From the NCBI RefSeq assembly GCF_900128895.1, contig NZ_FSQW01000001.1:1116001-1180000 (forward strand): a stretch of DNA of 64,000 nt, read 5' to 3'. Position numbers and translations under genes: made by a program. Each line of letters begins with the position of its first letter. The stretch's first letter is position 1. Origin of the DNA: Parasphingorhabdus marina DSM 22363. GTDB taxonomy: Bacteria > Pseudomonadota > Alphaproteobacteria > Sphingomonadales > Sphingomonadaceae. This document shows, in pieces, positions 1 to 64,000 of this stretch. The notes beneath the pieces were generated by a model. It was not told the origin of the DNA and did not search any database. It was given only the letters and a program-made list of their open reading frames with translations.

Positions 1-225
1 CATCGATGGCTGCAGCGGCGTGCGATAACCGGAACTTGTCGCCATGATCTGGCTCATCGATTTGCCCTGGTCGGTCATCGCCATGGCTTTTTCAAAATCG
101 AGATCGCGCGCCTTGTATCCGGGTGTTCCGGCATTGGCGATGTTGGAGGCGAGCATGTTGAGCCGCTGGGATCGCAAGGCGAGTGCGGTTCCGTGGATGC
201 CAAATATCTTGTCTGCACCGGGCAT
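1..225 (-). CDS. flgB: FlgB, flagellar basal-body proximal rod protein (5' part only)
   Basis: FlgB is an inner rod subunit exported by the flagellar type III apparatus. The visible 75 codons give the conserved rod N-terminus, with the motif NIANAGTPGYKARD at residues 28-41 that is typical of FlgB/FlgC/FlgG family proteins, followed by a region typical of FlgB. The gene runs off the left edge, so about half of the usual ~130 residues is missing. The ATG at 225 has an AGGA sequence about 12 bases upstream. A strong sigma-54 promoter lies upstream at 326-341 on the same strand, and the rest of the flg operon presumably continues beyond the window. Confidence 0.93.
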   Translation of the reverse strand, partial: MPGADKIFGIHGTALALRSQRLNMLASNIANAGTPGYKARDLDFEKAMAMTDQGKSMSQIMATSSGYRTPLQPSM

Positions 226-266
226 ATCAATCGTCCATTTCCTGGCGAGCCTCTGCTCGTCCGCGT

Positions 267-293
267 TAAATCTTTCGCTTCTCCCGCCGTTTT
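267..293 (+). promoter_or_regulatory. Sigma-28 (FliA) promoter for the motA-motB-like pair
   Basis: TAAA at 267-270, a 15-base spacer, then GCCGTTTT at 286-293. This fits the FliA consensus TAAA-N15-GCCGATAA and matches the sites before flgM, fliC and fliD in this window. The start codon is about 185 bases downstream, giving a long leader. Confidence 0.65.
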
Positions 294-325
294 TGCTTGT
301 GTGGCACGAGTAGCCCCAACGAACA

Positions 326-341
326 TGCAAACGGTGTGCCA
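326..341 (-). promoter_or_regulatory. Sigma-54 promoter for flgB
   Basis: On the minus strand the site reads TGGCACACCGTTTGCA, with exactly ten bases between the GG and GC dinucleotides, as sigma-54 requires. The predicted start near 314 lies about 90 bases before the flgB ATG. Confidence 0.85.
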
Positions 342-477
342 GTTTGCCTTATGATGGAATTTGGGTGGCTCGTGTCGCGGATTTGCGCCGGTTTTCCGGA
401 GATGCGGCAACACGGCATCCGGAAGCGGCAAGGATTTGCCGGTTTACATATGCGCGTCCGGAAGGGGCAGGTGGTTT

Positions 478-1194
478 ATGCAGCAAAGTCTGACCAATGC
501 GATGGTGTTCGTGGATCCGCTGGCCCTGTGTCTGGTGGTGCTGGGAAGCCTCATTCTCGCCGGAACCCAGGAAGGGTGGCGCAGCTTCGCCAGTGCCATG
601 TCGGCTTTGCCCGTGGCATTCCGTAACGACCAGCATGCCGATGCCCAAATTGCCAAAGCGGCCGTGAAACGGGTCGAGCGCATGGTCGAAAAGCGGGGAA
701 TCTACACCGCGGACCGGGTCAAGGTGGATCCGCTGTTTGTCAAACAGGTAATCCGCGAAATGGCCAATCAGAAAAACCCGGCTGCTTTTCGTGACTGGGC
801 CATGAAAAATATTCACGAGCGCGAGGTCCGGCACGTTCCGGGCGCGCGATACTGGTCCACCGTTTCCGAGATTGCGCCAGCGCTTGGCATGATCGGTACC
901 GTGATTGGTCTGGTGCTGATGTTTGGCCATGTCGAAGATGCGGCGGCGATTGGCCGCGCGATGGCGGTGGCGATGCTGACCACATTATATGGCCTGCTTC
1001 TCGCCAATCTGATTGCCGGTCCGCTGGCCATCCGACTGGCCCGCGCCTCGGAAAGCGAGATTGCCTGGCAGCGGGAATTTGCCGAGGAACTGTGCCGGAT
1101 CGCCGAACGTGAATATCAAACCGGCCTTTCGGGCGTGGCGTCGCCGGTTTCCGGGCGCGGGTTCAGTCCCGATGGATTTAGCCAATGCGCCTGA
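478..1194 (+). CDS. MotA/TolQ/ExbB-family flagellar stator protein, N-terminally short
   Basis: This is probably the ion-channel subunit of the flagellar motor stator. The 238 residues show hydrophobic segments at about 9-29, 133-152 and 163-185. The last two carry the MotA-type pattern APALGMIGTVIGLV followed by LTTLYGLLLAN. MotA normally has four membrane segments, and the one ahead of the large cytoplasmic loop is single here: the first helix seems absent, giving a TolQ/ExbB-like topology. The ATG at 478 has GGGGCAGG upstream; the frame is open further 5' but shows no extra hydrophobic segment. It overlaps the MotB-like gene by 10 bases and is preceded by a sigma-28 promoter, as motA often is. 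TolQ/ExbB is the alternative, but the flagellar context favours MotA. Confidence 0.8.
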   Translation: MQQSLTNAMVFVDPLALCLVVLGSLILAGTQEGWRSFASAMSALPVAFRNDQHADAQIAKAAVKRVERMVEKRGIYTADRVKVDPLFVKQVIREMANQKNPAAFRDWAMKNIHEREVRHVPGARYWSTVSEIAPALGMIGTVIGLVLMFGHVEDAAAIGRAMAVAMLTTLYGLLLANLIAGPLAIRLARASESEIAWQREFAEELCRIAEREYQTGLSGVASPVSGRGFSPDGFSQCA

Positions 1195-1655
1195 TGCACC
1201 GGCCCCGCTGGCTGACGTCATTTCTGGATCTTGTGCTGATCATGCTGGGTGCCATGGCATTGCTGATTGCCAACAAGCTTGAGGGAAATCGCGTCCTTGA
1301 GGCCGTATCCGATACATTTGGCGGACCCGGCCTAGTGGCTTCACTGCCGCCTATGCCCGTTGACCAGATATTCGAAAACCAGGAAGCACGGCTGTCCGCC
1401 GAAGGCATCGTCCGGATACAGACGCTTTCCCGCCAGGTTTCAGAGAGTCAGAATATCGTCCACATCCGTGTTCCCGTCGAACAAACCCGGGAAGACCGGT
1501 TGCAGGGATGGGAACTGGCGGCGGCGAGGACGGCCTCGATTGCCTGGCAGCTGCGTCAAAATGGTGTGGCCGAAGACCGGATTGTACCTCGCATGCCAGA
1601 TTCTGCGGTGAGCGAAGGCCCTGCGCATGTCACGCTGGAGCTGCGCACGAAATAG
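1185..1655 (+). CDS. MotB-like stator partner with reduced OmpA-like domain
   Basis: Small (156 residues) partner of the MotA-like protein. A single membrane helix at about 12-30 contains Asp15 in the FLDLVL context, matching the proton-carrying aspartate of MotB. Residues ~60-140 resemble the C-terminal OmpA-like fold: a segment like FENQEARLSAEG, then GWELAAARTAS at 108-118, which aligns with the NWELSxxRA motif. The usual GHTD loop is not recognisable (HIRVPVEQ instead), and the protein is about half the length of MotB. The start overlaps the upstream stop codon region, so the two are translationally linked. The function as a stator anchor is inferred from pairing and motifs. Confidence 0.68.
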   Translation: MRLMHRPRWLTSFLDLVLIMLGAMALLIANKLEGNRVLEAVSDTFGGPGLVASLPPMPVDQIFENQEARLSAEGIVRIQTLSRQVSESQNIVHIRVPVEQTREDRLQGWELAAARTASIAWQLRQNGVAEDRIVPRMPDSAVSEGPAHVTLELRTK

Positions 1656-1680
1656 GCATTTCGTCAGCCTCGTGCATAAC

Positions 1681-1695
1681 TGGCATCCTTTTTGC
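1681..1695 (+). promoter_or_regulatory. Sigma-54 promoter for flgA-flgM-flgN
   Basis: TGGCATCCTTTTTGC with ten bases between GG and GC. It sits 37 bases ahead of the flgA start, between the MotB-like gene and flgA. Confidence 0.8.
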
Positions 1696-1731
1696 TTCGG
1701 AAGCTCCGATATTTAATGTGACGAGGTATTG

Positions 1732-2256
1732 ATGATGCACATGGTCCGAACGACAATGACAGTTACCGCTGCCGCGCTGGCCCTGGTTTCCGGGCCCGCT
1801 GGCGCAGCCAGCCAGTTTCAGGACACGGCCGGTCTCGACCGGCTGGTTTCGGAGACAATCGGTGCTGAAATCGGTGAGCCAGGTGGAGCGAGAACGGCAG
1901 TAGACAATCGCCTGCGCCTCGCAACATGTCCGGCAGAACCGCGGGTAGAAGGCCCGGTATTTGGAGCGGCCATCGTTCGGTGTCCGGAGCTGGGCTGGCG
2001 CATAAGGGTGCCGCTCAACATGGATGCGCAGGGAAAATCCCGGGCAGCACAACCGGAGAAAGCCGAAATTCTGATCCGGCGGGGTCAGAATGTCATTCTG
2101 GTCTATCGCGGCGCGGGTTTTTCGCTCAGCAAGCAGATGATCGCGGATGAAAACGGGGCCATTGGCGACCTGATTGCCGTCCGCCAGGATCGCCGCAGTC
2201 CGCGGATTTTGGCCGAAGTCACGGGGAATGGGCAGGTCATTCTGCCGACCCCATAA
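1732..2256 (+). CDS. flgA: FlgA, P-ring assembly chaperone
   Basis: FlgA is a periplasmic chaperone that helps FlgI assemble the P-ring. The 174-residue product begins with a Sec signal peptide ending near GPAGAAS, and its last ~70 residues (LIRRGQNVILVYRGAG onward) form the SAF/FlgA C-terminal domain. ATGs at 1732, 1735 and 1741 are all possible; an ACGAGG sequence at 1721-1726 suits 1732 or 1735. It lies directly behind a sigma-54 promoter and leads into flgM. Confidence 0.85.
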   Translation: MMHMVRTTMTVTAAALALVSGPAGAASQFQDTAGLDRLVSETIGAEIGEPGGARTAVDNRLRLATCPAEPRVEGPVFGAAIVRCPELGWRIRVPLNMDAQGKSRAAQPEKAEILIRRGQNVILVYRGAGFSLSKQMIADENGAIGDLIAVRQDRRSPRILAEVTGNGQVILPTP

Positions 2257-2265
2257 ATTTTTTGT

Positions 2266-2292
2266 TAAAGAAATCCCGCGAGCGGCCGTTAT
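2266..2292 (+). promoter_or_regulatory. Sigma-28 promoter for flgM-flgN
   Basis: TAAA at 2266-2269, 15-base spacer, GCCGTTAT at 2285-2292. The flgM start codon follows after 36 bases. A FliA-dependent flgM promoter in addition to read-through from flgA is the usual arrangement for the anti-sigma factor. Confidence 0.8.
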
Positions 2293-2328
2293 CAGGCATA
2301 CGCGAGAATATTTTGAAGGACACGAGCA

Positions 2329-2613
2329 ATGAAACCGATTTCGCAACAGGGAATTTCCGCCAGTGATCTGGCCCGGAATCTTGCTGCCCCGAAAGTCGCG
2401 AAAAGCGAAGGTCAGGGCGAAAAAGCCAAAACGGATCCGTCCCAGCCGGTCGTGCGCAGCGTGGCAGCCGAAATTGCCAGCCAGGGCGCACCGGTCAATG
2501 CAGAGCGAATTGCCATGATCAAGGCAGCGATTGCGGAAGGTCGTTATCCGGTTGATCCGGAAAAGATCGCCCAGCAGATGATCGCGCTGGATCTGGACAG
2601 CGGGCGGGACTGA
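2329..2613 (+). CDS. flgM: FlgM, anti-sigma-28 factor
   Basis: FlgM binds FliA and holds it inactive until the hook is finished and FlgM is exported. The 94 residues match the family's length and shape: a disordered, charged N-terminal half and a helical C-terminal half, with VNAERIAMIKAAIAEGRYPV at about 56-75 typical of the sigma-28-binding region. GGACACGAGCA precedes the ATG. Its TGA overlaps the ATG of the next gene. Two promoters feed it: sigma-54 through flgA and its own sigma-28 site. Confidence 0.9.
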   Translation: MKPISQQGISASDLARNLAAPKVAKSEGQGEKAKTDPSQPVVRSVAAEIASQGAPVNAERIAMIKAAIAEGRYPVDPEKIAQQMIALDLDSGRD

Positions 2614-2909
2614 TGGCTTCCCTCAATATTTCCGAGTTTGAAGCCGCGCAGCGCAATCTTGTGGCAGCGCTGGACGGCCATTCGGCCGACGAGATTCTGA
2701 TCTGTTGCGAAGAATTGCAGCAGGCATCGGATGACCTGCGCGCAAGAAGCGGGGGCTCCGACACTTCCCTGTCGCAAGAAAAAATCAGCGAGATCGAGGA
2801 GCTTAATCTCGCGGCTCGTTACCGGATCCGGTTCCTGCACGACATGTGCCGCGCGCGGATGTTCATGATCGCCAACCAGGGCGACAGCCAGACCTACAGC
2901 CCGCTTTGA
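2613..2909 (+). CDS. FlgN-like flagellar export chaperone
   Basis: A 98-residue, mostly helical protein starting at an ATG overlapping the flgM stop (TGATG). Position right after flgM, size and predicted coiled-coil character fit FlgN, the chaperone for the hook-filament junction proteins FlgK and FlgL. Sequence similarity in this family is weak, so the call leans mainly on context. Confidence 0.6.
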   Translation: MASLNISEFEAAQRNLVAALDGHSADEILICCEELQQASDDLRARSGGSDTSLSQEKISEIEELNLAARYRIRFLHDMCRARMFMIANQGDSQTYSPL

Positions 2910-2978
2910 CAGCTTCCTGTTAACCTATTGTGGAACAGGCATAAAAACCACAATATATTTTCGCTTCAACAACAAAAC

Positions 2979-2993
2979 TGGCACGGTAGTTGC
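2979..2993 (+). promoter_or_regulatory. Sigma-54 promoter for the transglycosylase-flhA-fliA operon
   Basis: TGGCACGGTAGTTGC, a near-perfect match with correct ten-base GG/GC spacing. It lies 36 bases before the transglycosylase start codon. Because fliA is third in this run, sigma-54 here would control production of sigma-28. Confidence 0.88.
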
Positions 2994-3028
2994 TTTGATA
3001 TTCCCGAAGACAAATTTTGGGGAATATC

Positions 3029-3850
3029 ATGGCAAACATATCGGCAGCGGGGAGCATCGGTCACGACCGCGTGACCCGGGCGATTGCCAGTTCTGCCCAG
3101 CGTACCGGGGTGGATTTCAACTATCTCCTCGGACAGGCCAAAATCGAAAGCGGTCTGGATCCCCAGGCCAGGGCCCGGACCTCCAGTGCGACCGGACTGT
3201 TTCAGTTTATTGATCAAAGCTGGCTTGGCGTGATCGAAAAGCATGGCCACAAACATGGCCTCGACTGGGCGCGAGCGGCAATTTCCCAAAACAGCAGAGG
3301 CCGCTTTCAGGTTGCCGACAGCAGCCTGAAAAGCCAGATCCTGGACCTGCGCAAAAATCCCGAAATCGCGTCGCTGATGGCGGCGGAATTTGCGTCGGAC
3401 AACAAGGATTATCTGGAAGGCCGCCTTGGCAAACGCGCCGCTCCGGTGGACCTGTATCTCGCCCATTTTCTCGGTCCTGCCGGTGCGCGAAAATTCCTGT
3501 CTTTGCACGAGCGCAATCCCGACGGTGCCGCGGCACCGCACATGATGCGGGCAGCCGGTGCCAACAAATCGATTTTCTATACCACAGGCGGCGCTCCGCG
3601 CAGCTTTGACGAAATCCGGCAAAGATTTGCCGCCAAGCTGGAACGGTTCTCACCGGGCGTGGAGGCTCATCGGCCTTCCGCTCCCGGCGGGGAATCTTCT
3701 CCTGTCACCAACACCGTCCAACCTGCCGATTATGTCCGGCTGGCCAGCCAGCGTGCTGCCCGGCCGGTGGCAGCTTCGACCCCGACCTACAATGAAAGTG
3801 CACATATGGCCTACATGCTTCTCGCCTCTCTCGGAGCGACACCCCGATGA
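3029..3850 (+). CDS. SLT-type lytic transglycosylase in the flhA operon
   Basis: Predicted peptidoglycan-cleaving enzyme that could open the wall for the rod. Of 273 residues the first ~170 carry an SLT fold: catalytic Glu40 in AKIESGLDP, then ATGLFQFIDQSW. The C-terminal ~100 residues are proline- and alanine-rich without a recognised domain. There is no Sec signal peptide, which would fit export through the flagellar machinery, as for FlgJ; this is inference. The ATG at 3029 follows GGGGAATATC; an upstream TTG at 3017 is less likely. The stop overlaps the flhA start (ATGA). Confidence 0.8.
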   Translation: MANISAAGSIGHDRVTRAIASSAQRTGVDFNYLLGQAKIESGLDPQARARTSSATGLFQFIDQSWLGVIEKHGHKHGLDWARAAISQNSRGRFQVADSSLKSQILDLRKNPEIASLMAAEFASDNKDYLEGRLGKRAAPVDLYLAHFLGPAGARKFLSLHERNPDGAAAPHMMRAAGANKSIFYTTGGAPRSFDEIRQRFAAKLERFSPGVEAHRPSAPGGESSPVTNTVQPADYVRLASQRAARPVAASTPTYNESAHMAYMLLASLGATPR

Positions 3851-5964
3851 GTGAGCTGGCCCCCAAGAAAATCAACTGGCTCGGCGGCATTCAGGCCTCC
3901 GTGCTCCCTGTTGCCACATTGATGATGGTGATATTCATGGTGCTTCCGGTGCCGGCTACCGTGCTGGACATTGGATTCATCACCAATATCATGATTTCGC
4001 TCGCAGTCCTGATGGTGGCGCTGAATGCCAACAAGCCGCTCGATTTCTCGAGTTTTCCAACGGTTTTGCTGTTTGCAACGCTGCTGCGCCTGGCGCTGAA
4101 TGTCGCCTCGACCCGCGTGGTGCTGGTCGACGGCCACAATGGTGGTGACGCCGCCGGCAAGGTAATCGAGGCCTTTGGCAGCTTCCTGATCGGCGGCGAC
4201 TATGTCGTCGGTATATTTGTTTTCGCGATCCTGATGATTATCAATCTGGTCGTGATCACCAAGGGTGCGGGACGCGTTTCGGAAGTGTCCGCCCGGTTCA
4301 CTCTCGATGCCTTGCCAGGCAAGCAGATGGCGATTGACGCCGATCTCAATGCCGGCCTGCTCAGCCCCGAAGAAGCGAAAGAGCGGCGGCAGGACGTTGC
4401 GACAGAAGCGGACTTTTATGGTTCGATGGATGGTGCCTCGAAATTCGTCAAAGGCGATGCCATTGCCGGCGTGCTGATCCTGACGATCAATATTATCGGT
4501 GGCATCATATTGGGTACAGTCAGCCATGGCCTGTCGATCGGGGAGGCGGCGGAAAGCTATATCCTGCTGTCGATCGGTGACGCACTGGTTGCCCAGATTC
4601 CGGCACTGCTGCTTTCGATTGCCGCGGCGGCGATCGTCACCCGCGTCGCTTCACCCCACAATCTCGCCGGTCAGATTTCCTCGCAATTCGGACTCAGCAA
4701 GGCGTGGACCCCGGTGGCGGGCATATTGCTGATCCTCGGTATGCTGCCCGGCATGCCGCATCTGATCATCTTGCCGGCCGGTGCGCTGGCCGCCTTTATC
4801 GCCTGGCGATTGCGCAACAAGGATGATCAGCCAGAAGAGCTGCCTGCGCCCGTTGAACCGGAAAATCCCAATCTGATCGAGTGGAACGATGTATCGGAAG
4901 GCGCACAGCTGGGACTGGAAATCGGTTACGGACTGGTGCCGCTGGTCGACGAGCGCAAGGGCGAACCGCTGATGCGCCGGGTCACCGGAATCCGCCGACA
5001 GATTTCCAAGGAACTGGGGTTTGTCATTCCGCTGGTCCGTGTCACCGACAATATGGCGCTCGAACCGAACAGCTATCGTATCACGATTGGCGGGATGATC
5101 CTTGCGGAAGACAAGATCTATCCGGATGATCTGCTCGCGCTGGACAGCGGGGATATTGAGGGCGAAATTGCAGGGCAGCCCTGCAAGGATCCAACCTTCG
5201 GTCTGGATGCACTCTGGATTTCGCCGGACAAGCGCAGCGAGGCTGTCATCGCCGGTTACACGGTTGTTGATGCTTCCACCGTGGTGGCGACGCATCTCAA
5301 CCAGATGATCCGCCTCAACGCCAGCGAACTGTTTGGGATGGACGAAGCGCAGAAATTGCTGGAGCATCTCAAGGACAGCGCACCGCAACTGGTCGAAGGT
5401 CTGACACCGCAGCCCCTGTCGCTGTTCATGGTCTCGGCGATCTGCCGCTCGCTGCTCGCCGAGGGCGTGCCGCTCAAGGATTTCCGCCGGATTTGCTCGG
5501 CAATGATCGAAGCGGCCGAACCCGATGCGGATCTGCCGACGCTGGTCGAAGGTGTGCGGCAGCGGATTGGTTCGATCATCATCCAGTCGCTGGTCCCGGT
5601 GAACATGCCGCTGCCGGTGGTGACGCTGGATGGCGAGCTGGAAACCCTTCTCGCCCAGGCGATGAAAGTCGGTGCGGAAGCCGAGCATCCCATCGAACCC
5701 AATCTGGCGCAGCGCATTGTCACCTCGATCGAAAATGCCGCGATGCCAATCATGGCGGAAGCGCGCAGCTTCGCGATCATCACTTCGCCGATTGCCCGCC
5801 GGGCCCTGTCCCGGCTGCTCAAACCCCGGTTCCCGGAGACACCGGTGCTGTCCTTCCTTGAACTGCCTGATGACAAGGCGGTGGAAGTGGTGGCCAGTGT
5901 CGGCACCGGCGAACCCAACAGTCTTCCTGACCCGCAGTCCGGTCAGATGATGTCAGATTCTTGA
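3847..5964 (+). CDS. flhA: FlhA, flagellar type III export gate protein
   Basis: Inner-membrane export gate component that receives substrate-chaperone complexes. At 705 residues it has full family length: about eight membrane helices in the first ~330 residues, the FHIPEP-family signature around RLALNVASTRVVLV, and a soluble C-terminal domain. It starts inside the transglycosylase stop codon, and fliA follows seven bases after its stop, so the three genes form one unit behind the sigma-54 promoter at 2979. Confidence 0.97.
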   Translation: MSELAPKKINWLGGIQASVLPVATLMMVIFMVLPVPATVLDIGFITNIMISLAVLMVALNANKPLDFSSFPTVLLFATLLRLALNVASTRVVLVDGHNGGDAAGKVIEAFGSFLIGGDYVVGIFVFAILMIINLVVITKGAGRVSEVSARFTLDALPGKQMAIDADLNAGLLSPEEAKERRQDVATEADFYGSMDGASKFVKGDAIAGVLILTINIIGGIILGTVSHGLSIGEAAESYILLSIGDALVAQIPALLLSIAAAAIVTRVASPHNLAGQISSQFGLSKAWTPVAGILLILGMLPGMPHLIILPAGALAAFIAWRLRNKDDQPEELPAPVEPENPNLIEWNDVSEGAQLGLEIGYGLVPLVDERKGEPLMRRVTGIRRQISKELGFVIPLVRVTDNMALEPNSYRITIGGMILAEDKIYPDDLLALDSGDIEGEIAGQPCKDPTFGLDALWISPDKRSEAVIAGYTVVDASTVVATHLNQMIRLNASELFGMDEAQKLLEHLKDSAPQLVEGLTPQPLSLFMVSAICRSLLAEGVPLKDFRRICSAMIEAAEPDADLPTLVEGVRQRIGSIIIQSLVPVNMPLPVVTLDGELETLLAQAMKVGAEAEHPIEPNLAQRIVTSIENAAMPIMAEARSFAIITSPIARRALSRLLKPRFPETPVLSFLELPDDKAVEVVASVGTGEPNSLPDPQSGQMMSDS

Positions 5965-5971
5965 AGAGGAA

Positions 5972-6712
5972 ATGCGGGAAATGCAACATGTTCCACCCCA
6001 GTCACTGACCTATAACCGCAATCCGGGCGATGCCGGACCCGAGGAGCTGACAACCCGGCATATTCCGCTGGTGCGCAAGATTGCCTGGCATGTGCATGGC
6101 CGGATGTCGAAATCGGTTGAGCTGGAGGATCTGATCCAGATCGGCATGGTCGCGCTGGTTGAAGCTGCGCAGAATTATGAAGACCGCGGCTATGGTTTTG
6201 CCACCTATGCAAGCATGCGTATCCGCGGGGCGATGATCGATCATATCCGCAAGATCAGCAATATCTGCCGCTCGGCCATGGCCTTGCAGAAACAGGTCAA
6301 GGCAGCCGAGCACCAGCTGTCACAGGAATTGGGCCGCGCGCCCTCGGAGATCGAAATTGCGGCGGCGCTGAACATGGATATCGAGACCTTCCGGGAACAA
6401 TATGACCGGGCACAGAATATCGCGATCGATTCGATGGATGAGGTCTATTCGGATCACAACATGTGGTTTGCCGATGTCGAAGACAAGGCGGATGACGTGC
6501 TGGAACGCAAGCAGATGAAAGAGGTGCTCGCTCTGTGCATCGGCAAGCTGAAGGAACGCGAGGCGATGGTATTGCAGCTCTATTTTGTTGAGGAAATGAA
6601 CCTCGATGAAATCGGGCTGACGATGGACATCAGCGCCGGCCGGGTCTGCCAGATCAAGAAAAGTGCAACCGACAAGTTGCGGGAGATGCTGGCAGGTCAT
6701 TACGACAGATAA
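5972..6712 (+). CDS. fliA: FliA, flagellar sigma factor 28
   Basis: Sigma-70-family factor for late flagellar genes. The 246 residues show region 2 (RHIPLVRKIAWHVHGR, then LEDLIQIGMVALVEAA), region 3 (QELGRAPSEIEIAAAL) and region 4 with a helix-turn-helix (MNLDEIGLTMDISAGRVCQI). The ATG at 5972 lies very close to AGAGG; the ATG at 5981 has better spacing and is an alternative start. Its likely targets in this window are the five TAAA-N15-CCGTT-like sites. A bidirectional terminator follows at once. Confidence 0.95.
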   Translation: MREMQHVPPQSLTYNRNPGDAGPEELTTRHIPLVRKIAWHVHGRMSKSVELEDLIQIGMVALVEAAQNYEDRGYGFATYASMRIRGAMIDHIRKISNICRSAMALQKQVKAAEHQLSQELGRAPSEIEIAAALNMDIETFREQYDRAQNIAIDSMDEVYSDHNMWFADVEDKADDVLERKQMKEVLALCIGKLKEREAMVLQLYFVEEMNLDEIGLTMDISAGRVCQIKKSATDKLREMLAGHYDR

Positions 6713-6736
6713 AATTTCTTTGCTGTTCCCCAAAAG

Positions 6737-6774
6737 AGAAACCCCCAGCCCGGGAGGACTGGGGGTTTCTTTTC
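6737..6774. terminator. Bidirectional terminator between fliA and fliC
   Basis: Perfect 12-base stem AGAAACCCCCAG / CTGGGGGTTTCT with a 10-base loop. TTTC follows on the plus strand and CTTTT on the minus strand, so it can end fliA and the convergent fliC. Confidence 0.9.
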
Positions 6775-6852
6775 GTCTGCCCGGTGGGATCCTCCTGGAC
6801 GGCTGGTCTCAAGTACCGTCTCAGAAGGAAGCCTCCACCTCGGCGTCCGGGC

Positions 6853-7668
6853 TTACCTTAAAAGGGAAAGAACACCCTGCTGGCTCTGGTTCGCCTGTGC
6901 GAGCATGGCTGTGGAAGCCTGGCTCAGGATCTGCGACTTGGCGAGATTTGTGGTCTCGGCCGAGAAGTCCACATCCATGATCCGCGAACGCGATTCCGTG
7001 ATGTTGGTGACCCGGTCGGTCAGGTTGCTGACCGTGGTCTGCAGACGGTTCTGGGACGCACCAAGCGTAGCCTGTGCCGTGGTAATCGTATCCAGGGCGG
7101 TGGCGATGGTGGTCAGGGCCGTGTTGGCATCCGCAACCGTGGCAACAGACGTTGCGTTCACACCCAGTGCGGTTGCATCAACGTCGGTCAGTGCAATCGA
7201 AACCGTTTCTGCAGCATTGGAGCCGGTCTGAATGGCCAGCGATGCGTTGGTACCGTCAAGCAGTGCAACACCGTTGAACTGGGTACGCGAAGCCACATCA
7301 CCGATCTGGGAGATCAGTTCGCCGACTTCGGCCTGCAGGTTGGTCCGGTCACCAGCAGACAGTGTGCCGTTGGCAGACTGAACAGCCAGTTCGCGCATAC
7401 GCTGCAGCATGTTGGTGATTTCGTTCATGCCGCCTTCTGCGGTCTGAGCCAGCGAGATGCCGTCATTGGCATTCCGGATGGCCATGTTCAGGCCACGAAC
7501 TTCAGAGGTCATGCGGGTGGCAACGGCCAAACCGGCAGCATCGTCAGCTGCGTTGTTGATACGTTGTCCCGTGGACAGGCGTTCGATGGACTTTGCAAGA
7601 CTCATCTCCGCCGAGTTGGAAGCGGTGGACGCACGCAGCGCCGACACGTTTGTTCCTATTACAGTCAT
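6853..7668 (-). CDS. fliC: FliC, flagellin
   Basis: Filament subunit. The 271 residues carry the conserved N-terminal D0/D1 helices ([31 protein letters not shown] at about 37-56) and the C-terminal helices ([22 protein letters not shown] region), joined by a short threonine/alanine-rich middle, so it is a compact flagellin with little D2/D3. The ATG at 7668 has AAGGA at proper spacing. The only flagellin in the window, it has its own sigma-28 promoter and is divergent from the sigma-54 activator. Confidence 0.97.
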
Positions 7669-7732
7669 TGGTATTCCTTTCATACTTCACTGGTCGGGGC
7701 GGCTCAGTTCATCCAAAGCGGCCTCAGAAGCG

Positions 7733-7759
7733 TTAACGGTGACCATGGGGTTTCCTTTA
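7733..7759 (-). promoter_or_regulatory. Sigma-28 promoter for fliC
   Basis: On the minus strand TAAA (7759-7756), a 15-base spacer and ACCGTTAA (7740-7733). The -10-like element ends 64 bases before the fliC start codon. Confidence 0.78.
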
Positions 7760-7851
7760 GATAAATTCACAAGTAGCTGAAAAATTGTGGAAAATACCCG
7801 ATTGCCGGGGGCTGTTTCTGGCGGTTTCGGCTATGAGGGGAGCGATTTTTT

Positions 7852-7902
7852 CTGTCGGAAAGCCGACGAACGCCCCGGTTTTCCAACTGTCGAAAACCCG
7901 AC
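7852..7902 (+). promoter_or_regulatory. Two tandem copies of an inverted-repeat site, candidate activator-binding sites
   Basis: CTGTCGGAAAGCCGAC (7852-7867) and CTGTCGAAAACCCGAC (7887-7902) are identical at 14 of 16 positions, each being a small inverted repeat (GTCG..CGAC). Their starts are 35 bases apart. They lie about 50-100 bases upstream of the sigma-54 promoter at 7951, the expected place for enhancer sites of a sigma-54 activator, and also upstream of fliC on the other side. Confidence 0.5.
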
Positions 7903-7950
7903 ACTCTCCGGCACCTTAAAATAAACTGTTGAAAAACAACGATTTTAAAC

Positions 7951-7966
7951 TGGCACGCGCTTTGCA
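7951..7966 (+). promoter_or_regulatory. Sigma-54 promoter for the activator-fliE-fliF operon
   Basis: TGGCACGCGCTTTGCA, matching the sigma-54 consensus with ten bases between GG and GC, 67 bases ahead of the activator start codon. It suggests that the sigma-54 activator gene is itself sigma-54 dependent. Confidence 0.88.
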
Positions 7967-8032
7967 TATTGGTTTGGGCCAGGCAAACGGACCAATCGCC
8001 TGGATCAAAATGGAAGTGGGAACGGGGACATT

Positions 8033-9304
8033 ATGATCAATTGCGAAATCAGCGAAGCGGTAAAGGAACAACTGCCAACATTGCTCGACTGGCTGCGGGG
8101 CGCCTGGATTGACGCGACCGTGAATGCCGACATCAAGCGCGAGAAAAGCGATCATGTGCGTGTGCTTCTCGATACCGAGATGGACCGCGCCACTTACAGA
8201 GACATTATTATCGGTTTCCGAGCTGGTCCCCCGTCATTAGTCCCCGCTAATGATGGCTTGCCGCTGCGGATCGAATTCGGATTTGAAGACATGGCCTTTG
8301 GTCATGCGCTGATCTCCGAAGCGGTCCGTGGCGGCAATAGCCCGGCCGTTGGCGAACCTGCCAGTGCGAAACAGATGGAATTTGCCAGCCGCGTTGCCAA
8401 AAGTGATGCCAATGTCCTGATCATGGGACAGACCGGTGTCGGCAAGGAAGGCATGGCGCAGTTCGTACATAACCAGAGCGAACGTGCAGACCAGCCCTTC
8501 GTTGCGGTAAACTGTGCCGCACTTCCCGAAACCATGGTTGAGGCGATTTTGTTCGGTCACAAGAAAGGTGCATTTACCGGTGCCACCGGCGCTGCCGAAG
8601 GACTCTTCCGGGCAGCCGATGGCGGAACGCTGTTTCTTGATGAAATTACCGAGCTGCCGCTGATGCTGCAGGCCAAATTGCTGCGCGCGCTTCAGGAAGG
8701 CGAAATTCTTCCGGTTGGCGAAACCGCTCCGATCAAGGTGGATGTCCGGATCGTCGCTGCGGCGAACCGGGATTTTGAAGACGAAGTGGCAAACGGCCGG
8801 TTCCGCGAAGATCTCTACTGGCGGTTGAATGTGATGCCAATCGATATTCCGGCCCTGGCGGAGCGCCGTCAGGACATTCGGGCGATCGCCGCGGCGATGC
8901 TGATTTCGATGCAGGCAAAGACCGGCCGGTTCTGCTGGCCCTCCGATGAAGCCCTGAAGGCGCTGTCGGCTCATGCGTGGCCCGGCAATGCCCGGGAATT
9001 GCATAATGTTCTGCAGCGCGCAACGATCCTGAGCGACGAATCTGTGATTGAGGCGAGCGACCTTGGTCTCACGGTGGCTCCGGTTTCCAGAACCCCGCGG
9101 GCGGATCCGGTCGAACCTGGCCGCTCCTCCAGACTGATGCGGGGTCAGGATCTGCACAGCCTGTCTCGGGAGGTTCAACATGAAGCGATCGTTGATGCCC
9201 TCGAGAAAACCGACGGCAATCGCCGTGAAACCGCAAAGATTTTGGGAATTTCCGAACGCACCCTGCGCTACCGGCTCGCCGACATGCGCGAGATAGCGGC
9301 TTAA
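8033..9304 (+). CDS. Flagellar sigma-54-dependent transcription activator (FlbD/FleQ-like)
   Basis: Enhancer-binding AAA+ protein expected to open sigma-54 promoters of the flagellar genes. In its 423 residues, Walker A GQTGVGKE is at 132-139, the sigma-54 contact loop GAFTGA at 179-184 and Walker B GTLFLDE at 198-204. A Fis-type helix-turn-helix (NRRETAKILGISERTLRYRL) ends the protein. The first ~105 residues do not show the aspartate pocket of a response-regulator receiver, so phosphorylation control is doubtful. ATG at 8033 lies behind a sigma-54 promoter; fliE starts 16 bases after the stop. Confidence 0.9.
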   Translation: MINCEISEAVKEQLPTLLDWLRGAWIDATVNADIKREKSDHVRVLLDTEMDRATYRDIIIGFRAGPPSLVPANDGLPLRIEFGFEDMAFGHALISEAVRGGNSPAVGEPASAKQMEFASRVAKSDANVLIMGQTGVGKEGMAQFVHNQSERADQPFVAVNCAALPETMVEAILFGHKKGAFTGATGAAEGLFRAADGGTLFLDEITELPLMLQAKLLRALQEGEILPVGETAPIKVDVRIVAAANRDFEDEVANGRFREDLYWRLNVMPIDIPALAERRQDIRAIAAAMLISMQAKTGRFCWPSDEALKALSAHAWPGNARELHNVLQRATILSDESVIEASDLGLTVAPVSRTPRADPVEPGRSSRLMRGQDLHSLSREVQHEAIVDALEKTDGNRRETAKILGISERTLRYRLADMREIAA

Positions 9305-9320
9305 GAAGGAGCACTGCAAG

Positions 9321-9659
9321 ATGACGACCATTGGAAGCAATAACCTGCTCGCGATGCGCAAAGCCATTATCGAGCAGAATGATGCCCTGCAGAAAGCGGG
9401 CAAGCCCGGGCAGGGTCCGGAGACCGAAAAATCAGGCGTGACCAGCTTTGGTACGCAGATGAAGGAGGCGATTGAACAGGTGAACAGCCTGCAGCAGGAA
9501 TCTGCCGCGGCGCGCACCGATTATGAACTCGGCCGAACCACCGATATCGCCCAGGTGATGCTTGCCAAGCAAAAGGCATCCATCGGTTTTGAAGCCACCT
9601 TGCAGGTCCGGAACAAATTGTTGTCCGCCTACAAGGACATCATGAACATGCCGGTGTAA
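9321..9659 (+). CDS. fliE: FliE, hook-basal body junction protein
   Basis: FliE links the MS-ring to the rod. The 112 residues match the family in length, with the conserved C-terminal helix pattern (AQVMLAKQKASIGFEATLQVRNKLLSAY region) and a preceding SFGTQMKEAIEQVN segment. AAGGAG lies nine bases upstream of the ATG. It sits between the activator and fliF, one base from the latter. Confidence 0.93.
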   Translation: MTTIGSNNLLAMRKAIIEQNDALQKAGKPGQGPETEKSGVTSFGTQMKEAIEQVNSLQQESAAARTDYELGRTTDIAQVMLAKQKASIGFEATLQVRNKLLSAYKDIMNMPV

Positions 9660-9660
9660 C

Positions 9661-11388
9661 ATGAGCGAACTCAGTCTGGCCACCAGTGCCGGCGACCAGC
9701 CGGCCACACAAAATCTGCAACCGATCGCGGCTGCACCTTCCGGCAGTTATGCCAGTCCGGGAGTGATGCAGCGCATCAGCGATTTCATGGCGCAACCGGC
9801 GGTAGCGAAATCTCTGCCGCTCATCGGATTTCTCGCGATTGTCGGCCTGGCCGCGATGGCCTGGCTGGCATTGCGCGAGCCGCCGCAGCGCGATCTGTTT
9901 CGCGGTTTGCCAGATGATGACAAGGCTGCCGTTGCTGCTGCCCTGCAGACTTCAAATATTGCCTATCAGATCGACAATGCCACTGGCGCGCTGACCGTTT
10001 CAGAGGACGCCTATCATTCGGCCAAGCTCAGCCTGGCTGCACAGGGCCTTCCGCGCAGCGCCCCCGATGGCGACACGCTGATTTCGAGCATGCCAATGGG
10101 CGCCAGCCGGGCCGTGGAAACTGAAAAACTTCGTACCGCTCGCGAGCTGGATCTGGCGCGCACAATTGAGTCATTCGATAGCGTCCGGTCTGCCCGGGTC
10201 CATCTTGCGGTGGAACCGCCAAGCATTTTTGTCCGCGACCGGAGTGAACCGGCGGCCTCGATCATGTTGCAACTGGGTGGCGGAAGTCGTCTCGGTGACA
10301 GCGAAGTGCAGGCCATCATCCATCTCGTTGCCAGTTCGGTGCCGGGTCTTTCGGCAGAACGGGTTTCGGTTGCGGACCAGAATGGTCGCCTGCTGTCCCG
10401 GCCTGGCATGGGCAGCGGCGAAGGCACATCCGAACAACTGGGTGTCCAGGAGCGGGTTGAGGAACGGTATCGCCGGACCCTGGCTGCCCTGCTGACCCCG
10501 ATGCTGGGTCAGGGCAATTTTGCCGCCGAAGTCATGGCTGAAATCGATTTTGACGAGAAACAGGCGACCCGGGAATCTTTTCCTGCCGATGGCGCACGGC
10601 TGCGTTCCGAAAATGGCAGCTGGGCCAATGAACCCGGCCAGAAACAGGCCTTTGGCATTCCCGGAACGATTGCGGCCGAACCACCAGCGGAGACCGAAGT
10701 CACCGAAACGCCTCCTGCACCAACGGAAGCGGAAGTGCTGGAAGAAAAGGAAAAGACCAAAACCTCCGAACGTTATGCCCGCAATTTCGAGCTGGGCCGG
10801 GAAGTTTCGGTTACCAAGGAAGCGAGCGGGACGGTCAAGCGCGTGTCGGTTGCCGTTGCCCTGCGCAACCCCAAGAAAGGCAAGTCCTATAGTGCCGAAG
10901 AACTCGCTGCGATTGAGTCCCTGGTCAAGGGCGCGATCGGGTTCGATGAAGAGCGTGGCGACCAGGTGGCCATTTCGTCCCGGGACTTTCCAACCGCCGA
11001 GCCGGCGGCTGAGGAAGCCTGGTATGAAAGCTCCTGGGTTGCACTCCTCGTCCGCAATATATCGGCGTTGTTTGTCGCTCTCGCCCTGATCTTCGGCATC
11101 GGTCGCCCACTGCTGAAAAAGCGCGCAGAGCTGGCCGAAAAGGCCGAAGAACGGCGCCAGGAAAAGAACAGCCAGATCGCCACGGAAATTTCCGGAGCGC
11201 TCGACCGGCAGCTGGAAGCCAAGCCCGGTGAACCGGTGACGATCGACATGATCATGGCGGCCCAGAACTACCAGAGCCGCGCGACCCTCGTTCAAAATTT
11301 TGTCCGCCAGAACCCCGAACACGCCACGCTGGTTGTGCGGGACCTGTTGAAGGAAAGCGGCAAGTCGAAGGAAGAAGCCAATGCCTGA
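9661..11388 (+). CDS. fliF: FliF, MS-ring protein
   Basis: Inner-membrane ring that nucleates the basal body. The 575 residues show a first membrane helix at about 52-71, a YscJ/FliF domain (for example ESFDSVRSARVHLAVEPPS), a low-complexity glutamate/proline/threonine stretch, a second helix at about 460-482 and a C-terminal FliG-binding segment. It starts one base after fliE and overlaps fliG by eight bases. Confidence 0.95.
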   Translation: MSELSLATSAGDQPATQNLQPIAAAPSGSYASPGVMQRISDFMAQPAVAKSLPLIGFLAIVGLAAMAWLALREPPQRDLFRGLPDDDKAAVAAALQTSNIAYQIDNATGALTVSEDAYHSAKLSLAAQGLPRSAPDGDTLISSMPMGASRAVETEKLRTARELDLARTIESFDSVRSARVHLAVEPPSIFVRDRSEPAASIMLQLGGGSRLGDSEVQAIIHLVASSVPGLSAERVSVADQNGRLLSRPGMGSGEGTSEQLGVQERVEERYRRTLAALLTPMLGQGNFAAEVMAEIDFDEKQATRESFPADGARLRSENGSWANEPGQKQAFGIPGTIAAEPPAETEVTETPPAPTEAEVLEEKEKTKTSERYARNFELGREVSVTKEASGTVKRVSVAVALRNPKKGKSYSAEELAAIESLVKGAIGFDEERGDQVAISSRDFPTAEPAAEEAWYESSWVALLVRNISALFVALALIFGIGRPLLKKRAELAEKAEERRQEKNSQIATEISGALDRQLEAKPGEPVTIDMIMAAQNYQSRATLVQNFVRQNPEHATLVVRDLLKESGKSKEEANA

Positions 11389-12418
11389 AGCGGCGGAACA
11401 AACTGACGAAGCGACCGAAAGCCTGACCGAGGACGGCACCCGTGCCGCGGCGATCCTGCTGATGTTGATTTCCGAAGAAGAGGCATCGGATATCCTGACG
11501 CGGCTCGAACCGGAAGAAGTCAAACAGCTTGGGCAGACCATGTACAGCGTGGCCGATGTCGGCGTCGAGGATATCAACAAGGTATTCGACCGCTTCATCG
11601 ATTGCGCCAAAGGCCGGACCACGGTTGGCTATCAGGCCGGCGAGCAGATTCAGGGCATGCTGACGCGAGCGCTGGGAGAAAAACGCGCCGAGAACATGCT
11701 GACCGAAATTGCGCCCCCCAAGGTCGATACGGAAAGCCTCGAGCCGCTCAAATGGATGAACCCGCCCGAAATTGTCTCCATGCTTGAAGACGAACATCCC
11801 CAGGTCAAGGCGCTGGTCATGTCCTTTCTGGAAGCGGAGGTGGCAGCTACCACACTGAAGCTTCTGCCGCAGGAGGAACAGGACGATATCGTCTACCGGG
11901 TCGCCACCATGCGTCCCGTCAGCAAGGAAGCCATTGCCACGCTCGAGCAGCTGCTGCTCAACTACAGCAGCTGCGCAGGCAGCAGTCTGCCGAAAAGCAT
12001 GGGCGGCATCTCCGACGCCGCGGCCATCATGAACAACATGGGCAAGGTGGAATCCAAGCGGATCCTGAAACTGCTGACCAAGCGGGAAAAACAGACGGCG
12101 CTGTCGATCGAGGATGAAATGTTCGTCTTCGCCGACCTGATCAACATTGACGTGAAGAACCTGGGCACATTGATGCGCAGTATCGACAATGAAGTCATGA
12201 TTCCGGCGCTGAAAGGTGCCGAGCCGGCGCTGAAGGACAAGATCTTCTCCTGTATGTCCAGCCGGGCGGTTCAGTCGATCGAAGACGAAATGGAAGATCG
12301 CGGGCCGATACCGGGATCCGAAGTTATCGCCGCGCAGAAAGCCGTGATCGCCGAAGCCAAGCGGCTTGCGGATGAAGGCACGATCATGATCGGAGGCGCA
12401 GATGACGATTTCGTCTGA
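11381..12418 (+). CDS. fliG: FliG, motor switch protein
   Basis: Rotor protein that receives torque from the stator and sets rotation direction. The 345 residues contain all three FliG domains. The C-terminal part has the stator-facing charged helix region (MFVFADL, NEVMIPALKGAE, KDKIFSCMSSRA, EDEMEDRGP), typical of FliG. The N-terminal domain contacts FliF, encoded just upstream. It overlaps fliF at its start and fliH at its end. Confidence 0.96.
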   Translation: MPEAAEQTDEATESLTEDGTRAAAILLMLISEEEASDILTRLEPEEVKQLGQTMYSVADVGVEDINKVFDRFIDCAKGRTTVGYQAGEQIQGMLTRALGEKRAENMLTEIAPPKVDTESLEPLKWMNPPEIVSMLEDEHPQVKALVMSFLEAEVAATTLKLLPQEEQDDIVYRVATMRPVSKEAIATLEQLLLNYSSCAGSSLPKSMGGISDAAAIMNNMGKVESKRILKLLTKREKQTALSIEDEMFVFADLINIDVKNLGTLMRSIDNEVMIPALKGAEPALKDKIFSCMSSRAVQSIEDEMEDRGPIPGSEVIAAQKAVIAEAKRLADEGTIMIGGADDDFV

Positions 12419-13076
12419 TCAGGGTGAACAGGTCAATGGCACCGATCCTGCCATGGGAACGGTTGAAGACATCATGCGGTTGAACGTCTGGAACATCCAG
12501 AGCCGGAATGGCGGATTTCAACCGCTTTATTCGGCGCCTGCCGGCGCCATACACGCCGAAACAGGCAATGGAGATATTCCGTCAAACGGCACGGAGCCGG
12601 TTTCCCCGGATCAGGCGCTTGCAGATGCTTACGCACGCGGTTTCGCGGAGGGCGAACGTCTGAAGGAAGCGGCTCTGGCTGCGGATCAGCTCCAGGTCGA
12701 CCGGCTGACAAATGCGTTGCTGGAACTCAAGCCGCAATCGGATGCGGTCATGACAAAAATGCTCCTGAAATGTGTCAGCACGCTGACCCGGCAAATGATT
12801 GGCCGGGTCGAGCCTGACGCCGCATTTCTCCAGGAGCAGGCCGAAAAGCTCGGTAACCTGATCCAGGACGGAATGCGCGATGCAACACTGCATGTACATC
12901 CGGAAGACCTCAACCTGTTTGGCGAATTCGAATGCGGGGTCAATGTGACCGCGGATCCCGGACTCATGCGCGGGACATTACGGCTGGTCCACGGAGACGG
13001 CTGGATTGAGCAGGGGTCACAACCGCTGCTCGATGAACTCCAGGCGATGCTGGATGAAATGGAACAGGCCTCATGA
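12402..13076 (+). CDS. fliH: FliH, negative regulator of the export ATPase
   Basis: FliH binds the FliI ATPase and docks it to the switch complex. The 224-residue product has a variable N-terminus, then a helical stretch (ADAYARGFAEGERLKEAALA) and a C-terminal domain (LIQDGMRDATLHVHPEDL...) typical of FliH/YscL. ATG at 12402 has GGAGG upstream. It overlaps fliG and fliI. Confidence 0.85.
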   Translation: MTISSDQGEQVNGTDPAMGTVEDIMRLNVWNIQSRNGGFQPLYSAPAGAIHAETGNGDIPSNGTEPVSPDQALADAYARGFAEGERLKEAALAADQLQVDRLTNALLELKPQSDAVMTKMLLKCVSTLTRQMIGRVEPDAAFLQEQAEKLGNLIQDGMRDATLHVHPEDLNLFGEFECGVNVTADPGLMRGTLRLVHGDGWIEQGSQPLLDELQAMLDEMEQAS

Positions 13077-14404
13077 TCGCCGCCCAGACCCGCGCCGCCG
13101 AAAAATTTGTCGACAGCCTGTCGCATCTCAAGGCCGAGGCCCGCCAGATCGGCAAAGTGGTCGCTCATGATGCCGGACTGCTGGAAGTCACCGGTTTTGA
13201 CTATCCCACCGGCTATGGCGGCCGCCTGACGACCGCTGATGGCAAGACCGTCATGGCGGAAGTGGCCGGATTTCGGGGTTCCAGGACGATGATGGTGCCG
13301 CTTTCGGAAGATGTCGCGCTGCGCAACGGCACGCGCGTCATTCCCAGCACCATCTCCACTCAGGCGCTGGTCGGAGACGCGCTTCTCGGCCGGATCATCG
13401 GCCCGATGGGCGAAGCCCTTGATGGCAAGGGCCCGATCCTGACCAGCGATCACTGGCCGCTTGCCGGTCGCCAGAATAATGTCTTACGGCGCGGACGGGT
13501 CAAGGAGAAAATCGATCTCGGTGTTCGGGCGATCAATTCTCTGCTGACCGCCGGATATGGCCAGCGCATTGCGGTTGTCGCCGGATCCGGTGTCGGTAAG
13601 TCGGTGCTTATGGGCCAGATCATCGCAGGAGTGGATGCGGATATTGTGGTCGTGGGCCTGATTGGCGAACGCGGCCGCGAAGTCAGCGACTTTGTCGAAA
13701 CCAAGTTGAATGGCCTGATGGCGGACAAGACCGTCACCGTGGCCGTACCAGCGGATCATTCCCCCATATTGCGATTGCGCGCCGCCTATCGCGCGACCGC
13801 GATTGCGGAATATTACCGGGACCGGGGCAAGAAAGTTTTGCTGCTGATCGACAGCCTGACCCGGATTGCCCATGCCCAGCGCGAAATTGGTCTGGCTCTT
13901 GGCGAGCCGCCGACGATGAAAGGCTATCCGCCATCTGCCTTGTCGATCATTCCGAAGCTGGTGGAACGGGCTGGCAATGACAGCCAGAGCGGCGGTTCGA
14001 TCACCGCGCTCTATACCGTGCTGGCCGATGGAGACGATCTCGATGACCCGGTAGTCGATACCGCCCGCTCGATTGTTGACGGACATATCATCCTGTCGCG
14101 AACGATGGCGGAGCAGGGCATTTTTCCTGCCGTTGATGTGGCGCGTTCGCTTAGCCGCGTAGCTGCCGACATTGTTGACGACGATCATCATGCCGCGATG
14201 ATCAATTTCCGGCGGCATTGGTCAACCTATGAAGAAAATCGTGACCTGATCCTGATGGGCGCCTATCGCGCCGGCAATGACGACGCCATCGACCAGGCGA
14301 TTGCCCGCCGTCCGGACATGCTCGAATTTATCCGCCAGCCGTCACAGGCCTATGTCTCAATGCCGGAAAGCATTGCGGACCTGATTGCCGGATTCGGCCA
14401 ATGA
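13073..14404 (+). CDS. fliI: FliI, flagellar export ATPase
   Basis: Cytoplasmic hexameric ATPase that energises flagellar export, related to F1-beta. Walker A GSGVGKS at 171-177, Walker B LLLIDSLTR and the catalytic glutamate region (GLIGERGREV) are all present in its 443 residues. The start overlaps the fliH stop (ATGA), and its own stop overlaps the fliJ start. Confidence 0.97.
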   Translation: MIAAQTRAAEKFVDSLSHLKAEARQIGKVVAHDAGLLEVTGFDYPTGYGGRLTTADGKTVMAEVAGFRGSRTMMVPLSEDVALRNGTRVIPSTISTQALVGDALLGRIIGPMGEALDGKGPILTSDHWPLAGRQNNVLRRGRVKEKIDLGVRAINSLLTAGYGQRIAVVAGSGVGKSVLMGQIIAGVDADIVVVGLIGERGREVSDFVETKLNGLMADKTVTVAVPADHSPILRLRAAYRATAIAEYYRDRGKKVLLLIDSLTRIAHAQREIGLALGEPPTMKGYPPSALSIIPKLVERAGNDSQSGGSITALYTVLADGDDLDDPVVDTARSIVDGHIILSRTMAEQGIFPAVDVARSLSRVAADIVDDDHHAAMINFRRHWSTYEENRDLILMGAYRAGNDDAIDQAIARRPDMLEFIRQPSQAYVSMPESIADLIAGFGQ

Positions 14405-14820
14405 AACGGCAATTGTCGACACCGCGCCGGATTCTGAAGATCCGCGAAACGCTGCGCAAGGCGGCAATTGGCCGCGCCATGGCGGCCGATGCCCAGGTGC
14501 AGAGCCTGGAAAAGCAATCGACCAATCTGAACAGCTTGCGCCTGACCATGTTCGAAAATGCCGACTGTTCGGCGGCGCAATCTCTCGCCGCCCGGATGGA
14601 GCTGGGGAACCGGCTGCTGGGCGCTGGTGAGCAGGTGGAACGGGCGGTCACGGACGCGCGGCAGGCGGCTGCGGAACAGGACCGGCAAAGAATTGCCGCT
14701 CATCTCGACCGCGATGTGATGCAGCGCTTTGTGGAACGCAAGGCGGCGGGCCTGGAACAGCAGCAGGACCGCAGGAACGCCGCAAATCTGCCATTCAGAC
14801 GATTCAGAAAACCGAGGTAA
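14401..14820 (+). CDS. fliJ: FliJ-like export chaperone/stalk protein
   Basis: A 139-residue, highly charged, almost wholly helical protein placed directly after fliI, as FliJ normally is. FliJ forms a coiled coil inserted in the FliI ring. Sequence conservation in the family is low; the order fliI-this-fliK and the start overlapping the fliI stop (ATGA) carry the assignment. Confidence 0.75.
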   Translation: MKRQLSTPRRILKIRETLRKAAIGRAMAADAQVQSLEKQSTNLNSLRLTMFENADCSAAQSLAARMELGNRLLGAGEQVERAVTDARQAAAEQDRQRIAAHLDRDVMQRFVERKAAGLEQQQDRRNAANLPFRRFRKPR

Positions 14821-14825
14821 GAGCT

Positions 14826-16364
14826 ATGGAAATATCCTTTTTGAAAACAATGGTCATGCCGTCTGCAGACAAATCTGTCGCGGCCTCGGCGGTTGGCACG
14901 GTTCCTGCTTTTCCGGAAGGCATGTTGAATGCTGATACCAGAACGGGTGAACAGAGTCTGAGCGAAGAAGCCGCTACGGACGGCAATTCTCCTGTCCGGA
15001 CAACGGAACAGGATGCGCAGCAATCACCAACACGCCCGGTGATGGCCGAGGACGCGCCATTTGCAATGCCATCCGCGCCCAATATTGTCCTGTATCCCGG
15101 TTTTGCGGCAGATCAGATGCCCAAAGGCCATCTTCCACAGCGAGATATGGCCGGGCCTGCTGATGCGGATGATGGCTCGCTGAAACTGGCGGATATTGAT
15201 CCGCAAACACCGATCATGCCTTACCGGACAGCCAGAGCAGCTGGAGCTGAACCTGGTACGATGGCCGATTTCAGAGATGCCAGCATCGCTCGGGCCGGAG
15301 TCCCTGATGCAGCAGAAGCAGTATCTCGGATGCAACAGCCCGATGCCCGCGATCCCAAAATCGTCAGTCCGCTGAGCGACATGTCGGCCGGAGATGGCGA
15401 ACCTGCAGTTTCGCCGCGTGGTGGCCAGGTGATGGATTCAGCCACAGGCGGCGAAAAAACTTCTGTCCCGGGACCGCAAACGCTCGCCGTTCCGCAGCGG
15501 ATGCCGTCCTCGACCGGTTCGCGACAGACCATAGATCCGGTAGCCGATGCTGAGCCATCCGGCGATACGGCCCCGGCCGAGAGGCTGGATCTGGCCGGGG
15601 AATTCAAAAAGCTCCAAAATCCCGCTTCTCAGATGGAAAACATGAAGCAGTCCATGCCTTTGGCCGCTGCCGCGAACGGCAAGCCGGAAAAACTGGCGGA
15701 AGCCCTTGGACTTCCGGAAAATGCTGATCCGGAAGCGGTCGAAGTTCAGAAAACCGGCGGGAGCAGCCTTCAGGCTCCGACGGTTGGTCCAATGGCTGGC
15801 CTTCGCCTGCGACAATCGCCGACAGCGGATGCATCCAGTGGCTTGCAGGTCGATGCCATCCGCTCGCCGGCTGCTTCGGCAAGCGGCACCAAAGCCGCCG
15901 ATATTATGACTCAGGCCAGCACGATGCCCGCGGACGCTGTGCTGGAATTTGACTCCGCCTTTATCGAGAATCTCACCAGGGAAATCTCCCTGATCGCCAA
16001 TTCCAAAGGCATTGCCCGCTTTTCCCTGAAGCCCGAGCATCTGGGACGCATTGATGTGGAAATTCGCGGCGGAGAACGGGGCGATGACATCAAGCTGGTG
16101 GCCGAAACCGAATCCGTGAAGCAGTTCCTTATCCAGTCGCAATCACGCCTGGAACAGGAACTCCGGCTGCACGGACAACGGTTGACGGATCTCGATATCG
16201 GGGCTGGTCTGAATCAGGGCCCGGAACGGGAAGCGCGGGAAAGTCTGCAGGCAGAAAATTTCCGCAACCGCCCAAATGGCAGCTCTGACGATGAGCCGGC
16301 CGAACAGCAATATCATGCCGGAAACACTTCCGGTCAGACCTCAAACGGCGCGCGATACGCGTGA
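14826..16364 (+). CDS. fliK: FliK, hook-length control protein
   Basis: Secreted ruler that stops hook growth and switches export specificity. The 512 residues have a long low-complexity N-terminal and middle part and a conserved C-terminal hook-control domain at about 375-460, with ARFSLKPEHLGRIDVEI followed by a helix (QFLIQSQSRLEQELRLHGQ). GAGCT lies ahead of the ATG at 14826, five bases after the fliJ stop. Confidence 0.88.
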   Translation: MEISFLKTMVMPSADKSVAASAVGTVPAFPEGMLNADTRTGEQSLSEEAATDGNSPVRTTEQDAQQSPTRPVMAEDAPFAMPSAPNIVLYPGFAADQMPKGHLPQRDMAGPADADDGSLKLADIDPQTPIMPYRTARAAGAEPGTMADFRDASIARAGVPDAAEAVSRMQQPDARDPKIVSPLSDMSAGDGEPAVSPRGGQVMDSATGGEKTSVPGPQTLAVPQRMPSSTGSRQTIDPVADAEPSGDTAPAERLDLAGEFKKLQNPASQMENMKQSMPLAAAANGKPEKLAEALGLPENADPEAVEVQKTGGSSLQAPTVGPMAGLRLRQSPTADASSGLQVDAIRSPAASASGTKAADIMTQASTMPADAVLEFDSAFIENLTREISLIANSKGIARFSLKPEHLGRIDVEIRGGERGDDIKLVAETESVKQFLIQSQSRLEQELRLHGQRLTDLDIGAGLNQGPEREARESLQAENFRNRPNGSSDDEPAEQQYHAGNTSGQTSNGARYA

Positions 16365-16395
16365 TCCGGATAGCGATTGAAAACGGAGACAGATA

Positions 16396-16989
16396 ATGGC
16401 TGACAAGGAAAAGCCCGAAGAAGGCGAAGCAGAAGGCAAGCCCAAGGGTGGCAAGATGAAGAAGATCATCATGCTGCTGCTGGTCGTGCTGGTTGTTGGT
16501 GGCGGTGGTGCTGCCGGCGGATGGTTCGCAGCCGGAGCCATGGGCGGCGATGACGGCAAGGAAAAGGTCGATCCTGACCGTCCCAAGCTCGTCCTGAAGG
16601 ATGGTTCGACTGTCGATGATGTTCCGTCTGCCGACGAGAAGGGCGCAAAGAAAGCGGCGCCGACCAGCGCCTACAAGGTCTCCTATCACCAGATCGAACA
16701 GCCTTTCACCTCGAACCTGCGCAACAGCAACAGCTTTGCCCAGGTCTCGCTGGCCATATCGACCTACTATGACGAGCGCGTGGTCCAGAATATCCAGGAT
16801 CACGAAATCGCCATTCGGTCGGCTGTACTGATGGTCCTCGCCGAACAGGACCGGATGGAGCTGGAGACCCAGATCGGCAAGCAGATGCTGCAAAAGAAAC
16901 TGGCCATGCGGATCAATGAGGTGCTGCAGGAAAAAGCCGGTTTTGGCGGTATCGAAGACGCCTATTTCACCAATTTTGTCGTCCAGTAA
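16396..16989 (+). CDS. fliL: FliL, basal-body-associated stator protein
   Basis: Single-pass membrane protein that surrounds the stator and supports torque. The 197 residues have a charged N-terminus, one glycine-rich membrane helix at about 21-47 and a periplasmic FliL domain ending in NFVVQ. GGAGACAGATA precedes the ATG. It lies between fliK and fliM, as in many flagellar operons. Confidence 0.92.
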   Translation: MADKEKPEEGEAEGKPKGGKMKKIIMLLLVVLVVGGGGAAGGWFAAGAMGGDDGKEKVDPDRPKLVLKDGSTVDDVPSADEKGAKKAAPTSAYKVSYHQIEQPFTSNLRNSNSFAQVSLAISTYYDERVVQNIQDHEIAIRSAVLMVLAEQDRMELETQIGKQMLQKKLAMRINEVLQEKAGFGGIEDAYFTNFVVQ

Positions 16990-17008
16990 GCGCGCAGGAA
17001 ACGAAGCC

Positions 17009-17935
17009 ATGACTACAGAAGAACCCGAAACGGCGGAAAGCGCAGAAGCCGCGAAATCCCGTGATAAGGGTGTACATTGCTTTGCCACGCATCAGCCGGA
17101 CCAGCTCAACATGGTCCCCGGTTTTGAACGGGTTGCGAAGCTGTTCGCCGGTCAGGTACAGGATGCTCTGGAACCGCTGATCGGCGAAAAATCCGAGGTT
17201 GCCGCGGTGGAAACACAGCTGGTCGCCTATCAGGACTGGTGCGATGCGCAGCCGGATTTTCTGGGTATGACGAAATTCCATATGCCACCCTGCAAGGGCG
17301 GCATGATGCTGGGAGTGGATCCAAAGCTGATCTCGCTGCTGGTGGACGCCTTTTACGGGGGCGGAAACATGAAGTCCGATCGCGAATTTGTCGAATTTAC
17401 GCGGATGGAAGGCCAGATGTTTGAGCGGGTGACGGGCAGTTTTTGTTCCGCCCTTGCCAGAGCCTGGGGCCTCTATGGCGAATTTGAAACTCACGTCACC
17501 GGCCATGAAAGAAACCCGGCTTATGCCGCGCTTGCCGGTCCGGGTGACAGTATTTTGAAACAGTCGATTTCTATCACCCTTCCTGATGCCGAAGCTCTGG
17601 TTGTTGATCTGCTCTACGCGATGGATGCGGTGCGTTTTCTCGAAAATTTGCTGGAGCCGTCGGTGGGTGCAACTGGCGAACAAGCCAATCCGATCTGGCA
17701 ATATGAAATACAAAAGGCGATGAGCGAGGTCCGTTTGCCGGTGCGCTCGATCCTGGCGCGCACGACGATGACGCTGCCGCAGGTCGCCGAGCTCAAACCC
17801 GGGGACATCATTCCGATCCCCCCAGTCCGCAATCTTCCGCTGATTATCGGAGAGAAGGTCTTTGCCCGCGGCAGTCTTGGGGAACAGGACGGCTGTGCTG
17901 CCTATCAAATTGAAAAAATGGAACGAGGAAACTGA
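17009..17935 (+). CDS. fliM: FliM, motor switch protein lacking an obvious CheY-binding N-terminus
   Basis: C-ring protein between FliG and FliN. The 308 residues contain the central domain (DAFYGGGNMKSDREFVEFTRMEG region, like the family GGxG..FT.IE motif) and a C-terminal SpoA-type domain (VRLPVRSILARTTMTLPQVA, then LKPGDIIPIP). The usual first-residue motif for phospho-CheY binding (like EIDALL) is not visible; the N-terminus is an acidic TTEEPETAESAEAAK stretch. ATG at 17009 has AGGAAACGAAGCC before it. Confidence 0.92.
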   Translation: MTTEEPETAESAEAAKSRDKGVHCFATHQPDQLNMVPGFERVAKLFAGQVQDALEPLIGEKSEVAAVETQLVAYQDWCDAQPDFLGMTKFHMPPCKGGMMLGVDPKLISLLVDAFYGGGNMKSDREFVEFTRMEGQMFERVTGSFCSALARAWGLYGEFETHVTGHERNPAYAALAGPGDSILKQSISITLPDAEALVVDLLYAMDAVRFLENLLEPSVGATGEQANPIWQYEIQKAMSEVRLPVRSILARTTMTLPQVAELKPGDIIPIPPVRNLPLIIGEKVFARGSLGEQDGCAAYQIEKMERGN

Positions 17936-17936
17936 C

Positions 17937-18290
17937 ATGAGTGACATGAACGAAGCACCGACAATGGAAGATGCCGTGGTCGAAGCAGAAACCGGCAAGG
18001 AATTTCCGGAACCGGCAGAAGCGGCAAATTATCGCCTCCTCGCGGATATCCCCGTGCGCCTGTCAGTGGAAGTCGGCAGTGTTTCGCTGAAAATCGCCAA
18101 AATCATGGAACTCAGCGAGGGTCAGGTCGTCGAACTCGACCGGGAAGCCGACGCACTGCTCGATATCAAGGTAAATGGCACGCTTGTTGCAAAGGGAGAG
18201 GTTGTAACCGTCAATGACCGGTTCGGCATTCGTGTCGTCGAGGTCGTGACGAACAATGTTTCGCATGCAAGGCTCGAAAGGCGTAGTTAG
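17937..18290 (+). CDS. fliN: FliN, motor switch protein
   Basis: Lower C-ring component. A 117-residue product with an acidic N-terminus and a SpoA domain at about 38-115 (LADIPVRLSVEVGSVSLKI, then ELDREADALLDIKVNGTLVA, ending in GIRVVEVV). It starts one base after the fliM stop, and its stop overlaps the GTG start of fliO. A consensus sigma-54 site lies inside its 3' half. Confidence 0.95.
   Translation: MSDMNEAPTMEDAVVEAETGKEFPEPAEAANYRLLADIPVRLSVEVGSVSLKIAKIMELSEGQVVELDREADALLDIKVNGTLVAKGEVVTVNDRFGIRVVEVVTNNVSHARLERRS
18176..18191 (+). promoter_or_regulatory. Internal sigma-54 promoter inside fliN
   Basis: TGGCACGCTTGTTGCA matches the sigma-54 consensus TGGCACG-N4-TTGCA at every fixed base. 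It points towards fliO-fliP-fliQ-fliR-flhB, with a predicted start near 18203 and the fliO start codon at 18290. Confidence 0.65.
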
Positions 18291-18604
18291 TGACCTATTA
18301 CATTGTCAAACTTTTGATCATCCTGCCGCTGATGGCCGGACTTATTTACGGTGCGCTCTGGCTGTACCGCAAATATCAGCCCGGTGTCGCGCAGGCCCCA
18401 CATGAGCGGGAACTGAAATGTATCGAAAGCTTGCCAATGGGGACGGCCGGGAAATTGTCGATTATCGACTTTGCCGGTCAGAAAGTCCTGATCTCGGTTA
18501 CCCGATCGCAAATCACACATCTCGCCACAGCTGCAGCGAACGGAGGAAAAACGCCTCCGCAAGATGCCCGCAGCTTTGGGGAGATGCTCAATGAAAAACT
18601 TTAA
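18290..18604 (+). CDS. fliO: FliO, export apparatus assembly protein
   Basis: FliO supports assembly of FliP in the export gate. A 104-residue product with one N-terminal membrane helix ([20 protein letters not shown], residues 7-26) and a small cytoplasmic domain ([20 protein letters not shown]). It starts with GTG overlapping the fliN stop and overlaps fliP by 14 bases. Confidence 0.85.
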
Positions 18605-19358
18605 AAGCGTTCTTCCCCTTCTCATTGCTCTGCTAGCGGCGTTCTTTGTGGCATCGCCTGCGCTTGCCGCGGCAACCCCGTCCGGCGCAGTGACCAAGGC
18701 GCTGGAAGAAGTCGCCGGCGAAGGCCGCCCGCTCTCCTTGTCGCTGCAGATCCTGATACTGATGAGCCTGCTGACGGTATTGCCGTCGCTCATTCTGATG
18801 ATGACCAGCTTCACCCGGATCATCATCGTGCTCTCCATCCTCCGCCAGGCCCTGGGTCTGCAACAGACACCGCCCAATCAGGTGCTGGTGGGACTGGCGC
18901 TGTTTCTCTCCCTCTTCGTGATGGCCCCGACGATCAGCACGATCAACGAGAAGGCCATTGAGCCCTATGGCCAGGATGAGATTACGATCGAAACCGCAAT
19001 CGAGGTCTCGGGCACGGTATTCCATGACTTCATGATCAAGCAGACCCGGGAATCCGATCTCAAGCTGTTCATGGACCTCGCGAAGGAGCCGGCCGTGGAA
19101 AACCCCGAGGATGTTCCGTTTTCGGTCTTGCTCCCCGCCTATGTCACCAGCGAACTCAAAACCGCGTTTCAGATCGGTTTTCTCATTTTCCTGCCGTTCC
19201 TGGTGATTGATCTGGTCGTCGCCTCGACACTGATGGCGCTGGGGATGATGATGCTGTCGCCGACAATTATCTCGATGCCCTTCAAGCTGCTGCTGTTCGT
19301 CCTGGTCGACGGCTGGGCCCTGACCATGGGATCGCTCGCCGGCTCGTTTGTGATGTAG
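18591..19358 (+). CDS. fliP: FliP, export gate protein
   Basis: Core of the FliP-FliQ-FliR channel in the inner membrane. The 255 residues begin with a cleavable signal sequence (ending near SPALAAA) followed by about four membrane helices; the signatures [18 protein letters not shown] and the DLVVAST..MGMMMLSP region are typical. ATG at 18591 has GGGGAG upstream. Confidence 0.96.
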
Positions 19359-19362
19359 CGCC

Positions 19363-19635
19363 ATGGAACATACCGATTTCTTCATTGGCATAGCCCAGAA
19401 AACCCTGTGGATCACCGCGCTGGCAGCGGCGCCGCTGCTGATCCCGGCGCTGATCACCGGTCTGGTGCTCGGCATGGTCCAGGCGGCAACTTCGGTCAAC
19501 GAGCAGACCCTGACCTTTGTGCCCAAGCTGATCATAGTCGCGGTGATGCTGGCCCTGTTCGGCGGTTCGATCATTTATCTGATCGTCGATTTTACCCACG
19601 AAATATTCGACCGCATTCCTGATTTGTTGCAATGA
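19363..19635 (+). CDS. fliQ: FliQ, export gate protein
   Basis: A 90-residue, two-helix membrane protein of the flagellar export gate, with helices at about 14-40 and 50-75 and the family pattern LVLGMVQAATSVNEQTL. It lies four bases after fliP and overlaps fliR by four bases. Confidence 0.95.
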   Translation: MEHTDFFIGIAQKTLWITALAAAPLLIPALITGLVLGMVQAATSVNEQTLTFVPKLIIVAVMLALFGGSIIYLIVDFTHEIFDRIPDLLQ

Positions 19636-20414
19636 TTGCTCCCGATTTCGCCGGTGTCGAAGAACAGATGTGGATCTGGCTGTTTGCCATGATCCGGCCG
19701 GGCGCGATGATGATGGCGGCTCCGATCTTTTCCGCCACATCCATCCCGATCCAGCTGCGTCTGATCCTCTCGCTAGCCATCGGCATGGCCGGTGTCAGCA
19801 GCGGGACGCTCGATCTGCCCATCGACAATATCATCAGCCTCGAAGGATTCCTGTTTGTTGCCGGCGAAGTGCTGGTCGGCGTCGCCATCGGGTTCGCGCT
19901 GCAGATCGGCTATTCTGCTTCCTTTGTCGCAGGTGAGGTCATCAGCAATGCGATGGGGCTCGGGTTTGCAATGATGATTGACCCGCAAACGGGTCGGTCA
20001 ACTCCGGTACTCGGCAACTTCCTGTCGATCGTGGCGACTTTGCTGCTGCTGGCGATGGACGGGCATCTGATGCTCATCGCCATTCTCGTCAACAGCTACA
20101 CCATCCTGCCGCCGGGTGACGCCTTCATGTCGGCGGCATCGATTCACGGACTGGTGAATTTTGGTGGAACGCTGTTTGCCATGGGACTGGTCATCGCCTT
20201 GCCGGTCGGCAGCGCTATCATTCTGGTGCAGGTGATCATGGCGATGCTGGCGCGCTCGGCCCCGTCGCTCAACCTGTTCGCGGTCGGCCTTCCCGTGGCG
20301 CTGCTCGGCGGCCTGTTGCTGCTGGCGATATCCGCACCGATCATGGCCAATGGCATCATGCATGCCTTGCAGGATGGTTTGGGCCAGTCCGCGCTGATTG
20401 CGGGAGGGCAGTAA
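19632..20414 (+). CDS. fliR: FliR, export gate protein
   Basis: Inner-membrane component that closes the FliP5-FliQ4-FliR1 complex. A 260-residue protein with about six membrane helices (for example SFVAGEVISNAMGLGFAMMI and the GLVIALPVGSAIIL region), normal for FliR. It starts within the fliQ stop and ends at the first base of flhB. Confidence 0.94.
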   Translation: MIAPDFAGVEEQMWIWLFAMIRPGAMMMAAPIFSATSIPIQLRLILSLAIGMAGVSSGTLDLPIDNIISLEGFLFVAGEVLVGVAIGFALQIGYSASFVAGEVISNAMGLGFAMMIDPQTGRSTPVLGNFLSIVATLLLLAMDGHLMLIAILVNSYTILPPGDAFMSAASIHGLVNFGGTLFAMGLVIALPVGSAIILVQVIMAMLARSAPSLNLFAVGLPVALLGGLLLLAISAPIMANGIMHALQDGLGQSALIAGGQ

Positions 20415-21571
20415 TGGCGGAGGAACCACCAGGCGGCGGTGAAAAGACCGAATTACCAACTCCCAAAAGGCTTCTCGACAGCGCCAAAAAGGGTGATGTC
20501 CTGCAGTCCCGGGAGCTGGGAACGGCAATGATCGTGGCGGCGGGCACGGCGGCGTTTGGCATGTTCGGTCCCTATATGATCGATAATCTGAAGGCGATGC
20601 TGACCACCGGATTGCGGATCAATCCGCGGGATTTCCATGACTTCAATCCATGGGAACGGACCATGGGATTGCTGTCCGAAATATTCCTGTCTTTCAGTCT
20701 GTTATTCGGCCTGTTGATTGTCACGGCAATTGCGACACCGGCCGCACTGGGCTCGCTGGGCTTTCGCTGGTCCGCGATGAAGCCCAAGCCGAACAAGCTC
20801 AGCCCGCTCGCCGGGCTCAAACGCATGTTCGGCATGAACAGCCTGATCGAACTGTCCAAATCGCTGGCAAAGGTCGCGTTGATGGGATCTATCGGTGTGT
20901 GGCTGATCTGGGCCAATCTGCCGGGCATTGTTCAACTCGGCAATGAGGAAGTGAACCGGTCGGTTGCGGAGTTCGGCAACCTGCTGATGCTGGCCTTGAT
21001 GGGCATGGCCTTCTCGCTGGCGATCATTGCTGGAATTGACGTTCCGGCGCAGATCTACCAGCGTACCAAGCGCCTGAAAATGACCAAGCAAGAGGTCAAG
21101 GACGAGAACAAGGAAACCGAGGGCTCTCCGGAAGTGAAAGGCGCCATACGCCGGAAACAGCAGGATATCCTGAGCGCATCGGCCCGTCAGGCGGTCAAGG
21201 AAGCCACGGTTGTTCTCGCCAACCCGACCCATTTCACCGTGGCTCTCAGATATCGCCGCGGATATGACAATGTACCGGTGGTTCTGGCACGAGCCAAAGG
21301 CGCGGCAGCGCTTGCCATGCGCGAGCTGGCCGAGGCCGAAACGGTTCCGGTATTGCAATATCCCGAGCTGACCAGGGCCATCTACTTCACCTCACGCGAA
21401 GGCATGGCGGTCGATGAACGGCTGTACATGGCGGTGGCGTCAGTTCTGGCCTGGCTGTTCCGGATGGACAGCCAGATGGCCAGCGAAATGGATCGTCCGC
21501 ATATCGATCTGCCGGAAGATGTGAGGTTTGATGCAGACGGCAAGGTCGCAGGGGATAATCAGGATATCTGA
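20414..21571 (+). CDS. flhB: FlhB, export switch protein
   Basis: FlhB changes export from hook to filament substrates after self-cleavage. The 385 residues have four membrane helices, a charged linker (about 220-260) and the autocleavage motif NPTH at 270-273. The N-terminal KTELPTPKRLLDSAKKGDV stretch is typical. It overlaps fliR at its ATG and is the last gene of the long fliE-flhB series; fliD follows with its own promoter. Confidence 0.96.
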   Translation: MAEEPPGGGEKTELPTPKRLLDSAKKGDVLQSRELGTAMIVAAGTAAFGMFGPYMIDNLKAMLTTGLRINPRDFHDFNPWERTMGLLSEIFLSFSLLFGLLIVTAIATPAALGSLGFRWSAMKPKPNKLSPLAGLKRMFGMNSLIELSKSLAKVALMGSIGVWLIWANLPGIVQLGNEEVNRSVAEFGNLLMLALMGMAFSLAIIAGIDVPAQIYQRTKRLKMTKQEVKDENKETEGSPEVKGAIRRKQQDILSASARQAVKEATVVLANPTHFTVALRYRRGYDNVPVVLARAKGAAALAMRELAEAETVPVLQYPELTRAIYFTSREGMAVDERLYMAVASVLAWLFRMDSQMASEMDRPHIDLPEDVRFDADGKVAGDNQDI

Positions 21572-21601
21572 TCCGGACTGATGCGGCCGCCCGGATAGCC
21601 C

Positions 21602-21628
21602 TAAATGTTGCGCAGAATTGGACGTTAT
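21602..21628 (+). promoter_or_regulatory. Sigma-28 promoter for fliD-fliS
   Basis: TAAA (21602-21605), a 15-base spacer and GACGTTAT (21621-21628), 22 bases before the fliD ATG. It resembles the flgM, fliC and motA sites. Confidence 0.8.
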
Positions 21629-21650
21629 TAGCTCCGACAAGGAAATTGAC

Positions 21651-23042
21651 ATGTTTGGTGATATTGCAAATTTGATTGGCGCGGGTTCGGGGATCAATTC
21701 CTCGCAGGTCGTGGAAGATCTCGTTCAGGCCACACGCGCGCCGCGCGAACTCCAGCTGGCGCAGAAGGAAAATCTGAACAGCGCCCGGATTTCTGCGATT
21801 GCTTCTGCGTCTTCGGCCCTGGATACCTTTGCCCAGGCGCTCACCGAGCTGCTCGACGGTCAGGGATTTGCCGGAGATCTGGTGTCGAGCGACCCTGCCA
21901 TTGCGACGGTCAGTTTTATCGACGGTGTCCGGCCGGTGGGATTGCCCGCGCGGATGGAAGTTTCCCAATTGGCCTCACCACAGCGCCTGGTTTCTGGCGC
22001 TTCGGCGGATTCAGGGGTTGCGGTAGGCGAGGGCACGGTGACGATCACGACCGGAGAAGGCGCGTTCGACATCGTGATTGACGATACCAATAACAGCCTT
22101 GCCGGTCTGGCTTCCGCGATCAACGCATCGGACAGCGGAGTGACCGCCACGATCATCACCGACAATAACGGGGCAAGACTCGTGCTCGAAGGCGAAGAAG
22201 GTCTGGACAACGGATTCTCCGTCGCTGCTTCCGGTCCCGCCTCGCTGCAGGCTTTTGCCTATAGCGATGCTGCACCGGGCAGCATGACAAAGGTTGCCGA
22301 TGCTGCCAACAGCGTGATCACAGTTGACGGCATCCAGATGACCAACAGCAGCAACGATATTGACGGCGCGATCACCGGTGTCCGGTTGAACCTGCTTTCT
22401 GCGGAAGTCGGAACGGAAATCATCATCAGCGGCGACCAGCCCACGACGACGGTGGGCAATCTCGTCAATGAATTTGTCGACGCCTATAACCTGCTGCGGA
22501 CCGGCCTGAATGACGCCACTGCGCCCGGCGTGGAAGGGGCGTCTGGCGGTCCGCTTGCCGGTGATATCGGTGTGCGCGACATGGTGCGCTCTCTCAGCCG
22601 GCTGACCTCCACATCCCTGACTGACAGCGGCCCTTACCGGACGCTGGCGGATGTCGGGGTGAAAACCAATATTGACGGAACCCTCGAGGTTGATCAGGCG
22701 CGCCTGTCCGCCGTGCTTGAAGAAGATCCCGATGCCGTGGCCAAAATGCTGGAGCCGGCCGTGCAGGATGATCTGAATCCCGGAATAGCCGGCGCTCTGC
22801 AGACCATTCGCGACAATTTGCAGTCCGACAACGGCTCGCTTGTGACCTCCCGTGAGCGCTATGATGCCGTGGCGGAATCGCTGGTTACCCAGCGCGAAAG
22901 ACTGAACGACAGTATTGAACGCTACCGGACGCAGCTGACCCGGACATTTGCCGACATGGATCGTCAGCTGGCCGTCATTAACGCCACGCAAAGCTACCTC
23001 ACACAGCAGATCGCCGTGTGGTCCAATTCCAACAACAACTGA
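21651..23042 (+). CDS. fliD: FliD, filament cap protein
   Basis: FliD caps the filament and directs flagellin folding. The 463 residues have an N-terminal FliD domain (GAGSGINSSQVVEDLVQATRA at 10-30, coiled), a variable central part and a C-terminal domain ending with a coiled coil (SIERYRTQLTRTFADMDRQL, then YLTQQIAVWSNSNN). ATG at 21651 follows AAGGAAATTGAC. An upstream TTG in frame at 21618 would overlap the promoter and is rejected. fliS follows after 24 bases. Confidence 0.94.
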   Translation: MFGDIANLIGAGSGINSSQVVEDLVQATRAPRELQLAQKENLNSARISAIASASSALDTFAQALTELLDGQGFAGDLVSSDPAIATVSFIDGVRPVGLPARMEVSQLASPQRLVSGASADSGVAVGEGTVTITTGEGAFDIVIDDTNNSLAGLASAINASDSGVTATIITDNNGARLVLEGEEGLDNGFSVAASGPASLQAFAYSDAAPGSMTKVADAANSVITVDGIQMTNSSNDIDGAITGVRLNLLSAEVGTEIIISGDQPTTTVGNLVNEFVDAYNLLRTGLNDATAPGVEGASGGPLAGDIGVRDMVRSLSRLTSTSLTDSGPYRTLADVGVKTNIDGTLEVDQARLSAVLEEDPDAVAKMLEPAVQDDLNPGIAGALQTIRDNLQSDNGSLVTSRERYDAVAESLVTQRERLNDSIERYRTQLTRTFADMDRQLAVINATQSYLTQQIAVWSNSNNN

Positions 23043-23066
23043 ATCTGATTGAGAAAGACCTGAACA

Positions 23067-23453
23067 ATGCCAGCCCTATCCTATACAAATAAAGCCAGTC
23101 TCTATCAGAATGTTGGCCGCGAAAGTCATGTTGCCGGAGCATCTCCGCACCAGCTGATCGACATTTTGTTTGACGAACTGATGCTCAAGCTCGACCAGGT
23201 CATCCGCTTCTATAATGCCGGTGAATTGGGCCGGGCGCTGGAATCCCGCGCCAAGGCTCTGTCCATTCTGTCCGGACTGCAGGTCAGTCTGGATCATGAC
23301 AATGGTGGCGAACTGGCAGCCGCACTGATGGAGATCTACAGCGAAGCTGCCCGCCGCATCAATCAGTCACCAAGCGAAAAGCTCCCTGAACAGATTGAAT
23401 CCGCGCAAGTGATCATCGGGGAAATTGCATCGGCATGGAAAGCAATCGGTTGA
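23067..23453 (+). CDS. fliS: FliS, flagellin export chaperone
   Basis: FliS binds the flagellin C-terminus and prevents early polymerisation. The 128 residues show the family pattern SHVAGASPHQLIDILFDEL at about 19-37, then an all-helical body. It is co-transcribed with fliD; a hairpin follows 11 bases after its stop. Confidence 0.95.
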   Translation: MPALSYTNKASLYQNVGRESHVAGASPHQLIDILFDELMLKLDQVIRFYNAGELGRALESRAKALSILSGLQVSLDHDNGGELAAALMEIYSEAARRINQSPSEKLPEQIESAQVIIGEIASAWKAIG

Positions 23454-23463
23454 TCTGAGCCCG

Positions 23464-23490
23464 GCGGTCGGTAACCGACCGCTACTTTCC
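23464..23490 (+). terminator. Hairpin terminator after fliS
   Basis: Perfect stem GCGGTCGG-TAA-CCGACCGC (23464-23482) followed by TACTTTCC. The T tract is short, so it may be a weak intrinsic terminator between fliS and sthA. Confidence 0.55.
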
Positions 23491-23520
23491 CTGAAATTTT
23501 GCAAAACTGCGCCAAATTCC

Positions 23521-23547
23521 TAAACAAATGGCCTCTCAGGCCGTTCT
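23521..23547 (+). promoter_or_regulatory. Sigma-28-like promoter upstream of sthA
   Basis: TAAA (23521-23524), a 15-base spacer and GCCGTTCT (23540-23547), 28 bases before the sthA ATG. It differs from the flgM site by one base in the -10 element, with the same spacing and distance as the fliD site. Confidence 0.5.
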
Positions 23548-23575
23548 CAAATCATGGTTAATGAGGGAATTGAAC

Positions 23576-25039
23576 ATGAGCAGTTATGATTTTGTAGTTA
23601 TCGGCAGCGGACCCGCCGGACGTCGCGCAGCAATCCAGGCCGCCAAACTCAAAAAATCCGTGCTGGTCATTGATGATCGAGGCAGCGTCGGCGGTGTGTC
23701 CGTTCATACCGGTACCATTCCCTCCAAGACCTTGCGAGAGTCGGTTCTCAATCTGACTGGCTGGCGCGAACGCCAGTTCTACAACCGCCGGTCGACCGAC
23801 AAGGCGCAGTCCAACTGTGCCGCGCTGAACTCCCGGCTGAGCAAGACTCTTCACCATGAAGTCGATGTTCTGGAACAGCAATTTGCCCGCAATAATGTGC
23901 ACACGTTGCAGGGGCGTGCCCAGTTTGTCGACCGGCATACGCTGCAGGTTGAGCGTCACGAAGCCGACCGGACCGCGACAGAACTGGTCACCGCCGATCG
24001 CATCCTGGTTACCGTGGGCACCAAGCCGTTCCGGCCGGACTATGTCCCGTTCAACGACCGGACGGTTCTGGACAGCGATGCTATTGTCGCGGATCTTACC
24101 ATTCCGCGGAGCCTGACCGTTATCGGTGCCGGTGTGATCGGGATCGAATATGCCACGATCTTCAGCGCGCTGGATGTTCCCGTTACGCTGATCGAGCCGC
24201 GAGACAGTTTCCTCGATTTTGTCGACCGGGAAGTCATCAGCAACTTCACCCAGCAATTGCTCGACCGGGGGATGTCGATCCGGCTTGGCTGTTCGGCTGA
24301 ATCCATTGTCCTTGACGAGATGGATTGCCCGGTTGTGACATTGAACGACGGCCGTGTGGTCCGTTCGGAGATGTTGCTCTTTGCCGCTGGCCGAAAAGGT
24401 GCGACCGACAATATCGGACTCGACAAGATTGCGCTCGAAGCGGATCACCGCGGGCGTCTGACCGTGAACCCCGACACCATGCAGACCAGTGTCGACAATA
24501 TCTATGCCGCTGGTGATGTTATCGGTTTCCCGAGCCTGGCTTCGACTTCGATGGAGCAGGGCCGGATTGCCGCCTGCCATGCCTTTGATGCGCCGATGCC
24601 GACCGCACCACATCATTTCCCCTATGGCATTTATGCCGTGCCGGAAATTTCCACCATCGGATATTCGGAAGAGCAGGCGCGGGAAAAGGGGTTCGTGTTT
24701 GAATGCGGTATCGCCCGCCTGCGCGAAACCTCGCGTGGTCACATCATGGGACTGCAATCGGGCATATTGAAATGCCTGTTCGAGCTGGAGACCGGAAAAC
24801 TGCTGGGCGTACATGCCGTAGGCGAAGGGGCAACCGAACTCATCCATATCGGGCAGGCTGTGCTGAACCTCGGCGGCGGAATTGATTTTTTCATGGAAAA
24901 CACGTTCAACTATCCGACGCTTGCAGAAGCCTACAAGATCGCGGCGCTCGACGCATGGAACCGGATGGCACCTGCCAAGAAAGGTGAAGTCGTGAAGCTG
25001 AAAAAGCCGAAATCGAAGTCCCGGAAAAAGGCCGCTTAA
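23576..25039 (+). CDS. sthA: SthA, soluble pyridine nucleotide transhydrogenase
   Basis: FAD enzyme that transfers hydride between NADPH and NAD+. The 487 residues have the FAD-binding [10 protein letters not shown] at 10-19, a second nucleotide-binding [10 protein letters not shown], the [13 protein letters not shown] contact and the dimerisation domain ending [20 protein letters not shown]. The active-site loop reads [13 protein letters not shown] (39-51): it lacks the redox cysteine pair of the disulfide reductases, as SthA does, and even SthA's single cysteine is serine here. ATG at 23576 has GAGGGAAT before it. It is placed between flagellar genes and preceded by a sigma-28-like site. 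Confidence 0.9.
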
Positions 25040-25044
25040 GCGGC
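25025..25044 (-). terminator. Terminator for the minus-strand sigma-54 activator, spanning both stop codons
   Basis: The palindrome GCCGCTTAAGCGGC (25031-25044) is followed on the minus strand by CTTTTT. The central TTAA contains the stop codons of both convergent genes (sthA TAA and activator TAA). Confidence 0.6.
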
Positions 25045-26109
25045 TTGCAGGTCCAGCTTCTGCATCTTCTCAATGAAGGTGGTGCGGGGAAGGCTGAGCA
25101 GTTTTGCCGCCTTGGAAACTGTACCACCTGACTGTTTCAGCGCCTGTTTGATTAGCGTTTGTTCCGCAGACATCAGATACTGTTTCATATCGAAAGCTTC
25201 GTCTTCGAGTTCCGGCAAGTCGGTGAGTGGTTCGGACGGTTCCACAGGTGCATTCGTCCAGTCACTTACATTCATCCTCGCCGGCTTCGGCGCAGTTTTC
25301 TGAACTGCGCTGAAGGGTTTCCCGAGCAGGATCGGGAGATGTGACGGTTCGATCTCGGTTCCGGCGAAGAACACACCGGCCCGTTCCACGACATTACGCA
25401 ATTCCCGGGCGTTGCCTGGCCAATTGTAGGAACAGAGGGCATCCATGGTTTCCCGCTGAAAGACTGGCCGACTTTCTTCCGGTGCTGACTGCTTGAGGAA
25501 ATGGTGCAGGAGGGAAGGGATATCTTCCGGACGTTCGTGCAACGGGCTGGCCTCGATCTGCAAAACGGACAGCCGGTAGTAGAGATCTTCGCGGAATGTT
25601 CCCGCAGCAATGGCGGCCTCGAGATCCTTGTGCGTTGCGGCGATAATCCGGGTGTCGATGGCGATTTCCTGGTCGCCGCCAACCCGGCGGATTTTCTGGT
25701 CTTCCAGAACGCGCAGCAGACGGACCTGCATGTCCATTGGCATGTCACCGATTTCGTCAAGAAACAGCGTTCCGCCCTGCGCCCTTTCGAAATGCCCCAG
25801 TCGGCGGCTCGTAGCGCCGGTGAAACTGCCTTTCTCATGTCCGAAAAGTTCGGCTTCGATCAATTCGCGCGGTATCGCTCCGCAATTGACGGCAACAAAG
25901 GGTTTGTCTGCTCGAGAAGATGTCTGATGCAATGCATTCGCGATGACTTCCTTGCCGCAGCCTGACGGGCCAGTAATCAAAACGCGGGCTGAGGTGTCGG
26001 CCGCAAATCTGACAAGTTTGCGCGTGTTCCGGATTGCGGAACTGATGCCAACGATAAGGCCGTCTATTTTCTGTTGTTTGTCAGCGGAACCTAATGAAGC
26101 AGTCGCCAT
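25036..26109 (-). CDS. Second sigma-54-dependent activator, without sensory domain
   Basis: AAA+ enhancer-binding protein of 357 residues. Walker A GPSGCGKE is at 47-54, the sigma-54 loop GSFTGA at 94-99 and Walker [10 protein letters not shown] at 113-121. The C-terminal Fis-like helix-turn-helix ([20 protein letters not shown]) follows a ~60-residue acidic linker. Only ~20 residues precede the AAA+ core, so there is no receiver or GAF domain, as in FleQ-truncated or FlrA/FlbD-like single-module activators. GGTGAGAG precedes the ATG. Likely controls flagellar sigma-54 promoters; whether together with or instead of the 8033 activator is unknown. Confidence 0.88.
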
Positions 26110-26161
26110 GTACTCTCACCCAGAAATCTCAACACAGGCCCAAACTTCCGGGCCGGGGAAT

Positions 26162-26190
26162 GAAGCATGGCCCCCCACGAGCCATGCTTC
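26162..26190. repeat. Perfect inverted repeat in the 5' region of the second activator
   Basis: GAAGCATGGC (26162-26171), nine-base loop, GCCATGCTTC (26181-26190). It begins about 50 bases upstream of the activator's start codon. No T tract follows on either strand, so an operator or leader hairpin is more likely than a terminator. Confidence 0.6.
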
Positions 26191-26595
26191 GATTTCTGGT
26201 CTTCCATTTGGCTAGGCCATTATGGTTAACAAAAGTTAAATGGATTCAAAGTGATGTGAAGAAACGTTTGCCGAAGGTTCACGGTGACAGTTGCCGCGTA
26301 TCTTTTCGGGCGAGCAGGAAATGACAGTCATCTGAACCGATAATCCATTCACTAGGCACGCAGGAAACGGATGGAACTTCCGAACGGCGAATGCCTAATC
26401 CGGTTGCATAAATCGTGTCAGCGCTCTTTTGGCTCGTAACAACTGCAACCAAAGAAGTTTTTACGATTTAGATGTGGACGTGTTGTCTGGCTCCGCCTAA
26501 AGCAAGCGGCGCGCAGACGAAGCCTTGAGAACTTCATCTACGCGCCATAGCGGTTAGAATGTGTCAGACCAGAAATTTGAAACATCTTAACCAGT

Positions 26596-26618
26596 GTCGG
26601 CGTCGTGGGGACGCCGAC
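26596..26618 (+). terminator. Terminator-like hairpin in the gene-poor stretch
   Basis: Perfect nine-base stem GTCGGCGTC / GACGCCGAC with loop GTGGG, followed by GTTTCTGTT on the plus strand. No plus-strand gene ends before it, so it could end an unannotated transcript or act on the minus strand. Confidence 0.35.
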
Positions 26619-26765
26619 GTTTCTGTTATCATCAGCTTATGCTGTTCCCAACCAAAGTTGGGTCCAAAATGGGTCAAACCCGTCTCCTTTAGCCAAATTG
26701 CTTTTCCTCCGACTGATGTCATGCCCGGCTCTTCATGGCAGGTTCATGCTTTTTCTATATTCAAG

Positions 26766-26969
26766 TCATTGATTATTTGACATTTCGTCGGCCTGATGCG
26801 GAATTTCTGCAACGGCCCGATCCATCAATACGGTTTTGCAGGTTCCGCATGTGACCATGCCGATTTTGAATTGGTATTGAGTGGTGAAAGAGGGGAAGGT
26901 TGGCTGGTTTGGCATTTTGTCAGGTATTGTTTGGGGGAAATGGAACCGGCAGCGGGGGCATTTCGGCAT
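26766..26969 (-). CDS. Possible small zinc-ribbon protein (weak)
   Basis: A 67-codon frame (84 codons from a GTG at 27020) with two CxxC pairs: KCPRCRFHF near the start and VTCGTCKTVL later, the spacing of a small zinc ribbon. There is no good ribosome-binding site at either start, and composition is AT-rich relative to the chromosome. The function is unknown and the frame may not be a gene. Confidence 0.3.
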   Translation of the reverse strand: MPKCPRCRFHFPQTIPDKMPNQPTFPSFTTQYQFKIGMVTCGTCKTVLMDRAVAEIPHQADEMSNNQ

Positions 26970-27101
26970 CTGGATCTGGAATTGGCATGATTTTACCTGT
27001 TCACACTCGCCGAACTCCACCCACGCCGGTAGGAATTTTTGGAATGTGTAACCCTAGCGGAACCAGCAGCGAATAACGACCAGTTGGAGGCGGGAAAAAT
27101 A

Positions 27102-27290
27102 ATGAACGAACAGTGTTCACGCGAACAGATTGCCGAACTGGTGATGCAGCTGGGAAACATCCTGGCGGTTCTGGACAATAGCAATGCCAGGCTGGCAGCG
27201 ATCAAGGTGGACGAAGCAATTTCCGCCTTGTGCGAAGAGCACGATATCTGCAGATCGGACGAGAACGTGCTGGACATCAAGTCTGGCTGA
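27102..27290 (+). CDS. Small acidic helical protein, paralogue of the 28307-28513 product
   Basis: A 62-residue hypothetical protein, predicted mainly helical. ATG at 27102 follows GGAGGCGGGAAAAATA, a strong ribosome-binding site. The core ILAVLDNSNARLAAIKVDEAISAL (residues ~20-43) aligns with the core of the minus-strand protein at 28307-28513 at about 11 of 26 positions, so the two are probably paralogues. It lies just before a MerR-like gene. I do not recognise a named family. Confidence 0.6.
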   Translation: MNEQCSREQIAELVMQLGNILAVLDNSNARLAAIKVDEAISALCEEHDICRSDENVLDIKSG

Positions 27291-27419
27291 ATTGTCGACC
27301 GAGGCAGGTTACCTCGTCTCAGTCCATCCAAAAGATTGGACATTAATTGCTTTTTCGCCTTTAGGTTTGTCCCGGAAAAGGAAAGCGCGGTATTCGCCTG
27401 TCCGATCTGAATTGCCGGG

Positions 27420-28031
27420 ATGAACGTGATGGATTTCACATATAGAGACATTGTTGAAACATTTCGGGTCAAGCACGAGATTGATCCGGATCGAAAAAGT
27501 GCATTCAGGGGGCGGCTACAGCATTTTCAGCGGCAGGGATTTCCCCCAGGCATCAATACCGGCAAAGGAAAAGCTGCATCCTATCGCTGGCGGGAGCTGA
27601 TATTGCTGGGTCTGGCGCTGGAATATGCCGAAATCGGATCCACGCCGGATCGCAGTATCAAGGAAGTCAGCAAATTCAGCGACATGCTGGTTCTGGCGGT
27701 GGCCCGGTCGCTTAATGCCGGAGATGTGGCAGAGGAGGATAGGCCATCCTTTCTTTGCATCGAGCTTTCGGCCTTGCTGCCGCTGAAGACCGAGGACAAC
27801 TGGAATCAGGAAATCAAGCTGCTCTCCATTCGCGAGATGAATGAGGTTTTTTCCGAACTGGGTGTGGCGACCATGCAGTCGCCATATGCCATCATCGATT
27901 TAAGACAGTTTGTGGCCGGCTTGCTCACCAGTCTCGAGCAGGTGGTTGCCTGGTCGCGTGTGGATCTGGTCAAAAGTCTCCGACAATGGGCCCGAACGAT
28001 GGCGGATTTTCAGGACAATATTGACGCCTGA
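27420..28031 (+). CDS. MerR-like DNA-binding protein of unknown role
   Basis: A 203-residue protein. Residues ~10-62 resemble a winged-helix domain of MerR type: YRDIVETFRVKH, then RLQHFQRQGFPPG and SYRWRELILLGLALEYAE. The remaining ~140 residues have no known domain and look helical. Starts at 27420 (ATG) or 27429 (ATG) are both possible; neither has a strong ribosome-binding site. It sits between two small paralogous genes that may be its partners or targets. DNA binding is inferred from pattern only. Confidence 0.62.
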   Translation: MNVMDFTYRDIVETFRVKHEIDPDRKSAFRGRLQHFQRQGFPPGINTGKGKAASYRWRELILLGLALEYAEIGSTPDRSIKEVSKFSDMLVLAVARSLNAGDVAEEDRPSFLCIELSALLPLKTEDNWNQEIKLLSIREMNEVFSELGVATMQSPYAIIDLRQFVAGLLTSLEQVVAWSRVDLVKSLRQWARTMADFQDNIDA

Positions 28032-28306
28032 TTGTCGGAAGGCAGCGAAATTTCCCTAATTGCCGGGGGGCAGGCAAAAAACTGTCCCCGCCCGTTAAAC
28101 CTTTGCCCGCGCATTCCGTACTTAATATGCGAGGATGATGCAAAACGAGCATTTGGGTTACAGTCGGCTTTTAACCCCACCACGAATGTCCGGCTGGTTT
28201 TTGGGAACTACAGGTTCCGAAAAGGCTCAAGTGGAAGTTTGGCGCCATTCGCGGAGCGAACTGAGTCTGGCTGGTCCCGGGCCGGTTCGTTCCGCAATCC
28301 TCGTCT

Positions 28307-28513
28307 TTAAGCGTCCTCGCCGCTTTCGCTTTCCGGCAGCTCCTGGGTGTTTTCGCGCAGGTTCAGCGAGCAGATTGCATCGTCGAGCTTTGCAGCGGTG
28401 AGATCCTCGTTGGCCATATCCAGCAGCTTCAGCGCCCGCTCCATCAAAACGTTTGCCTCGCGCATCATGTCGGAGGCATCGCGACCGTCGTTTTCCTGAT
28501 CCGATGTTGACAT
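28307..28513 (-). CDS. Small acidic helical protein, paralogue of the 27102-27290 product
   Basis: A 68-residue product with ATG at 28513 preceded by AGAAGGCAGCGGA. The core ALKLLDMANEDLTAAKLD continues into DAICSL and matches the 27102-27290 protein (shared LD, N, L, A, K, D, AI, L positions). The C-terminus is glutamate/serine-rich. No membrane segment or known domain is seen. The two copies flank the MerR-like gene on opposite strands, suggesting local duplication and inversion. Confidence 0.55.
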   Translation of the reverse strand: MSTSDQENDGRDASDMMREANVLMERALKLLDMANEDLTAAKLDDAICSLNLRENTQELPESESGEDA

Positions 28514-28852
28514 TCCGCTGCCTTCTTTTCCCGTCGACGAAAGCGGCATGCTATTTACCAAGAAGCAGCAACGTACAAGCGCTGTTAACCATAAATCCCA
28601 CCCTGATTCCGATCCACTGGAATGCCAATCGTGTACAAACGGTGTCCCAACCACCGTTTGGTTGCAATCGTATCTATCAGGGAATCTGCGAAAAGTAAGC
28701 GAAAAATCGGCGATCAGCAAACGGAGATGCCGCCGAGCAGCTGGCCGAACGTATACTGTACTGGTGAAATCCGAAAAATTCCTGCCGGGTCAATTCCTTT
28801 TTCCGGCAGGACGCGGTAACCATTTTCCCGAGATTGAAGGGAGACGGTTTGG
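28514..28852. other. Intergenic region before the alpha-galactosidase gene
   Basis: About 340 bases between the divergent small gene and the alpha-galactosidase gene. It contains one strong inverted repeat (28636-28660). I see no gene or clear -35/-10 pair. Confidence 0.6.
28636..28660. promoter_or_regulatory. Palindromic operator candidate upstream of the alpha-galactosidase gene
   Basis: CAAACGGTG (28636-28644), seven-base spacer, CACCGTTTG (28652-28660), a perfect nine-base inverted repeat about 190 bases ahead of the alpha-galactosidase start. Size and symmetry suit a dimeric repressor; no sugar repressor gene is adjacent. Confidence 0.5.
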
Positions 28853-30985
28853 GTGGGATATTATCGCATGGATGCCGGCGAAATGACACTGGTGGTCGAC
28901 GCTGCCGCCGGTCAGCCCGCACATATCGTCTATTGGGGGCGACGCATCGCTGAGGGGCAGGATGCCGCCGATCTGGTGCGTCTCGGCAGCCGCCAGCATG
29001 TCTTTGGCAGTGAAACGCAAAATGTCCGCCCCGGTCTGATGGCTGAAGCCGGGCGGGGTTTCGCCGGGACTGCGGGCTTGTCGGTGCATCGCGCCGGACG
29101 TGATTGGGGCGTCAGGCTGACCGTGGTGGCGGTCAAGGAGAATGCGGGACAGCTAGTCATTACCACTCGTGACCCGGATACGCAGATTTTTCTGCAGCAC
29201 CGGTTTTCAGCTGATGCGGAAAATGGCATTCTGGCGATTGCAGCAGTTTTGCGCAACGAGGGGCAGGACCCACTCACGGTTAATCACATCAGCAGCATCT
29301 GTTTGCCGGTCCCGCAGCACCTGTCCGACATTATCGGATTTTCCGGCCGCTGGGCGGGGGAGTTCCGTACTGAACGGCTCCGGCGGTTCTCCGGATCGTG
29401 GCTGCGCGAAAACCGGCGGGGCCGAACTTCGCATGACAGTTTTCCGGGCGTCATCCTGTGTGAGGAAAATACGGGAGAATTGTCCGGGGAAGCTTGCGCC
29501 GTACATCTGGCCTGGAGCGGTAATCACCATTTGCGGGTAGATACCGGGAACAGCGGGGATGTGCTGCTTTCCACGGGTGCTTTGCTCTTTCCTGGCGAGG
29601 CCATACTGGCCCCGGGGGAGGAGTTTTCCAGTCCTCCCGCCGTTGTCGGCTATTCTGCCAATGGCCTGTCCGGACTCAGCCGCCGGCTACATGATCACGT
29701 CCGCAGCAGCCTTTTGCGCGCTGGTGTCCGAAGCAAGCTTCGACCAGTTCATTATAACAGCTGGGAAGCTGTCTATTTCGACCATGATCCGGAACAGTTG
29801 AAAGCGATGGCCAGCAAGGCAGCGGAGATCGGTGTCGAGCGTTTCGTGCTCGACGACGGATGGTTTGGCTCGCGCCGCAATGATCAATCGGGTCTGGGAG
29901 ACTGGGTCGTGTCGGACGAGGTCTATCCGGATGGCCTGACCCCGCTGGTCGACCATGTCACTGGTCTCGGCATGGAGATGGGTATCTGGTTCGAGCCGGA
30001 AATGGTCAATCCCGACAGCGATCTGTACCGCGCGCATCCGGACTGGGTATTGCAGATTGAAGGTCTCGAGCAGGTGCCATTCCGCAATCAGCTGGTACTC
30101 GACCTGTCCCGGCCGGAAGTATGTGATCATTTGTTCGACCGGATTGATGCCATATTGTCCGACCATGATATCCGCTACATCAAGTGGGACATGAACCGGG
30201 ATCTCAACCATCCCGCTGGACAGGATGGACGGTCCAGGGCCTTTGACCAGATACAGGCGCTTTATGATCTGATCGACCGGGTTCGCACAGCCCATCCGGA
30301 AGTGGAAATCGAAAGCTGTTCTTCCGGAGGTGGCCGGGCCGATTTCGGTATTCTGGCGCACACCGACCGGATCTGGACATCTGACAGCAACGATGCGCTT
30401 GATCGACAGGAGATCCAGCGCGGTGCCAGCCATTTCCTGCCACTATGTGTGACCGGAGCTCATGTTGGGCCGGCGCAATGTCACATCACCGGACGCAAAT
30501 TGTCGATGGCGATGCGGGCGGGCACGGCGATCATGGGGCATATGGGTGTCGAGATGAACCTGCTCGGCGAACCCGGGGAAGACCTCGAAGAGCTTGCGAG
30601 GGGAATTGCTCTCTACAAAAAGCATCGTCAGCTCATCCATGACGGCGATTTCTACCGCGTTGACAATGTGACAGCGCTTAACATCATCGGGGTTGTGGCA
30701 CGCGACCGGCGGGAAGCCTTGTGGTCCGTCGCCTATATGGCCAGCCTGCCGGAACGATTTCCACCGCGCTTCATTTGTGCAGGCCTGGAACGCAGTCAGG
30801 CTTACCGGGTTCGGCTTGTGTGGCCCGAAGACTGGCGCTCGATTACCTCGCCATCAATCGTGGAAGAGCTGGATCTGACAGGGAAGGGGGCGGTGTTCAG
30901 TGGCGAGTTGCTGATGACTGTCGGACTGCAACTGCCCACTGCTTTTCCCGAAACCGTGCTGCTCTTCCATCTTGCAGAGGAATAG
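28853..30985 (+). CDS. Alpha-galactosidase, glycoside hydrolase family 36
   Basis: Retaining exo-enzyme that removes terminal alpha-galactose from raffinose-type sugars or galactomannan fragments. The 710 residues have a beta-rich N-terminal domain and a TIM barrel. The nucleophile is in IKWDMNRDLNHP (Asp446) and the acid/base in WTSDSNDALDRQ (Asp511); SCSSGGGRADFG precedes the latter. Length is normal for the family. No signal peptide is seen, so it is cytoplasmic. The start is GTG 28853 with GGGAGACGG upstream, or ATG 28868. There is no sugar transporter or other glycosidase next to it. Confidence 0.92.
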   Translation: MGYYRMDAGEMTLVVDAAAGQPAHIVYWGRRIAEGQDAADLVRLGSRQHVFGSETQNVRPGLMAEAGRGFAGTAGLSVHRAGRDWGVRLTVVAVKENAGQLVITTRDPDTQIFLQHRFSADAENGILAIAAVLRNEGQDPLTVNHISSICLPVPQHLSDIIGFSGRWAGEFRTERLRRFSGSWLRENRRGRTSHDSFPGVILCEENTGELSGEACAVHLAWSGNHHLRVDTGNSGDVLLSTGALLFPGEAILAPGEEFSSPPAVVGYSANGLSGLSRRLHDHVRSSLLRAGVRSKLRPVHYNSWEAVYFDHDPEQLKAMASKAAEIGVERFVLDDGWFGSRRNDQSGLGDWVVSDEVYPDGLTPLVDHVTGLGMEMGIWFEPEMVNPDSDLYRAHPDWVLQIEGLEQVPFRNQLVLDLSRPEVCDHLFDRIDAILSDHDIRYIKWDMNRDLNHPAGQDGRSRAFDQIQALYDLIDRVRTAHPEVEIESCSSGGGRADFGILAHTDRIWTSDSNDALDRQEIQRGASHFLPLCVTGAHVGPAQCHITGRKLSMAMRAGTAIMGHMGVEMNLLGEPGEDLEELARGIALYKKHRQLIHDGDFYRVDNVTALNIIGVVARDRREALWSVAYMASLPERFPPRFICAGLERSQAYRVRLVWPEDWRSITSPSIVEELDLTGKGAVFSGELLMTVGLQLPTAFPETVLLFHLAEE

Positions 30986-31074
30986 AGCCGAATTACTGGT
31001 ACAAAAATCACTATAAAAAGTACCGTATAGGTTAGTGTTTCGTGCAAGAGACACCGCGGCTGGTCAAGGCAATT

Positions 31075-31098
31075 ATATCATTGATATGGTGATATAAT
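31075..31098 (+). promoter_or_regulatory. AT-rich inverted repeat with -10-like TATAAT
   Basis: ATATCA (31075-31080), nine-base spacer, TGATAT (31090-31095), overlapping TATAAT at 31093-31098. It stands 38 bases ahead of the gene at 31136. No good -35 is visible, so the site may need an activator, or its repeat may bind a regulator. Confidence 0.4.
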
Positions 31099-31135
31099 AC
31101 AGTATAACAGCTACGATTCTGTCAGGAGACACATT

Positions 31136-31651
31136 ATGCCGATATTGCCTGTTGCCATGATGGCGGCCTGGACCCTGGCGAGCGCTGCTGCCGCTCCCGG
31201 TGCGGTGACCAAACCGGAGGTGATCGCTTTTGGCGCGTCGGTTGCCGACATCGAAAAACAGCTGACCTCCCGCTGTACAAAAATGGATGTGCGGACTTTC
31301 GATCCGCCCCGGATGCCGATCGCCAAAAATCTGCATCAACAGATCGATTGTCAGGGATTTCAATTCATGGGTGAACCGCGGCTCGCCGAATTTGTCTTTG
31401 CCGATGACCGCCTCCAGCTGGTCTGGATCCTCGTGGATGCGGACGACCAGGAGCGGATCATCGCGGCCATGCGCGAAACCTACCATTCACAAGGTCTTGA
31501 AAACAAGATGGCAATCGCCTTTCCCGAACATCGAACGGCCTGGCGTTTCGAACCGGCGGAAGTGCTGTTCTATTCCGGGGAAGTTGCACCCATGTTTGAA
31601 GCCAGATTTGGTGAAGCGTCATCGAACGATGCCGCGCAGCCTAAAGACTGA
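31136..31651 (+). CDS. Exported protein of unknown function
   Basis: A 171-residue product with a signal peptide (hydrophobic to about residue 20, ASAAAAPGAV) and a mature domain of ~150 residues without a family I can name. Two cysteines (RCTKMD and DCQGFQF) could form a disulfide. GGAGACACATT precedes the ATG. Its 3' end overlaps the convergent LuxR-type gene by 11 bases. Confidence 0.7.
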   Translation: MPILPVAMMAAWTLASAAAAPGAVTKPEVIAFGASVADIEKQLTSRCTKMDVRTFDPPRMPIAKNLHQQIDCQGFQFMGEPRLAEFVFADDRLQLVWILVDADDQERIIAAMRETYHSQGLENKMAIAFPEHRTAWRFEPAEVLFYSGEVAPMFEARFGEASSNDAAQPKD

Positions 31652-32363
31652 CCTTCCCCGTTGACACGCCGGCCAATACGGCGCCGATCTTGTTGTGGAC
31701 GCCAAATTTCGCGTAGATGCGGCGGGTGTAACTGTCGACCGTTGCGGGCTGAACGCCGAGTATGGTTGCAATATCGGTGATGCTTTTGCCGAACGCCAGC
31801 CATTGCAGCACTTCCGATTCCCGTTTTGAAAGCGTGATATTCTCCAGCTTGTCGGCGAAGCACGCGATGATTTTTATGTGCGAAACGCTGGCCAGCGCTT
31901 CCAGTTCGCAGCACGTGCCCGGAGGCAGGGAGTGCACGTCCTGCGGAAATCCGAAACACATGCACCCCTCAATCTTGTAGGGCCCGTAAACCGGGATGAT
32001 ATATTCGTCGACAATGCCATGGCCTGCGACCCGTTTGCCGACCTGTTCGGCAAAACTCCTGTTGATGACATTCTCGCCGGCAATCAACGACAAATAGGTG
32101 GTCGGCACACCGTGGGAAATGATGACATCATGAATATTCTCGATCTGTTTCCGGAGCCCGATATTGCGGGCCGTGTTGCGATCTGACCACGCATTGCTGA
32201 ACAACAGCCGGGGAATATTGGTTGCGGGAGAATTTATAGCGGGTGCGATGTGATAGGTGAAGGAGATGGCTCCCAAGGCCTGCGAATTGCGCAAAATCCG
32301 CTTGACCATGCCGAACGGAGTTCGTGCGGATACAGTTTTGCGAATGCCAGATTCAAACTTCAC
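31641..32363 (-). CDS. LuxR-type transcription regulator
   Basis: About 240 residues: an N-terminal sensing region (~1-165) resembling the autoinducer-binding or PAS-like domain of LuxR-type proteins, without certain signal-binding residues, and a C-terminal helix-turn-helix (LSKRESEVLQWLAFGKSIT, then IATILGVQPATVDSYTRRIY). The GTG at 32363 lies after GGGGGGAAG and is preferred; GTG 32387 in the same frame is possible. No luxI-type synthase is nearby, so it would be an orphan LuxR. It is divergent from the flavin monooxygenase pair. Confidence 0.82.
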   Translation of the reverse strand: MKFESGIRKTVSARTPFGMVKRILRNSQALGAISFTYHIAPAINSPATNIPRLLFSNAWSDRNTARNIGLRKQIENIHDVIISHGVPTTYLSLIAGENVINRSFAEQVGKRVAGHGIVDEYIIPVYGPYKIEGCMCFGFPQDVHSLPPGTCCELEALASVSHIKIIACFADKLENITLSKRESEVLQWLAFGKSITDIATILGVQPATVDSYTRRIYAKFGVHNKIGAVLAGVSTGKVSL

Positions 32364-32491
32364 GGCAAGACTTCCCCCCCAAGTCACTGTGAAACCACGG
32401 ATTCGCTTATACTCCTTTTTCCGGACTCAGGCTGTAACGCGAATACGCGACAGGCTGCGAAGAGATGACGGGAAAAGAATCAACAGTTGTT

Positions 32492-32515
32492 AATTGATTG
32501 ATTAAATCATCAATT
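32492..32515. promoter_or_regulatory. Palindromic site between the LuxR-type gene and the monooxygenase pair
   Basis: AATTGAT arms at 32492-32498 and 32509-32515 (ATCAATT), with an inner GATT/AATC pair, giving an almost fully symmetrical 24-base site. It lies about 55 bases ahead of the first monooxygenase start codon. Candidate operator; the binding protein is unknown. Confidence 0.5.
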
Positions 32516-32567
32516 GCCAGCGCCCGCTCCGGATGGCATAAGTCTGGAAAAACCGGGAGAGACGGTC

Positions 32568-34109
32568 ATGGCGACTCATATCGCTGAAAATGCAGGTGCA
32601 GAACTGGAAGCAGCTCCGCAATCGGTGGATGTCCTTATCGTGGGAGCCGGTATTTCCGGTATCGGCATGGCGGTACATCTGCGTAACAAATGTCCGGGCA
32701 AGAGCTTCGCCCTGCTGGAACGGCGCGACGATATCGGCGGGACATGGAACCTGTTCCAGTATCCCGGTATCCGCTCCGACAGTGACATGCACACGCTCGG
32801 GTTCAACTTCGAGCCCTGGACGGAACAGAAGGCGATTGCCGACGGTCCCTCGATCATCAACTATCTCCATCGGATCAAGGCGAAGCATGATCTCGAGAAG
32901 CACATCCATTTCGGACACAAGGTACTGTCGGCCAGCTGGTCAAGCGAGGATGCACGCTGGACGGTGACGGCGGAAAAAGCCGATGGCAGCACCACCGTCA
33001 TGCAGGCCGGTTTCATTTATATGGGCGCCGGCTATTATGACTATGACAATCCCTATGATGCCCAGATCGAAGGACTGCAGTCATTCAAGGGAGACGTGCT
33101 GCATCCGCAATTCTGGCCACAGGATTATGACTATGCGGGAAAGAAAGTGGTCATCATCGGCAGCGGCGCGACGGCCGTGACGATCGTACCGGTCATGGCA
33201 GAGACAGCAGAGCATGTCACGATGCTGCAGCGGACACCGACCTGGTATGCGGCGCGCCCGGCCAAGGACTGGCTGGCCAACACATTGCGCAAGATCATGC
33301 CGGAAAGCTGGGCCTACAAGATCATCCGCAAGAAAAATGTCTGGATGCAGGATCTGACTTTCCGTACCGCTCGGGACAAGCCGGAGAAAGTCATCAAAAA
33401 GCTCGAAAAGCCGATGAAACGGGAGCTTGGCGACAAATATAACAAGGAAGACTACACGCCGCCTTACGGGCCCTGGGAGCAAAGGCTGTGCCTGGTGCCC
33501 GACAGCGACATGTTCAAGGCCATCGCCTCCGGCAAGGCGGATGTAAAAACCGGCCATATCGAGACCGTGACCGAAACCGGGGTGAAACTGAAATCCGGCG
33601 AGGAACTGGAGGCGGATATCATCGTGACAGCCACCGGACTGAAGCTGGCCGTGGCGGGCAAGGTGGCATTTGAAGTCGATGGCAAGCCGATACACTGGCC
33701 GGATCACTATTATTACAAAGGCTGCATGTTCTCCGACATTCCGAACATGGCAATCGTATTCGGCTATCTCAATGCGAGCTGGACGCTCAAGGCGGACATC
33801 GTATCCGAATATGTCTGCCGGGTGATCAACCACATGGACGCTACCAGTACCCGGATTGCCAATCCGAAACTGGAATCCGAGCTGGAACAGGAAGAATTGT
33901 TCGACTTTTCTTCCGGCTATATCCGGCGGTCCATCAATGAACTGCCGCGCAACAGCACAGCGATGCCGTGGAAGCTCAATCAGGATTATCTGTTCGACAA
34001 GAAAGTGCTGCTCAACGAGCCGGTCGATGACGGTGTGATGCGGTTCTATGGCCCGAACAGTGCGGGGAATGTCGCGGACGCAGGCGAGGCGCTGGAAGCA
34101 GCGGAATAA
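32568..34109 (+). CDS. Baeyer-Villiger-type flavin monooxygenase (copy 1)
   Basis: Class B flavoprotein that uses FAD, NADPH and O2 to insert oxygen beside a ketone or oxidise a heteroatom; the substrate is unknown. Within 513 residues: FAD-binding GAGISGIGMA near 24, GGTWNLFQYPGIRSDSDM near 58, the BVMO fingerprint FKGDVLHPQFWP and the NADPH-binding GSGATAVT. ATG at 32568 follows GGGAGAGACGG. A second copy of similar sequence follows 53 bases downstream, so the two are probably one operon. Confidence 0.9.
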   Translation: MATHIAENAGAELEAAPQSVDVLIVGAGISGIGMAVHLRNKCPGKSFALLERRDDIGGTWNLFQYPGIRSDSDMHTLGFNFEPWTEQKAIADGPSIINYLHRIKAKHDLEKHIHFGHKVLSASWSSEDARWTVTAEKADGSTTVMQAGFIYMGAGYYDYDNPYDAQIEGLQSFKGDVLHPQFWPQDYDYAGKKVVIIGSGATAVTIVPVMAETAEHVTMLQRTPTWYAARPAKDWLANTLRKIMPESWAYKIIRKKNVWMQDLTFRTARDKPEKVIKKLEKPMKRELGDKYNKEDYTPPYGPWEQRLCLVPDSDMFKAIASGKADVKTGHIETVTETGVKLKSGEELEADIIVTATGLKLAVAGKVAFEVDGKPIHWPDHYYYKGCMFSDIPNMAIVFGYLNASWTLKADIVSEYVCRVINHMDATSTRIANPKLESELEQEELFDFSSGYIRRSINELPRNSTAMPWKLNQDYLFDKKVLLNEPVDDGVMRFYGPNSAGNVADAGEALEAAE

Positions 34110-34162
34110 GACATATCTCCTGTCAAACTTGCAATTGACATGAATGTAAGTAAAAGAGTTTC

Positions 34163-35668
34163 ATGGAAACTGAAAAACTGGACGTGTTGATTGTTGGTGC
34201 CGGCTTGTCCGGCATTGGCGCGGCGGTGCATTTGACGAAGCGCTGCCCGGGGAAAAGCTATGCAATTGTCGAGGCGCGCGAGCGGCTGGGCGGGACATGG
34301 GATCTGTTCCGTTATCCCGGCATCCGTTCGGACAGCGACATGTACACGCTGGGCTATAACTTCAAACCGTGGACATCGCGTCAGGCGATTGCCGATGGTC
34401 CGAACATCATGGAATATCTTCACGAGACGGTGGCGGAATATGATGTCGCCCCGAAGATTCGCTACGAGCGCAAGGTCGTGGGTGCGAGCTGGTCGAGTGA
34501 TAGGGCCGAATGGACCGTCCGGCTGGCCCATGGCGATGGCAGCAGCAGCGAGATTCGCTGCAATTTTCTGTTCATGTGCTCGGGATATTACAGTTACGAC
34601 GAGGTGCATGATCCCCATTTCGAAGGACGCGAGGATTTCGAAGGGCAGATTGTACATCCGCAATTCTGGCCAGAAGATCTGGACTATGCGGGCAAGAAAG
34701 TTGTCGTCATCGGAAGCGGCGCGACGGCCGTGACCGTGGTTCCGGCGATGGCCGAGACCGCAGGCCATGTGACCATGTTGCAGCGCTCGCCCAGCTATGT
34801 CGCGTCACGGCCGGGCGAGGACAAGTTCGCTTTGGCATTGCGGAAAATCCTGCCGGCGAAAGCGGCCTATCTGATCACCCGCTGGCGCAACGTGCTCTAT
34901 CAGTTGTTCACCTTCAATCTGGCGCGCAAAAGACCGAAGATGGTGCGCGGCAAATTGCTGGAAATGGTTCGGGAAGAGCTGGGTCCGGACTATGACATGA
35001 CTCATTTCACGCCGCGCTATAATCCCTGGGACGAACGGCTCTGTGCAGTGCCGGACAGTGACCTGTTCAATGTCATCAAATCCGGCCAGGCTTCTGTGGT
35101 CACCGATCATATCGACCGCTTCACGCCCGATGGTATTTTTCTGAAATCGGGCAAGCAGCTGGACGCCGACATCATCGTGACGGCCACCGGACTGAAATTG
35201 CAAACCGGCGGATCAGCAGAGTTTGACGTGGATGGCGAAACGGTCAATTTCGCCGAGACGGTGAATTACAAGGGTGTCATGTTCTCCGGTGTTCCCAATC
35301 TCGGGATGACGATGGGCTATACCAACAGCAGCTGGACGCTGAAGGCGGATCTCACGAGCGAATATCTCTGCCGGGTGATCAACCTGATGGACCGCAAGGG
35401 ATATGACAGCGCGACACCGACCCTGCCAGCGGAAGGCATCGAACTCGAGCCACTGCTGGACTTTACCTCTGGCTATGTCCAGCGTGCCCTTTCCCAGCTT
35501 CCCAAGCAGGGTGACCGCAAACCTTGGCGACTCAACCAGAATTATCCCAAGGATATCATCAATCTGCGGCACCGGACGATCGAGGACGAGGCACTGGTTT
35601 TCGGCAAGGCGCGAAAGTCGAAGTCAGAGCCTTCGGACAGCGCGAGCCGCGAAGCCGTCGCCGCCTGA
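34163..35668 (+). CDS. Baeyer-Villiger-type flavin monooxygenase (copy 2)
   Basis: A 501-residue paralogue of the upstream enzyme. FAD motif GAGLSGIGAA at 11-20, GGTWDLFRYPGIRSDSDM, the fingerprint FEGQIVHPQFWP and the NADPH motif GSGATAVT are all retained. Long blocks are nearly identical to copy 1 (for example the HPQFWP...DYAGKKV region and TATGLKL), so this is a tandem duplication with divergence in substrate-facing parts. The C-terminus ends in a charged, serine-rich tail. Confidence 0.9.
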   Translation: METEKLDVLIVGAGLSGIGAAVHLTKRCPGKSYAIVEARERLGGTWDLFRYPGIRSDSDMYTLGYNFKPWTSRQAIADGPNIMEYLHETVAEYDVAPKIRYERKVVGASWSSDRAEWTVRLAHGDGSSSEIRCNFLFMCSGYYSYDEVHDPHFEGREDFEGQIVHPQFWPEDLDYAGKKVVVIGSGATAVTVVPAMAETAGHVTMLQRSPSYVASRPGEDKFALALRKILPAKAAYLITRWRNVLYQLFTFNLARKRPKMVRGKLLEMVREELGPDYDMTHFTPRYNPWDERLCAVPDSDLFNVIKSGQASVVTDHIDRFTPDGIFLKSGKQLDADIIVTATGLKLQTGGSAEFDVDGETVNFAETVNYKGVMFSGVPNLGMTMGYTNSSWTLKADLTSEYLCRVINLMDRKGYDSATPTLPAEGIELEPLLDFTSGYVQRALSQLPKQGDRKPWRLNQNYPKDIINLRHRTIEDEALVFGKARKSKSEPSDSASREAVAA

Positions 35669-35732
35669 AGCCACTCCCGATCCGGTTCTGAATAGGCTCG
35701 CACTCGGCGAAAAGTCTGGCTATAGGGTTGAA

Positions 35733-37154
35733 ATGACTGATTTTGCGACCCTGATTGAAGCCGACAAGGGCCAGAAGGCCCGGACCATTCAGATCCTCGA
35801 CGTGTTCAACTTCGAAGACTGGCTGAAAGACCAGCCGGACCAGGTGCGGGCCATTGTTCAGGCCTATAATTTCACTGCCAATCCGGAATCCTATCTTGTC
35901 CTGCCACTGTCCGGAAGCCAGTCGGACAAGAGCGAGGAAGAGGAGGGGGATTTCACAGTCGTGGCCGGTGTCCGGAACCACAAGGCGCTCGAACCCTGGG
36001 ATCTGGTGAAACTGGGCGGTAAGTTGCCGGCCGGCAAATATCGCCTGTCCGGAGCTAGCGCGAAAAACGGTCTGTTCGGCTGGCTGATCCCGCAGCACAC
36101 GTTCGAAAAATACAAGGAAATTGACAACAAGCAGGGTCCCAGCGTGCTGCTGGTCAAGGACGAGATCGCCCAGGTGGACGAGGCCGTGCGCCAGGCCGAA
36201 GCAACAGCGATGGTCCGCGATATGGTCAATACGCCGGCGGCGGACATGGGGCCTGACAAGCTGGAAGATATTGTCGAGAAGCTGGCCGACAAACATGATG
36301 CGGATCTGAAAGTCACGCGCGGCGATACGCTGGAAAAGAATTTCCCGATGATCCACGGTGTCGGCAAGGCGGCCATGCGGGATCACGCGCCGCGCCTGAT
36401 CGAATTGATATGGGGCAAGGCCGATCATCCGAAAATTGCGATTGTCGGCAAGGGCGTGACCTTCGACAGCGGCGGCCTCAGCATGAAATCCCCCGCGGGC
36501 ATGCTGCTGATGAAAAAGGACATGGGCGGCGCGGCGCACGCCATCGCGCTGGCCCGGATGATCATGGATGCCAAGCTCCCTGTGCAGCTGCATTTGCTGG
36601 TTCCGGCGGTGGAAAATTCGGTTGATGGCCATGCCTTGCGCCCGGGTGACATATTGCAGAGCCGCAAGGGACTGACCGTGGAAATCGGCAATACCGACGC
36701 CGAGGGGCGACTGGTGCTCGGAGATGCAATGACGCTGGCGGGCGAAGAAGAACCCGAACTGATGATCGATTTTGCGACATTGACCGGTGCGGCGCGCGTG
36801 GCGCTCGGGCCGGATTTGCCGGCCATGTTCTGCAATGATGATGAAATGGCTGCTGCTCTGCTGGAAGCAGGCGAAACGGAAGATGACCCGCTCTGGCGCA
36901 TGCCGCTCTGGTCCCGCTATGAATATCGGCTCAACAGTCCGATCGCCGACACCAACAATGTCTCCACCGGCTCCTTTGCCGGGTGCATCACTGCGGCGCT
37001 TTTTCTGCAGAAATTTGTGCCGGACGATCTGCCCTGGGCGCATTTTGATACCTATGCCTGGCGCCCGGCGAGCAAGGCCGGACGACCCAAAGGCGGTGAA
37101 GCGCTCGGCCTCAGGGCCAGCTGGCGCTATCTTCGGAAACGCTACGGCAGCTAG
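35733..37154 (+). CDS. Leucyl aminopeptidase, M17 family
   Basis: Cytosolic metallo-aminopeptidase that removes N-terminal residues from peptides. The 473 residues have an N-terminal domain and the catalytic domain with GKGVTFDSGGLSMKS, KKDMGGAA and the signature NTDAEGRLVLGDA, which carry the two-metal site. ATG at 35733 follows TATAGGGTTGAA. The gene follows the monooxygenase pair by about 64 bases and is co-directional; a functional link is not evident. Confidence 0.93.
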   Translation: MTDFATLIEADKGQKARTIQILDVFNFEDWLKDQPDQVRAIVQAYNFTANPESYLVLPLSGSQSDKSEEEEGDFTVVAGVRNHKALEPWDLVKLGGKLPAGKYRLSGASAKNGLFGWLIPQHTFEKYKEIDNKQGPSVLLVKDEIAQVDEAVRQAEATAMVRDMVNTPAADMGPDKLEDIVEKLADKHDADLKVTRGDTLEKNFPMIHGVGKAAMRDHAPRLIELIWGKADHPKIAIVGKGVTFDSGGLSMKSPAGMLLMKKDMGGAAHAIALARMIMDAKLPVQLHLLVPAVENSVDGHALRPGDILQSRKGLTVEIGNTDAEGRLVLGDAMTLAGEEEPELMIDFATLTGAARVALGPDLPAMFCNDDEMAAALLEAGETEDDPLWRMPLWSRYEYRLNSPIADTNNVSTGSFAGCITAALFLQKFVPDDLPWAHFDTYAWRPASKAGRPKGGEALGLRASWRYLRKRYGS

Positions 37155-37277
37155 TCCCGAAAAGATGCGACCGCCCGGACTCGTCTTGTTTTCACCGGCC
37201 GAACACAATAGACGGGCAAAAAACAGACAAATTATGGGCCGTCCCGGGGGACGCGTCATGCAGGATACAAGAACATC

Positions 37278-38207
37278 ATGGACATGAAGGCGGCAGACAA
37301 TGTGACGCGTGCGAAATTTTCGCTGCACGGGCCAGAGGAAGAATTTGATCCGCGGGTGACAGCCCATCGCGGTGATCTGGCCGAAATCGGGCTCGCCGGG
37401 AAGCTTTTCGCGCCGCATTATGCCGAATCCCTGCCGATGCGCTGTGCGGCACCCAAGGCCATGCTGCGCCGGCTGGGTGGCAAGTCGCATGAGGCGGTTT
37501 CCGAATTGCTCCACGGCGAGGATTTCCATCTGCTCGACGTGTCTGGCGACTGGGCCTGGGGATATTGCGCGCATGACCATTATGTCGGCTATCTCCCGGT
37601 TCATGCGCTGCAGCACCAGCGCAAAACCCGGCAGCCGACTCATTTGATTTGTGCGCGAGCGGCGCTGATATTCATGGAGCCGGACATCAAATCCGGTGTT
37701 ATCAAGCGGTTGCCGATGGGCGCCCGACTGGCCTGTGATGAACTGAGCGAATGCGGAAGTTTTCTGAAAACCGGCAAAGGTTATGTCCATGTCCGCCATG
37801 TCCAGGAAATCGGCGCGAAAGTCGTGTTCGATGGCAAAAATGGCCATGTCGATTTCGCGGAACAGTTGATCGGAGCTCCCTATCTGTGGGGCGGCCGCAG
37901 CGGGGACGGTCTGGATTGCTCCGGCCTGATCCAGACCGTGCTGGGCCTGACCGGAGTGGCCGTACCCCGCGACACCGATCAACAGATGCACGCCGCCGGA
38001 AACGCGCTCGGTGAAGACGAATCCCTGCGGCGCGGTGATCTGGTCTTCTTTCCCGAACATGTCGGGATCATGGCGGATGAAAAACGGTTGATTCATGCCA
38101 GTGCCAACTGGATGCAGGTGACCATTGAGCCACTGGATGATGTGGTCGCGCTGTTTGCATCCGAGGGGGTTGAACAGCCGGTGCTGATGCGCAAGCGGCC
38201 GGACTGA
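37278..38207 (+). CDS. NlpC/P60 family peptidoglycan peptidase
   Basis: A 309-residue cell-wall endopeptidase. Residues ~70-170 look like an SH3-type binding part (LHGEDFHLLDVSGDWAWGY). The C-terminal NlpC/P60 domain has catalytic Cys214 in LDCSGL, His in EHVGIMAD and a third polar residue in HASANWM. No signal peptide is seen, as in several alphaproteobacterial members. ATG at 37278; a second ATG is six bases downstream. argC follows. Confidence 0.88.
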   Translation: MDMKAADNVTRAKFSLHGPEEEFDPRVTAHRGDLAEIGLAGKLFAPHYAESLPMRCAAPKAMLRRLGGKSHEAVSELLHGEDFHLLDVSGDWAWGYCAHDHYVGYLPVHALQHQRKTRQPTHLICARAALIFMEPDIKSGVIKRLPMGARLACDELSECGSFLKTGKGYVHVRHVQEIGAKVVFDGKNGHVDFAEQLIGAPYLWGGRSGDGLDCSGLIQTVLGLTGVAVPRDTDQQMHAAGNALGEDESLRRGDLVFFPEHVGIMADEKRLIHASANWMQVTIEPLDDVVALFASEGVEQPVLMRKRPD

Positions 38208-38217
38208 GCGGACGATC

Positions 38218-39150
38218 ATGACTTACAGCATTTTTATCGATGGCGGAGCGGGTACAACCGGTCTGGAAATCGCGGACCGGTTGAAGGACCGGCCGGAATT
38301 CACCCTCATCCAGCTTGATGATGACCGGCGCAAGGATGCGGAAGCACGCCGGGAAGCGATCAACGACAGCGATTTCACGATCCTGTGCCTGCCCGATGCG
38401 GCGGCGCGGGAAGCTGTGGCCCTGGTCGGCAACAATCGGACGCGGATCATCGATGCATCATCGGCACATCGCACGGCACAAGGCTGGACCTATGGCTTCG
38501 CCGAATTTCGCGACGGTCAGCGCGAGCGCATTGCCGAGGCTGGCCGGGTGTCCAATCCCGGTTGTTATCCGACCGGATTTCTGGGGCTGGTTGCGCCATT
38601 GGTGGCACGCGGAATTCTGCCGGATGACTGGCCCTACTCGGTCAACGCGGTGTCGGGCTATTCCGGCGGCGGCAAGGCACTGATCGGTCGCTTTGCCGAG
38701 GAAGCCGATATCGGTTTTCGCAGCTACGGACTGACGCTCGACCACAAGCACATGCCGGAAATGCGGCATCACGCCGGACTGACCCATGATGTGATTTTTG
38801 CGCCCGCCGTCATCCGCGCCTATCGCGGGATGGTTGTCGAAGTCCCGCTGCACCTCGGCGCGATGGGACTGGATGTACGGGCCGATGATCTGCGGTCTGC
38901 GTTGCAAGAGCATTATACCGGGTCTCCGGTCGTGAAGGTGCACGCGGATCAGGACATGTCCGAGCTGCTGGTCCGCGAAGACGAGGCCGCCAGCGACCGG
39001 CTCGATCTATTTGTGTTTGGCAGCGGTGATGGCAGCCAGGTCCGGCTGATCGCCCGGCTCGATAATCTCGGCAAGGGCGCCGGTGGTAGCACGGTGCAGG
39101 ATCTCAACATCATGGCCGGACTGGAAGAAACCGCCGGCCTGAGGCTCTGA
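38218..39150 (+). CDS. argC: ArgC, N-acetyl-gamma-glutamyl-phosphate reductase, type 2
   Basis: Third step of arginine synthesis: NADPH-dependent reduction of acetylglutamyl phosphate. The 310 residues are the short type-2 form, with a Rossmann GGAGTTGLE at 9-17 and catalytic Cys116 in SNPGCYPTG. It starts ten bases after the NlpC/P60 gene. lepB is convergent. Confidence 0.95.
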   Translation: MTYSIFIDGGAGTTGLEIADRLKDRPEFTLIQLDDDRRKDAEARREAINDSDFTILCLPDAAAREAVALVGNNRTRIIDASSAHRTAQGWTYGFAEFRDGQRERIAEAGRVSNPGCYPTGFLGLVAPLVARGILPDDWPYSVNAVSGYSGGGKALIGRFAEEADIGFRSYGLTLDHKHMPEMRHHAGLTHDVIFAPAVIRAYRGMVVEVPLHLGAMGLDVRADDLRSALQEHYTGSPVVKVHADQDMSELLVREDEAASDRLDLFVFGSGDGSQVRLIARLDNLGKGAGGSTVQDLNIMAGLEETAGLRL

Positions 39151-39156
39151 GCCCGA

Positions 39157-40056
39157 TTACTCCGCGGCTTCCGCTGCCTTGTCAGGCCGCAGGCTGGTTC
39201 CTGCCCGTCCGCTGCGGAAGGATGTGAACCAGCTGACCGGATTGAGGCTGGTATTGCCGTCCAGCGAGAAAGTGATGAACTCCGCGCGGCCGCCGATATT
39301 TTCCCAGGGAATCACACCGTCAAGGCCGCCCCGCGAGCTCGGCACCCGGCTGTCTGCCGAGCGGTCGCGATTGTCGCCCATAAGGTAGAGATGTCCCTCG
39401 GGGATGATGATCGGCTTGACCTCGTCCACATCATATTGCTGACCCAGATCGATAATGTCATAGCTCACGCCATTGGGCAGGGTTTCCTTCAGGATCGGCA
39501 GCGCACAGACTGGTTGGCCATCGGCATTGTTGCGGAGCAGACCGGGAAATTCGCTGCTCGTGCAGGGTGCATTGGCGTCGACCGGCAGTTCCAGATCGGG
39601 CTGGATCTCTTGCGGGACGGCTTCGCCATTCAGGAAAATCTGTCCGCCACGCAGTTCGATGGTGTCGCCGGGCAAACCGATGACCCGCTTGATATAGTCG
39701 CTGCTCTGATCCTTGGGCGTCAGGATGACAATGTCACCTCGTTCGGGAAGCGATCCCATCAGCCGCCCCTGCATGCGCGGCAGAATGTGGAATGTCGGGG
39801 ATACCCAGGACCAGCCATAGGCATATTTGCTGACGATCAGCCGGTCGCCGACCAGCAAGCCGGGCATCATCGAGACCGAAGGAATGTAAAAGGGCTTGGC
39901 GACCAGACTGTGAAAAGCCAGCACCGCGAGCAGCAGCAGCGCGATGCTTTTGATTTCGCCGACCCAGTCGGTCTTTTCCTTTTCGGGTTTCCCTGTCGAC
40001 GGGCTTTCCGCCGTATCTTCTAGTGCCATATTCTCGTCTTTGGTTTCCTGGTCCAT
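39157..40056 (-). CDS. lepB: LepB, signal peptidase I
   Basis: Membrane serine protease that removes signal peptides. The 299 residues have one membrane helix at about 37-53, catalytic Ser62 in IPSVSMMPGL and catalytic Lys in DYIKRVIGLPGD, with the C-terminal GDNRDRSADSR box. ATG at 40056 has AGGAAA nine bases upstream; an in-frame start at 40089 would lie inside acpS. acpS lies just upstream. argC is convergent. Confidence 0.95.
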   Translation of the reverse strand: MDQETKDENMALEDTAESPSTGKPEKEKTDWVGEIKSIALLLLAVLAFHSLVAKPFYIPSVSMMPGLLVGDRLIVSKYAYGWSWVSPTFHILPRMQGRLMGSLPERGDIVILTPKDQSSDYIKRVIGLPGDTIELRGGQIFLNGEAVPQEIQPDLELPVDANAPCTSSEFPGLLRNNADGQPVCALPILKETLPNGVSYDIIDLGQQYDVDEVKPIIIPEGHLYLMGDNRDRSADSRVPSSRGGLDGVIPWENIGGRAEFITFSLDGNTSLNPVSWFTSFRSGRAGTSLRPDKAAEAAE

Positions 40057-40069
40057 TGGCGCGCGTTTC

Positions 40070-40471
40070 CTAAAGCGGATGGGCTTCAATGATCACGAAT
40101 GCCTGCGCCCATGGATGATCATCGGTGAGTGTAAGATGAATGAGCGCCTCATATCCCGCTGGCGTCAGCAGGTCGAGCCGTTTTTTCGCGCCGCCGGTCA
40201 GGGCCAGCGTCGGAGCTCCGCTCTTGGCATTGACGACGCCGATATCGCGCATGAAAACACCAGCACGAAATCCGGTGCCGACCGCTTTGGAAAAGGCTTC
40301 CTTGGCGGCAAAGCGCTTCGCATAGGTACCGGCAATCGTATAGGGCCGCCGCTGCGCCTTGGATCGCTCGATTTCGGTGAACACGCGGTTTTCGAAACGC
40401 TCGCCGAAACGGTCGAGCGAATTCTGGATCCGCTCGATATTGCAGAGATCAGAGCCGAGACCGATGATCAC
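40070..40471 (-). CDS. acpS: AcpS, holo-acyl-carrier-protein synthase
   Basis: Transfers 4'-phosphopantetheine from CoA to apo-ACP. The 133 residues show [12 protein letters not shown] near the start and the [14 protein letters not shown] motif with metal-binding residues. GTG at 40471 overlaps the stop of the upstream membrane protein as GTGA and is preferred over GTG 40486. lepB follows after 13 bases. Confidence 0.93.
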
Positions 40472-40722
40472 GGGGTCTCTCGCCACTTACAGAGGTCTTT
40501 GCCGAGCATGAAATTGAACCAGCGTTGAACAATCCAGACCACAGCTGTGCTGAACACCATTATGGCAATTGCAATTGCTGTTGCCGCCCAAGGCCAAGGT
40601 TCACCGTCAGAATATGCATTCCAAAACTTGGACACCAAAATTAGAGGCGCCAATACTAGCATGATTCGCCAAAATCGACGCACGGACTTCCATTGAGATA
40701 AAATGAATCGCTCGTCTTTCAC
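40468..40722 (-). CDS. Small two-helix membrane protein between pdxJ and acpS
   Basis: An 84-residue protein with two membrane helices (about 19-35 and 46-64) and a short tryptophan/arginine-rich C-terminus. Its GTG start overlaps the pdxJ stop and its TGA overlaps the acpS start, both as GTGA, which argues that it is translated as part of the operon. Its coding DNA is more AT-rich than its neighbours, and this operon usually lacks it. No function is known. Confidence 0.72.
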
Positions 40723-41465
40723 CGCGCCTCATCCATCAGTTCGCGCATCTTTCGGATGCTGCCGTCGAGCCCCTCGAAAATCGCTTCCCCGATCAGAAAA
40801 TGCCCGATATTCAGCTCCGCCAGTTGCGGGATGGCAGCAATCGGGGTGACATTGTCAAAGGTCAGGCCATGGCCGGCATGCGGCTCGATCCCGTTTTTGG
40901 CGGCCAGCGCAGCGGCATCGGCAATTCGTTTCAGTTCCGCTTCGCGCTCGCTTCCGGTGACATGGGCATAGTGGCCAGTGTGGAACTCCACCACCGGCGC
41001 GCCGAGGTGGATGGCGGCCTCGATCTGGCGTGGATCGGGTTCAATGAACAGACTGACGCGGATGTTCGCGTTTCGGAGCTGTCCGACAAAATCCGTCAGA
41101 CGGTTGTGCAGGCCGGCGGCGTCCAATCCGCCTTCGGTGGTACGTTCTTCGCGGTTTTCCGGAACGATGCAGGCCGCATGTGGTTTGTGGCGCAGCGCGA
41201 TTTCCAGCATCTCGTCGGTCGCCGCCATTTCCAGATTGAGCGGAATGTCGAGCTCGTCCATCAGCACGGTCAGGTCATCGTCGCGGATATGGCGGCGGTC
41301 TTCACGCAAATGTGCCGTGATGCCGTCCGCCCCGGCTTTCGCGGCCATCAGGGCGGCACGTACCGGCTCCGGATGATCCCCGCCCCGCGCGTTGCGGATG
41401 GTAGCGACATGATCAATATTCACCCCGAGACGCAGGTCGGGCTGAAGATGGTTGTCCGTGTTCAC
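40719..41465 (-). CDS. pdxJ: PdxJ, pyridoxine 5'-phosphate synthase
   Basis: Condenses 3-amino-2-oxopropyl phosphate with deoxyxylulose phosphate to pyridoxine phosphate. The 248 residues fit the TIM-barrel family: [17 protein letters not shown] near 13-29, [16 protein letters not shown], and [11 protein letters not shown] start at 41465 overlaps the pyrE stop (GTGA). Confidence 0.96.
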
Positions 41466-42055
41466 GCGCCGGCAACTTTGGCCCGGCTACCCGGCTTGAT
41501 TGCCGGTATCGCGGCCAGTTCGGGCGGCAGTTGGTCCGGGGCATAGCTCGGGACGTCCAGCGTCACCAGCGGGTAAAAGGGCACGTCAAATTGTGCGGCA
41601 CCGTTGGAGCGGTCGACCAGCGCGCCGGCGGCAACGACATCTCCGCCCGCTTCGCGAATGGCCTGAATCGCTTCGCGCGACGACAGGCCGGTGGTGACGA
41701 CATCTTCCATCATCAGCACTTTCTGTCCCGGTTCCAGCCGGAACCCGCGACGCAATTCGAACGTGCCTTCAGGGCGTTCGAGAAACAGCGCCTCGAGACC
41801 GAGCGCACGGCCCATTTCATGTCCGATAATGACGCCGCCCATCGCCGGGGAGACGACAATATCAATGGTCCGTCGGATGTTCTGCGGGATCTGGGCCGCA
41901 AGGGCTTCCGCCATCCGGGCGGCGCGAGCCGGTTGCATTAATAGTCGGGCGCATTGCAAATAACGCATGCTGTGTCGCCCGGAAGACAGCACAAAATGGC
42001 CTTCCAGCAAGGCGTCGCTGTCGCGAAATTCCTGTAATATCTGGTCTTCGTTCAA
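41462..42055 (-). CDS. pyrE: PyrE, orotate phosphoribosyltransferase
   Basis: Pyrimidine synthesis enzyme forming OMP from orotate and PRPP. The ~197 residues have [15 protein letters not shown] near the start and the PRPP-binding loop [19 protein letters not shown] at 42055 matches the usual family start (next to GGACGGG); an open frame continues to 42124 with a weak start. First gene of the minus-strand pyrE-pdxJ-membrane protein-acpS-lepB set. Confidence 0.9.
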
Positions 42056-42151
42056 GCTGCCCGTCCTGTTCTGTCTCTTGGTTGCTGACGAAATGGGTTC
42101 TGCCCGAAAGCAATGGAAGCCCAAAAACTGAAAAAATATGCGTAGAGTAGC

Positions 42152-42180
42152 TTGAGGCTTGCGGCAACCCTGCTTATAAG
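42152..42180 (+). promoter_or_regulatory. Sigma-70-like promoter for the cytochrome oxidase operon
   Basis: TTGAGG (42152-42157), 17-base spacer, TATAAG (42175-42180). The leader to the coxB ATG is about 120 bases. Confidence 0.55.
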
Positions 42181-42307
42181 CCGCAGCACACGGACTGTTC
42201 CCGGTCTAATTCGTTGATGTGCTTGTGGCCGTATTGCCATCTCTCTCTGCTTCGATATAGGCCCTGAAACACCCGGAAAATGGGGTTAAAACAAGGTTGG
42301 GTAATAG

Positions 42308-43330
42308 ATGACTCATTATGTGAAGGCATGGATTCTGGCATTGGGCCTGATTCTCACACCCGCTGCGGCGAGTGCGCAGGATGCGCAGCCCGAAGCAGCG
42401 GCGACCGAAGAGGTTGCGGAAGCGACGGATGCAGCTGCATCGCCATCGGGTCTTGACCCGGCGCTTTACGTGCCGATGAAGCCAACGCCGGGCGTCGGCA
42501 TGCCGGTGCAGGGCGGTATCGATTTCCAGCCCCAGGTGAGCGCGACCGGAAAACAGGCGAAATGGATCAACAACGCGATTCTTCTGCCGATCATCACGGT
42601 CATCTCGCTCTTCGTGCTGGCACTGCTTTTCTGGGTCATGATCCGCTATCGCCGCGGTGCCAATCCCGAACCGTCCAAGACCACGCACAACACCTTTATC
42701 GAGATTGTCTGGACCGTCATTCCGGTACTGATCCTGCTGGTGATCGCGGTGCCGTCGATCAGCCTGCTTGCCAAGCAGTTTGAGCCTGCGCCCGAAGATG
42801 CGCTGACCGTCAAAATCACCGGTTATCAGTGGTATTGGGGTTACAGCTATCCGGACAATGGCGACTTTGAAATCATTTCCAACATGCTGCCCGAAGATGA
42901 AGCCAAGGCACGCGGCGAGCCGTTCCAGCTGGCCGTGGACAATCGCATGGTCATTCCGGTCGGCAAGCCAATCAAGATGCTCGTCACCGGCGCCGACGTG
43001 ATCCACAGCTTTGCGCTTCCTGCGGCCTGGTTCAAGCTTGACGCCGTCCCCGGACGGATCAACGAGAAGGTCATGCAGATCGACGAGGTTGGTGTCTATT
43101 ACGGCCAGTGTTCGGAACTGTGCGGCGCCCGCCATGGCTTCATGCCGATCACGGTTGAAGTGCTGCCAGAAGACAAGTTTAACGACTGGGTCCGCGCCAA
43201 CGGCGGAACGGTCAGTGGCGATGAAACCGAAACGGATGATGGCGGCGAGGAAGCAGCGGAAACAGCTGAAGTCGCCGCAGCAGAAACAACAGACGGTGCA
43301 GCTGCTGATGCAGCCGCCGCTGCGAACTAA
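42308..43330 (+). CDS. coxB: CoxB, cytochrome c oxidase subunit II
   Basis: Electron entry subunit of the aa3 oxidase. The 340 residues have a signal peptide, two membrane helices (about 97-118 and 137-157) and a cupredoxin domain with the CuA ligands in VIHSFALP and [16 protein letters not shown]. The C-terminal ~60 residues are an alanine/glutamate-rich tail not part of the core. ATG at 42308; coxA follows after 14 bases. Confidence 0.96.
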
Positions 43331-43344
43331 GGGGTAGCAGACAG

Positions 43345-45006
43345 ATGACCACCATTACAGCAGATGGCCATATTGAAGATCACGCACATGACGCGGATCA
43401 CAAGCCAGCCTTTTTCCAGCGCTGGTTCATGTCTACCAACCACAAGGATATCGGGACGCTCTATCTGATCTTTGCGATTATCGCAGGGATTATCGGCGGC
43501 GCCATGTCAGGCCTGATGCGGCTGGAGCTGGCGGAGCCGGGCATCCAGTATCTGCAGGCCTGGGCCAGCATCTCCAACGGCACCGAGGCGTCGATGGACG
43601 AGGCCTATCACCTCTGGAACGTGCTGATTACCGCGCACGGACTGATCATGGTCTTTTTCATGGTCATGCCCGCCATGATCGGCGGCTTTGGCAACTGGTT
43701 CGTGCCGCTGATGATCGGTGCACCGGACATGGCCTTCCCGCGAATGAACAATATCAGTTTCTGGCTGCTGGTTCCGGCCTTCCTGCTGCTACTGGGTTCG
43801 GCCTTCGTGCCAGGCGGTACCGGTAACGGGGCAGGGACCGGGTGGACGGTCTATGCGCCCTTGTCGACCAGCGGGGCCGTCGGGCCAGCCATGGACATGG
43901 CGATCCTGTCGCTCCACCTTGCCGGCGCGAGCTCGATCCTCGGGGCGATCAATTTCATCACTACGATCTTCAACATGCGCGCACCGGGCATGACGCTGCA
44001 CAAAATGCCGCTCTTTGTCTGGTCCGTGCTTGTCACCGCTTTCCTGCTTCTGCTGGCACTGCCGGTTCTGGCCGCGGCGATTACCATGCTGCTGACCGAC
44101 CGGAATTTCGGCACAACCTTCTTTGATGCAGCCGGCGGCGGTGATCCGGTATTGTACCAGCATCTGTTCTGGTTCTTCGGACATCCCGAAGTCTACATCA
44201 TGATCCTGCCCGGTTTCGGCATGATCAGCCACATTATCGCAACCTTCTCGCGCAAGCCGGTCTTCGGCTATCTCGGCATGGCTTATGCAATGGTGGCAAT
44301 CGGTGTGGTCGGCTTTGTCGTCTGGGCGCACCACATGTTCACCACCGGCATGTCGGTCAATGTGAAAATGTATTTCACGGCGGCCACCATGGTGATCGCG
44401 GTGCCGACCGGCATCAAGATTTTCTCGTGGATCGCGACCATGTGGGGTGGCTCAATGACCTTCAAGACCCCGATGGTCTGGGCGCTTGGCTTCATCTTCA
44501 TGTTCACCGTTGGCGGCGTGACGGGTGTTGTTCTGGCCAATGGCGGCATCGACGACAACCTGCATGATACTTATTATGTGGTTGCCCATTTCCACTATGT
44601 GCTGTCGCTGGGTGCGGTCTTCTCGATCTTCGCCGGCTTCTATTACTGGTTCCCGAAAATGTCGGGGCGCCACTATAGCGAGCTGCTCGGCCAGCTGCAC
44701 TTCTGGATCTTCTTCATTGGCGTGAACGTGCTGTTCTTCCCGATGCATTTTCTGGGCAACCAGAGCATGCCGCGGCGCTATCCCGACTATCCGGAGCAGT
44801 TCACTTACTGGAACGAGATCGCGTCCATGGGTTATGCGATCATGGGCGTCGGCGTACTGATCTTCTTCCTCAACATTGCCTATGCCTTTGTGGCCGGCCG
44901 CAAGGCGGAAGGCAATTACTGGGGTGAGGGCGCAACGACGCTGGAATGGACCTTGTCCAGCCCGCCGCCGTTCCACCAGTTCGAAACGCTGCCCCAGGTC
45001 AAATAG
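43345..45006 (+). CDS. coxA: CoxA, cytochrome c oxidase subunit I
   Basis: Catalytic heme a/a3-CuB subunit of 553 residues with about 12 membrane helices. Signature regions include [26 protein letters not shown] (CuB-binding histidine-tyrosine pair), [10 protein letters not shown], and [12 protein letters not shown] (heme ligands). Starts at ATG 43345 behind AGGGGTAGCAG. Confidence 0.98.
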
Positions 45007-45032
45007 ACCCGCCGGGCTACAGAAATGAAATT

Positions 45033-45057
45033 TGCGGCGGTCGTAACGGCCGCCGCA
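45033..45057. repeat. Short hairpin between coxA and ctaB
   Basis: TGCGGCGG / CCGCCGCA, eight-base stem with a nine-base loop, then TTTAC. It could slow polymerase or protect the coxBA transcript end. Signal is modest. Confidence 0.4.
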
Positions 45058-45090
45058 TTTACGGAAAACCAACCGGAATCTGATACGGAC

Positions 45091-45999
45091 ATGACGACAG
45101 CTTCGACATCATTGCAAAATCTGGCCAGCGCACGGGATCTGTTCGCGCTGACCAAACCGCGGGTCATGTCGCTGGTCATTTTTACTGCGCTGTGCGGTTT
45201 GCTCGCTGCCCCTGGCGCGCTGCACCCGGTACTGGGCTTCACCGCGATTCTCGCGATCAGCCTGGGGGCCGGTGCATCAGCCGCGCTCAATCAATGGTAT
45301 GAGCATGATATTGATTCGGTGATGAAGCGCACCCGTTCACGGCCGCTGCCCGCTGGCCGGATGGACCGGGACACCGCGCTGCATTTCGGCATCGGATTGT
45401 CCTTCTTTTCGGTTCTGCTGATGGGTGTGGCTGTCAACTGGCTGAGTGCCGCGATCCTCGCCTTTGCCATTTTCTTCTATGCCGTGGTCTACACCATCTG
45501 GCTGAAGCGCAACACGCCGCAGAATATCGTTATTGGTGGTGCGGCCGGCGCCTTTCCGCCGATGATCGGCTGGACCGCGGTGACCGGTGATATCACTGTC
45601 ATGCCGATTCTGCTGTTCGCGATCATCTTCTTCTGGACCCCGCCGCATTTCTGGGCGCTGGCGCTGTTCGTCAACAGCGATTATTCCAAGGCCGGCGTAC
45701 CGATGATGCCGGTTGTCGCCGGGCGCCAGTCCACGCGCAAACAGATTTTCGGCTACAGCCTGATCCTCGCCATTTGCGCCATCGCCCCGTTCGCCCTGAA
45801 TGCCACCGGGGCAATTTATGGAACGGCAGCGATTCTGCTCAGCATATTCTTTTCGGCCCTGTCCTTCCGGGTGATGGTCAGCAAGACATCCGAGCCGTCG
45901 GACATGGTCCAGGAAAAGCAGCTGTTCAAATTCTCCATTTTCTATCTTTTCGCCCTGTTTGCCGCGCTTGTCGCGGACCGGGCAATATTGGCGGTGTGA
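45091..45999 (+). CDS. ctaB: CtaB, protoheme IX farnesyltransferase (heme O synthase)
   Basis: Attaches a farnesyl group to heme B, first step to heme A. The 302 residues carry about nine membrane helices, with the prenyl-diphosphate-binding [15 protein letters not shown] at ~66-80 and [19 protein letters not shown] 45091 is preferred; an open frame reaches 45025. It is within the oxidase operon. Confidence 0.95.
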
Positions 46000-46006
46000 T
46001 TTCAGG

Positions 46007-46171
46007 ATGAGCGACATGAGCCCCGACAACAAGCCGATGACCCCGGAAGAGCAGAAAGTCTATCAGGCCCGCCAGCGGCAGCGCGCCACCATCATGGGCG
46101 GACTGCTGTTTTTCCTCGTCGTCCTGTTCTACCTGATCACCATTGTGAAGATTGACGCATCGATCCAATGA
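46007..46171 (+). CDS. Small membrane protein of the cytochrome oxidase operon (CoxF-like)
   Basis: A 54-residue product with one membrane helix at about 29-47 (IMGGLLFFLVVLFYLITIVK region). Its position between ctaB and ctaG matches the small CoxF-type gene of alphaproteobacterial oxidase operons. ATG at 46007, or 46016 as an alternative; the stop overlaps the ctaG start. Function unknown; identity rests on place and topology. Confidence 0.7.
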   Translation: MSDMSPDNKPMTPEEQKVYQARQRQRATIMGGLLFFLVVLFYLITIVKIDASIQ

Positions 46172-46758
46172 CCCAGACCCAATCCCCCAGTCTTTCCGGA
46201 AAGAACCGCCGCATCGCGATGATGGCAGGCTTTATGGGCCTCGGCATGCTGGGCATGGGCTATGCCGCGGTGCCGCTCTACGAGATATTCTGCCGCGTTA
46301 CCGGATATGGCGGTACCACGCAGCGTGTCGGCGAGGCACAGGCTGCCACGGTCCAGGCGATCGACAGGACCATGTCGATCCGCTTTGACTCCAACGTTAA
46401 TTCGGCGCTGCCATGGAGCTTCAAGCCGGAAAATCCTGTCGACCGTGTCAGCGTTGGCGCGCGGGACATGGCGATCTATATCGCCAAAAACGAATCTACC
46501 GAGCCGGTAGTCGGTACGGCGACGTTCAATGTTACGCCGGTGCAGGCCGGGAAATATTTCAACAAGGTCCAGTGCTTCTGCTTCACCGAACAATTGCTGC
46601 GGCCGGGCCAGATGATGCGGATGCCGGTGCTCTACTATGTCGATCCGGCGATCATGGATGATCCGGAAACCCGGGACATCAAGGAGATTACACTCAGCTA
46701 TACATTTTATCGCTCGAAGGACGGCAAGGCGCTGGACCCGGCGGAGAGTGGCAGCTAA
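46168..46758 (+). CDS. ctaG: CtaG/Cox11-type copper chaperone
   Basis: Inserts copper into CuB of subunit I. The 196 residues have one membrane anchor at about 15-34 and a periplasmic immunoglobulin-like domain with the copper-binding CFC in KVQCFCFTEQLLRPGQ. ATG at 46168 overlaps the small upstream gene by four bases. Confidence 0.95.
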   Translation: MTQTQSPSLSGKNRRIAMMAGFMGLGMLGMGYAAVPLYEIFCRVTGYGGTTQRVGEAQAATVQAIDRTMSIRFDSNVNSALPWSFKPENPVDRVSVGARDMAIYIAKNESTEPVVGTATFNVTPVQAGKYFNKVQCFCFTEQLLRPGQMMRMPVLYYVDPAIMDDPETRDIKEITLSYTFYRSKDGKALDPAESGS

Positions 46759-46790
46759 AGAAATTTAACGAGGAAGTTGGGGAACTACTA

Positions 46791-47657
46791 ATGGCCGGAG
46801 CCAAAAACCACGATTATCACATTCTTCCGCCGGATATCTGGCCGTTTTTTGGTGCCTTTGCGGCATTCACAATGGCGATTGGCGGTATTCGCTGGATGCA
46901 CAGTGATATTTATGCCTTCGGTCCGCTGATCTTCGCCATTGGCGTTTCGGCCGTTGCGCTGACCTTCTACGCCTGGTGGGCCAATGTCATCAAGGAAGCC
47001 CATGCCGGTGATCACACGCCGGTGGTGCAGCTGCACCTGCGCTATGGCATGATCCTGTTCATTGCTTCGGAAGTGATGTTCTTTGTGGGCTGGTTCTGGG
47101 CGTGGTTTGACTTTGCCCTGTTCCCCGAACCGCTAGAGCTGGTAGACGGTATCACCACCAATTTCATCGGTCAGGACGGTGCGGCGGCGCTGGCGCAATG
47201 GCCGCCGAAGGGTGTGGAAGTTCTGAGCGCCTTTGAACTGCCTTTGCTCAACACGCTGATCCTGCTCTGCTCCGGCACCACGGTGACCTGGGCGCATCAC
47301 TCGCTCATTCACGGCAACCGTGACGGGCTGATCAAGGGCCTGTGGCTGACCATCATCCTGGGTGCGATTTTCACGGCGATCCAGGTTTATGAGTACAGCA
47401 TTGCTCCTTTCCCGTTTGCTGGTCTGAACTACAGCGCGGCCTTCTACATGGCGACCGGTTTCCACGGGTTCCATGTTCTGGTCGGGACGATCTTCCTGAT
47501 CGTCTGTCTGGGCCGGGCCTACAAGGGACATTTCACGCCGAAGCAGCATTTCGGTTTTGAAGCCGCTGCCTGGTACTGGCATTTCGTCGATGTCGTGTGG
47601 CTGTTCCTGTTCATCGTCGTCTATGTCTGGGGCGGCTGGGGCGCTCCAGTCCACTAG
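46791..47657 (+). CDS. coxC: CoxC, cytochrome c oxidase subunit III
   Basis: Seven-helix non-catalytic subunit of the oxidase (288 residues), with the typical FFVGWFWAWFDFALFP and HGFHVLVGTIFL regions and AAWYWHFVDVVWLFLFIVVY near the end. GAGGAAGTTGGGG precedes the ATG. DUF983 and SURF1 genes follow directly. Confidence 0.96.
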   Translation: MAGAKNHDYHILPPDIWPFFGAFAAFTMAIGGIRWMHSDIYAFGPLIFAIGVSAVALTFYAWWANVIKEAHAGDHTPVVQLHLRYGMILFIASEVMFFVGWFWAWFDFALFPEPLELVDGITTNFIGQDGAAALAQWPPKGVEVLSAFELPLLNTLILLCSGTTVTWAHHSLIHGNRDGLIKGLWLTIILGAIFTAIQVYEYSIAPFPFAGLNYSAAFYMATGFHGFHVLVGTIFLIVCLGRAYKGHFTPKQHFGFEAAAWYWHFVDVVWLFLFIVVYVWGGWGAPVH

Positions 47658-47666
47658 GACGAGATC

Positions 47667-48062
47667 TTGAACGATACCCAACAAACAAAAGGGCAGCCGG
47701 ACCTGTTTCCCGCTGCCCTTTTTGGTCTGTGCCCTCGCTGTGGCCAGAAAACAATGTTCGCCAGCGTGACCCGCTTTGCCGACAGGTGCCGCGCCTGCGG
47801 TCTCGATTATGACCGGTTCAATGTCGGAGATGGTCCGGCGGCCTTTCTGACGCTGATTGTCGGGGGCGTAATTCTCGCCCTGGCTTTGCTGGTTGAACTC
47901 AATCTCGATCCGCCGCTCTGGGTACATATACTGCTTTGGGTGCCGCTGACGGTGGCTTCGGTTGTTGGTGCCTTGCGCGTTTCGAAGGCGATGCTGCTGA
48001 TCCTCGAGCATCGGAACCAGGCGGGCGAAGGCAGTATTGACCGCGACGAGGCAGATCAGTGA
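47667..48062 (+). CDS. DUF983 membrane protein with zinc-ribbon-like cysteines
   Basis: A 131-residue protein with two CxxC pairs (GLCPRCGQ and DRCRACGLDYDRF) and two membrane helices (about 56-77 and 85-104). It is a usual gene between coxC and surf1 in sphingomonads; the role in oxidase biogenesis is unproven. Start is TTG 47667 with GGACGAGATC before it. Its stop overlaps the surf1 start. Confidence 0.85.
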   Translation: MNDTQQTKGQPDLFPAALFGLCPRCGQKTMFASVTRFADRCRACGLDYDRFNVGDGPAAFLTLIVGGVILALALLVELNLDPPLWVHILLWVPLTVASVVGALRVSKAMLLILEHRNQAGEGSIDRDEADQ

Positions 48063-48679
48063 AGCGGCCTCCGATCATTGCCTCGCTGATCGTTGCTGCG
48101 GCTGTCGGAACCATGATCTATCTGGGGGTCTGGCAGCTGGACCGGATGGACGAAAAGAACAGTCTGCTGGCAACCTATGCCGCCAATTTCGACCGCCCGG
48201 CCATCGCTTTCCCCGAACTCGGACCGGTTGCGGATGACGCCATGTTCCGCAAGTCGGAAGTGACCTGCCTGCGGGTTGCGGAATGGCAGGATAATTCAGG
48301 CACGGCAGCCGACGGGACCAAAGGTTTCCGGCATCTTGCCCGCTGTGTCACCGGGGCCGAAGGGCCGGGTGCCCTGATCAATGTTGGCGTGAGTAATCGG
48401 CCCAATATGGAGGTTGAATGGGAAGGCGGTCCGGTCAGCGGCTGGATCACCCAGGCGCCAGGACAATCCACTCTGGTGGATTCGATCATGGGCCGGGCGA
48501 CTGCAAGGGGTCCCATGCTGGTTGCCGACCAGCCCCTGGCCGGACTCAAGCAACCGGCGCGTCCGTCGGTCGATGACATTCCCAACAACCATTTCGCCTA
48601 TGCCGTACAATGGTTTTTGTTCGCGGTCATCGCGCTGATCATTTACGGCATTGCTCTTCGGGCGCGCTCCAGAGCCTGA
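48059..48679 (+). CDS. surf1: SURF1-family cytochrome oxidase assembly protein
   Basis: Helps insert heme A into subunit I. The 206 residues have membrane helices at both ends (about 6-24 and 182-200) with the family motif GVWQLDRMDEKN near 23-34 and a periplasmic loop between. It starts at GTG overlapping the DUF983 stop. It ends the oxidase set; the next gene is on the other strand. Confidence 0.85.
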   Translation: MKRPPIIASLIVAAAVGTMIYLGVWQLDRMDEKNSLLATYAANFDRPAIAFPELGPVADDAMFRKSEVTCLRVAEWQDNSGTAADGTKGFRHLARCVTGAEGPGALINVGVSNRPNMEVEWEGGPVSGWITQAPGQSTLVDSIMGRATARGPMLVADQPLAGLKQPARPSVDDIPNNHFAYAVQWFLFAVIALIIYGIALRARSRA

Positions 48680-48687
48680 AACATGTC

Positions 48688-49161
48688 CTATTTGTAATAG
48701 TCGGTGCGCAGATTGATCCCGTGCTCCAGCCACGCTTTCAGGGAGCAGAGCATTTGGGTCCAGCCTTCGCAATTACCATAGGAGGCCTCCAGCCCGGCGG
48801 CATCGTCCCGCCAACCCTGCTCTGACACCGTGACCAGCGTTCTGCCATCGTCAAGAGCCTTGAATTGCATGGTCATACTGGTTTGGTAGCCGGCACCTGC
48901 GTCTTCCGCGTGTTCGCCGGATTCGTCCACCGCTTCCCAACGAAGCACGATCTTCGAATTGGGGATCAAATCGACCACTTCCACTGGAACCGGACCGGGG
49001 AAATCGTGGAACTCCCAGGTCACGGTCGCTCCCTTCTCCAACCTTCCTTTTGCGCCCCCGGTGGTGAAGTAACTGGACAGACTGGACGGGTCCACAACCG
49101 CCTCGAACACCTCTTCGACCGGCTTTGCGATTCGGGCGGCGACCTTGAATTTCAGCTCCAT
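48688..49161 (-). CDS. SRPBCC (AHSA1-type) ligand-binding protein
   Basis: A 157-residue helix-grip-fold protein of the activator-of-Hsp90/polyketide-cyclase-like superfamily: KPVEEVFEAVVDPSSLSSYF near the start and QGWRDDAAGLEASYGNCEGW near the end are typical. AAGGAG precedes the ATG at 49161. It is divergent from an ArsR-type regulator with a shared palindromic control region, a common pairing. Ligand unknown. Confidence 0.85.
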   Translation of the reverse strand: MELKFKVAARIAKPVEEVFEAVVDPSSLSSYFTTGGAKGRLEKGATVTWEFHDFPGPVPVEVVDLIPNSKIVLRWEAVDESGEHAEDAGAGYQTSMTMQFKALDDGRTLVTVSEQGWRDDAAGLEASYGNCEGWTQMLCSLKAWLEHGINLRTDYYK

Positions 49162-49186
49162 GACGAATCTCCTTGAATGCCACTCT

Positions 49187-49214
49187 ATTATGTTATAAAA
49201 ATATAACATGTCAA
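49187..49214. promoter_or_regulatory. Divergent promoters with palindromic ArsR operator
   Basis: ATGTTATAAAAATATAACAT (49190-49209) is a perfect inverted repeat with seven-base arms. On the minus strand it lies between TTGACA (49214-49209) and CATAAT (49192-49187), spaced 16 bases. On the plus strand TATAAA (49194-49199) with TTGAAT upstream serves the ArsR gene, whose ATG (49208) overlaps the repeat. Autorepression and repression of the partner gene would follow. Confidence 0.75.
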
Positions 49215-49558
49215 TAAGCGAGCAACATGACCGGATATTCAAGGCCCTGGCATCGCCGGTTCGACGGCAGATTCTCGATGATCTGCGCGATCAGCCACTG
49301 ACAACCGGAGACTTGTGCCGGCATTTCCCCGAACTCGACCGCTGTACCGTGATGCAGCATATGAAAGTGCTGGAAGGCGCCGACCTCATCATCCCCGAGA
49401 AAAAGGGGCGCGAGCGGTGGAATCATCTTAATCCGCTGCCTATTCACGCGATCCACGAGCGCTGGATCGGACCCCATGCTGCGCGGGCGGTGGAACGGCT
49501 TGACCGGCTCAAAAACCGGCTCGAAAAGACCCCGGCTTCCGGCCCAGTCCAAGCATAG
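49208..49558 (+). CDS. ArsR-family winged-helix repressor
   Basis: A 116-residue regulator with a winged helix (LASPVRRQILDDLRDQPLTT, then LCRHFPELDRCTVMQHMKVL) and no metal-binding cysteine pair, so not a metal sensor of the classic kind. ATG at 49208 has no ribosome-binding site and a -10-like TATAAA nine bases upstream: the message is likely leaderless. It is next to the divergent SRPBCC gene and is probably its repressor. Confidence 0.85.
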   Translation: MSISEQHDRIFKALASPVRRQILDDLRDQPLTTGDLCRHFPELDRCTVMQHMKVLEGADLIIPEKKGRERWNHLNPLPIHAIHERWIGPHAARAVERLDRLKNRLEKTPASGPVQA

Positions 49559-49600
49559 GCCTTGCTCTGGCGAAAAGGGGCCGCTAACCCGCTGGCCATC

Positions 49601-51004
49601 ATGGAATATATCTCGACCCGCGGCGGTTCTGCGCCATTGAACTTTGAACAGGTCACTCTGGCCGGCCTGGCTGGCGATGGCGGGCTCTATGTCCCGACTG
49701 AATGGCCGAAATTTTCGCAAGATCAAATCGCCGATCTGGCCGGGCTTCCCTATGCGGAAGTCGCGCTTCGGGTGATGAAACCCTTTGTCGGGGATACTCT
49801 CGTTGAAGACGAGCTGCGCGAGCTGTGCCAGCAGGCCTATGGCCGGTTTGCCCATGCCGCCGTGACACCGTTGGCGCAGCTCGACGGCCAGCACTGGCTG
49901 CTCGAGCTTTTTCACGGCCCGACCCTAGCGTTCAAGGATGTCGCCCTGCAGCTGCTGGGCCTGTTGTTCGAAAAATTCCTCGCGCGGCAGGACAAGCATT
50001 TGACGGTCGTCGGTGCGACATCTGGTGACACGGGATCGGCAGCGATCGATGCGCTCGCCGGTCGCGAGAAGGTCGATATCTTCATGCTGCATCCCGACGG
50101 CCGAATTTCCGATGTCCAGCGCCGGCAAATGACCACCGTCCTCGCGCCCAATGTCCACAATATCGCGCTGGACGGAAGCTTTGATGATGCCCAGGCCATG
50201 GTGAAGCGCATGTTCGCGGATACCGAAGTAACCGATCGCTTTGCCATTTCTGCTGTGAATTCGATCAACTGGGCGCGGCTGATGGCGCAAATCGTCTATT
50301 ATTTCTATGCCGCCAGCCAGCTTGGATCACCCGCTCGCAAGGTTGCTTTCTCTGTCCCGACAGGGAATTTCGGTGACGTTTTTGCCGGCTATGTCGCCGC
50401 GCAGATGGGACTGCCAGTCGAGCGGCTCATCGTCGCCACAAATGTGAATGACATTCTCCACCGGGCGCTCAGTGCCGGAGACTATTCCGCCGGAACCGTC
50501 ACACCGACAGCGGCGCCGTCGATGGACATTCAGGTCAGCAGCAATTTCGAGCGTCTCCTGTTCGATCTGGAAGGCCGGGACGGAGCGAAAACCGCGGCGC
50601 GGATGGCGGCTTTTGACCAGACCCGGAAAATGGCGCTGCCCCCCGAGATGCAGGCTGCGGCCCGCGACATTTTCACCAGCCATCGGGTGGATGCGAATGA
50701 CATGTCACTCGCGATGCGCTGGGCCCATGAAGAATCGGCACAAGTGATCGATCCGCATACGGCGATTGGCCTGTCAGCGGCGCGCAATGCGGATATCGAC
50801 CCGTCGGTGCCGATCGTCACGCTGGCGACGGCACATCCGGGCAAATTTCGCGAAGCTGTGGAACGGGCAACCGGTTTCCGGCCAGCCCTGCCGCGGCGTG
50901 TCGGAGATCTGTTCGATCGCGAGGAGGCCTGTGACAAACTGCCGGGCAGCTATGACGCCGTGAAGGACTATGTCACCGCCCGGGCGACACCGGCTCATGG
51001 CTGA
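49601..51004 (+). CDS. thrC: ThrC, threonine synthase
   Basis: PLP enzyme that makes threonine from phosphohomoserine. The 467 residues carry the N-terminal MEYISTRGG and the PLP lysine in LAFKDVALQLLG, plus the phosphate-binding ATSGDTGSAAI. ATG at 49601 has only a weak ribosome-binding site. It overlaps the methyltransferase gene by eight bases. In related genomes it directly follows surf1; here a regulator pair intervenes. Confidence 0.95.
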   Translation: MEYISTRGGSAPLNFEQVTLAGLAGDGGLYVPTEWPKFSQDQIADLAGLPYAEVALRVMKPFVGDTLVEDELRELCQQAYGRFAHAAVTPLAQLDGQHWLLELFHGPTLAFKDVALQLLGLLFEKFLARQDKHLTVVGATSGDTGSAAIDALAGREKVDIFMLHPDGRISDVQRRQMTTVLAPNVHNIALDGSFDDAQAMVKRMFADTEVTDRFAISAVNSINWARLMAQIVYYFYAASQLGSPARKVAFSVPTGNFGDVFAGYVAAQMGLPVERLIVATNVNDILHRALSAGDYSAGTVTPTAAPSMDIQVSSNFERLLFDLEGRDGAKTAARMAAFDQTRKMALPPEMQAAARDIFTSHRVDANDMSLAMRWAHEESAQVIDPHTAIGLSAARNADIDPSVPIVTLATAHPGKFREAVERATGFRPALPRRVGDLFDREEACDKLPGSYDAVKDYVTARATPAHG

Positions 51005-51908
51005 AGCCGCTTTCCAGCCCGGTGTCATGGTCAGCAGACCTCGCCCGGACTATGCGTTGCTCGACAGCGGGCACGGGCGCAAGCTCGAACGCTATGGTGA
51101 CTTTCAGTTTATTCGACCCGAACCGCAGGCGATGTGGGCGCCGGCGCGTGATGACTGGCAGGCGCATGGGGAATTTATCCCCGCGTCAGATGATGACGGC
51201 GGTGGCCGCTGGCATTTTCATCAACCGGTCCCGCGCGAAGGCTGGTCGCTGACATGGGAAGAAGTGACTTTCACGGCACAATGCACGCCGTTCCGCCATC
51301 TTGCCTGGTTCCCCGACATGGACCCGGTCTGGCGCTGGATCCGCACGCAGCTGGCCGGCAAGCCGCCGTCTGACGAGGCCCCGCAGGCGATGAACCTGTT
51401 CGGCTATACCGGTGTGGGTACCCTGGCCCTGTCTGCTGCAGGTGCCAGCCTGGTCCATGTCGATGCCTCGAAGAAATCCGTCCGTGCAGCGCGGGACAAT
51501 GCTGAACTGTCGGGCATGTCCGATCGTCCGATCCGCTGGATCATTGATGATGCAGCCAAATTTGCGGCGCGCGAAGTTCGGCGTCAGAAGCGCTATGACG
51601 CGATCCTGCTCGATCCCCCCAAATATGGCCGCGGTCCCGATGGCGAGATCTGGCGTCTGGAAGAAAATCTCGCGCCGCTGATCGAAAGCTGTGGCCAGCT
51701 GCTCGACCAGGACAGCCGCTGCCTGTTCCTGACCGTCTATGCGGTGCGCATGTCCGCGCTTTCCCTGGGTTCGCTGCTTCATGAAAAGCTCGGCCATTTG
51801 CGTGGCCGGATCGAAGTCGGCGAACTGGCCGTGCAGGAAGAAGCCCGCGGCCTGTTGCTGCCGACTGCCATTTATGCGCGCTGGTCCCAGGGCAACGACT
51901 CTGCCTGA
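50997..51908 (+). CDS. RlmI/RlmK-like SAM-dependent methyltransferase
   Basis: A 303-residue class I methyltransferase of the COG1092 type, likely for 23S rRNA cytosine. The SAM-binding FGYTGVGTLALSAAGA is at ~131-146 and the catalytic-type DPPKYGRG region is near 203-210. Upstream PUA-like extension is short. ATG at 50997 overlaps the thrC stop region. Target site not deducible. Confidence 0.82.
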   Translation: MAEAAFQPGVMVSRPRPDYALLDSGHGRKLERYGDFQFIRPEPQAMWAPARDDWQAHGEFIPASDDDGGGRWHFHQPVPREGWSLTWEEVTFTAQCTPFRHLAWFPDMDPVWRWIRTQLAGKPPSDEAPQAMNLFGYTGVGTLALSAAGASLVHVDASKKSVRAARDNAELSGMSDRPIRWIIDDAAKFAAREVRRQKRYDAILLDPPKYGRGPDGEIWRLEENLAPLIESCGQLLDQDSRCLFLTVYAVRMSALSLGSLLHEKLGHLRGRIEVGELAVQEEARGLLLPTAIYARWSQGNDSA

Positions 51909-51944
51909 CTTGTCAACAACCATGCAACATGGTGAAAGGTTCCC

Positions 51945-52316
51945 ATGACAGATAGCCTGATACTGGAGGTCAAAGACCTCGAAGTGGATGTTTTGACCGG
52001 TATTTATTCGGAAGAGACCCATTTGCCGCAACCGCTGCGCATCTCGATCGCTGCCGAACTGAAAATGCAGGAGCGCTATGAGGCGGACACGCCGCTGGAG
52101 AAATCCAAAAACTATATGGATCTCAAGCATGCGGCCACCGAGGCCTTGCCTGAAGGCGTCCACTTCAAGCTGATCGAGGCGGTCGCGGATCACATCATCG
52201 AAACGCTGTTCCTGCAGGACGAGGGCGTTTTGCGAGTGACGGTGAAGATCGTGAAATTGCTCATCTCCGAAAAAGGCGAAGCGATCGGCATCACCATGTC
52301 GCGGACCCGCAAATGA
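51945..52316 (+). CDS. folB: FolB-like dihydroneopterin aldolase
   Basis: Folate synthesis enzyme, 123 residues, tetrahydrobiopterin-fold: LEVKDLEVDVLTGIYSEE near the start, NYMDLKHAATEAL in the middle and LLISEKGEAIGITMSRTRK at the C-terminus. The stop overlaps the start of the SDR gene (ATGA), suggesting a pterin-related pair. Confidence 0.82.
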   Translation: MTDSLILEVKDLEVDVLTGIYSEETHLPQPLRISIAAELKMQERYEADTPLEKSKNYMDLKHAATEALPEGVHFKLIEAVADHIIETLFLQDEGVLRVTVKIVKLLISEKGEAIGITMSRTRK

Positions 52317-53086
52317 CGGCGGATCTCGCGAAACTGGCACTGGTCACCGGCGGTTGCCGCCGACTGGGTGCCCGCATTGCGGAACGGCTGGCGGCATCGG
52401 GCTATCAGCTGGCGCTGCACGGGCACAGCGATTCACAACCGGATGATCAGCTGATGGCGGCGCTGGAAAAAACCGGTGTTCGCTGGCAGGGTTTCGTGGC
52501 GGATTTCGCCGCCGAGGGTGCCGCCGGTCAGCTGGTAGAGGATGTGGCAGATCATTTTGGCCATGCGCCCACGCTGGTAGTCAACAATGCCTCGCTGTTT
52601 GAATATGACGATCTGGGTTCGGTCAACCAGCCGACAATGGAGCATCATTTTCGGATCAATACGGTAGTCCCGACCCTGATCACCTCACGCCTGTCCGGCC
52701 TGCTGAAATCCGGGGACCGGGCCGCAGTCGTGCATATTCTCGATCAGCGGGTCCGCAATCCCAATGGCGACCAGCTCAGCTACACCATTTCCAAACAGGC
52801 CCTAGCCGAGGCTGTCCGCACACTGGCCCGGGCCTGTGCGCCGCAATTGCGCGTCAATGGCGTCGCCCCGGGTCTGACCTTGCCTACGCAAGACTATGCC
52901 CCGGCGCAGATGACCAGACTGGCAGAGGCCATGCCGCTCGGCCGGTTGTCGGATCCTGAAGATATTGCTGAAGCCGTTCGGTTCCTCGCTGAAGCCCCTG
53001 CAATTACCGGTCAGACAGTTTTTGTCGACGGCGGCGCGCATCTGGAAAGCTATGACCGGGACTTTGTCTTTCTGGGCAAGGACTGA
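52313..53086 (+). CDS. Short-chain dehydrogenase, pteridine reductase (FolM)-like
   Basis: A 257-residue SDR. The cofactor motif is TGGCRRLG at 12-19, the arginine-bearing form typical of pteridine reductases rather than TGxxxGxG; NNAS and catalytic SYTISKQAL are present. Its coupling to folB by a four-base overlap supports dihydrofolate or dihydromonapterin reduction. An unrelated SDR substrate is possible. Confidence 0.8.
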   Translation: MTADLAKLALVTGGCRRLGARIAERLAASGYQLALHGHSDSQPDDQLMAALEKTGVRWQGFVADFAAEGAAGQLVEDVADHFGHAPTLVVNNASLFEYDDLGSVNQPTMEHHFRINTVVPTLITSRLSGLLKSGDRAAVVHILDQRVRNPNGDQLSYTISKQALAEAVRTLARACAPQLRVNGVAPGLTLPTQDYAPAQMTRLAEAMPLGRLSDPEDIAEAVRFLAEAPAITGQTVFVDGGAHLESYDRDFVFLGKD

Positions 53087-53200
53087 GCCCGGGCATACGC
53101 CCTAAAGGACAGCGTTGCACCTTTGGCATTCCTTGCCATCTTTATACCAGGCCGGTTCCGTGGTGGGATTGCGGCTGTTTAAAGAGATGAGAGGTCTATC

Positions 53201-53776
53201 ATGCGTTTTTCCCCCAAAGTGCTTTTCGCGTCTGCTGCGATTGTCGCCCTGGCTGCCTGTTCTTCCGAGGCGCCGGAGGCTGCTGTCGATGACACGGCAA
53301 CCGAGGAAGCGGCGACGGAAGCCCCGGCCGCGGCTACCATTGTCGAAGTGGCCCAGGGCAATGAGAATTTTTCGACATTGGTGACGGCCGTTGTCGCTGC
53401 TGATCTCGGTGAGACATTGAGCAGTGATGGTCCGTTCACGGTATTTGCACCCACCAATGATGCGTTTGAAAAGGTTGACGGTGACACATTGTCCGCTTTG
53501 CTGACCCCGGAAATGAAGGATGATCTGACGGGTCTGCTGACCTATCACGTCGTTGCTGGCGAGCTGAAAGCGGCAGATGTGGTTCAGGCCATTACCGACG
53601 GTGGTGGCACGGCGACTCTGACCACCGTACAGGGTGCGCCGCTGAAGGCCACGCTCGACGGTGAGAGCGTCATTCTGGAAGATGCAGCCGGCGGCAAGTC
53701 GACTGTGATCATGACTGATGTGGAAGCGTCCAACGGCGTGATCCACGCGATCGATACCGTGATCATGCCAGGTTAG
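53201..53776 (+). CDS. Fasciclin-domain lipoprotein (copy 1)
   Basis: A 191-residue exported protein. The signal has lipobox LAAC (Cys20), then an alanine/glutamate-rich linker, then one FAS1 domain at ~50-190 with DGPFTVFAPTNDAFEKV and LLTYHVVAGELKAADV, ending GVIHAIDTVIMPG. FAS1 domains mediate adhesion to surfaces or polysaccharides. A similar gene follows, each with its own terminator. Confidence 0.9.
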   Translation: MRFSPKVLFASAAIVALAACSSEAPEAAVDDTATEEAATEAPAAATIVEVAQGNENFSTLVTAVVAADLGETLSSDGPFTVFAPTNDAFEKVDGDTLSALLTPEMKDDLTGLLTYHVVAGELKAADVVQAITDGGGTATLTTVQGAPLKATLDGESVILEDAAGGKSTVIMTDVEASNGVIHAIDTVIMPG

Positions 53777-53796
53777 TTTCGGGTCGCAAACCGGAG

Positions 53797-53826
53797 AAGG
53801 CTCCGCTCTCGGGCGGGGCCTTTTTA
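53797..53826 (+). terminator. Terminator after the first fasciclin gene
   Basis: Stem GGCTCCGC / GCGGGGCC (one G-T pair), small loop, then TTTTTA. Confidence 0.85.
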
Positions 53827-53922
53827 TTGTGCAAAAACAAGGGGGGCTTGTTGTTCTGACTTTGCCAATCCGGGTTTAGCCGCTATGGAACGATCAATCT
53901 CCCCAATCTCGAAAGGATTATA

Positions 53923-54495
53923 ATGAAGAAGCTGTCCAAAATTTTGCTCGCGACTGCTGCGCTGACCGCCATGTCTGCCTGCTCGTCGGAGCTCAGCGAA
54001 AGTGAGCAGGCGGTTCTGGATGCCCGGCTGGCCGAAGAAGCCGCCAAACCGACCAATCTGACCGCGCTGATGCAGGCCAATCCCGACCTGTCGACAGCCG
54101 CTCTCGCCGTGGGTCAGTCCGGCATCGCCCAGGAACTCAAGGACGACGGTCCGTTTACCTCCTTCATCGCTCCCAATGAAGCTTTCAAGAAAATGGAAGA
54201 TGGCCGACTCGAGGAACTGATGACTCCTGAAAAAAAGGATGAGCTGGCGGGAATCGCGAAATATGGAATGCTCAACGGCAGTATGACAACAGCCGATATT
54301 GCCAAGGCAATCACCGACGGTGGTGGTACAGCGGAACTGACAACGCTTCAGGGCGGCGTGATCAAGGCAAGCATGGACGGCGACAAGGTCGTGCTGGAAG
54401 ACGGGGCCGGAAACAAGGTGAACTTTGTGGAACCCGATATTGAGTCGAGTAATGGTACGATGCACATCGTCGACACAGTGCTGATGCCGAGCTGA
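53923..54495 (+). CDS. Fasciclin-domain lipoprotein (copy 2)
   Basis: A 190-residue lipoprotein with lipobox MSAC (Cys20) and one FAS1 domain (DGPFTSFIAPNEAFKKME, then AITDGGGTAELTTLQGG and GTMHIVDTVLMPS). It is the paralogue of the preceding protein; the C-terminal half is closely similar while the first half of the domain has drifted (LAGIAKYGMLNGSM replaces the LTYHVVAGE element). Confidence 0.9.
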   Translation: MKKLSKILLATAALTAMSACSSELSESEQAVLDARLAEEAAKPTNLTALMQANPDLSTAALAVGQSGIAQELKDDGPFTSFIAPNEAFKKMEDGRLEELMTPEKKDELAGIAKYGMLNGSMTTADIAKAITDGGGTAELTTLQGGVIKASMDGDKVVLEDGAGNKVNFVEPDIESSNGTMHIVDTVLMPS

Positions 54496-54517
54496 TATCC
54501 CGGACAAAATGTTAAAA

Positions 54518-54550
54518 GCGGGGCCGACCGATAGGTGGCCCCCTTTTTTT
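54518..54550 (+). terminator. Terminator after the second fasciclin gene
   Basis: Stem GGGGCC / GGCCCC with an 11-base loop, followed by seven T residues. Confidence 0.85.
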
Positions 54551-54606
54551 GTCTGCGGCACATGCTAGTGCAGGAGAAAGTCCTGTAGCAATCCTGGAGA
54601 AAGCCC

Positions 54607-55014
54607 ATGTCCAACTGCTGGTTGATGAAGTCGGAGCCTGACGAATATGGCTGGGACGACCTGGTGGCGGAGAAGGAGGGCACCTGGGACGGCGTCAAAA
54701 ACGCGCAGGCGAGCAATAATATGAAAGCGATGAAAAAGGGGGACCAGGTCTTTTTCTATCACAGCCGTCAGGGTCTCGAGATTGTCGGCATCATGGAAGT
54801 CACTGAGGAACAGTTCCCGGACCCGTTCGACGATACCGGCCGCTGGATCGCGGTGAAGGTCAAACCGGTCCGCAAGCTGGACAATCCGGTGCCGCTGAAA
54901 GCGATGAAACAGAATCCGAAGCTCGCAAATCTCGCGATCATCCGCCAGACCCGGCTGTCGGTCGCACCGGTTACCGCGGCGGAATGGGACGAGATTCTGG
55001 CGATGAGTGCCTAG
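54607..55014 (+). CDS. EVE-domain protein
   Basis: A 135-residue PUA-like protein whose whole length is an EVE domain (CWLMKSEPDEYGWDDL, then KKGDQVFFYHSRQGLEIVGI and WIAVKVKPV). EVE proteins bind modified bases in DNA or RNA; the exact ligand cannot be told here. GGAGAAAGCCC precedes the ATG. The gene stands alone. Confidence 0.9.
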   Translation: MSNCWLMKSEPDEYGWDDLVAEKEGTWDGVKNAQASNNMKAMKKGDQVFFYHSRQGLEIVGIMEVTEEQFPDPFDDTGRWIAVKVKPVRKLDNPVPLKAMKQNPKLANLAIIRQTRLSVAPVTAAEWDEILAMSA

Positions 55015-55107
55015 CGGGAGGCAGGCTGGCGATGTAAGGATCGATCTTTCCAGCCACGCCACCAATCGCTTCCAGCGGTTGTATTTCAGAGTCAGCTTGC
55101 CATCGCT

Positions 55108-55896
55108 CTATTCGCTCATTGTGTCCTTTGCTGGTGCCGGGCAATATTGGGGCTCAAACTCGACCACATAGCTGTCGGTCTTGTAGCGCAGAATACGGGG
55201 AACACCTTCAACCGGCGTCCGGGTGATCCAGTATCGCCCACCGCTGGCATCGGGACCGGGGGGATAGATATCTCCCGCTTCATTATGTTTCCACGTCACG
55301 TCAATCCAGTCGACCGGGATCTGGCCGGTTTCGGTTTCCAGCATCTCTGCGCCGGTTTTGCTGGCCTGAATGGCATAGGAGGCATCAAAATTGGTCATCA
55401 GGGCGGTAAAGGCCACGGTCTGGTCGCCAAATTCGAGAGTAGAGAGCGGCAGGCCCATGGTGGCAGCCGAATACATGCTGGCCGTGAGTGCGCCTGTCTT
55501 CACCGTGGTTTCACCCTTCTGGAAAATCTCGGCGCGATAGCCCTGTTCATCAAAGTCGAAGGTTCGACTGGCCAGCATTCTGCCATCGGGGCCAAGAAAT
55601 TCCCGTTCCAGCCGGACCGGGGCGAGCGTCGCGCGATCAAAATAGAAATGCATGTTGTTGATCACATTGCCGGGCAAGGTCGCGTGCTGGTCTATACGGA
55701 GCAGCTTGTCGCCGATGACCGTCGCCCGTTCGCGCAGCGCAGGCCCTGCAACCCATTGCCCGTCCTGCAGATTGCACTGGCGCCAGCTATGATCATAGGC
55801 GGTGATTTTGCGGCCATCGATCTGGCCATCGCCCATGGTGATCGGGGTGATCGTGTTTTCGGATGCCATGGCCAGCAAGGCGAGAGAAAGAATCAT
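55108..55896 (-). CDS. Exported protein of unknown function, DUF3108-like
   Basis: A 262-residue protein with a short signal-like N-terminus (ILSLALLAMASEN) and a beta-rich body. It resembles periplasmic proteins that bind lipids or lipoproteins only in general shape (LRIDQHATLPGNVINNMHFY, then VRLEREFLGPDGRM); I cannot name a family with certainty. AAGGAACGACAC precedes the ATG. It is divergent from a ToxR-like membrane regulator 87 bases away, which may control it. Confidence 0.65.
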   Translation of the reverse strand: MILSLALLAMASENTITPITMGDGQIDGRKITAYDHSWRQCNLQDGQWVAGPALRERATVIGDKLLRIDQHATLPGNVINNMHFYFDRATLAPVRLEREFLGPDGRMLASRTFDFDEQGYRAEIFQKGETTVKTGALTASMYSAATMGLPLSTLEFGDQTVAFTALMTNFDASYAIQASKTGAEMLETETGQIPVDWIDVTWKHNEAGDIYPPGPDASGGRYWITRTPVEGVPRILRYKTDSYVVEFEPQYCPAPAKDTMSE

Positions 55897-55983
55897 GTGT
55901 CGTTCCTTGTGATTGAACTGTTTGAAAGATAGGCGAAAACTATTGCGCTTCGCTTCGCCGGGAAAATCTATTATTGTCTATTC

Positions 55984-56724
55984 ATGAGATTTCGCATGAC
56001 TTTGCGGCGCGAGAAATCGGCCTCTGTCCGGCTGGATGCTGGCAAACGCGCGATCTGGCGAGACGGCCGGCAGCACAGGCTGCAATTCAAGACCTGGCAG
56101 GTACTGTGTCATTTGCTGGATGCGCGATTATCGACTGTGTCGCGTGCGGAACTGATCCGTCAAATCTGGAACGGTCAGGATTTTACCGGGGAGAAAGGAC
56201 TGAACCAGTCGCTCTGGGCAATCCGTCACGCACTGGGCGATGATGCCCGGGCACCGGCCTATGTCGAAACTGTACCCCGGGCGGGCTATCGCTGGATCGG
56301 ACCGGACCTGCTGCGACGGGACATTGCTGGCATTCCGAAACAAAAAAATGGATCACTGTTCCGGCTATCCGGTTCCCTCGCAGCGGGCAGTGCACTGCTT
56401 CTGGCCCTGGCCGCCAGTCAGGCGGCGATACACGGTTCCGGGGCCAACCGGTTTGTGGCGGACAATGGTTCCGGACACGCCTGGTTCTCGGGCCGCGACA
56501 TCATTGTCGAGCGACCGCAAGCGGTACGATATATACTCACTCCAACCGGCAACAAATATTTCGGTGCACCCCGTTTTTCGCAGGACGGGAGCCGACTCGC
56601 TTTCCAGGTGATCAATGACAAACGGTGCGAAATGGTCGTGCTGGAGCTGACGTCGCGCCGAATCGACAAATTTTCAGACTGCCCGTCTTCAGGCTGGTCG
56701 CTGGAGCGCGATTTCGGGACCTGA
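55984..56724 (+). CDS. ToxR/CadC-like membrane-bound transcription regulator
   Basis: A 246-residue one-component regulator. Residues ~10-106 form an OmpR-type winged helix (LQFKTWQVLCHLLDARLSTV, then LNQSLWAIRHALGDDARAPA and VETVPRAGYRWIG). One membrane helix lies at about 129-148, then ~95 periplasmic residues with a TolB/WD40-like strand pattern (FGAPRFSQDGSRLAFQV). ATG at 55984 has no ribosome-binding site and TATTAT lies about 10 bases ahead, so it may be leaderless; ATG 55996 is an alternative. Its target may be the divergent gene. Confidence 0.78.
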   Translation: MRFRMTLRREKSASVRLDAGKRAIWRDGRQHRLQFKTWQVLCHLLDARLSTVSRAELIRQIWNGQDFTGEKGLNQSLWAIRHALGDDARAPAYVETVPRAGYRWIGPDLLRRDIAGIPKQKNGSLFRLSGSLAAGSALLLALAASQAAIHGSGANRFVADNGSGHAWFSGRDIIVERPQAVRYILTPTGNKYFGAPRFSQDGSRLAFQVINDKRCEMVVLELTSRRIDKFSDCPSSGWSLERDFGT

Positions 56725-56729
56725 TGTGA

Positions 56730-57242
56730 CTATTGGGAGACCGTGATTCTGCTCGCCGGAACAACAAATTCCAGTCGCAGGCCGGACGGCTCCCGGATCA
56801 TCATGTGGGTGGTCGGACCGTCGCCCATATATTCCGGCGCGAATTCCACAGTCACATCCTCATGTGCGACGAATGTTTCATGCAGGGTATTGAGCGCATC
56901 GAGATCGCGCACGGTAATCGCCATATGATGCAGGCCGACATTGTTCTTGCGGTCAAAGGCGACAGCATTGGCGGGATCCGTGACCTGCCAGAGGGTGACA
57001 AACATCTCGCCATTGGTGACAAAGACCGCCGGATAGTCGGGTTCTCCGCCCGCCGTTTCCCAGCCCAGGGTCTCGACGAAAAAGGCTACGCTTTCGTCCA
57101 GTCGGGACACGGCGAAGCCGATATGGTTGAGGCCCAGGGTCACGGCTTCTTCGGGCGGATCGGCTTCAACCGGTCCAGCTGTTTCCTGCGCCGGGGAGCA
57201 GGCGGCCAGTGCGGCCAGAAATACGAAGGGCGGCATTTTCAT
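56730..57242 (-). CDS. VOC-family (glyoxalase-like) lipoprotein
   Basis: A 170-residue protein with a lipoprotein signal (lipobox ALAAC, Cys15) and a vicinal-oxygen-chelate fold: GLNHIGFAVSRLDESVAFF early and NVGLHHMAITVRDLDAL later. A lipid-anchored VOC protein is less common than a cytosolic one. AAAGGAACCGCC precedes the ATG at 57242. It ends the minus-strand group; the TPP enzyme gene ends 33 bases upstream. Confidence 0.85.
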   Translation of the reverse strand: MKMPPFVFLAALAACSPAQETAGPVEADPPEEAVTLGLNHIGFAVSRLDESVAFFVETLGWETAGGEPDYPAVFVTNGEMFVTLWQVTDPANAVAFDRKNNVGLHHMAITVRDLDALNTLHETFVAHEDVTVEFAPEYMGDGPTTHMMIREPSGLRLEFVVPASRITVSQ

Positions 57243-57274
57243 GAGGCGGTTCCTTTGTACGGGGGAGATCTCGG

Positions 57275-58921
57275 TCATTTGCGAAAACCGCTTACCGTTG
57301 CTCCGGCGGCGGTGAGATATTCCACATCGGTTTTCAGATGCAGCACGCGCAGGCCCTTGTGCTGCATGGCTTCGGCCAGCGCCGGTGCGAATGCACCGGT
57401 GGTTTCCACAGTCGCGCTCCAGCCGCCATAGGCCTTGGCCAGCGCAGCGAAATCGGGATTGACCAGAGATGTGGCGGATAAACGCGCCGGATATTCGCGT
57501 TCCTGATGCAGGCGGATGGTGCCGAAACTGCCATTGTCAATCACCAGCGCCAGCAGGTCAACGCCATATTGCACCGCGGTGGCCAGTTCCTGACCGTTCA
57601 TCATGAAGTCGCCGTCTCCGGCGATGACGGCCACCGTCCGGTCGCGATAACGCAGCGCGGCAGCGACGGAGGCCGGCACGCCATAGCCCATTGCCCCGGA
57701 GGTCGGAGCCAGCTGGCTCGGAAAATCGCCATAGTTCCAGTAGCGGTGCCACCAGCCGGAAAAATTCCCTGCACCGTTGCAGATAATCGTATCGGCGGGC
57801 AGCTGCTCCTGCATCGCCGAGACACAGGGGCCAAGATCGAGCTTCGCTTCGGTTTTCGTGACCGTCGTCCATTCCAGATAGTCGGCATGAGCGGCCTTGC
57901 CGGCATCGAAGCTGAGCAGATCATCTTCCCACAGCGCGACCTGTTCGGCAAATTCGTCCATCTCCGCGCAGATCGGCAAGTCGATGCGATAGACATGGTT
58001 GAGTTCGTCCGGATCGGGATGGACATGGACGAGGATCTGGTCGGGATGGTCGGGCGTGATCAGCGTATAGCCGTCGGTTGTCGCTTCTCCCAGCCGGGCA
58101 CCCACCGCGAGAATGAGATCGGCCGTCTTGATCCGTTCGACCAGTTTGGGATTGGGGCCATATCCCAAATTGCCCGCATAGACCGGGCTGCTGTTCGGGA
58201 AATTGTCCTGCCGCCGGAAGGCACAGGCGACGGGCAGGCCCAGCCGCTCGGCATATTCGGCAAAATAGTGACGCGCCTTCGCATCCCAGCCGGCGCCGCC
58301 GACAATCGCGATCGGATCGGTGGCATCGCGGAGCATGTCGGTCAGCGTGGTCATGGCATCGGGGCACAGCGGCTGGGCGGGGGCGACGACTTTCGGTCGG
58401 TCGAGCGTTTCGACCACATCGCACAGCATGTCCTCCGGCAGCGCCAGCACCACCGGTCCCGGGCGCCCGGAACTGGCTGTATCAAAAGCGCGCGCAATAT
58501 ATTCCGGGATGCGGGCGGCATTGTCGATCCGCGCGGCCCACTTGGCGAGCGGGGTAAACATCGCGGTCAGGTCGACTTCCTGAAACCCCTCCCGGTCCCG
58601 GTCGCCACGGGCCACGTCTCCGACAAACAGGATCATCGGGGTCGAGTCCTGCATTGCGGTGTGCACACCAATGCTGGCATTGGTCGCGCCCGGCCCCCGG
58701 GTGACGAAGGCGATGCCGGGACGACCCGTCATCTTGCCGTCGGCCTCCGCCATGAACGCTGCGCTGCCATCCTGGCGGGTGGCGACGGTTTCGATGTCGC
58801 CGCAGTCATGCAGGGCGTCGAGCACGGCGAGAAAACTCTCTCCCGGAACCGTGAAGATCCGGTCGGTCCCCTGGATGACCAGCTGATCCACAAGAACCTG
58901 CGCGCCGGTGCGTTTTTTCAT
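57275..58921 (-). CDS. Thiamine-diphosphate-dependent enzyme, acetolactate-synthase-like
   Basis: A 548-residue three-domain ThDP enzyme with catalytic Glu28 in TVPGESF, a central domain, and the ThDP/metal-binding GDGDFMMNG...NGSFG motif in the last third. Length is right for the acetohydroxyacid synthase/oxoacid decarboxylase superfamily. There is no regulatory small subunit gene beside it, so biosynthesis of branched amino acids is unlikely; a 2-oxo acid decarboxylase or similar catabolic role is plausible. AAGAGGAATGGAAC precedes the ATG. Neighbours are ALDH and SMP-30 genes. Confidence 0.85.
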   Translation of the reverse strand: MKKRTGAQVLVDQLVIQGTDRIFTVPGESFLAVLDALHDCGDIETVATRQDGSAAFMAEADGKMTGRPGIAFVTRGPGATNASIGVHTAMQDSTPMILFVGDVARGDRDREGFQEVDLTAMFTPLAKWAARIDNAARIPEYIARAFDTASSGRPGPVVLALPEDMLCDVVETLDRPKVVAPAQPLCPDAMTTLTDMLRDATDPIAIVGGAGWDAKARHYFAEYAERLGLPVACAFRRQDNFPNSSPVYAGNLGYGPNPKLVERIKTADLILAVGARLGEATTDGYTLITPDHPDQILVHVHPDPDELNHVYRIDLPICAEMDEFAEQVALWEDDLLSFDAGKAAHADYLEWTTVTKTEAKLDLGPCVSAMQEQLPADTIICNGAGNFSGWWHRYWNYGDFPSQLAPTSGAMGYGVPASVAAALRYRDRTVAVIAGDGDFMMNGQELATAVQYGVDLLALVIDNGSFGTIRLHQEREYPARLSATSLVNPDFAALAKAYGGWSATVETTGAFAPALAEAMQHKGLRVLHLKTDVEYLTAAGATVSGFRK

Positions 58922-58937
58922 GTTCCATTCCTCTTTC

Positions 58938-58955
58938 TTCCCGCGTGAGCGGGAA
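58938..58955. repeat. Small perfect hairpin ahead of the TPP-enzyme gene
   Basis: TTCCCGC, loop GTGA, GCGGGAA. It lies 17 bases upstream of the gene's start on the minus strand. Confidence 0.45.
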
Positions 58956-58981
58956 ACTCAAATCAGTTGCCATCTAGGTAT

Positions 58982-59052
58982 CACGCGAAGCCGCGAAGGC
59001 ACGAAGATTCTGCGTCCCCTACAAATTCTTTGCGCCTTCGCGGCTTAGCGTG
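58982..59052. repeat. REP-like long inverted repeat
   Basis: Arms CACGCGAAGCCGCGAAGGC (58982-59000) and GCCTTCGCGGCTTAGCGTG (59034-59052) match at 18 of 19 positions, with partial pairing continuing inward. The style (CGCGAAG...CTTCGCG) is like dispersed extragenic repeats of sphingomonads. It sits in the gap between the ThDP-enzyme and ALDH genes, both on the minus strand. Confidence 0.7.
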
Positions 59053-59106
59053 AAACAAAAAGAAATGTAGGGTCCGCTTGCGCGGAAGGTTGATCGGCCT
59101 CCTCGC

Positions 59107-60543
59107 TTATGTCTGATGGATGGCTTTGGTGACCATATAGGCTTTCAGACCGTCGGGACCATCTTCCGATCCGTGGCCGCTTTCCTTGACGCCGCCAAAG
59201 GGTGCGTCGCCGGGACTGACGGTGAGGTTGTTGATCGCGACCATGCCGGCCTCGATGGCGTCGCCGACAATGTTCGCGGTGCGCAGGTTCTGGGTGAAGG
59301 CATAGGCCGCCAGCCCCAGCGGCAGGCGATTGGCCTGTTCGATGGCTTCGTCCAGCGTGTCAAAGGATCGCATCACGGCGACGGGGCCAAAGGGCTCATT
59401 GTTCATGATATCCGCCTGCAACGGGACATTGGCGAGCACCGTGGGCGAGAAGAAGAATCCGCCTCCGTCGCCGCGCTCTCCGCCCAGCTTCACATCCGCT
59501 CCCTGTGATTTCGCATCCTCGACCATCGATCCGATGGCATCGGGGCGGCGCGGATTGGCAAGGGGACCCATGTCGACACCCTCGCTGAAGCCGTCTCCGA
59601 CTGCGACCTTGGCCGCGCGCTCCGAAAATGCTTCGACAAAACGGTCATAAATGCCTGACTGCACGTAGAAACGCGTAGGCGATACACAGACCTGACCGGC
59701 ATTGCGAAATTTCTGCATGGCAGTGAGATCGAGCGTCTGTTCCAGGTCACAATCATCAAAGACCAGAACCGGCGCATGACCGCCCAGCTCCATGGTCGTG
59801 CGCTTCATGCCTTCGGCGGCCAGTTTCATCAGATGCTTGCCCACCGGAACCGAGCCGGTGAAGCTGACTTTGCGAATGACGTCCGAAGCGATCAGGTGAC
59901 TGGACACCTCTCCGGGATCGCCGAACACGATCTGGGCGACTCCGGCAGGCAGACCGGCATCAACCAGACAGCGCATCATTTCGATCGGGCTGGCCGGGGT
60001 CTCTTCGGCGGGTTTGAGGATGATCGAACAACCGGCAGCGAGGGCCGGGGCCAGCTTGCGGATCGGCGTGAAGACGGGAAAGTTCCACGGACTGAAGGCG
60101 GCCACGGGGCCAACCGGCTGATATTTCACAAAACTGTTCATGCCTGTTGGCCGGACGAGAACGCGCCCGTAACAGCGCTTGGCTTCTTCCGCCATGATAT
60201 CAAAATGCGCGGCGGATGCGGTGACCTCTCCGGTCGCTTGCCCGACCGGCTTGCCCTGTTCCGCCGTCATCAGACGACCGATTTCGGGTGCCCGCTCCCG
60301 CATCAGGTCGGCGGCTTTGTGCAGAATCGCCGCGCGCTCGGCAACCGGCGTGTCGCGCCAGACCGGGAAGGCGCGCGCCGCGGCATCCAGCGCCCGGTCG
60401 AGGTCCGATTTTGTCGCCTTGGGCAGGTCGCTGATCGCCTCACCGGTGGCGGGATTGATGACCTGATGGACATCGCGGTCCCCGGCATCGATCCATTCGC
60501 CATCAATATGGAGTTGCAGGTTTTGGGGATAAGTGTTCGACAT
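59107..60543 (-). CDS. NAD(P)-dependent aldehyde dehydrogenase, succinate-semialdehyde-type
   Basis: A 478-residue ALDH. The fold contains PWNFPVFTPIRKLAPALAAG, the cofactor FTGSVPVGK, catalytic Glu in MELGGHAP and catalytic Cys in NAGQVCVSPTRFYV, followed by the NEPFGPVAVM region. Best general match is the succinate-semialdehyde group; other aldehydes are possible. ATG 60543 is preferred. It is divergent from the SMP-30 gene. Confidence 0.9.
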   Translation of the reverse strand: MSNTYPQNLQLHIDGEWIDAGDRDVHQVINPATGEAISDLPKATKSDLDRALDAAARAFPVWRDTPVAERAAILHKAADLMRERAPEIGRLMTAEQGKPVGQATGEVTASAAHFDIMAEEAKRCYGRVLVRPTGMNSFVKYQPVGPVAAFSPWNFPVFTPIRKLAPALAAGCSIILKPAEETPASPIEMMRCLVDAGLPAGVAQIVFGDPGEVSSHLIASDVIRKVSFTGSVPVGKHLMKLAAEGMKRTTMELGGHAPVLVFDDCDLEQTLDLTAMQKFRNAGQVCVSPTRFYVQSGIYDRFVEAFSERAAKVAVGDGFSEGVDMGPLANPRRPDAIGSMVEDAKSQGADVKLGGERGDGGGFFFSPTVLANVPLQADIMNNEPFGPVAVMRSFDTLDEAIEQANRLPLGLAAYAFTQNLRTANIVGDAIEAGMVAINNLTVSPGDAPFGGVKESGHGSEDGPDGLKAYMVTKAIHQT

Positions 60544-60626
60544 GGTTGCTCCTGTAACCGGTCTGTCAGCACTAGACTTGTCCCCCGTTTCCCGCAATGA
60601 CTGTCCGCAGCAAGGAGTGGAATTTT

Positions 60627-61547
60627 ATGGAAATTGTTGCCGAAGGCCTGCGTTTCCCGGAAGGGCCGATTGCGATGCCCGACGGAAGCGTCATTCTGGT
60701 CGAAATTGCTGCCGGACAGCTGACCCGGATCCTGCCGGATGGCAGCAAGGAAGTTGTGGCCAATCCAGGCGGTGGTCCCAATGGGGCTGCGGTCGGGCCG
60801 GATGGCAAAATCTATGTCTGCAACAATGGCGGCTTTGAATATGAGGAAAAAAACGGCTTTCTGACCCCGGCCGGTATTGCCAAGCACTATGATCGCGGCC
60901 GGATCGAGCGGATTGACCCCGAAACCGGTGAGGTCGAAACGCTCTATGACAGCGGCGATTTCGGCTGCACCTTGCGCGGGCCGAATGACATCGTGTTTGA
61001 TGATCAGGGCGGCTTCTGGTTCACCGACCATGGCAAGACGGACTATGAGAACCGTATCCATGACATTGTCGGAATCTTCTACGGGAAAGCGGATGGCAGC
61101 CATCTGGAAGAGGTGGTCTTCCCGTCCCAAAACCCCAATGGAGTTGGCCTTTCGCCCGATGGCAAGACGCTATATGCCGCGGAAACTTTCACCTGCCGGC
61201 TGATGAAATTCAATATCACCGCACCGGGCAAGGTGGCGCCGGATGCGGGGCCAGGCGGTCCGGGCATTCCGGTCTATCGTCCGGCGGGCTACAAGTTTTT
61301 CGACAGTCTCGCGGTCGAGGAAAGCGGTAATATCTGCGTCGCCACCATCGGAGAATGCGGCATCAGCGTCATTTCACCTGAAGGCGAACTGGTCGAATTC
61401 GTTCCGACGCCCGACATCTTCACCACAAATGTCTGCTTCGGCGCCGCCGACATGATGGATGCATGGATTTGCCTGTCCGCAACCGGCAAACTGATGAAAA
61501 TGCGCTGGCAACGGCCGGGCCTCAAACTGGAATATCTCCAAAAATGA
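60627..61547 (+). CDS. SMP-30/gluconolactonase/LRE-family hydrolase
   Basis: A 306-residue six-bladed beta-propeller. Metal ligands: Glu12 in FPEGP, asparagine in GPNDIVFDD and aspartate in GLSPDG. It hydrolyses sugar-acid lactones or related esters. AAGGAGTGG lies ahead of ATG 60627. It is divergent from ALDH and close to the TPP enzyme; together they could process sugar-derived acids. Its stop overlaps the next gene. Confidence 0.88.
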   Translation: MEIVAEGLRFPEGPIAMPDGSVILVEIAAGQLTRILPDGSKEVVANPGGGPNGAAVGPDGKIYVCNNGGFEYEEKNGFLTPAGIAKHYDRGRIERIDPETGEVETLYDSGDFGCTLRGPNDIVFDDQGGFWFTDHGKTDYENRIHDIVGIFYGKADGSHLEEVVFPSQNPNGVGLSPDGKTLYAAETFTCRLMKFNITAPGKVAPDAGPGGPGIPVYRPAGYKFFDSLAVEESGNICVATIGECGISVISPEGELVEFVPTPDIFTTNVCFGAADMMDAWICLSATGKLMKMRWQRPGLKLEYLQK

Positions 61548-62209
61548 CTTTCTCTCCGGTTGCCTTATGCTTGGCGGCCCTGATTTCCGGGTCAGCGTTC
61601 AGCAGTTTGCTATTGGCACCGGACAGGATCTACAGGGTCACTCCTTCGAATGAAGGGTCGATGTTTTGGCTTGAAAAGGCGAATGACAGCCTCCTCGCTG
61701 CTACCATTAGAGACGAACTGGATCCGGACATATGTAAGCGTCCGCGATCCTGGCAAGTCGATATTCGGAGATTCAGAGATCATCCAAGCTCCATCTCGTT
61801 CCTGGGCCGTGAAGAGAAACATGCAGATTCCGGGAGTAGTTTCCAGCTTGCAATGACGATTGTAATGCCTCCTGAACCACTTAAGTACGGCCGCCGCTGG
61901 CCTTCTGCTTGCAAGATTCCTGCTACAGAAAAGTTTGTAGAAGCCTCTTCAATTGATGCGCGCATGCCACATGATGCAATTCCTGTTTCATATAGGCCAG
62001 ACGAAGAAGTATCGGCATGTCTCAAGGTCAATGCAAATGGTAACGTTGCGGATTTCAAACTGGCTCATCCGGTCGGAAGGATATCGGACAAAATGGCGAA
62101 GAAAATTGAACAAGTAGCCCGGAAATGCTGGAATTTTGACAACCATTCCGGTGCTGCCGGCTGGATTCAGGTCGGGCTGGACAAGCGCAAGAAGGCTAAT
62201 TCTTTATGA
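61544..62209 (+). CDS. Exported protein of unknown function, possible TonB-like C-terminus
   Basis: A 221-residue protein with an N-terminal hydrophobic segment (about 5-24), a body without a recognised fold and a last segment (VSACLKVNANGNVADFKLAH, then IEQVARKCWNF) that resembles the TonB C-terminal pattern, weakly. The coding sequence is noticeably more AT-rich than its neighbours, hinting at different origin. The start overlaps the SMP-30 stop (ATGA) and its stop overlaps the HAD gene start, so it is translated in the same run. Confidence 0.6.
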   Translation: MTFSPVALCLAALISGSAFSSLLLAPDRIYRVTPSNEGSMFWLEKANDSLLAATIRDELDPDICKRPRSWQVDIRRFRDHPSSISFLGREEKHADSGSSFQLAMTIVMPPEPLKYGRRWPSACKIPATEKFVEASSIDARMPHDAIPVSYRPDEEVSACLKVNANGNVADFKLAHPVGRISDKMAKKIEQVARKCWNFDNHSGAAGWIQVGLDKRKKANSL

Positions 62210-62853
62210 CATATACCACCGTAATCTGGGACTTTGGCGGCGTTATCACCAGCTCGCCTTTTGATGCATTTAACCGGCTTGAAGCGGAGCAGGGGCAGCC
62301 GAAAGACAGTGTCCGCAGGATCAACTCGGCCAATCCGCATGACAATGCCTGGGCGAAATTCGAGCGTTCGGAAATAGATGCAACGGGCTTTGACCAGCTG
62401 TTTGCCGAAGAAGCGCAGGCCATCGGCGTGGAATTGCGGGGAAAAGACGTGCTGGCCTGCCTCGCCGGAGATATCCGGCCGGACATGGTGGCGACGCTCG
62501 ACCGGCTGAAAGCCGAGGGTTTTGCGATTGGCTGCATCACCAACAATGTCCCGGCCGGCAAGGGCTCCTCGATGGCGATGGATGACGCCAAGGCCGAAGC
62601 AGTGGCGGCGATCATGCAGCGTTTTGATCATGTCATCGAAAGCAGCAAGATCGGTATTCGCAAACCGGATCCGCGGATTTACGAGATGATGTGCGAGGCG
62701 CTGGCCGTAAAACCGGCACAGTGCATCTATCTCGATGATCTGGGCATCAACTGCAAACCGGCAGCAGCGCTGGGCATGGCCGCGATCAAGGTGACCGCCG
62801 GAGAACAGGCTTTGACCGAGCTTGGCGCGCTTCTGAACAGATCATTTCCATGA
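62206..62853 (+). CDS. HAD-superfamily hydrolase
   Basis: A 215-residue HAD-IA enzyme: motif I WDFGGV (Asp9), motif II TNNVP, motif III lysine in GIRKPDPRIY and motif IV YLDDLG. The first motif has DFGG rather than DxDG, as in the group of epoxide-hydrolase-like N-terminal phosphatases. Substrate unknown. It is coupled to the upstream gene by a four-base overlap. Confidence 0.88.
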   Translation: MTYTTVIWDFGGVITSSPFDAFNRLEAEQGQPKDSVRRINSANPHDNAWAKFERSEIDATGFDQLFAEEAQAIGVELRGKDVLACLAGDIRPDMVATLDRLKAEGFAIGCITNNVPAGKGSSMAMDDAKAEAVAAIMQRFDHVIESSKIGIRKPDPRIYEMMCEALAVKPAQCIYLDDLGINCKPAAALGMAAIKVTAGEQALTELGALLNRSFP

Positions 62854-62996
62854 AATATTAACCATTAGGGTCCAGTGATACTGCGGCATATAGTGTTGCC
62901 GGGTTGCGTGTGACGTGTAACCATATTGACATGTTTTGGTCGTCGATTGGTCACGAAACGGTTATAGCGACCTGTGGGTTATAGTTGCGGGGATGT

Positions 62997-63812
62997 GTGG
63001 TTACTCAGCTGTCAGAAGAAACGGGCGGATTGCTCCCGGTTTTCCGGGGCAACAGGCCGTATGGCCTGGCGATTGTGCTGCTTGCGCTGCTGCTGTTTGT
63101 CCAGCTGATCCGTCTGATCTGGCTGGCCGTCACGCCGATTGGCCCGGTTGGTGGCTGGCAGGCATCCGAAGTCCGCGTGATTCCGCCGCAATCCCGCCTG
63201 GCCCTTTTTCGCAGCTTTGACCCCTTTTACCGCACCGGTCCGGCCAATGACGCCAATGTCGTGACGTCGTTGCAGCTGACCTTGTTCGGTATTCGCATGA
63301 ACGAAGGTTCGGGGCTGGGATCTGCCATTCTCGCCGGGACTGATGGCGTACAAGACAGTTATGCGGTTGGTGATGAGATCATGTCCAGCGTGACCCTGGC
63401 TGCCGTCAAATTTGATCATGTCGTGATTGATCGCAATGGCACAAGAGAAAGCCTCTATCTTGACCAGTCGATCCCGGCGCAGACGATCAGCGCTGATGAA
63501 ATCGGCACGAGTGAAATCGACACGCTGGCGACCGCCGGTTTGTCGGCGGCCGATGCGATGGCGTTCAATCCGCGCATGGAAGATGGCCGGGTTACCGGCA
63601 TCGTGGTCAACCCGAAGGGGGACGGCGCCCTGTTCAGCGCTGCCGGATTGCATGACGGAGATATTATCGTCGCTGTCAACGGCCAGCCGGTCACCTCGGC
63701 AACCGATATTTCTTCTCTTCAACGCCAGATTGCTCCTGGCACCAATCTATCAATCGAAGTCGAACGTGGCGCAGAAGTTGTCCCGATCGTCGTAAATCTG
63801 GGATCTCCATGA
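62997..63812 (+). CDS. gspC: GspC, type II secretion inner-membrane protein
   Basis: Links the inner-membrane platform to the outer-membrane secretin. The ~271 residues have one membrane helix (about 21-42), a periplasmic HR domain and a C-terminal PDZ domain (FSAAGLHDGDIIVAVNGQPV, then LQRQIAPGTNLSIEVERG). The start is not certain: GTG 62997 fits GCGGGG; TTG 62985 is possible. Its stop overlaps the gspD start. Confidence 0.88.
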   Translation: MVTQLSEETGGLLPVFRGNRPYGLAIVLLALLLFVQLIRLIWLAVTPIGPVGGWQASEVRVIPPQSRLALFRSFDPFYRTGPANDANVVTSLQLTLFGIRMNEGSGLGSAILAGTDGVQDSYAVGDEIMSSVTLAAVKFDHVVIDRNGTRESLYLDQSIPAQTISADEIGTSEIDTLATAGLSAADAMAFNPRMEDGRVTGIVVNPKGDGALFSAAGLHDGDIIVAVNGQPVTSATDISSLQRQIAPGTNLSIEVERGAEVVPIVVNLGSP

Positions 63813-64000
63813 TGCAGCGTATTTTGACTCAGCTGGTTTCAGCCCTTTTTCTGTTCGGTGCCCTGGCGGCGCAGCCGGTGGCTGCACAGCACAGCCTGAA
63901 CGTCCGTGATGCAGATATTCGTGCCTTTGTGCAGGATGCTGCACGGGTGACCGGGCGGACATTCATCGTCGACAGCCGGGTCCAGGGCAAGGTGTCCGTG
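63809..64000 (+). CDS. gspD: GspD, type II secretin (5' part only)
   Basis: The first 64 codons: a signal peptide (to about AQPVAAQ) and the start of the N0 domain (SLNVRDADIRAFVQDAARVT, then GRTFIVDSRVQGKVSV), typical of secretins. The ATG overlaps the gspC stop (ATGA). The gene runs off the right edge. The rest of the gsp operon presumably follows. Confidence 0.9.
   Translation, partial: MMQRILTQLVSALFLFGALAAQPVAAQHSLNVRDADIRAFVQDAARVTGRTFIVDSRVQGKVSV

Follow-up and report, generated by a model that had tools for sequence, protein, structure and literature searches.

The flagellar gene cluster in the 64-kb stretch of DNA analysed here (hereafter the window) carries, between flgB and flgA, a short pair of MotA/MotB-like genes, motA-s and motB-s, and we propose, with a probability of about 0.5 and from sequence comparison and predicted structures, that they code for an accessory mini-stator: an ion-driven 5:2 complex added to the MotAB motor and lacking a conventional wall clamp. 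The pair retains what it would need to pass ions through a ring of MotA subunits enclosing two MotB helices; lost or loosely kept, judging from alignments and models, are the outer one of the membrane helices, the wall clamp and, in a more diverged form of the pair (type II), the acid on the torque side. An earlier note on this DNA had described an unusually small MotA/MotB-like pair, divergent from flgB behind a sigma-28-type site; both open reading frames prove to be real, and the site is among the three best in the window and recurs in relatives (Table 1).

Table 1. Features of the short pair and its neighbourhood (positions in the window unless given as residues)
Feature	Position	Strand	Remarks
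flgB, 5' part	1..225	-	Gene runs past the window edge; identified by phmmer in all fetched loci
Divergent flgBCDEFGHI(J)KL-motA-motB operon, flgB being its first gene			Operon read in the adjacent upstream region (L006)
Sigma-28-type promoter-like site TAAATCTT-N11-GCCGTTTT, for the short pair	267..293	+	Score 21
Sigma-54-type promoter-like site TGGCACACCGTTTGCA, for flgB	326..341	-	Consensus match
motA-s	478..1194	+	Three-helix PomA-like MotA; 238 aa, ATG at 478
Predicted membrane helices of motA-s	residues 14-32, ~132-150, 162-180		TM1 absent
Codons D79-R80 of motA-s	712..717	+	D79 aligned with torque residue E98 (E. coli MotA) / E96 (PomA)
motB-s	1185..1655	+	156 aa; one membrane helix, plug-like helix, small OmpA-like domain
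Asp15 codon of motB-s	1227..1229	+	Ion-binding Asp
WELAAAR motif of motB-s, residues 109-115	1509..1529	+	Wall-binding Arg115 kept
flgA (P-ring chaperone), 3' of the short pair	1732..2256	+	ChapFlgA E 2e-10; conserved neighbour
Second sigma-28-type site TAAAGAAA-N11-GCCGTTAT, ahead of flgM	2266..2292	+	Consensus scan
flgM-like gene (anti-sigma-28)	2329..2613	+	Named by position, size and conserved order
flgN-like gene	2613..2909	+	Named by position, size and conserved order

The reading frames of motA-s and motB-s overlap by 10 bases. Our sigma-28-type scan covered the whole 64-kb window with a score tuned to the consensus, and its sites are consensus matches, that is, putative promoters; three score 20 or more (267-293, 2266 ahead of flgM, and 21602), and a consensus scan places a sigma-28-type site ahead of the long motA as well. 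In most of 30 homologous loci such a site lies near -190 to -245 of motA-s, and these recurring sites usually score at or above the best of 40 shuffles. On the opposite strand, a sigma-54-type TGGCA(C/T)-N5-TTGC for flgB is found in all 30 loci, with scores of 13-15 against 12-13 for the best shuffles. Between flgN and flhA, the flagellar cluster also includes a weak lytic transglycosylase (SLT) match (window 3017-3850). Farther along the window lie two sets of adjacent, similar open reading frames, both named by eye: 32514-34109 and 34163-35668 are FAD-dependent (Baeyer-Villiger-type) monooxygenase-like, and the paralogous 53201-53776 and 53923-54495 are fasciclin-domain lipoprotein-like.

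MotA-s matches Pfam MotA_ExbB with an E value of 3.7e-22. An NCBIfam scan of the short pair gave no model over its cut-off for either protein, the best partial matches being PomA for MotA-s (E 1e-32) and MotD for MotB-s (E 3e-5). Both sequence and predicted fold place MotA-s with PomA and not with ExbB/TolQ: its profile match to PomA has an E value of 1.7e-43, and Foldseek superimposes the model on PomA with a TM score of 0.77 at 2.1 Å, against about 0.5 for ExbB. Descent from an ExbB/TolQ-type transporter is unsupported either by profile (TolQ E 0.5) or by fold (ExbB at ~6.7 Å).

The three hydrophobic segments previously reported for the MotA-like protein are borne out by hydropathy, with peaks starting at residues 10, 132 and 162 (a minor peak of 1.11 at residue 146 falls within one of the predicted helices), and by an AlphaFold2 single-chain model built with 29 homologues (mean pLDDT 91); neither gives a four-helix topology. 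The model has long helices at 14-32, 101-150 and 155-215 and short loop helices at 34-42, 44-48, 52-73, 75-80 and 86-97, and the missing helix is the first one (TM1) of an ordinary MotA. In an alignment of 47 type I and 34 type II short MotAs, with a membrane-stretch threshold of 1.6, TM1 is absent from all 81: 31 have fewer than 17 residues ahead of the second helix even when the open frame is taken in full, and the remaining 50 have no membrane-like stretch there, one of them giving a borderline value (1.63 against the threshold of 1.6). TM1 is present in 50 of 50 MotAs from outside the Sphingomonadaceae and in 47 of 48 long MotAs within the family. We rejected a wrong start codon as the cause, the longest in-frame extension (TTG at 361) having no membrane segment and the stretch upstream of motA-s holding promoter-like sites. 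Lacking TM1, MotA-s would have its N-terminus outside and its large loop in the cytoplasm, as in ExbB/TolQ, and the charge pattern agrees with this orientation (18 basic residues in the loop, 0 in the N-terminus).

Several positions are nearly fixed among the short MotAs, with P134 and P182 in all 81 and T141 in 80. Position 79 is D or E in all 47 type I sequences and R80 is present in 42 of them, and D79-R80 is invariant in the 29 aligned homologues; D79 is replaced in more than half of the type II sequences. At the position equivalent to the torque-side Arg (R90), a basic residue is not conserved among the short MotAs.

MotB-s gives a weak match to Pfam OmpA (21.6 bits, under the cut-off of 27.2). 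Its Asp15, already recognized as a helix residue, lies within a predicted membrane helix (9-31) and is invariant, both in 29 aligned homologues and in 30 of 30 type I sequences, as the equivalent residue is in 52 of 52 long MotBs. The earlier description of a shrunken OmpA-like domain without a GHTD loop holds for the loop, which is found in none of 30 aligned type I MotB-s and in 52 of 52 long MotBs, and needs refining for the domain itself. A model of MotB-s (mean pLDDT 85.5) predicts a small but complete OmpA-like core as well as a plug-like helix at 34-44, its best fold matches being OmpA-like and MotB periplasmic domains, and the reduction in size falls mostly in the linker; Asp and core are separated by 47 residues, a third of the 140 in long MotBs.

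The Asn ahead of the conserved Trp follows the same pattern as the loop (0 of 30 type I MotB-s against 52 of 52 long MotBs), and the WELAAAR motif of type I retains its Arg in 30 of 30 and its Trp in 29 of 30. In OmpA-like domains an Asp and an Arg hold diaminopimelate; with the GHTD Asp lost and the Arg kept, half of this clamp is therefore gone in type I. Type II MotBs keep the membrane Asp, and their periplasmic part has lost WELAAAR too. In L112, L113, L114 and L191-L227, this type II part is about 100 residues long, has no OmpA motifs and bears a conserved DPRQ-like motif of its own. A further variant was seen in a 2.1-Mb genome with Zymomonas-like gene order (L100:13047-16519), where an insert of ~60 residues parts the helix of MotB-s from its core, and transposase-like open reading frames separate motB-s from flgA.

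The short pair coexists with a conventional stator. Four MotA_ExbB proteins and one strong MotB_plug protein are encoded in the genome, and a full-length motA/motB (287 and 303 aa, GHTD present) ends the adjacent flg operon, ~9 kb upstream of the window; the long MotA passes the NCBIfam MotA1 cut-off (TIGR03818, 335 bits). By BLASTP, MotA-s is 27% identical to its own long MotA over 95 residues only, a similarity that gives no support to motA-s as a recent duplicate of the long gene, and MotB-s has no significant match to its own long MotB. A separate long MotB match is also found in 45 of the 46 type I genomes, the exception being a fragmented draft (G144), and with a long MotB alongside in nearly all of them the short pair is best seen as an addition to the canonical stator; type II genomes were chosen for having a long MotB and are uninformative on coexistence. 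FliG was found in 130 of 200 Sphingomonadaceae genomes. Three loci (L104, L115 and L116) have a second type of long motA and motB; these genes are not adjacent but separated by 3-7 kb, and they probably belong to a second flagellar system.

Comparison by HMM and genome context with other Sphingomonadales, as had been suggested, found the short pair between flgB and flgA in 80 of 105 Sphingomonadaceae junctions read and missing from 25, in a non-random sample of genomes selected for a long MotB. Short MotB as a single query was found in 41 of 200 Sphingomonadaceae genomes, a figure that is too low because one query sequence missed diverged forms; a profile search raised it to 46, counting full-span or insert-split matches only and leaving out the remaining rows of the profile table, which are OmpA or long MotB domains. 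Type II was recognized in 34 genomes by reading the flgB-flgA junctions, with one visibly eroded copy (L190). Relatives without the short pair keep flgA and the remaining cluster, and some flagellated lineages do without it. At two such junctions (L185:6279-7738 and L186:4144-5600), the place between flgB and flgA is taken by two unrelated secreted-protein-like open reading frames, possibly FlgP/FlgT-like.

Among the best matches of a search of 385 genomes across the class, full-length relatives of the short pair occur in the Sphingomonadales only, with no full-span relative outside the family; in other alphaproteobacterial families, the best-scoring places are just OmpA-domain or ordinary MotB matches. 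A pattern scan of named genomes returned at least 38 loci, and flgB, MotA-s, MotB-s and flgA stand together in 31 of those listed, including Sphingobium sp. SYK-6 (L252) and Sphingomonas sp. Root720; the other listed loci are one Sphingobium locus at a contig edge and six longer gammaproteobacterial MotB-type proteins. No plasmid copies of the short pair were found.

A MotA tree recovers the long MotAs, the outside MotAs and the type II proteins as single groups and splits type I into two parts, one of them beside type II. A constraint that unites types I and II is not rejected (p 0.72) and has a slightly higher likelihood; nor is one that unites the short MotAs with the long MotAs of the family (p 0.67). 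dN/dS is 0.06-0.6, below 1 in 15 of 15 within-family pairs (several of them with high dS), and both genes are therefore under purifying selection. Across ten genomes that have both proteins, MotA-s has a median pairwise identity of 29% and the long MotA one of 69%, with the short protein the less conserved in 45 of 45 pairs. The ion-path residues are the stable part of this fast-evolving MotA-s.

In the mechanism that we envisage, MotA-s and MotB-s, probably in five and two copies, would assemble into an ion-driven 5:2 unit of the PomA/MotA class. Under sigma-28 control it would be produced at a late stage of flagellar assembly, and it would join a motor driven mainly by the canonical MotAB. 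Ions would pass via Asp15 and turn the ring, MotA-s would touch FliG through its cytoplasmic loop at D79, and MotB-s might be held by a motor component (the earlier note thought of FliL or another partner), or weakly by the wall, in place of the diaminopimelate clamp. The mini-stator would tune torque or load response and would not be needed for basic rotation. The predicted PomA-like fold without TM1, the helical region modelled at the torque interface, the channel residues, the fixed position among flagellar genes and the coexisting MotAB all speak for this proposal, as do the acidic residue 79 of type I, the conserved sigma-28-type site and the dN/dS values. Speaking against it are the fast evolution, the lack of conservation at the R90 equivalent and the replacement of D79 in over half of type II; a unit without a wall clamp might also freewheel and give no torque. 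A bolder reading, which we consider less likely, is that the pair is a stator-class motor without TM1 or the standard clamp that works in the same motor as MotAB, either through another anchor or, with no anchor at all, as a gear or clutch.

Several other roles have to be weighed against an accessory mini-stator. The short pair could be a flagellum-linked energy transducer that, like ExbBD/TolQR, moves MotB-s onto a periplasmic partner, for example in P-ring or rod assembly near FlgA. Three predicted helices with the N-terminus outside and proteins of 238 and 156 aa recall ExbB/TolQ with ExbD/TolR, the genes stand in an operon-like run with flgA, and the ion path is kept and the wall clamp lost. 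We nevertheless think such a transducer unlikely, MotA-s being PomA-like and not ExbB/TolQ-like in sequence and fold, with an unbroken TM3; moreover, the sigma-28-type site suggests expression once the P-ring is built, and flgA and the rest of the cluster are kept in relatives without the pair. A regulator or decoy, in which MotA-s or MotB-s mixes or competes with the long MotA and MotB and lowers or adjusts stator activity, strikes us as rather improbable. The sigma-28-type sites ahead of both pairs would allow co-production, and MotB-s retains the Asp and a plug-like helix, but the two MotAs are very distant in sequence, the two MotBs have no significant match, and the co-occurrence of MotA-s and MotB-s across loci suggests that they pair with each other.

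About equally improbable, in our view, is that the pair is what remains of an older PomA-type stator in decay, partly kept by chance. Fast divergence, the 25 of 105 junctions without the pair, the eroded copy in L190 and the stepwise disappearance, from type I to type II, of residues for wall binding and torque would all fit decay; against it stand reading frames that are intact in nearly all loci, the dN/dS values, ion-path residues that are invariant across the family and a conserved promoter motif. The earlier note's own version, a lineage-specific minimal stator driving the motor alone, drew on position, the sigma-28-type site and the channel residues, and its account of a reduced, lineage-specific pair with a conserved ion path stands; as the only stator of the cell, however, the short pair is ruled out by the full-length motA/motB in the genome. 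That note had itself named a second, full-length pair elsewhere, with the short one dispensable for motility, as evidence that would count against it; the first half of this is borne out, as the full-length genes belong to the same cluster and close the adjacent flg operon. Together with the separate long MotB in 45 of 46 type I genomes (the fragmented draft aside) and the 25 or more flagellated relatives that share the gene order but have no short pair, which points against the pair as the motor's stator, this makes a stator acting alone very improbable.

The short pair is of interest because the cluster conserves a pair without four MotA helices or an expanded wall-binding domain beside a normal stator. 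Should it give torque, it would show which parts of a stator are dispensable; should it give none, it would serve as a natural experiment on the parts required just for torque and wall anchoring.

We found no paper on the short pair in the open literature, a scope that excludes most subscription journals. One table of PMC9797736 lists a Zymomonas mobilis pair beside flgL as motA1/motB1, a label which suggests that a second pair had already been noticed in annotation. A 2025 survey (PMC12505986) separates flagellar stators (its FIT group) from non-flagellar relatives by four MotA helices and an expanded MotB wall-binding domain; in its flagellar stators the A subunit combines a four-helix square fold with an interface of four or more helices and a continuous TM3 (a Glu-Pro motif is named too), and the B subunit has a plug, a long linker and an expanded peptidoglycan-binding OmpA-like domain. 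MotA-s has three helices by hydropathy and model in place of the square fold, five predicted interface helices (counted from secondary structure) and a continuous TM3 in the single predicted helix 101-150. MotB-s has the predicted plug-like helix at 34-44, yet only 47 residues against 140 from Asp to core, which puts it midway as regards plug and linker, and its small core has kept the Arg and lost GHTD and Asn, in place of an expanded domain. By family, the best profile match of MotA-s is a flagellar A subunit of the PomA/MotA type, MotB-s has the ion-binding Asp in a single membrane helix that marks the MotB family, and MotA-s shows neither the broken TM3 nor the ExbB/TolQ-type A subunit of ExbBD/TolQR. 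The short pair is therefore not filed as a regular FIT-group member, though its sequence falls in the PomA/MotA family.

Among individual systems, Vibrio PomAB (TGI4-type) resembles the short pair in that MotA-s aligns with PomA residues 24-224 (E 1.7e-43, 2.1 Å) and that both systems have the T and P residues in TM3/TM4 as well as the FADL..LL..FFVLL-like helix of PomB; unlike PomAB, the short pair has no TM1, no GHTD and no R88/K89-like basic pair, and its MotB linker is short (MotB/PomB have ~315-321 aa and MotB-s 156). ExbBD/TolQR, generic 5:2 ion transporters, are similar in helix number, protein sizes and predicted N-out topology, but differ in that TM3 of MotA-s is unbroken, its match to TolQ is poor (E 0.5), its fold fits less well, and the domain of MotB-s is OmpA-like, unlike the B domain of ExbD/TolR. 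The genome's own canonical MotAB, which is of the MotA1 type, shares with the short pair the flagellar cluster, an upstream sigma-28-type site and the membrane Asp, whereas it has four membrane helices, GHTD and Asn. MotCD and MotPS of the dual-stator motors of Pseudomonas and Bacillus are likewise a second pair beside MotAB; the short pair has weak matches to the MotD and MotS models and a sigma-28-type site. These second stators are full-length and wall-anchored, two traits that the short pair, as judged from its sequence and models, appears to lack.
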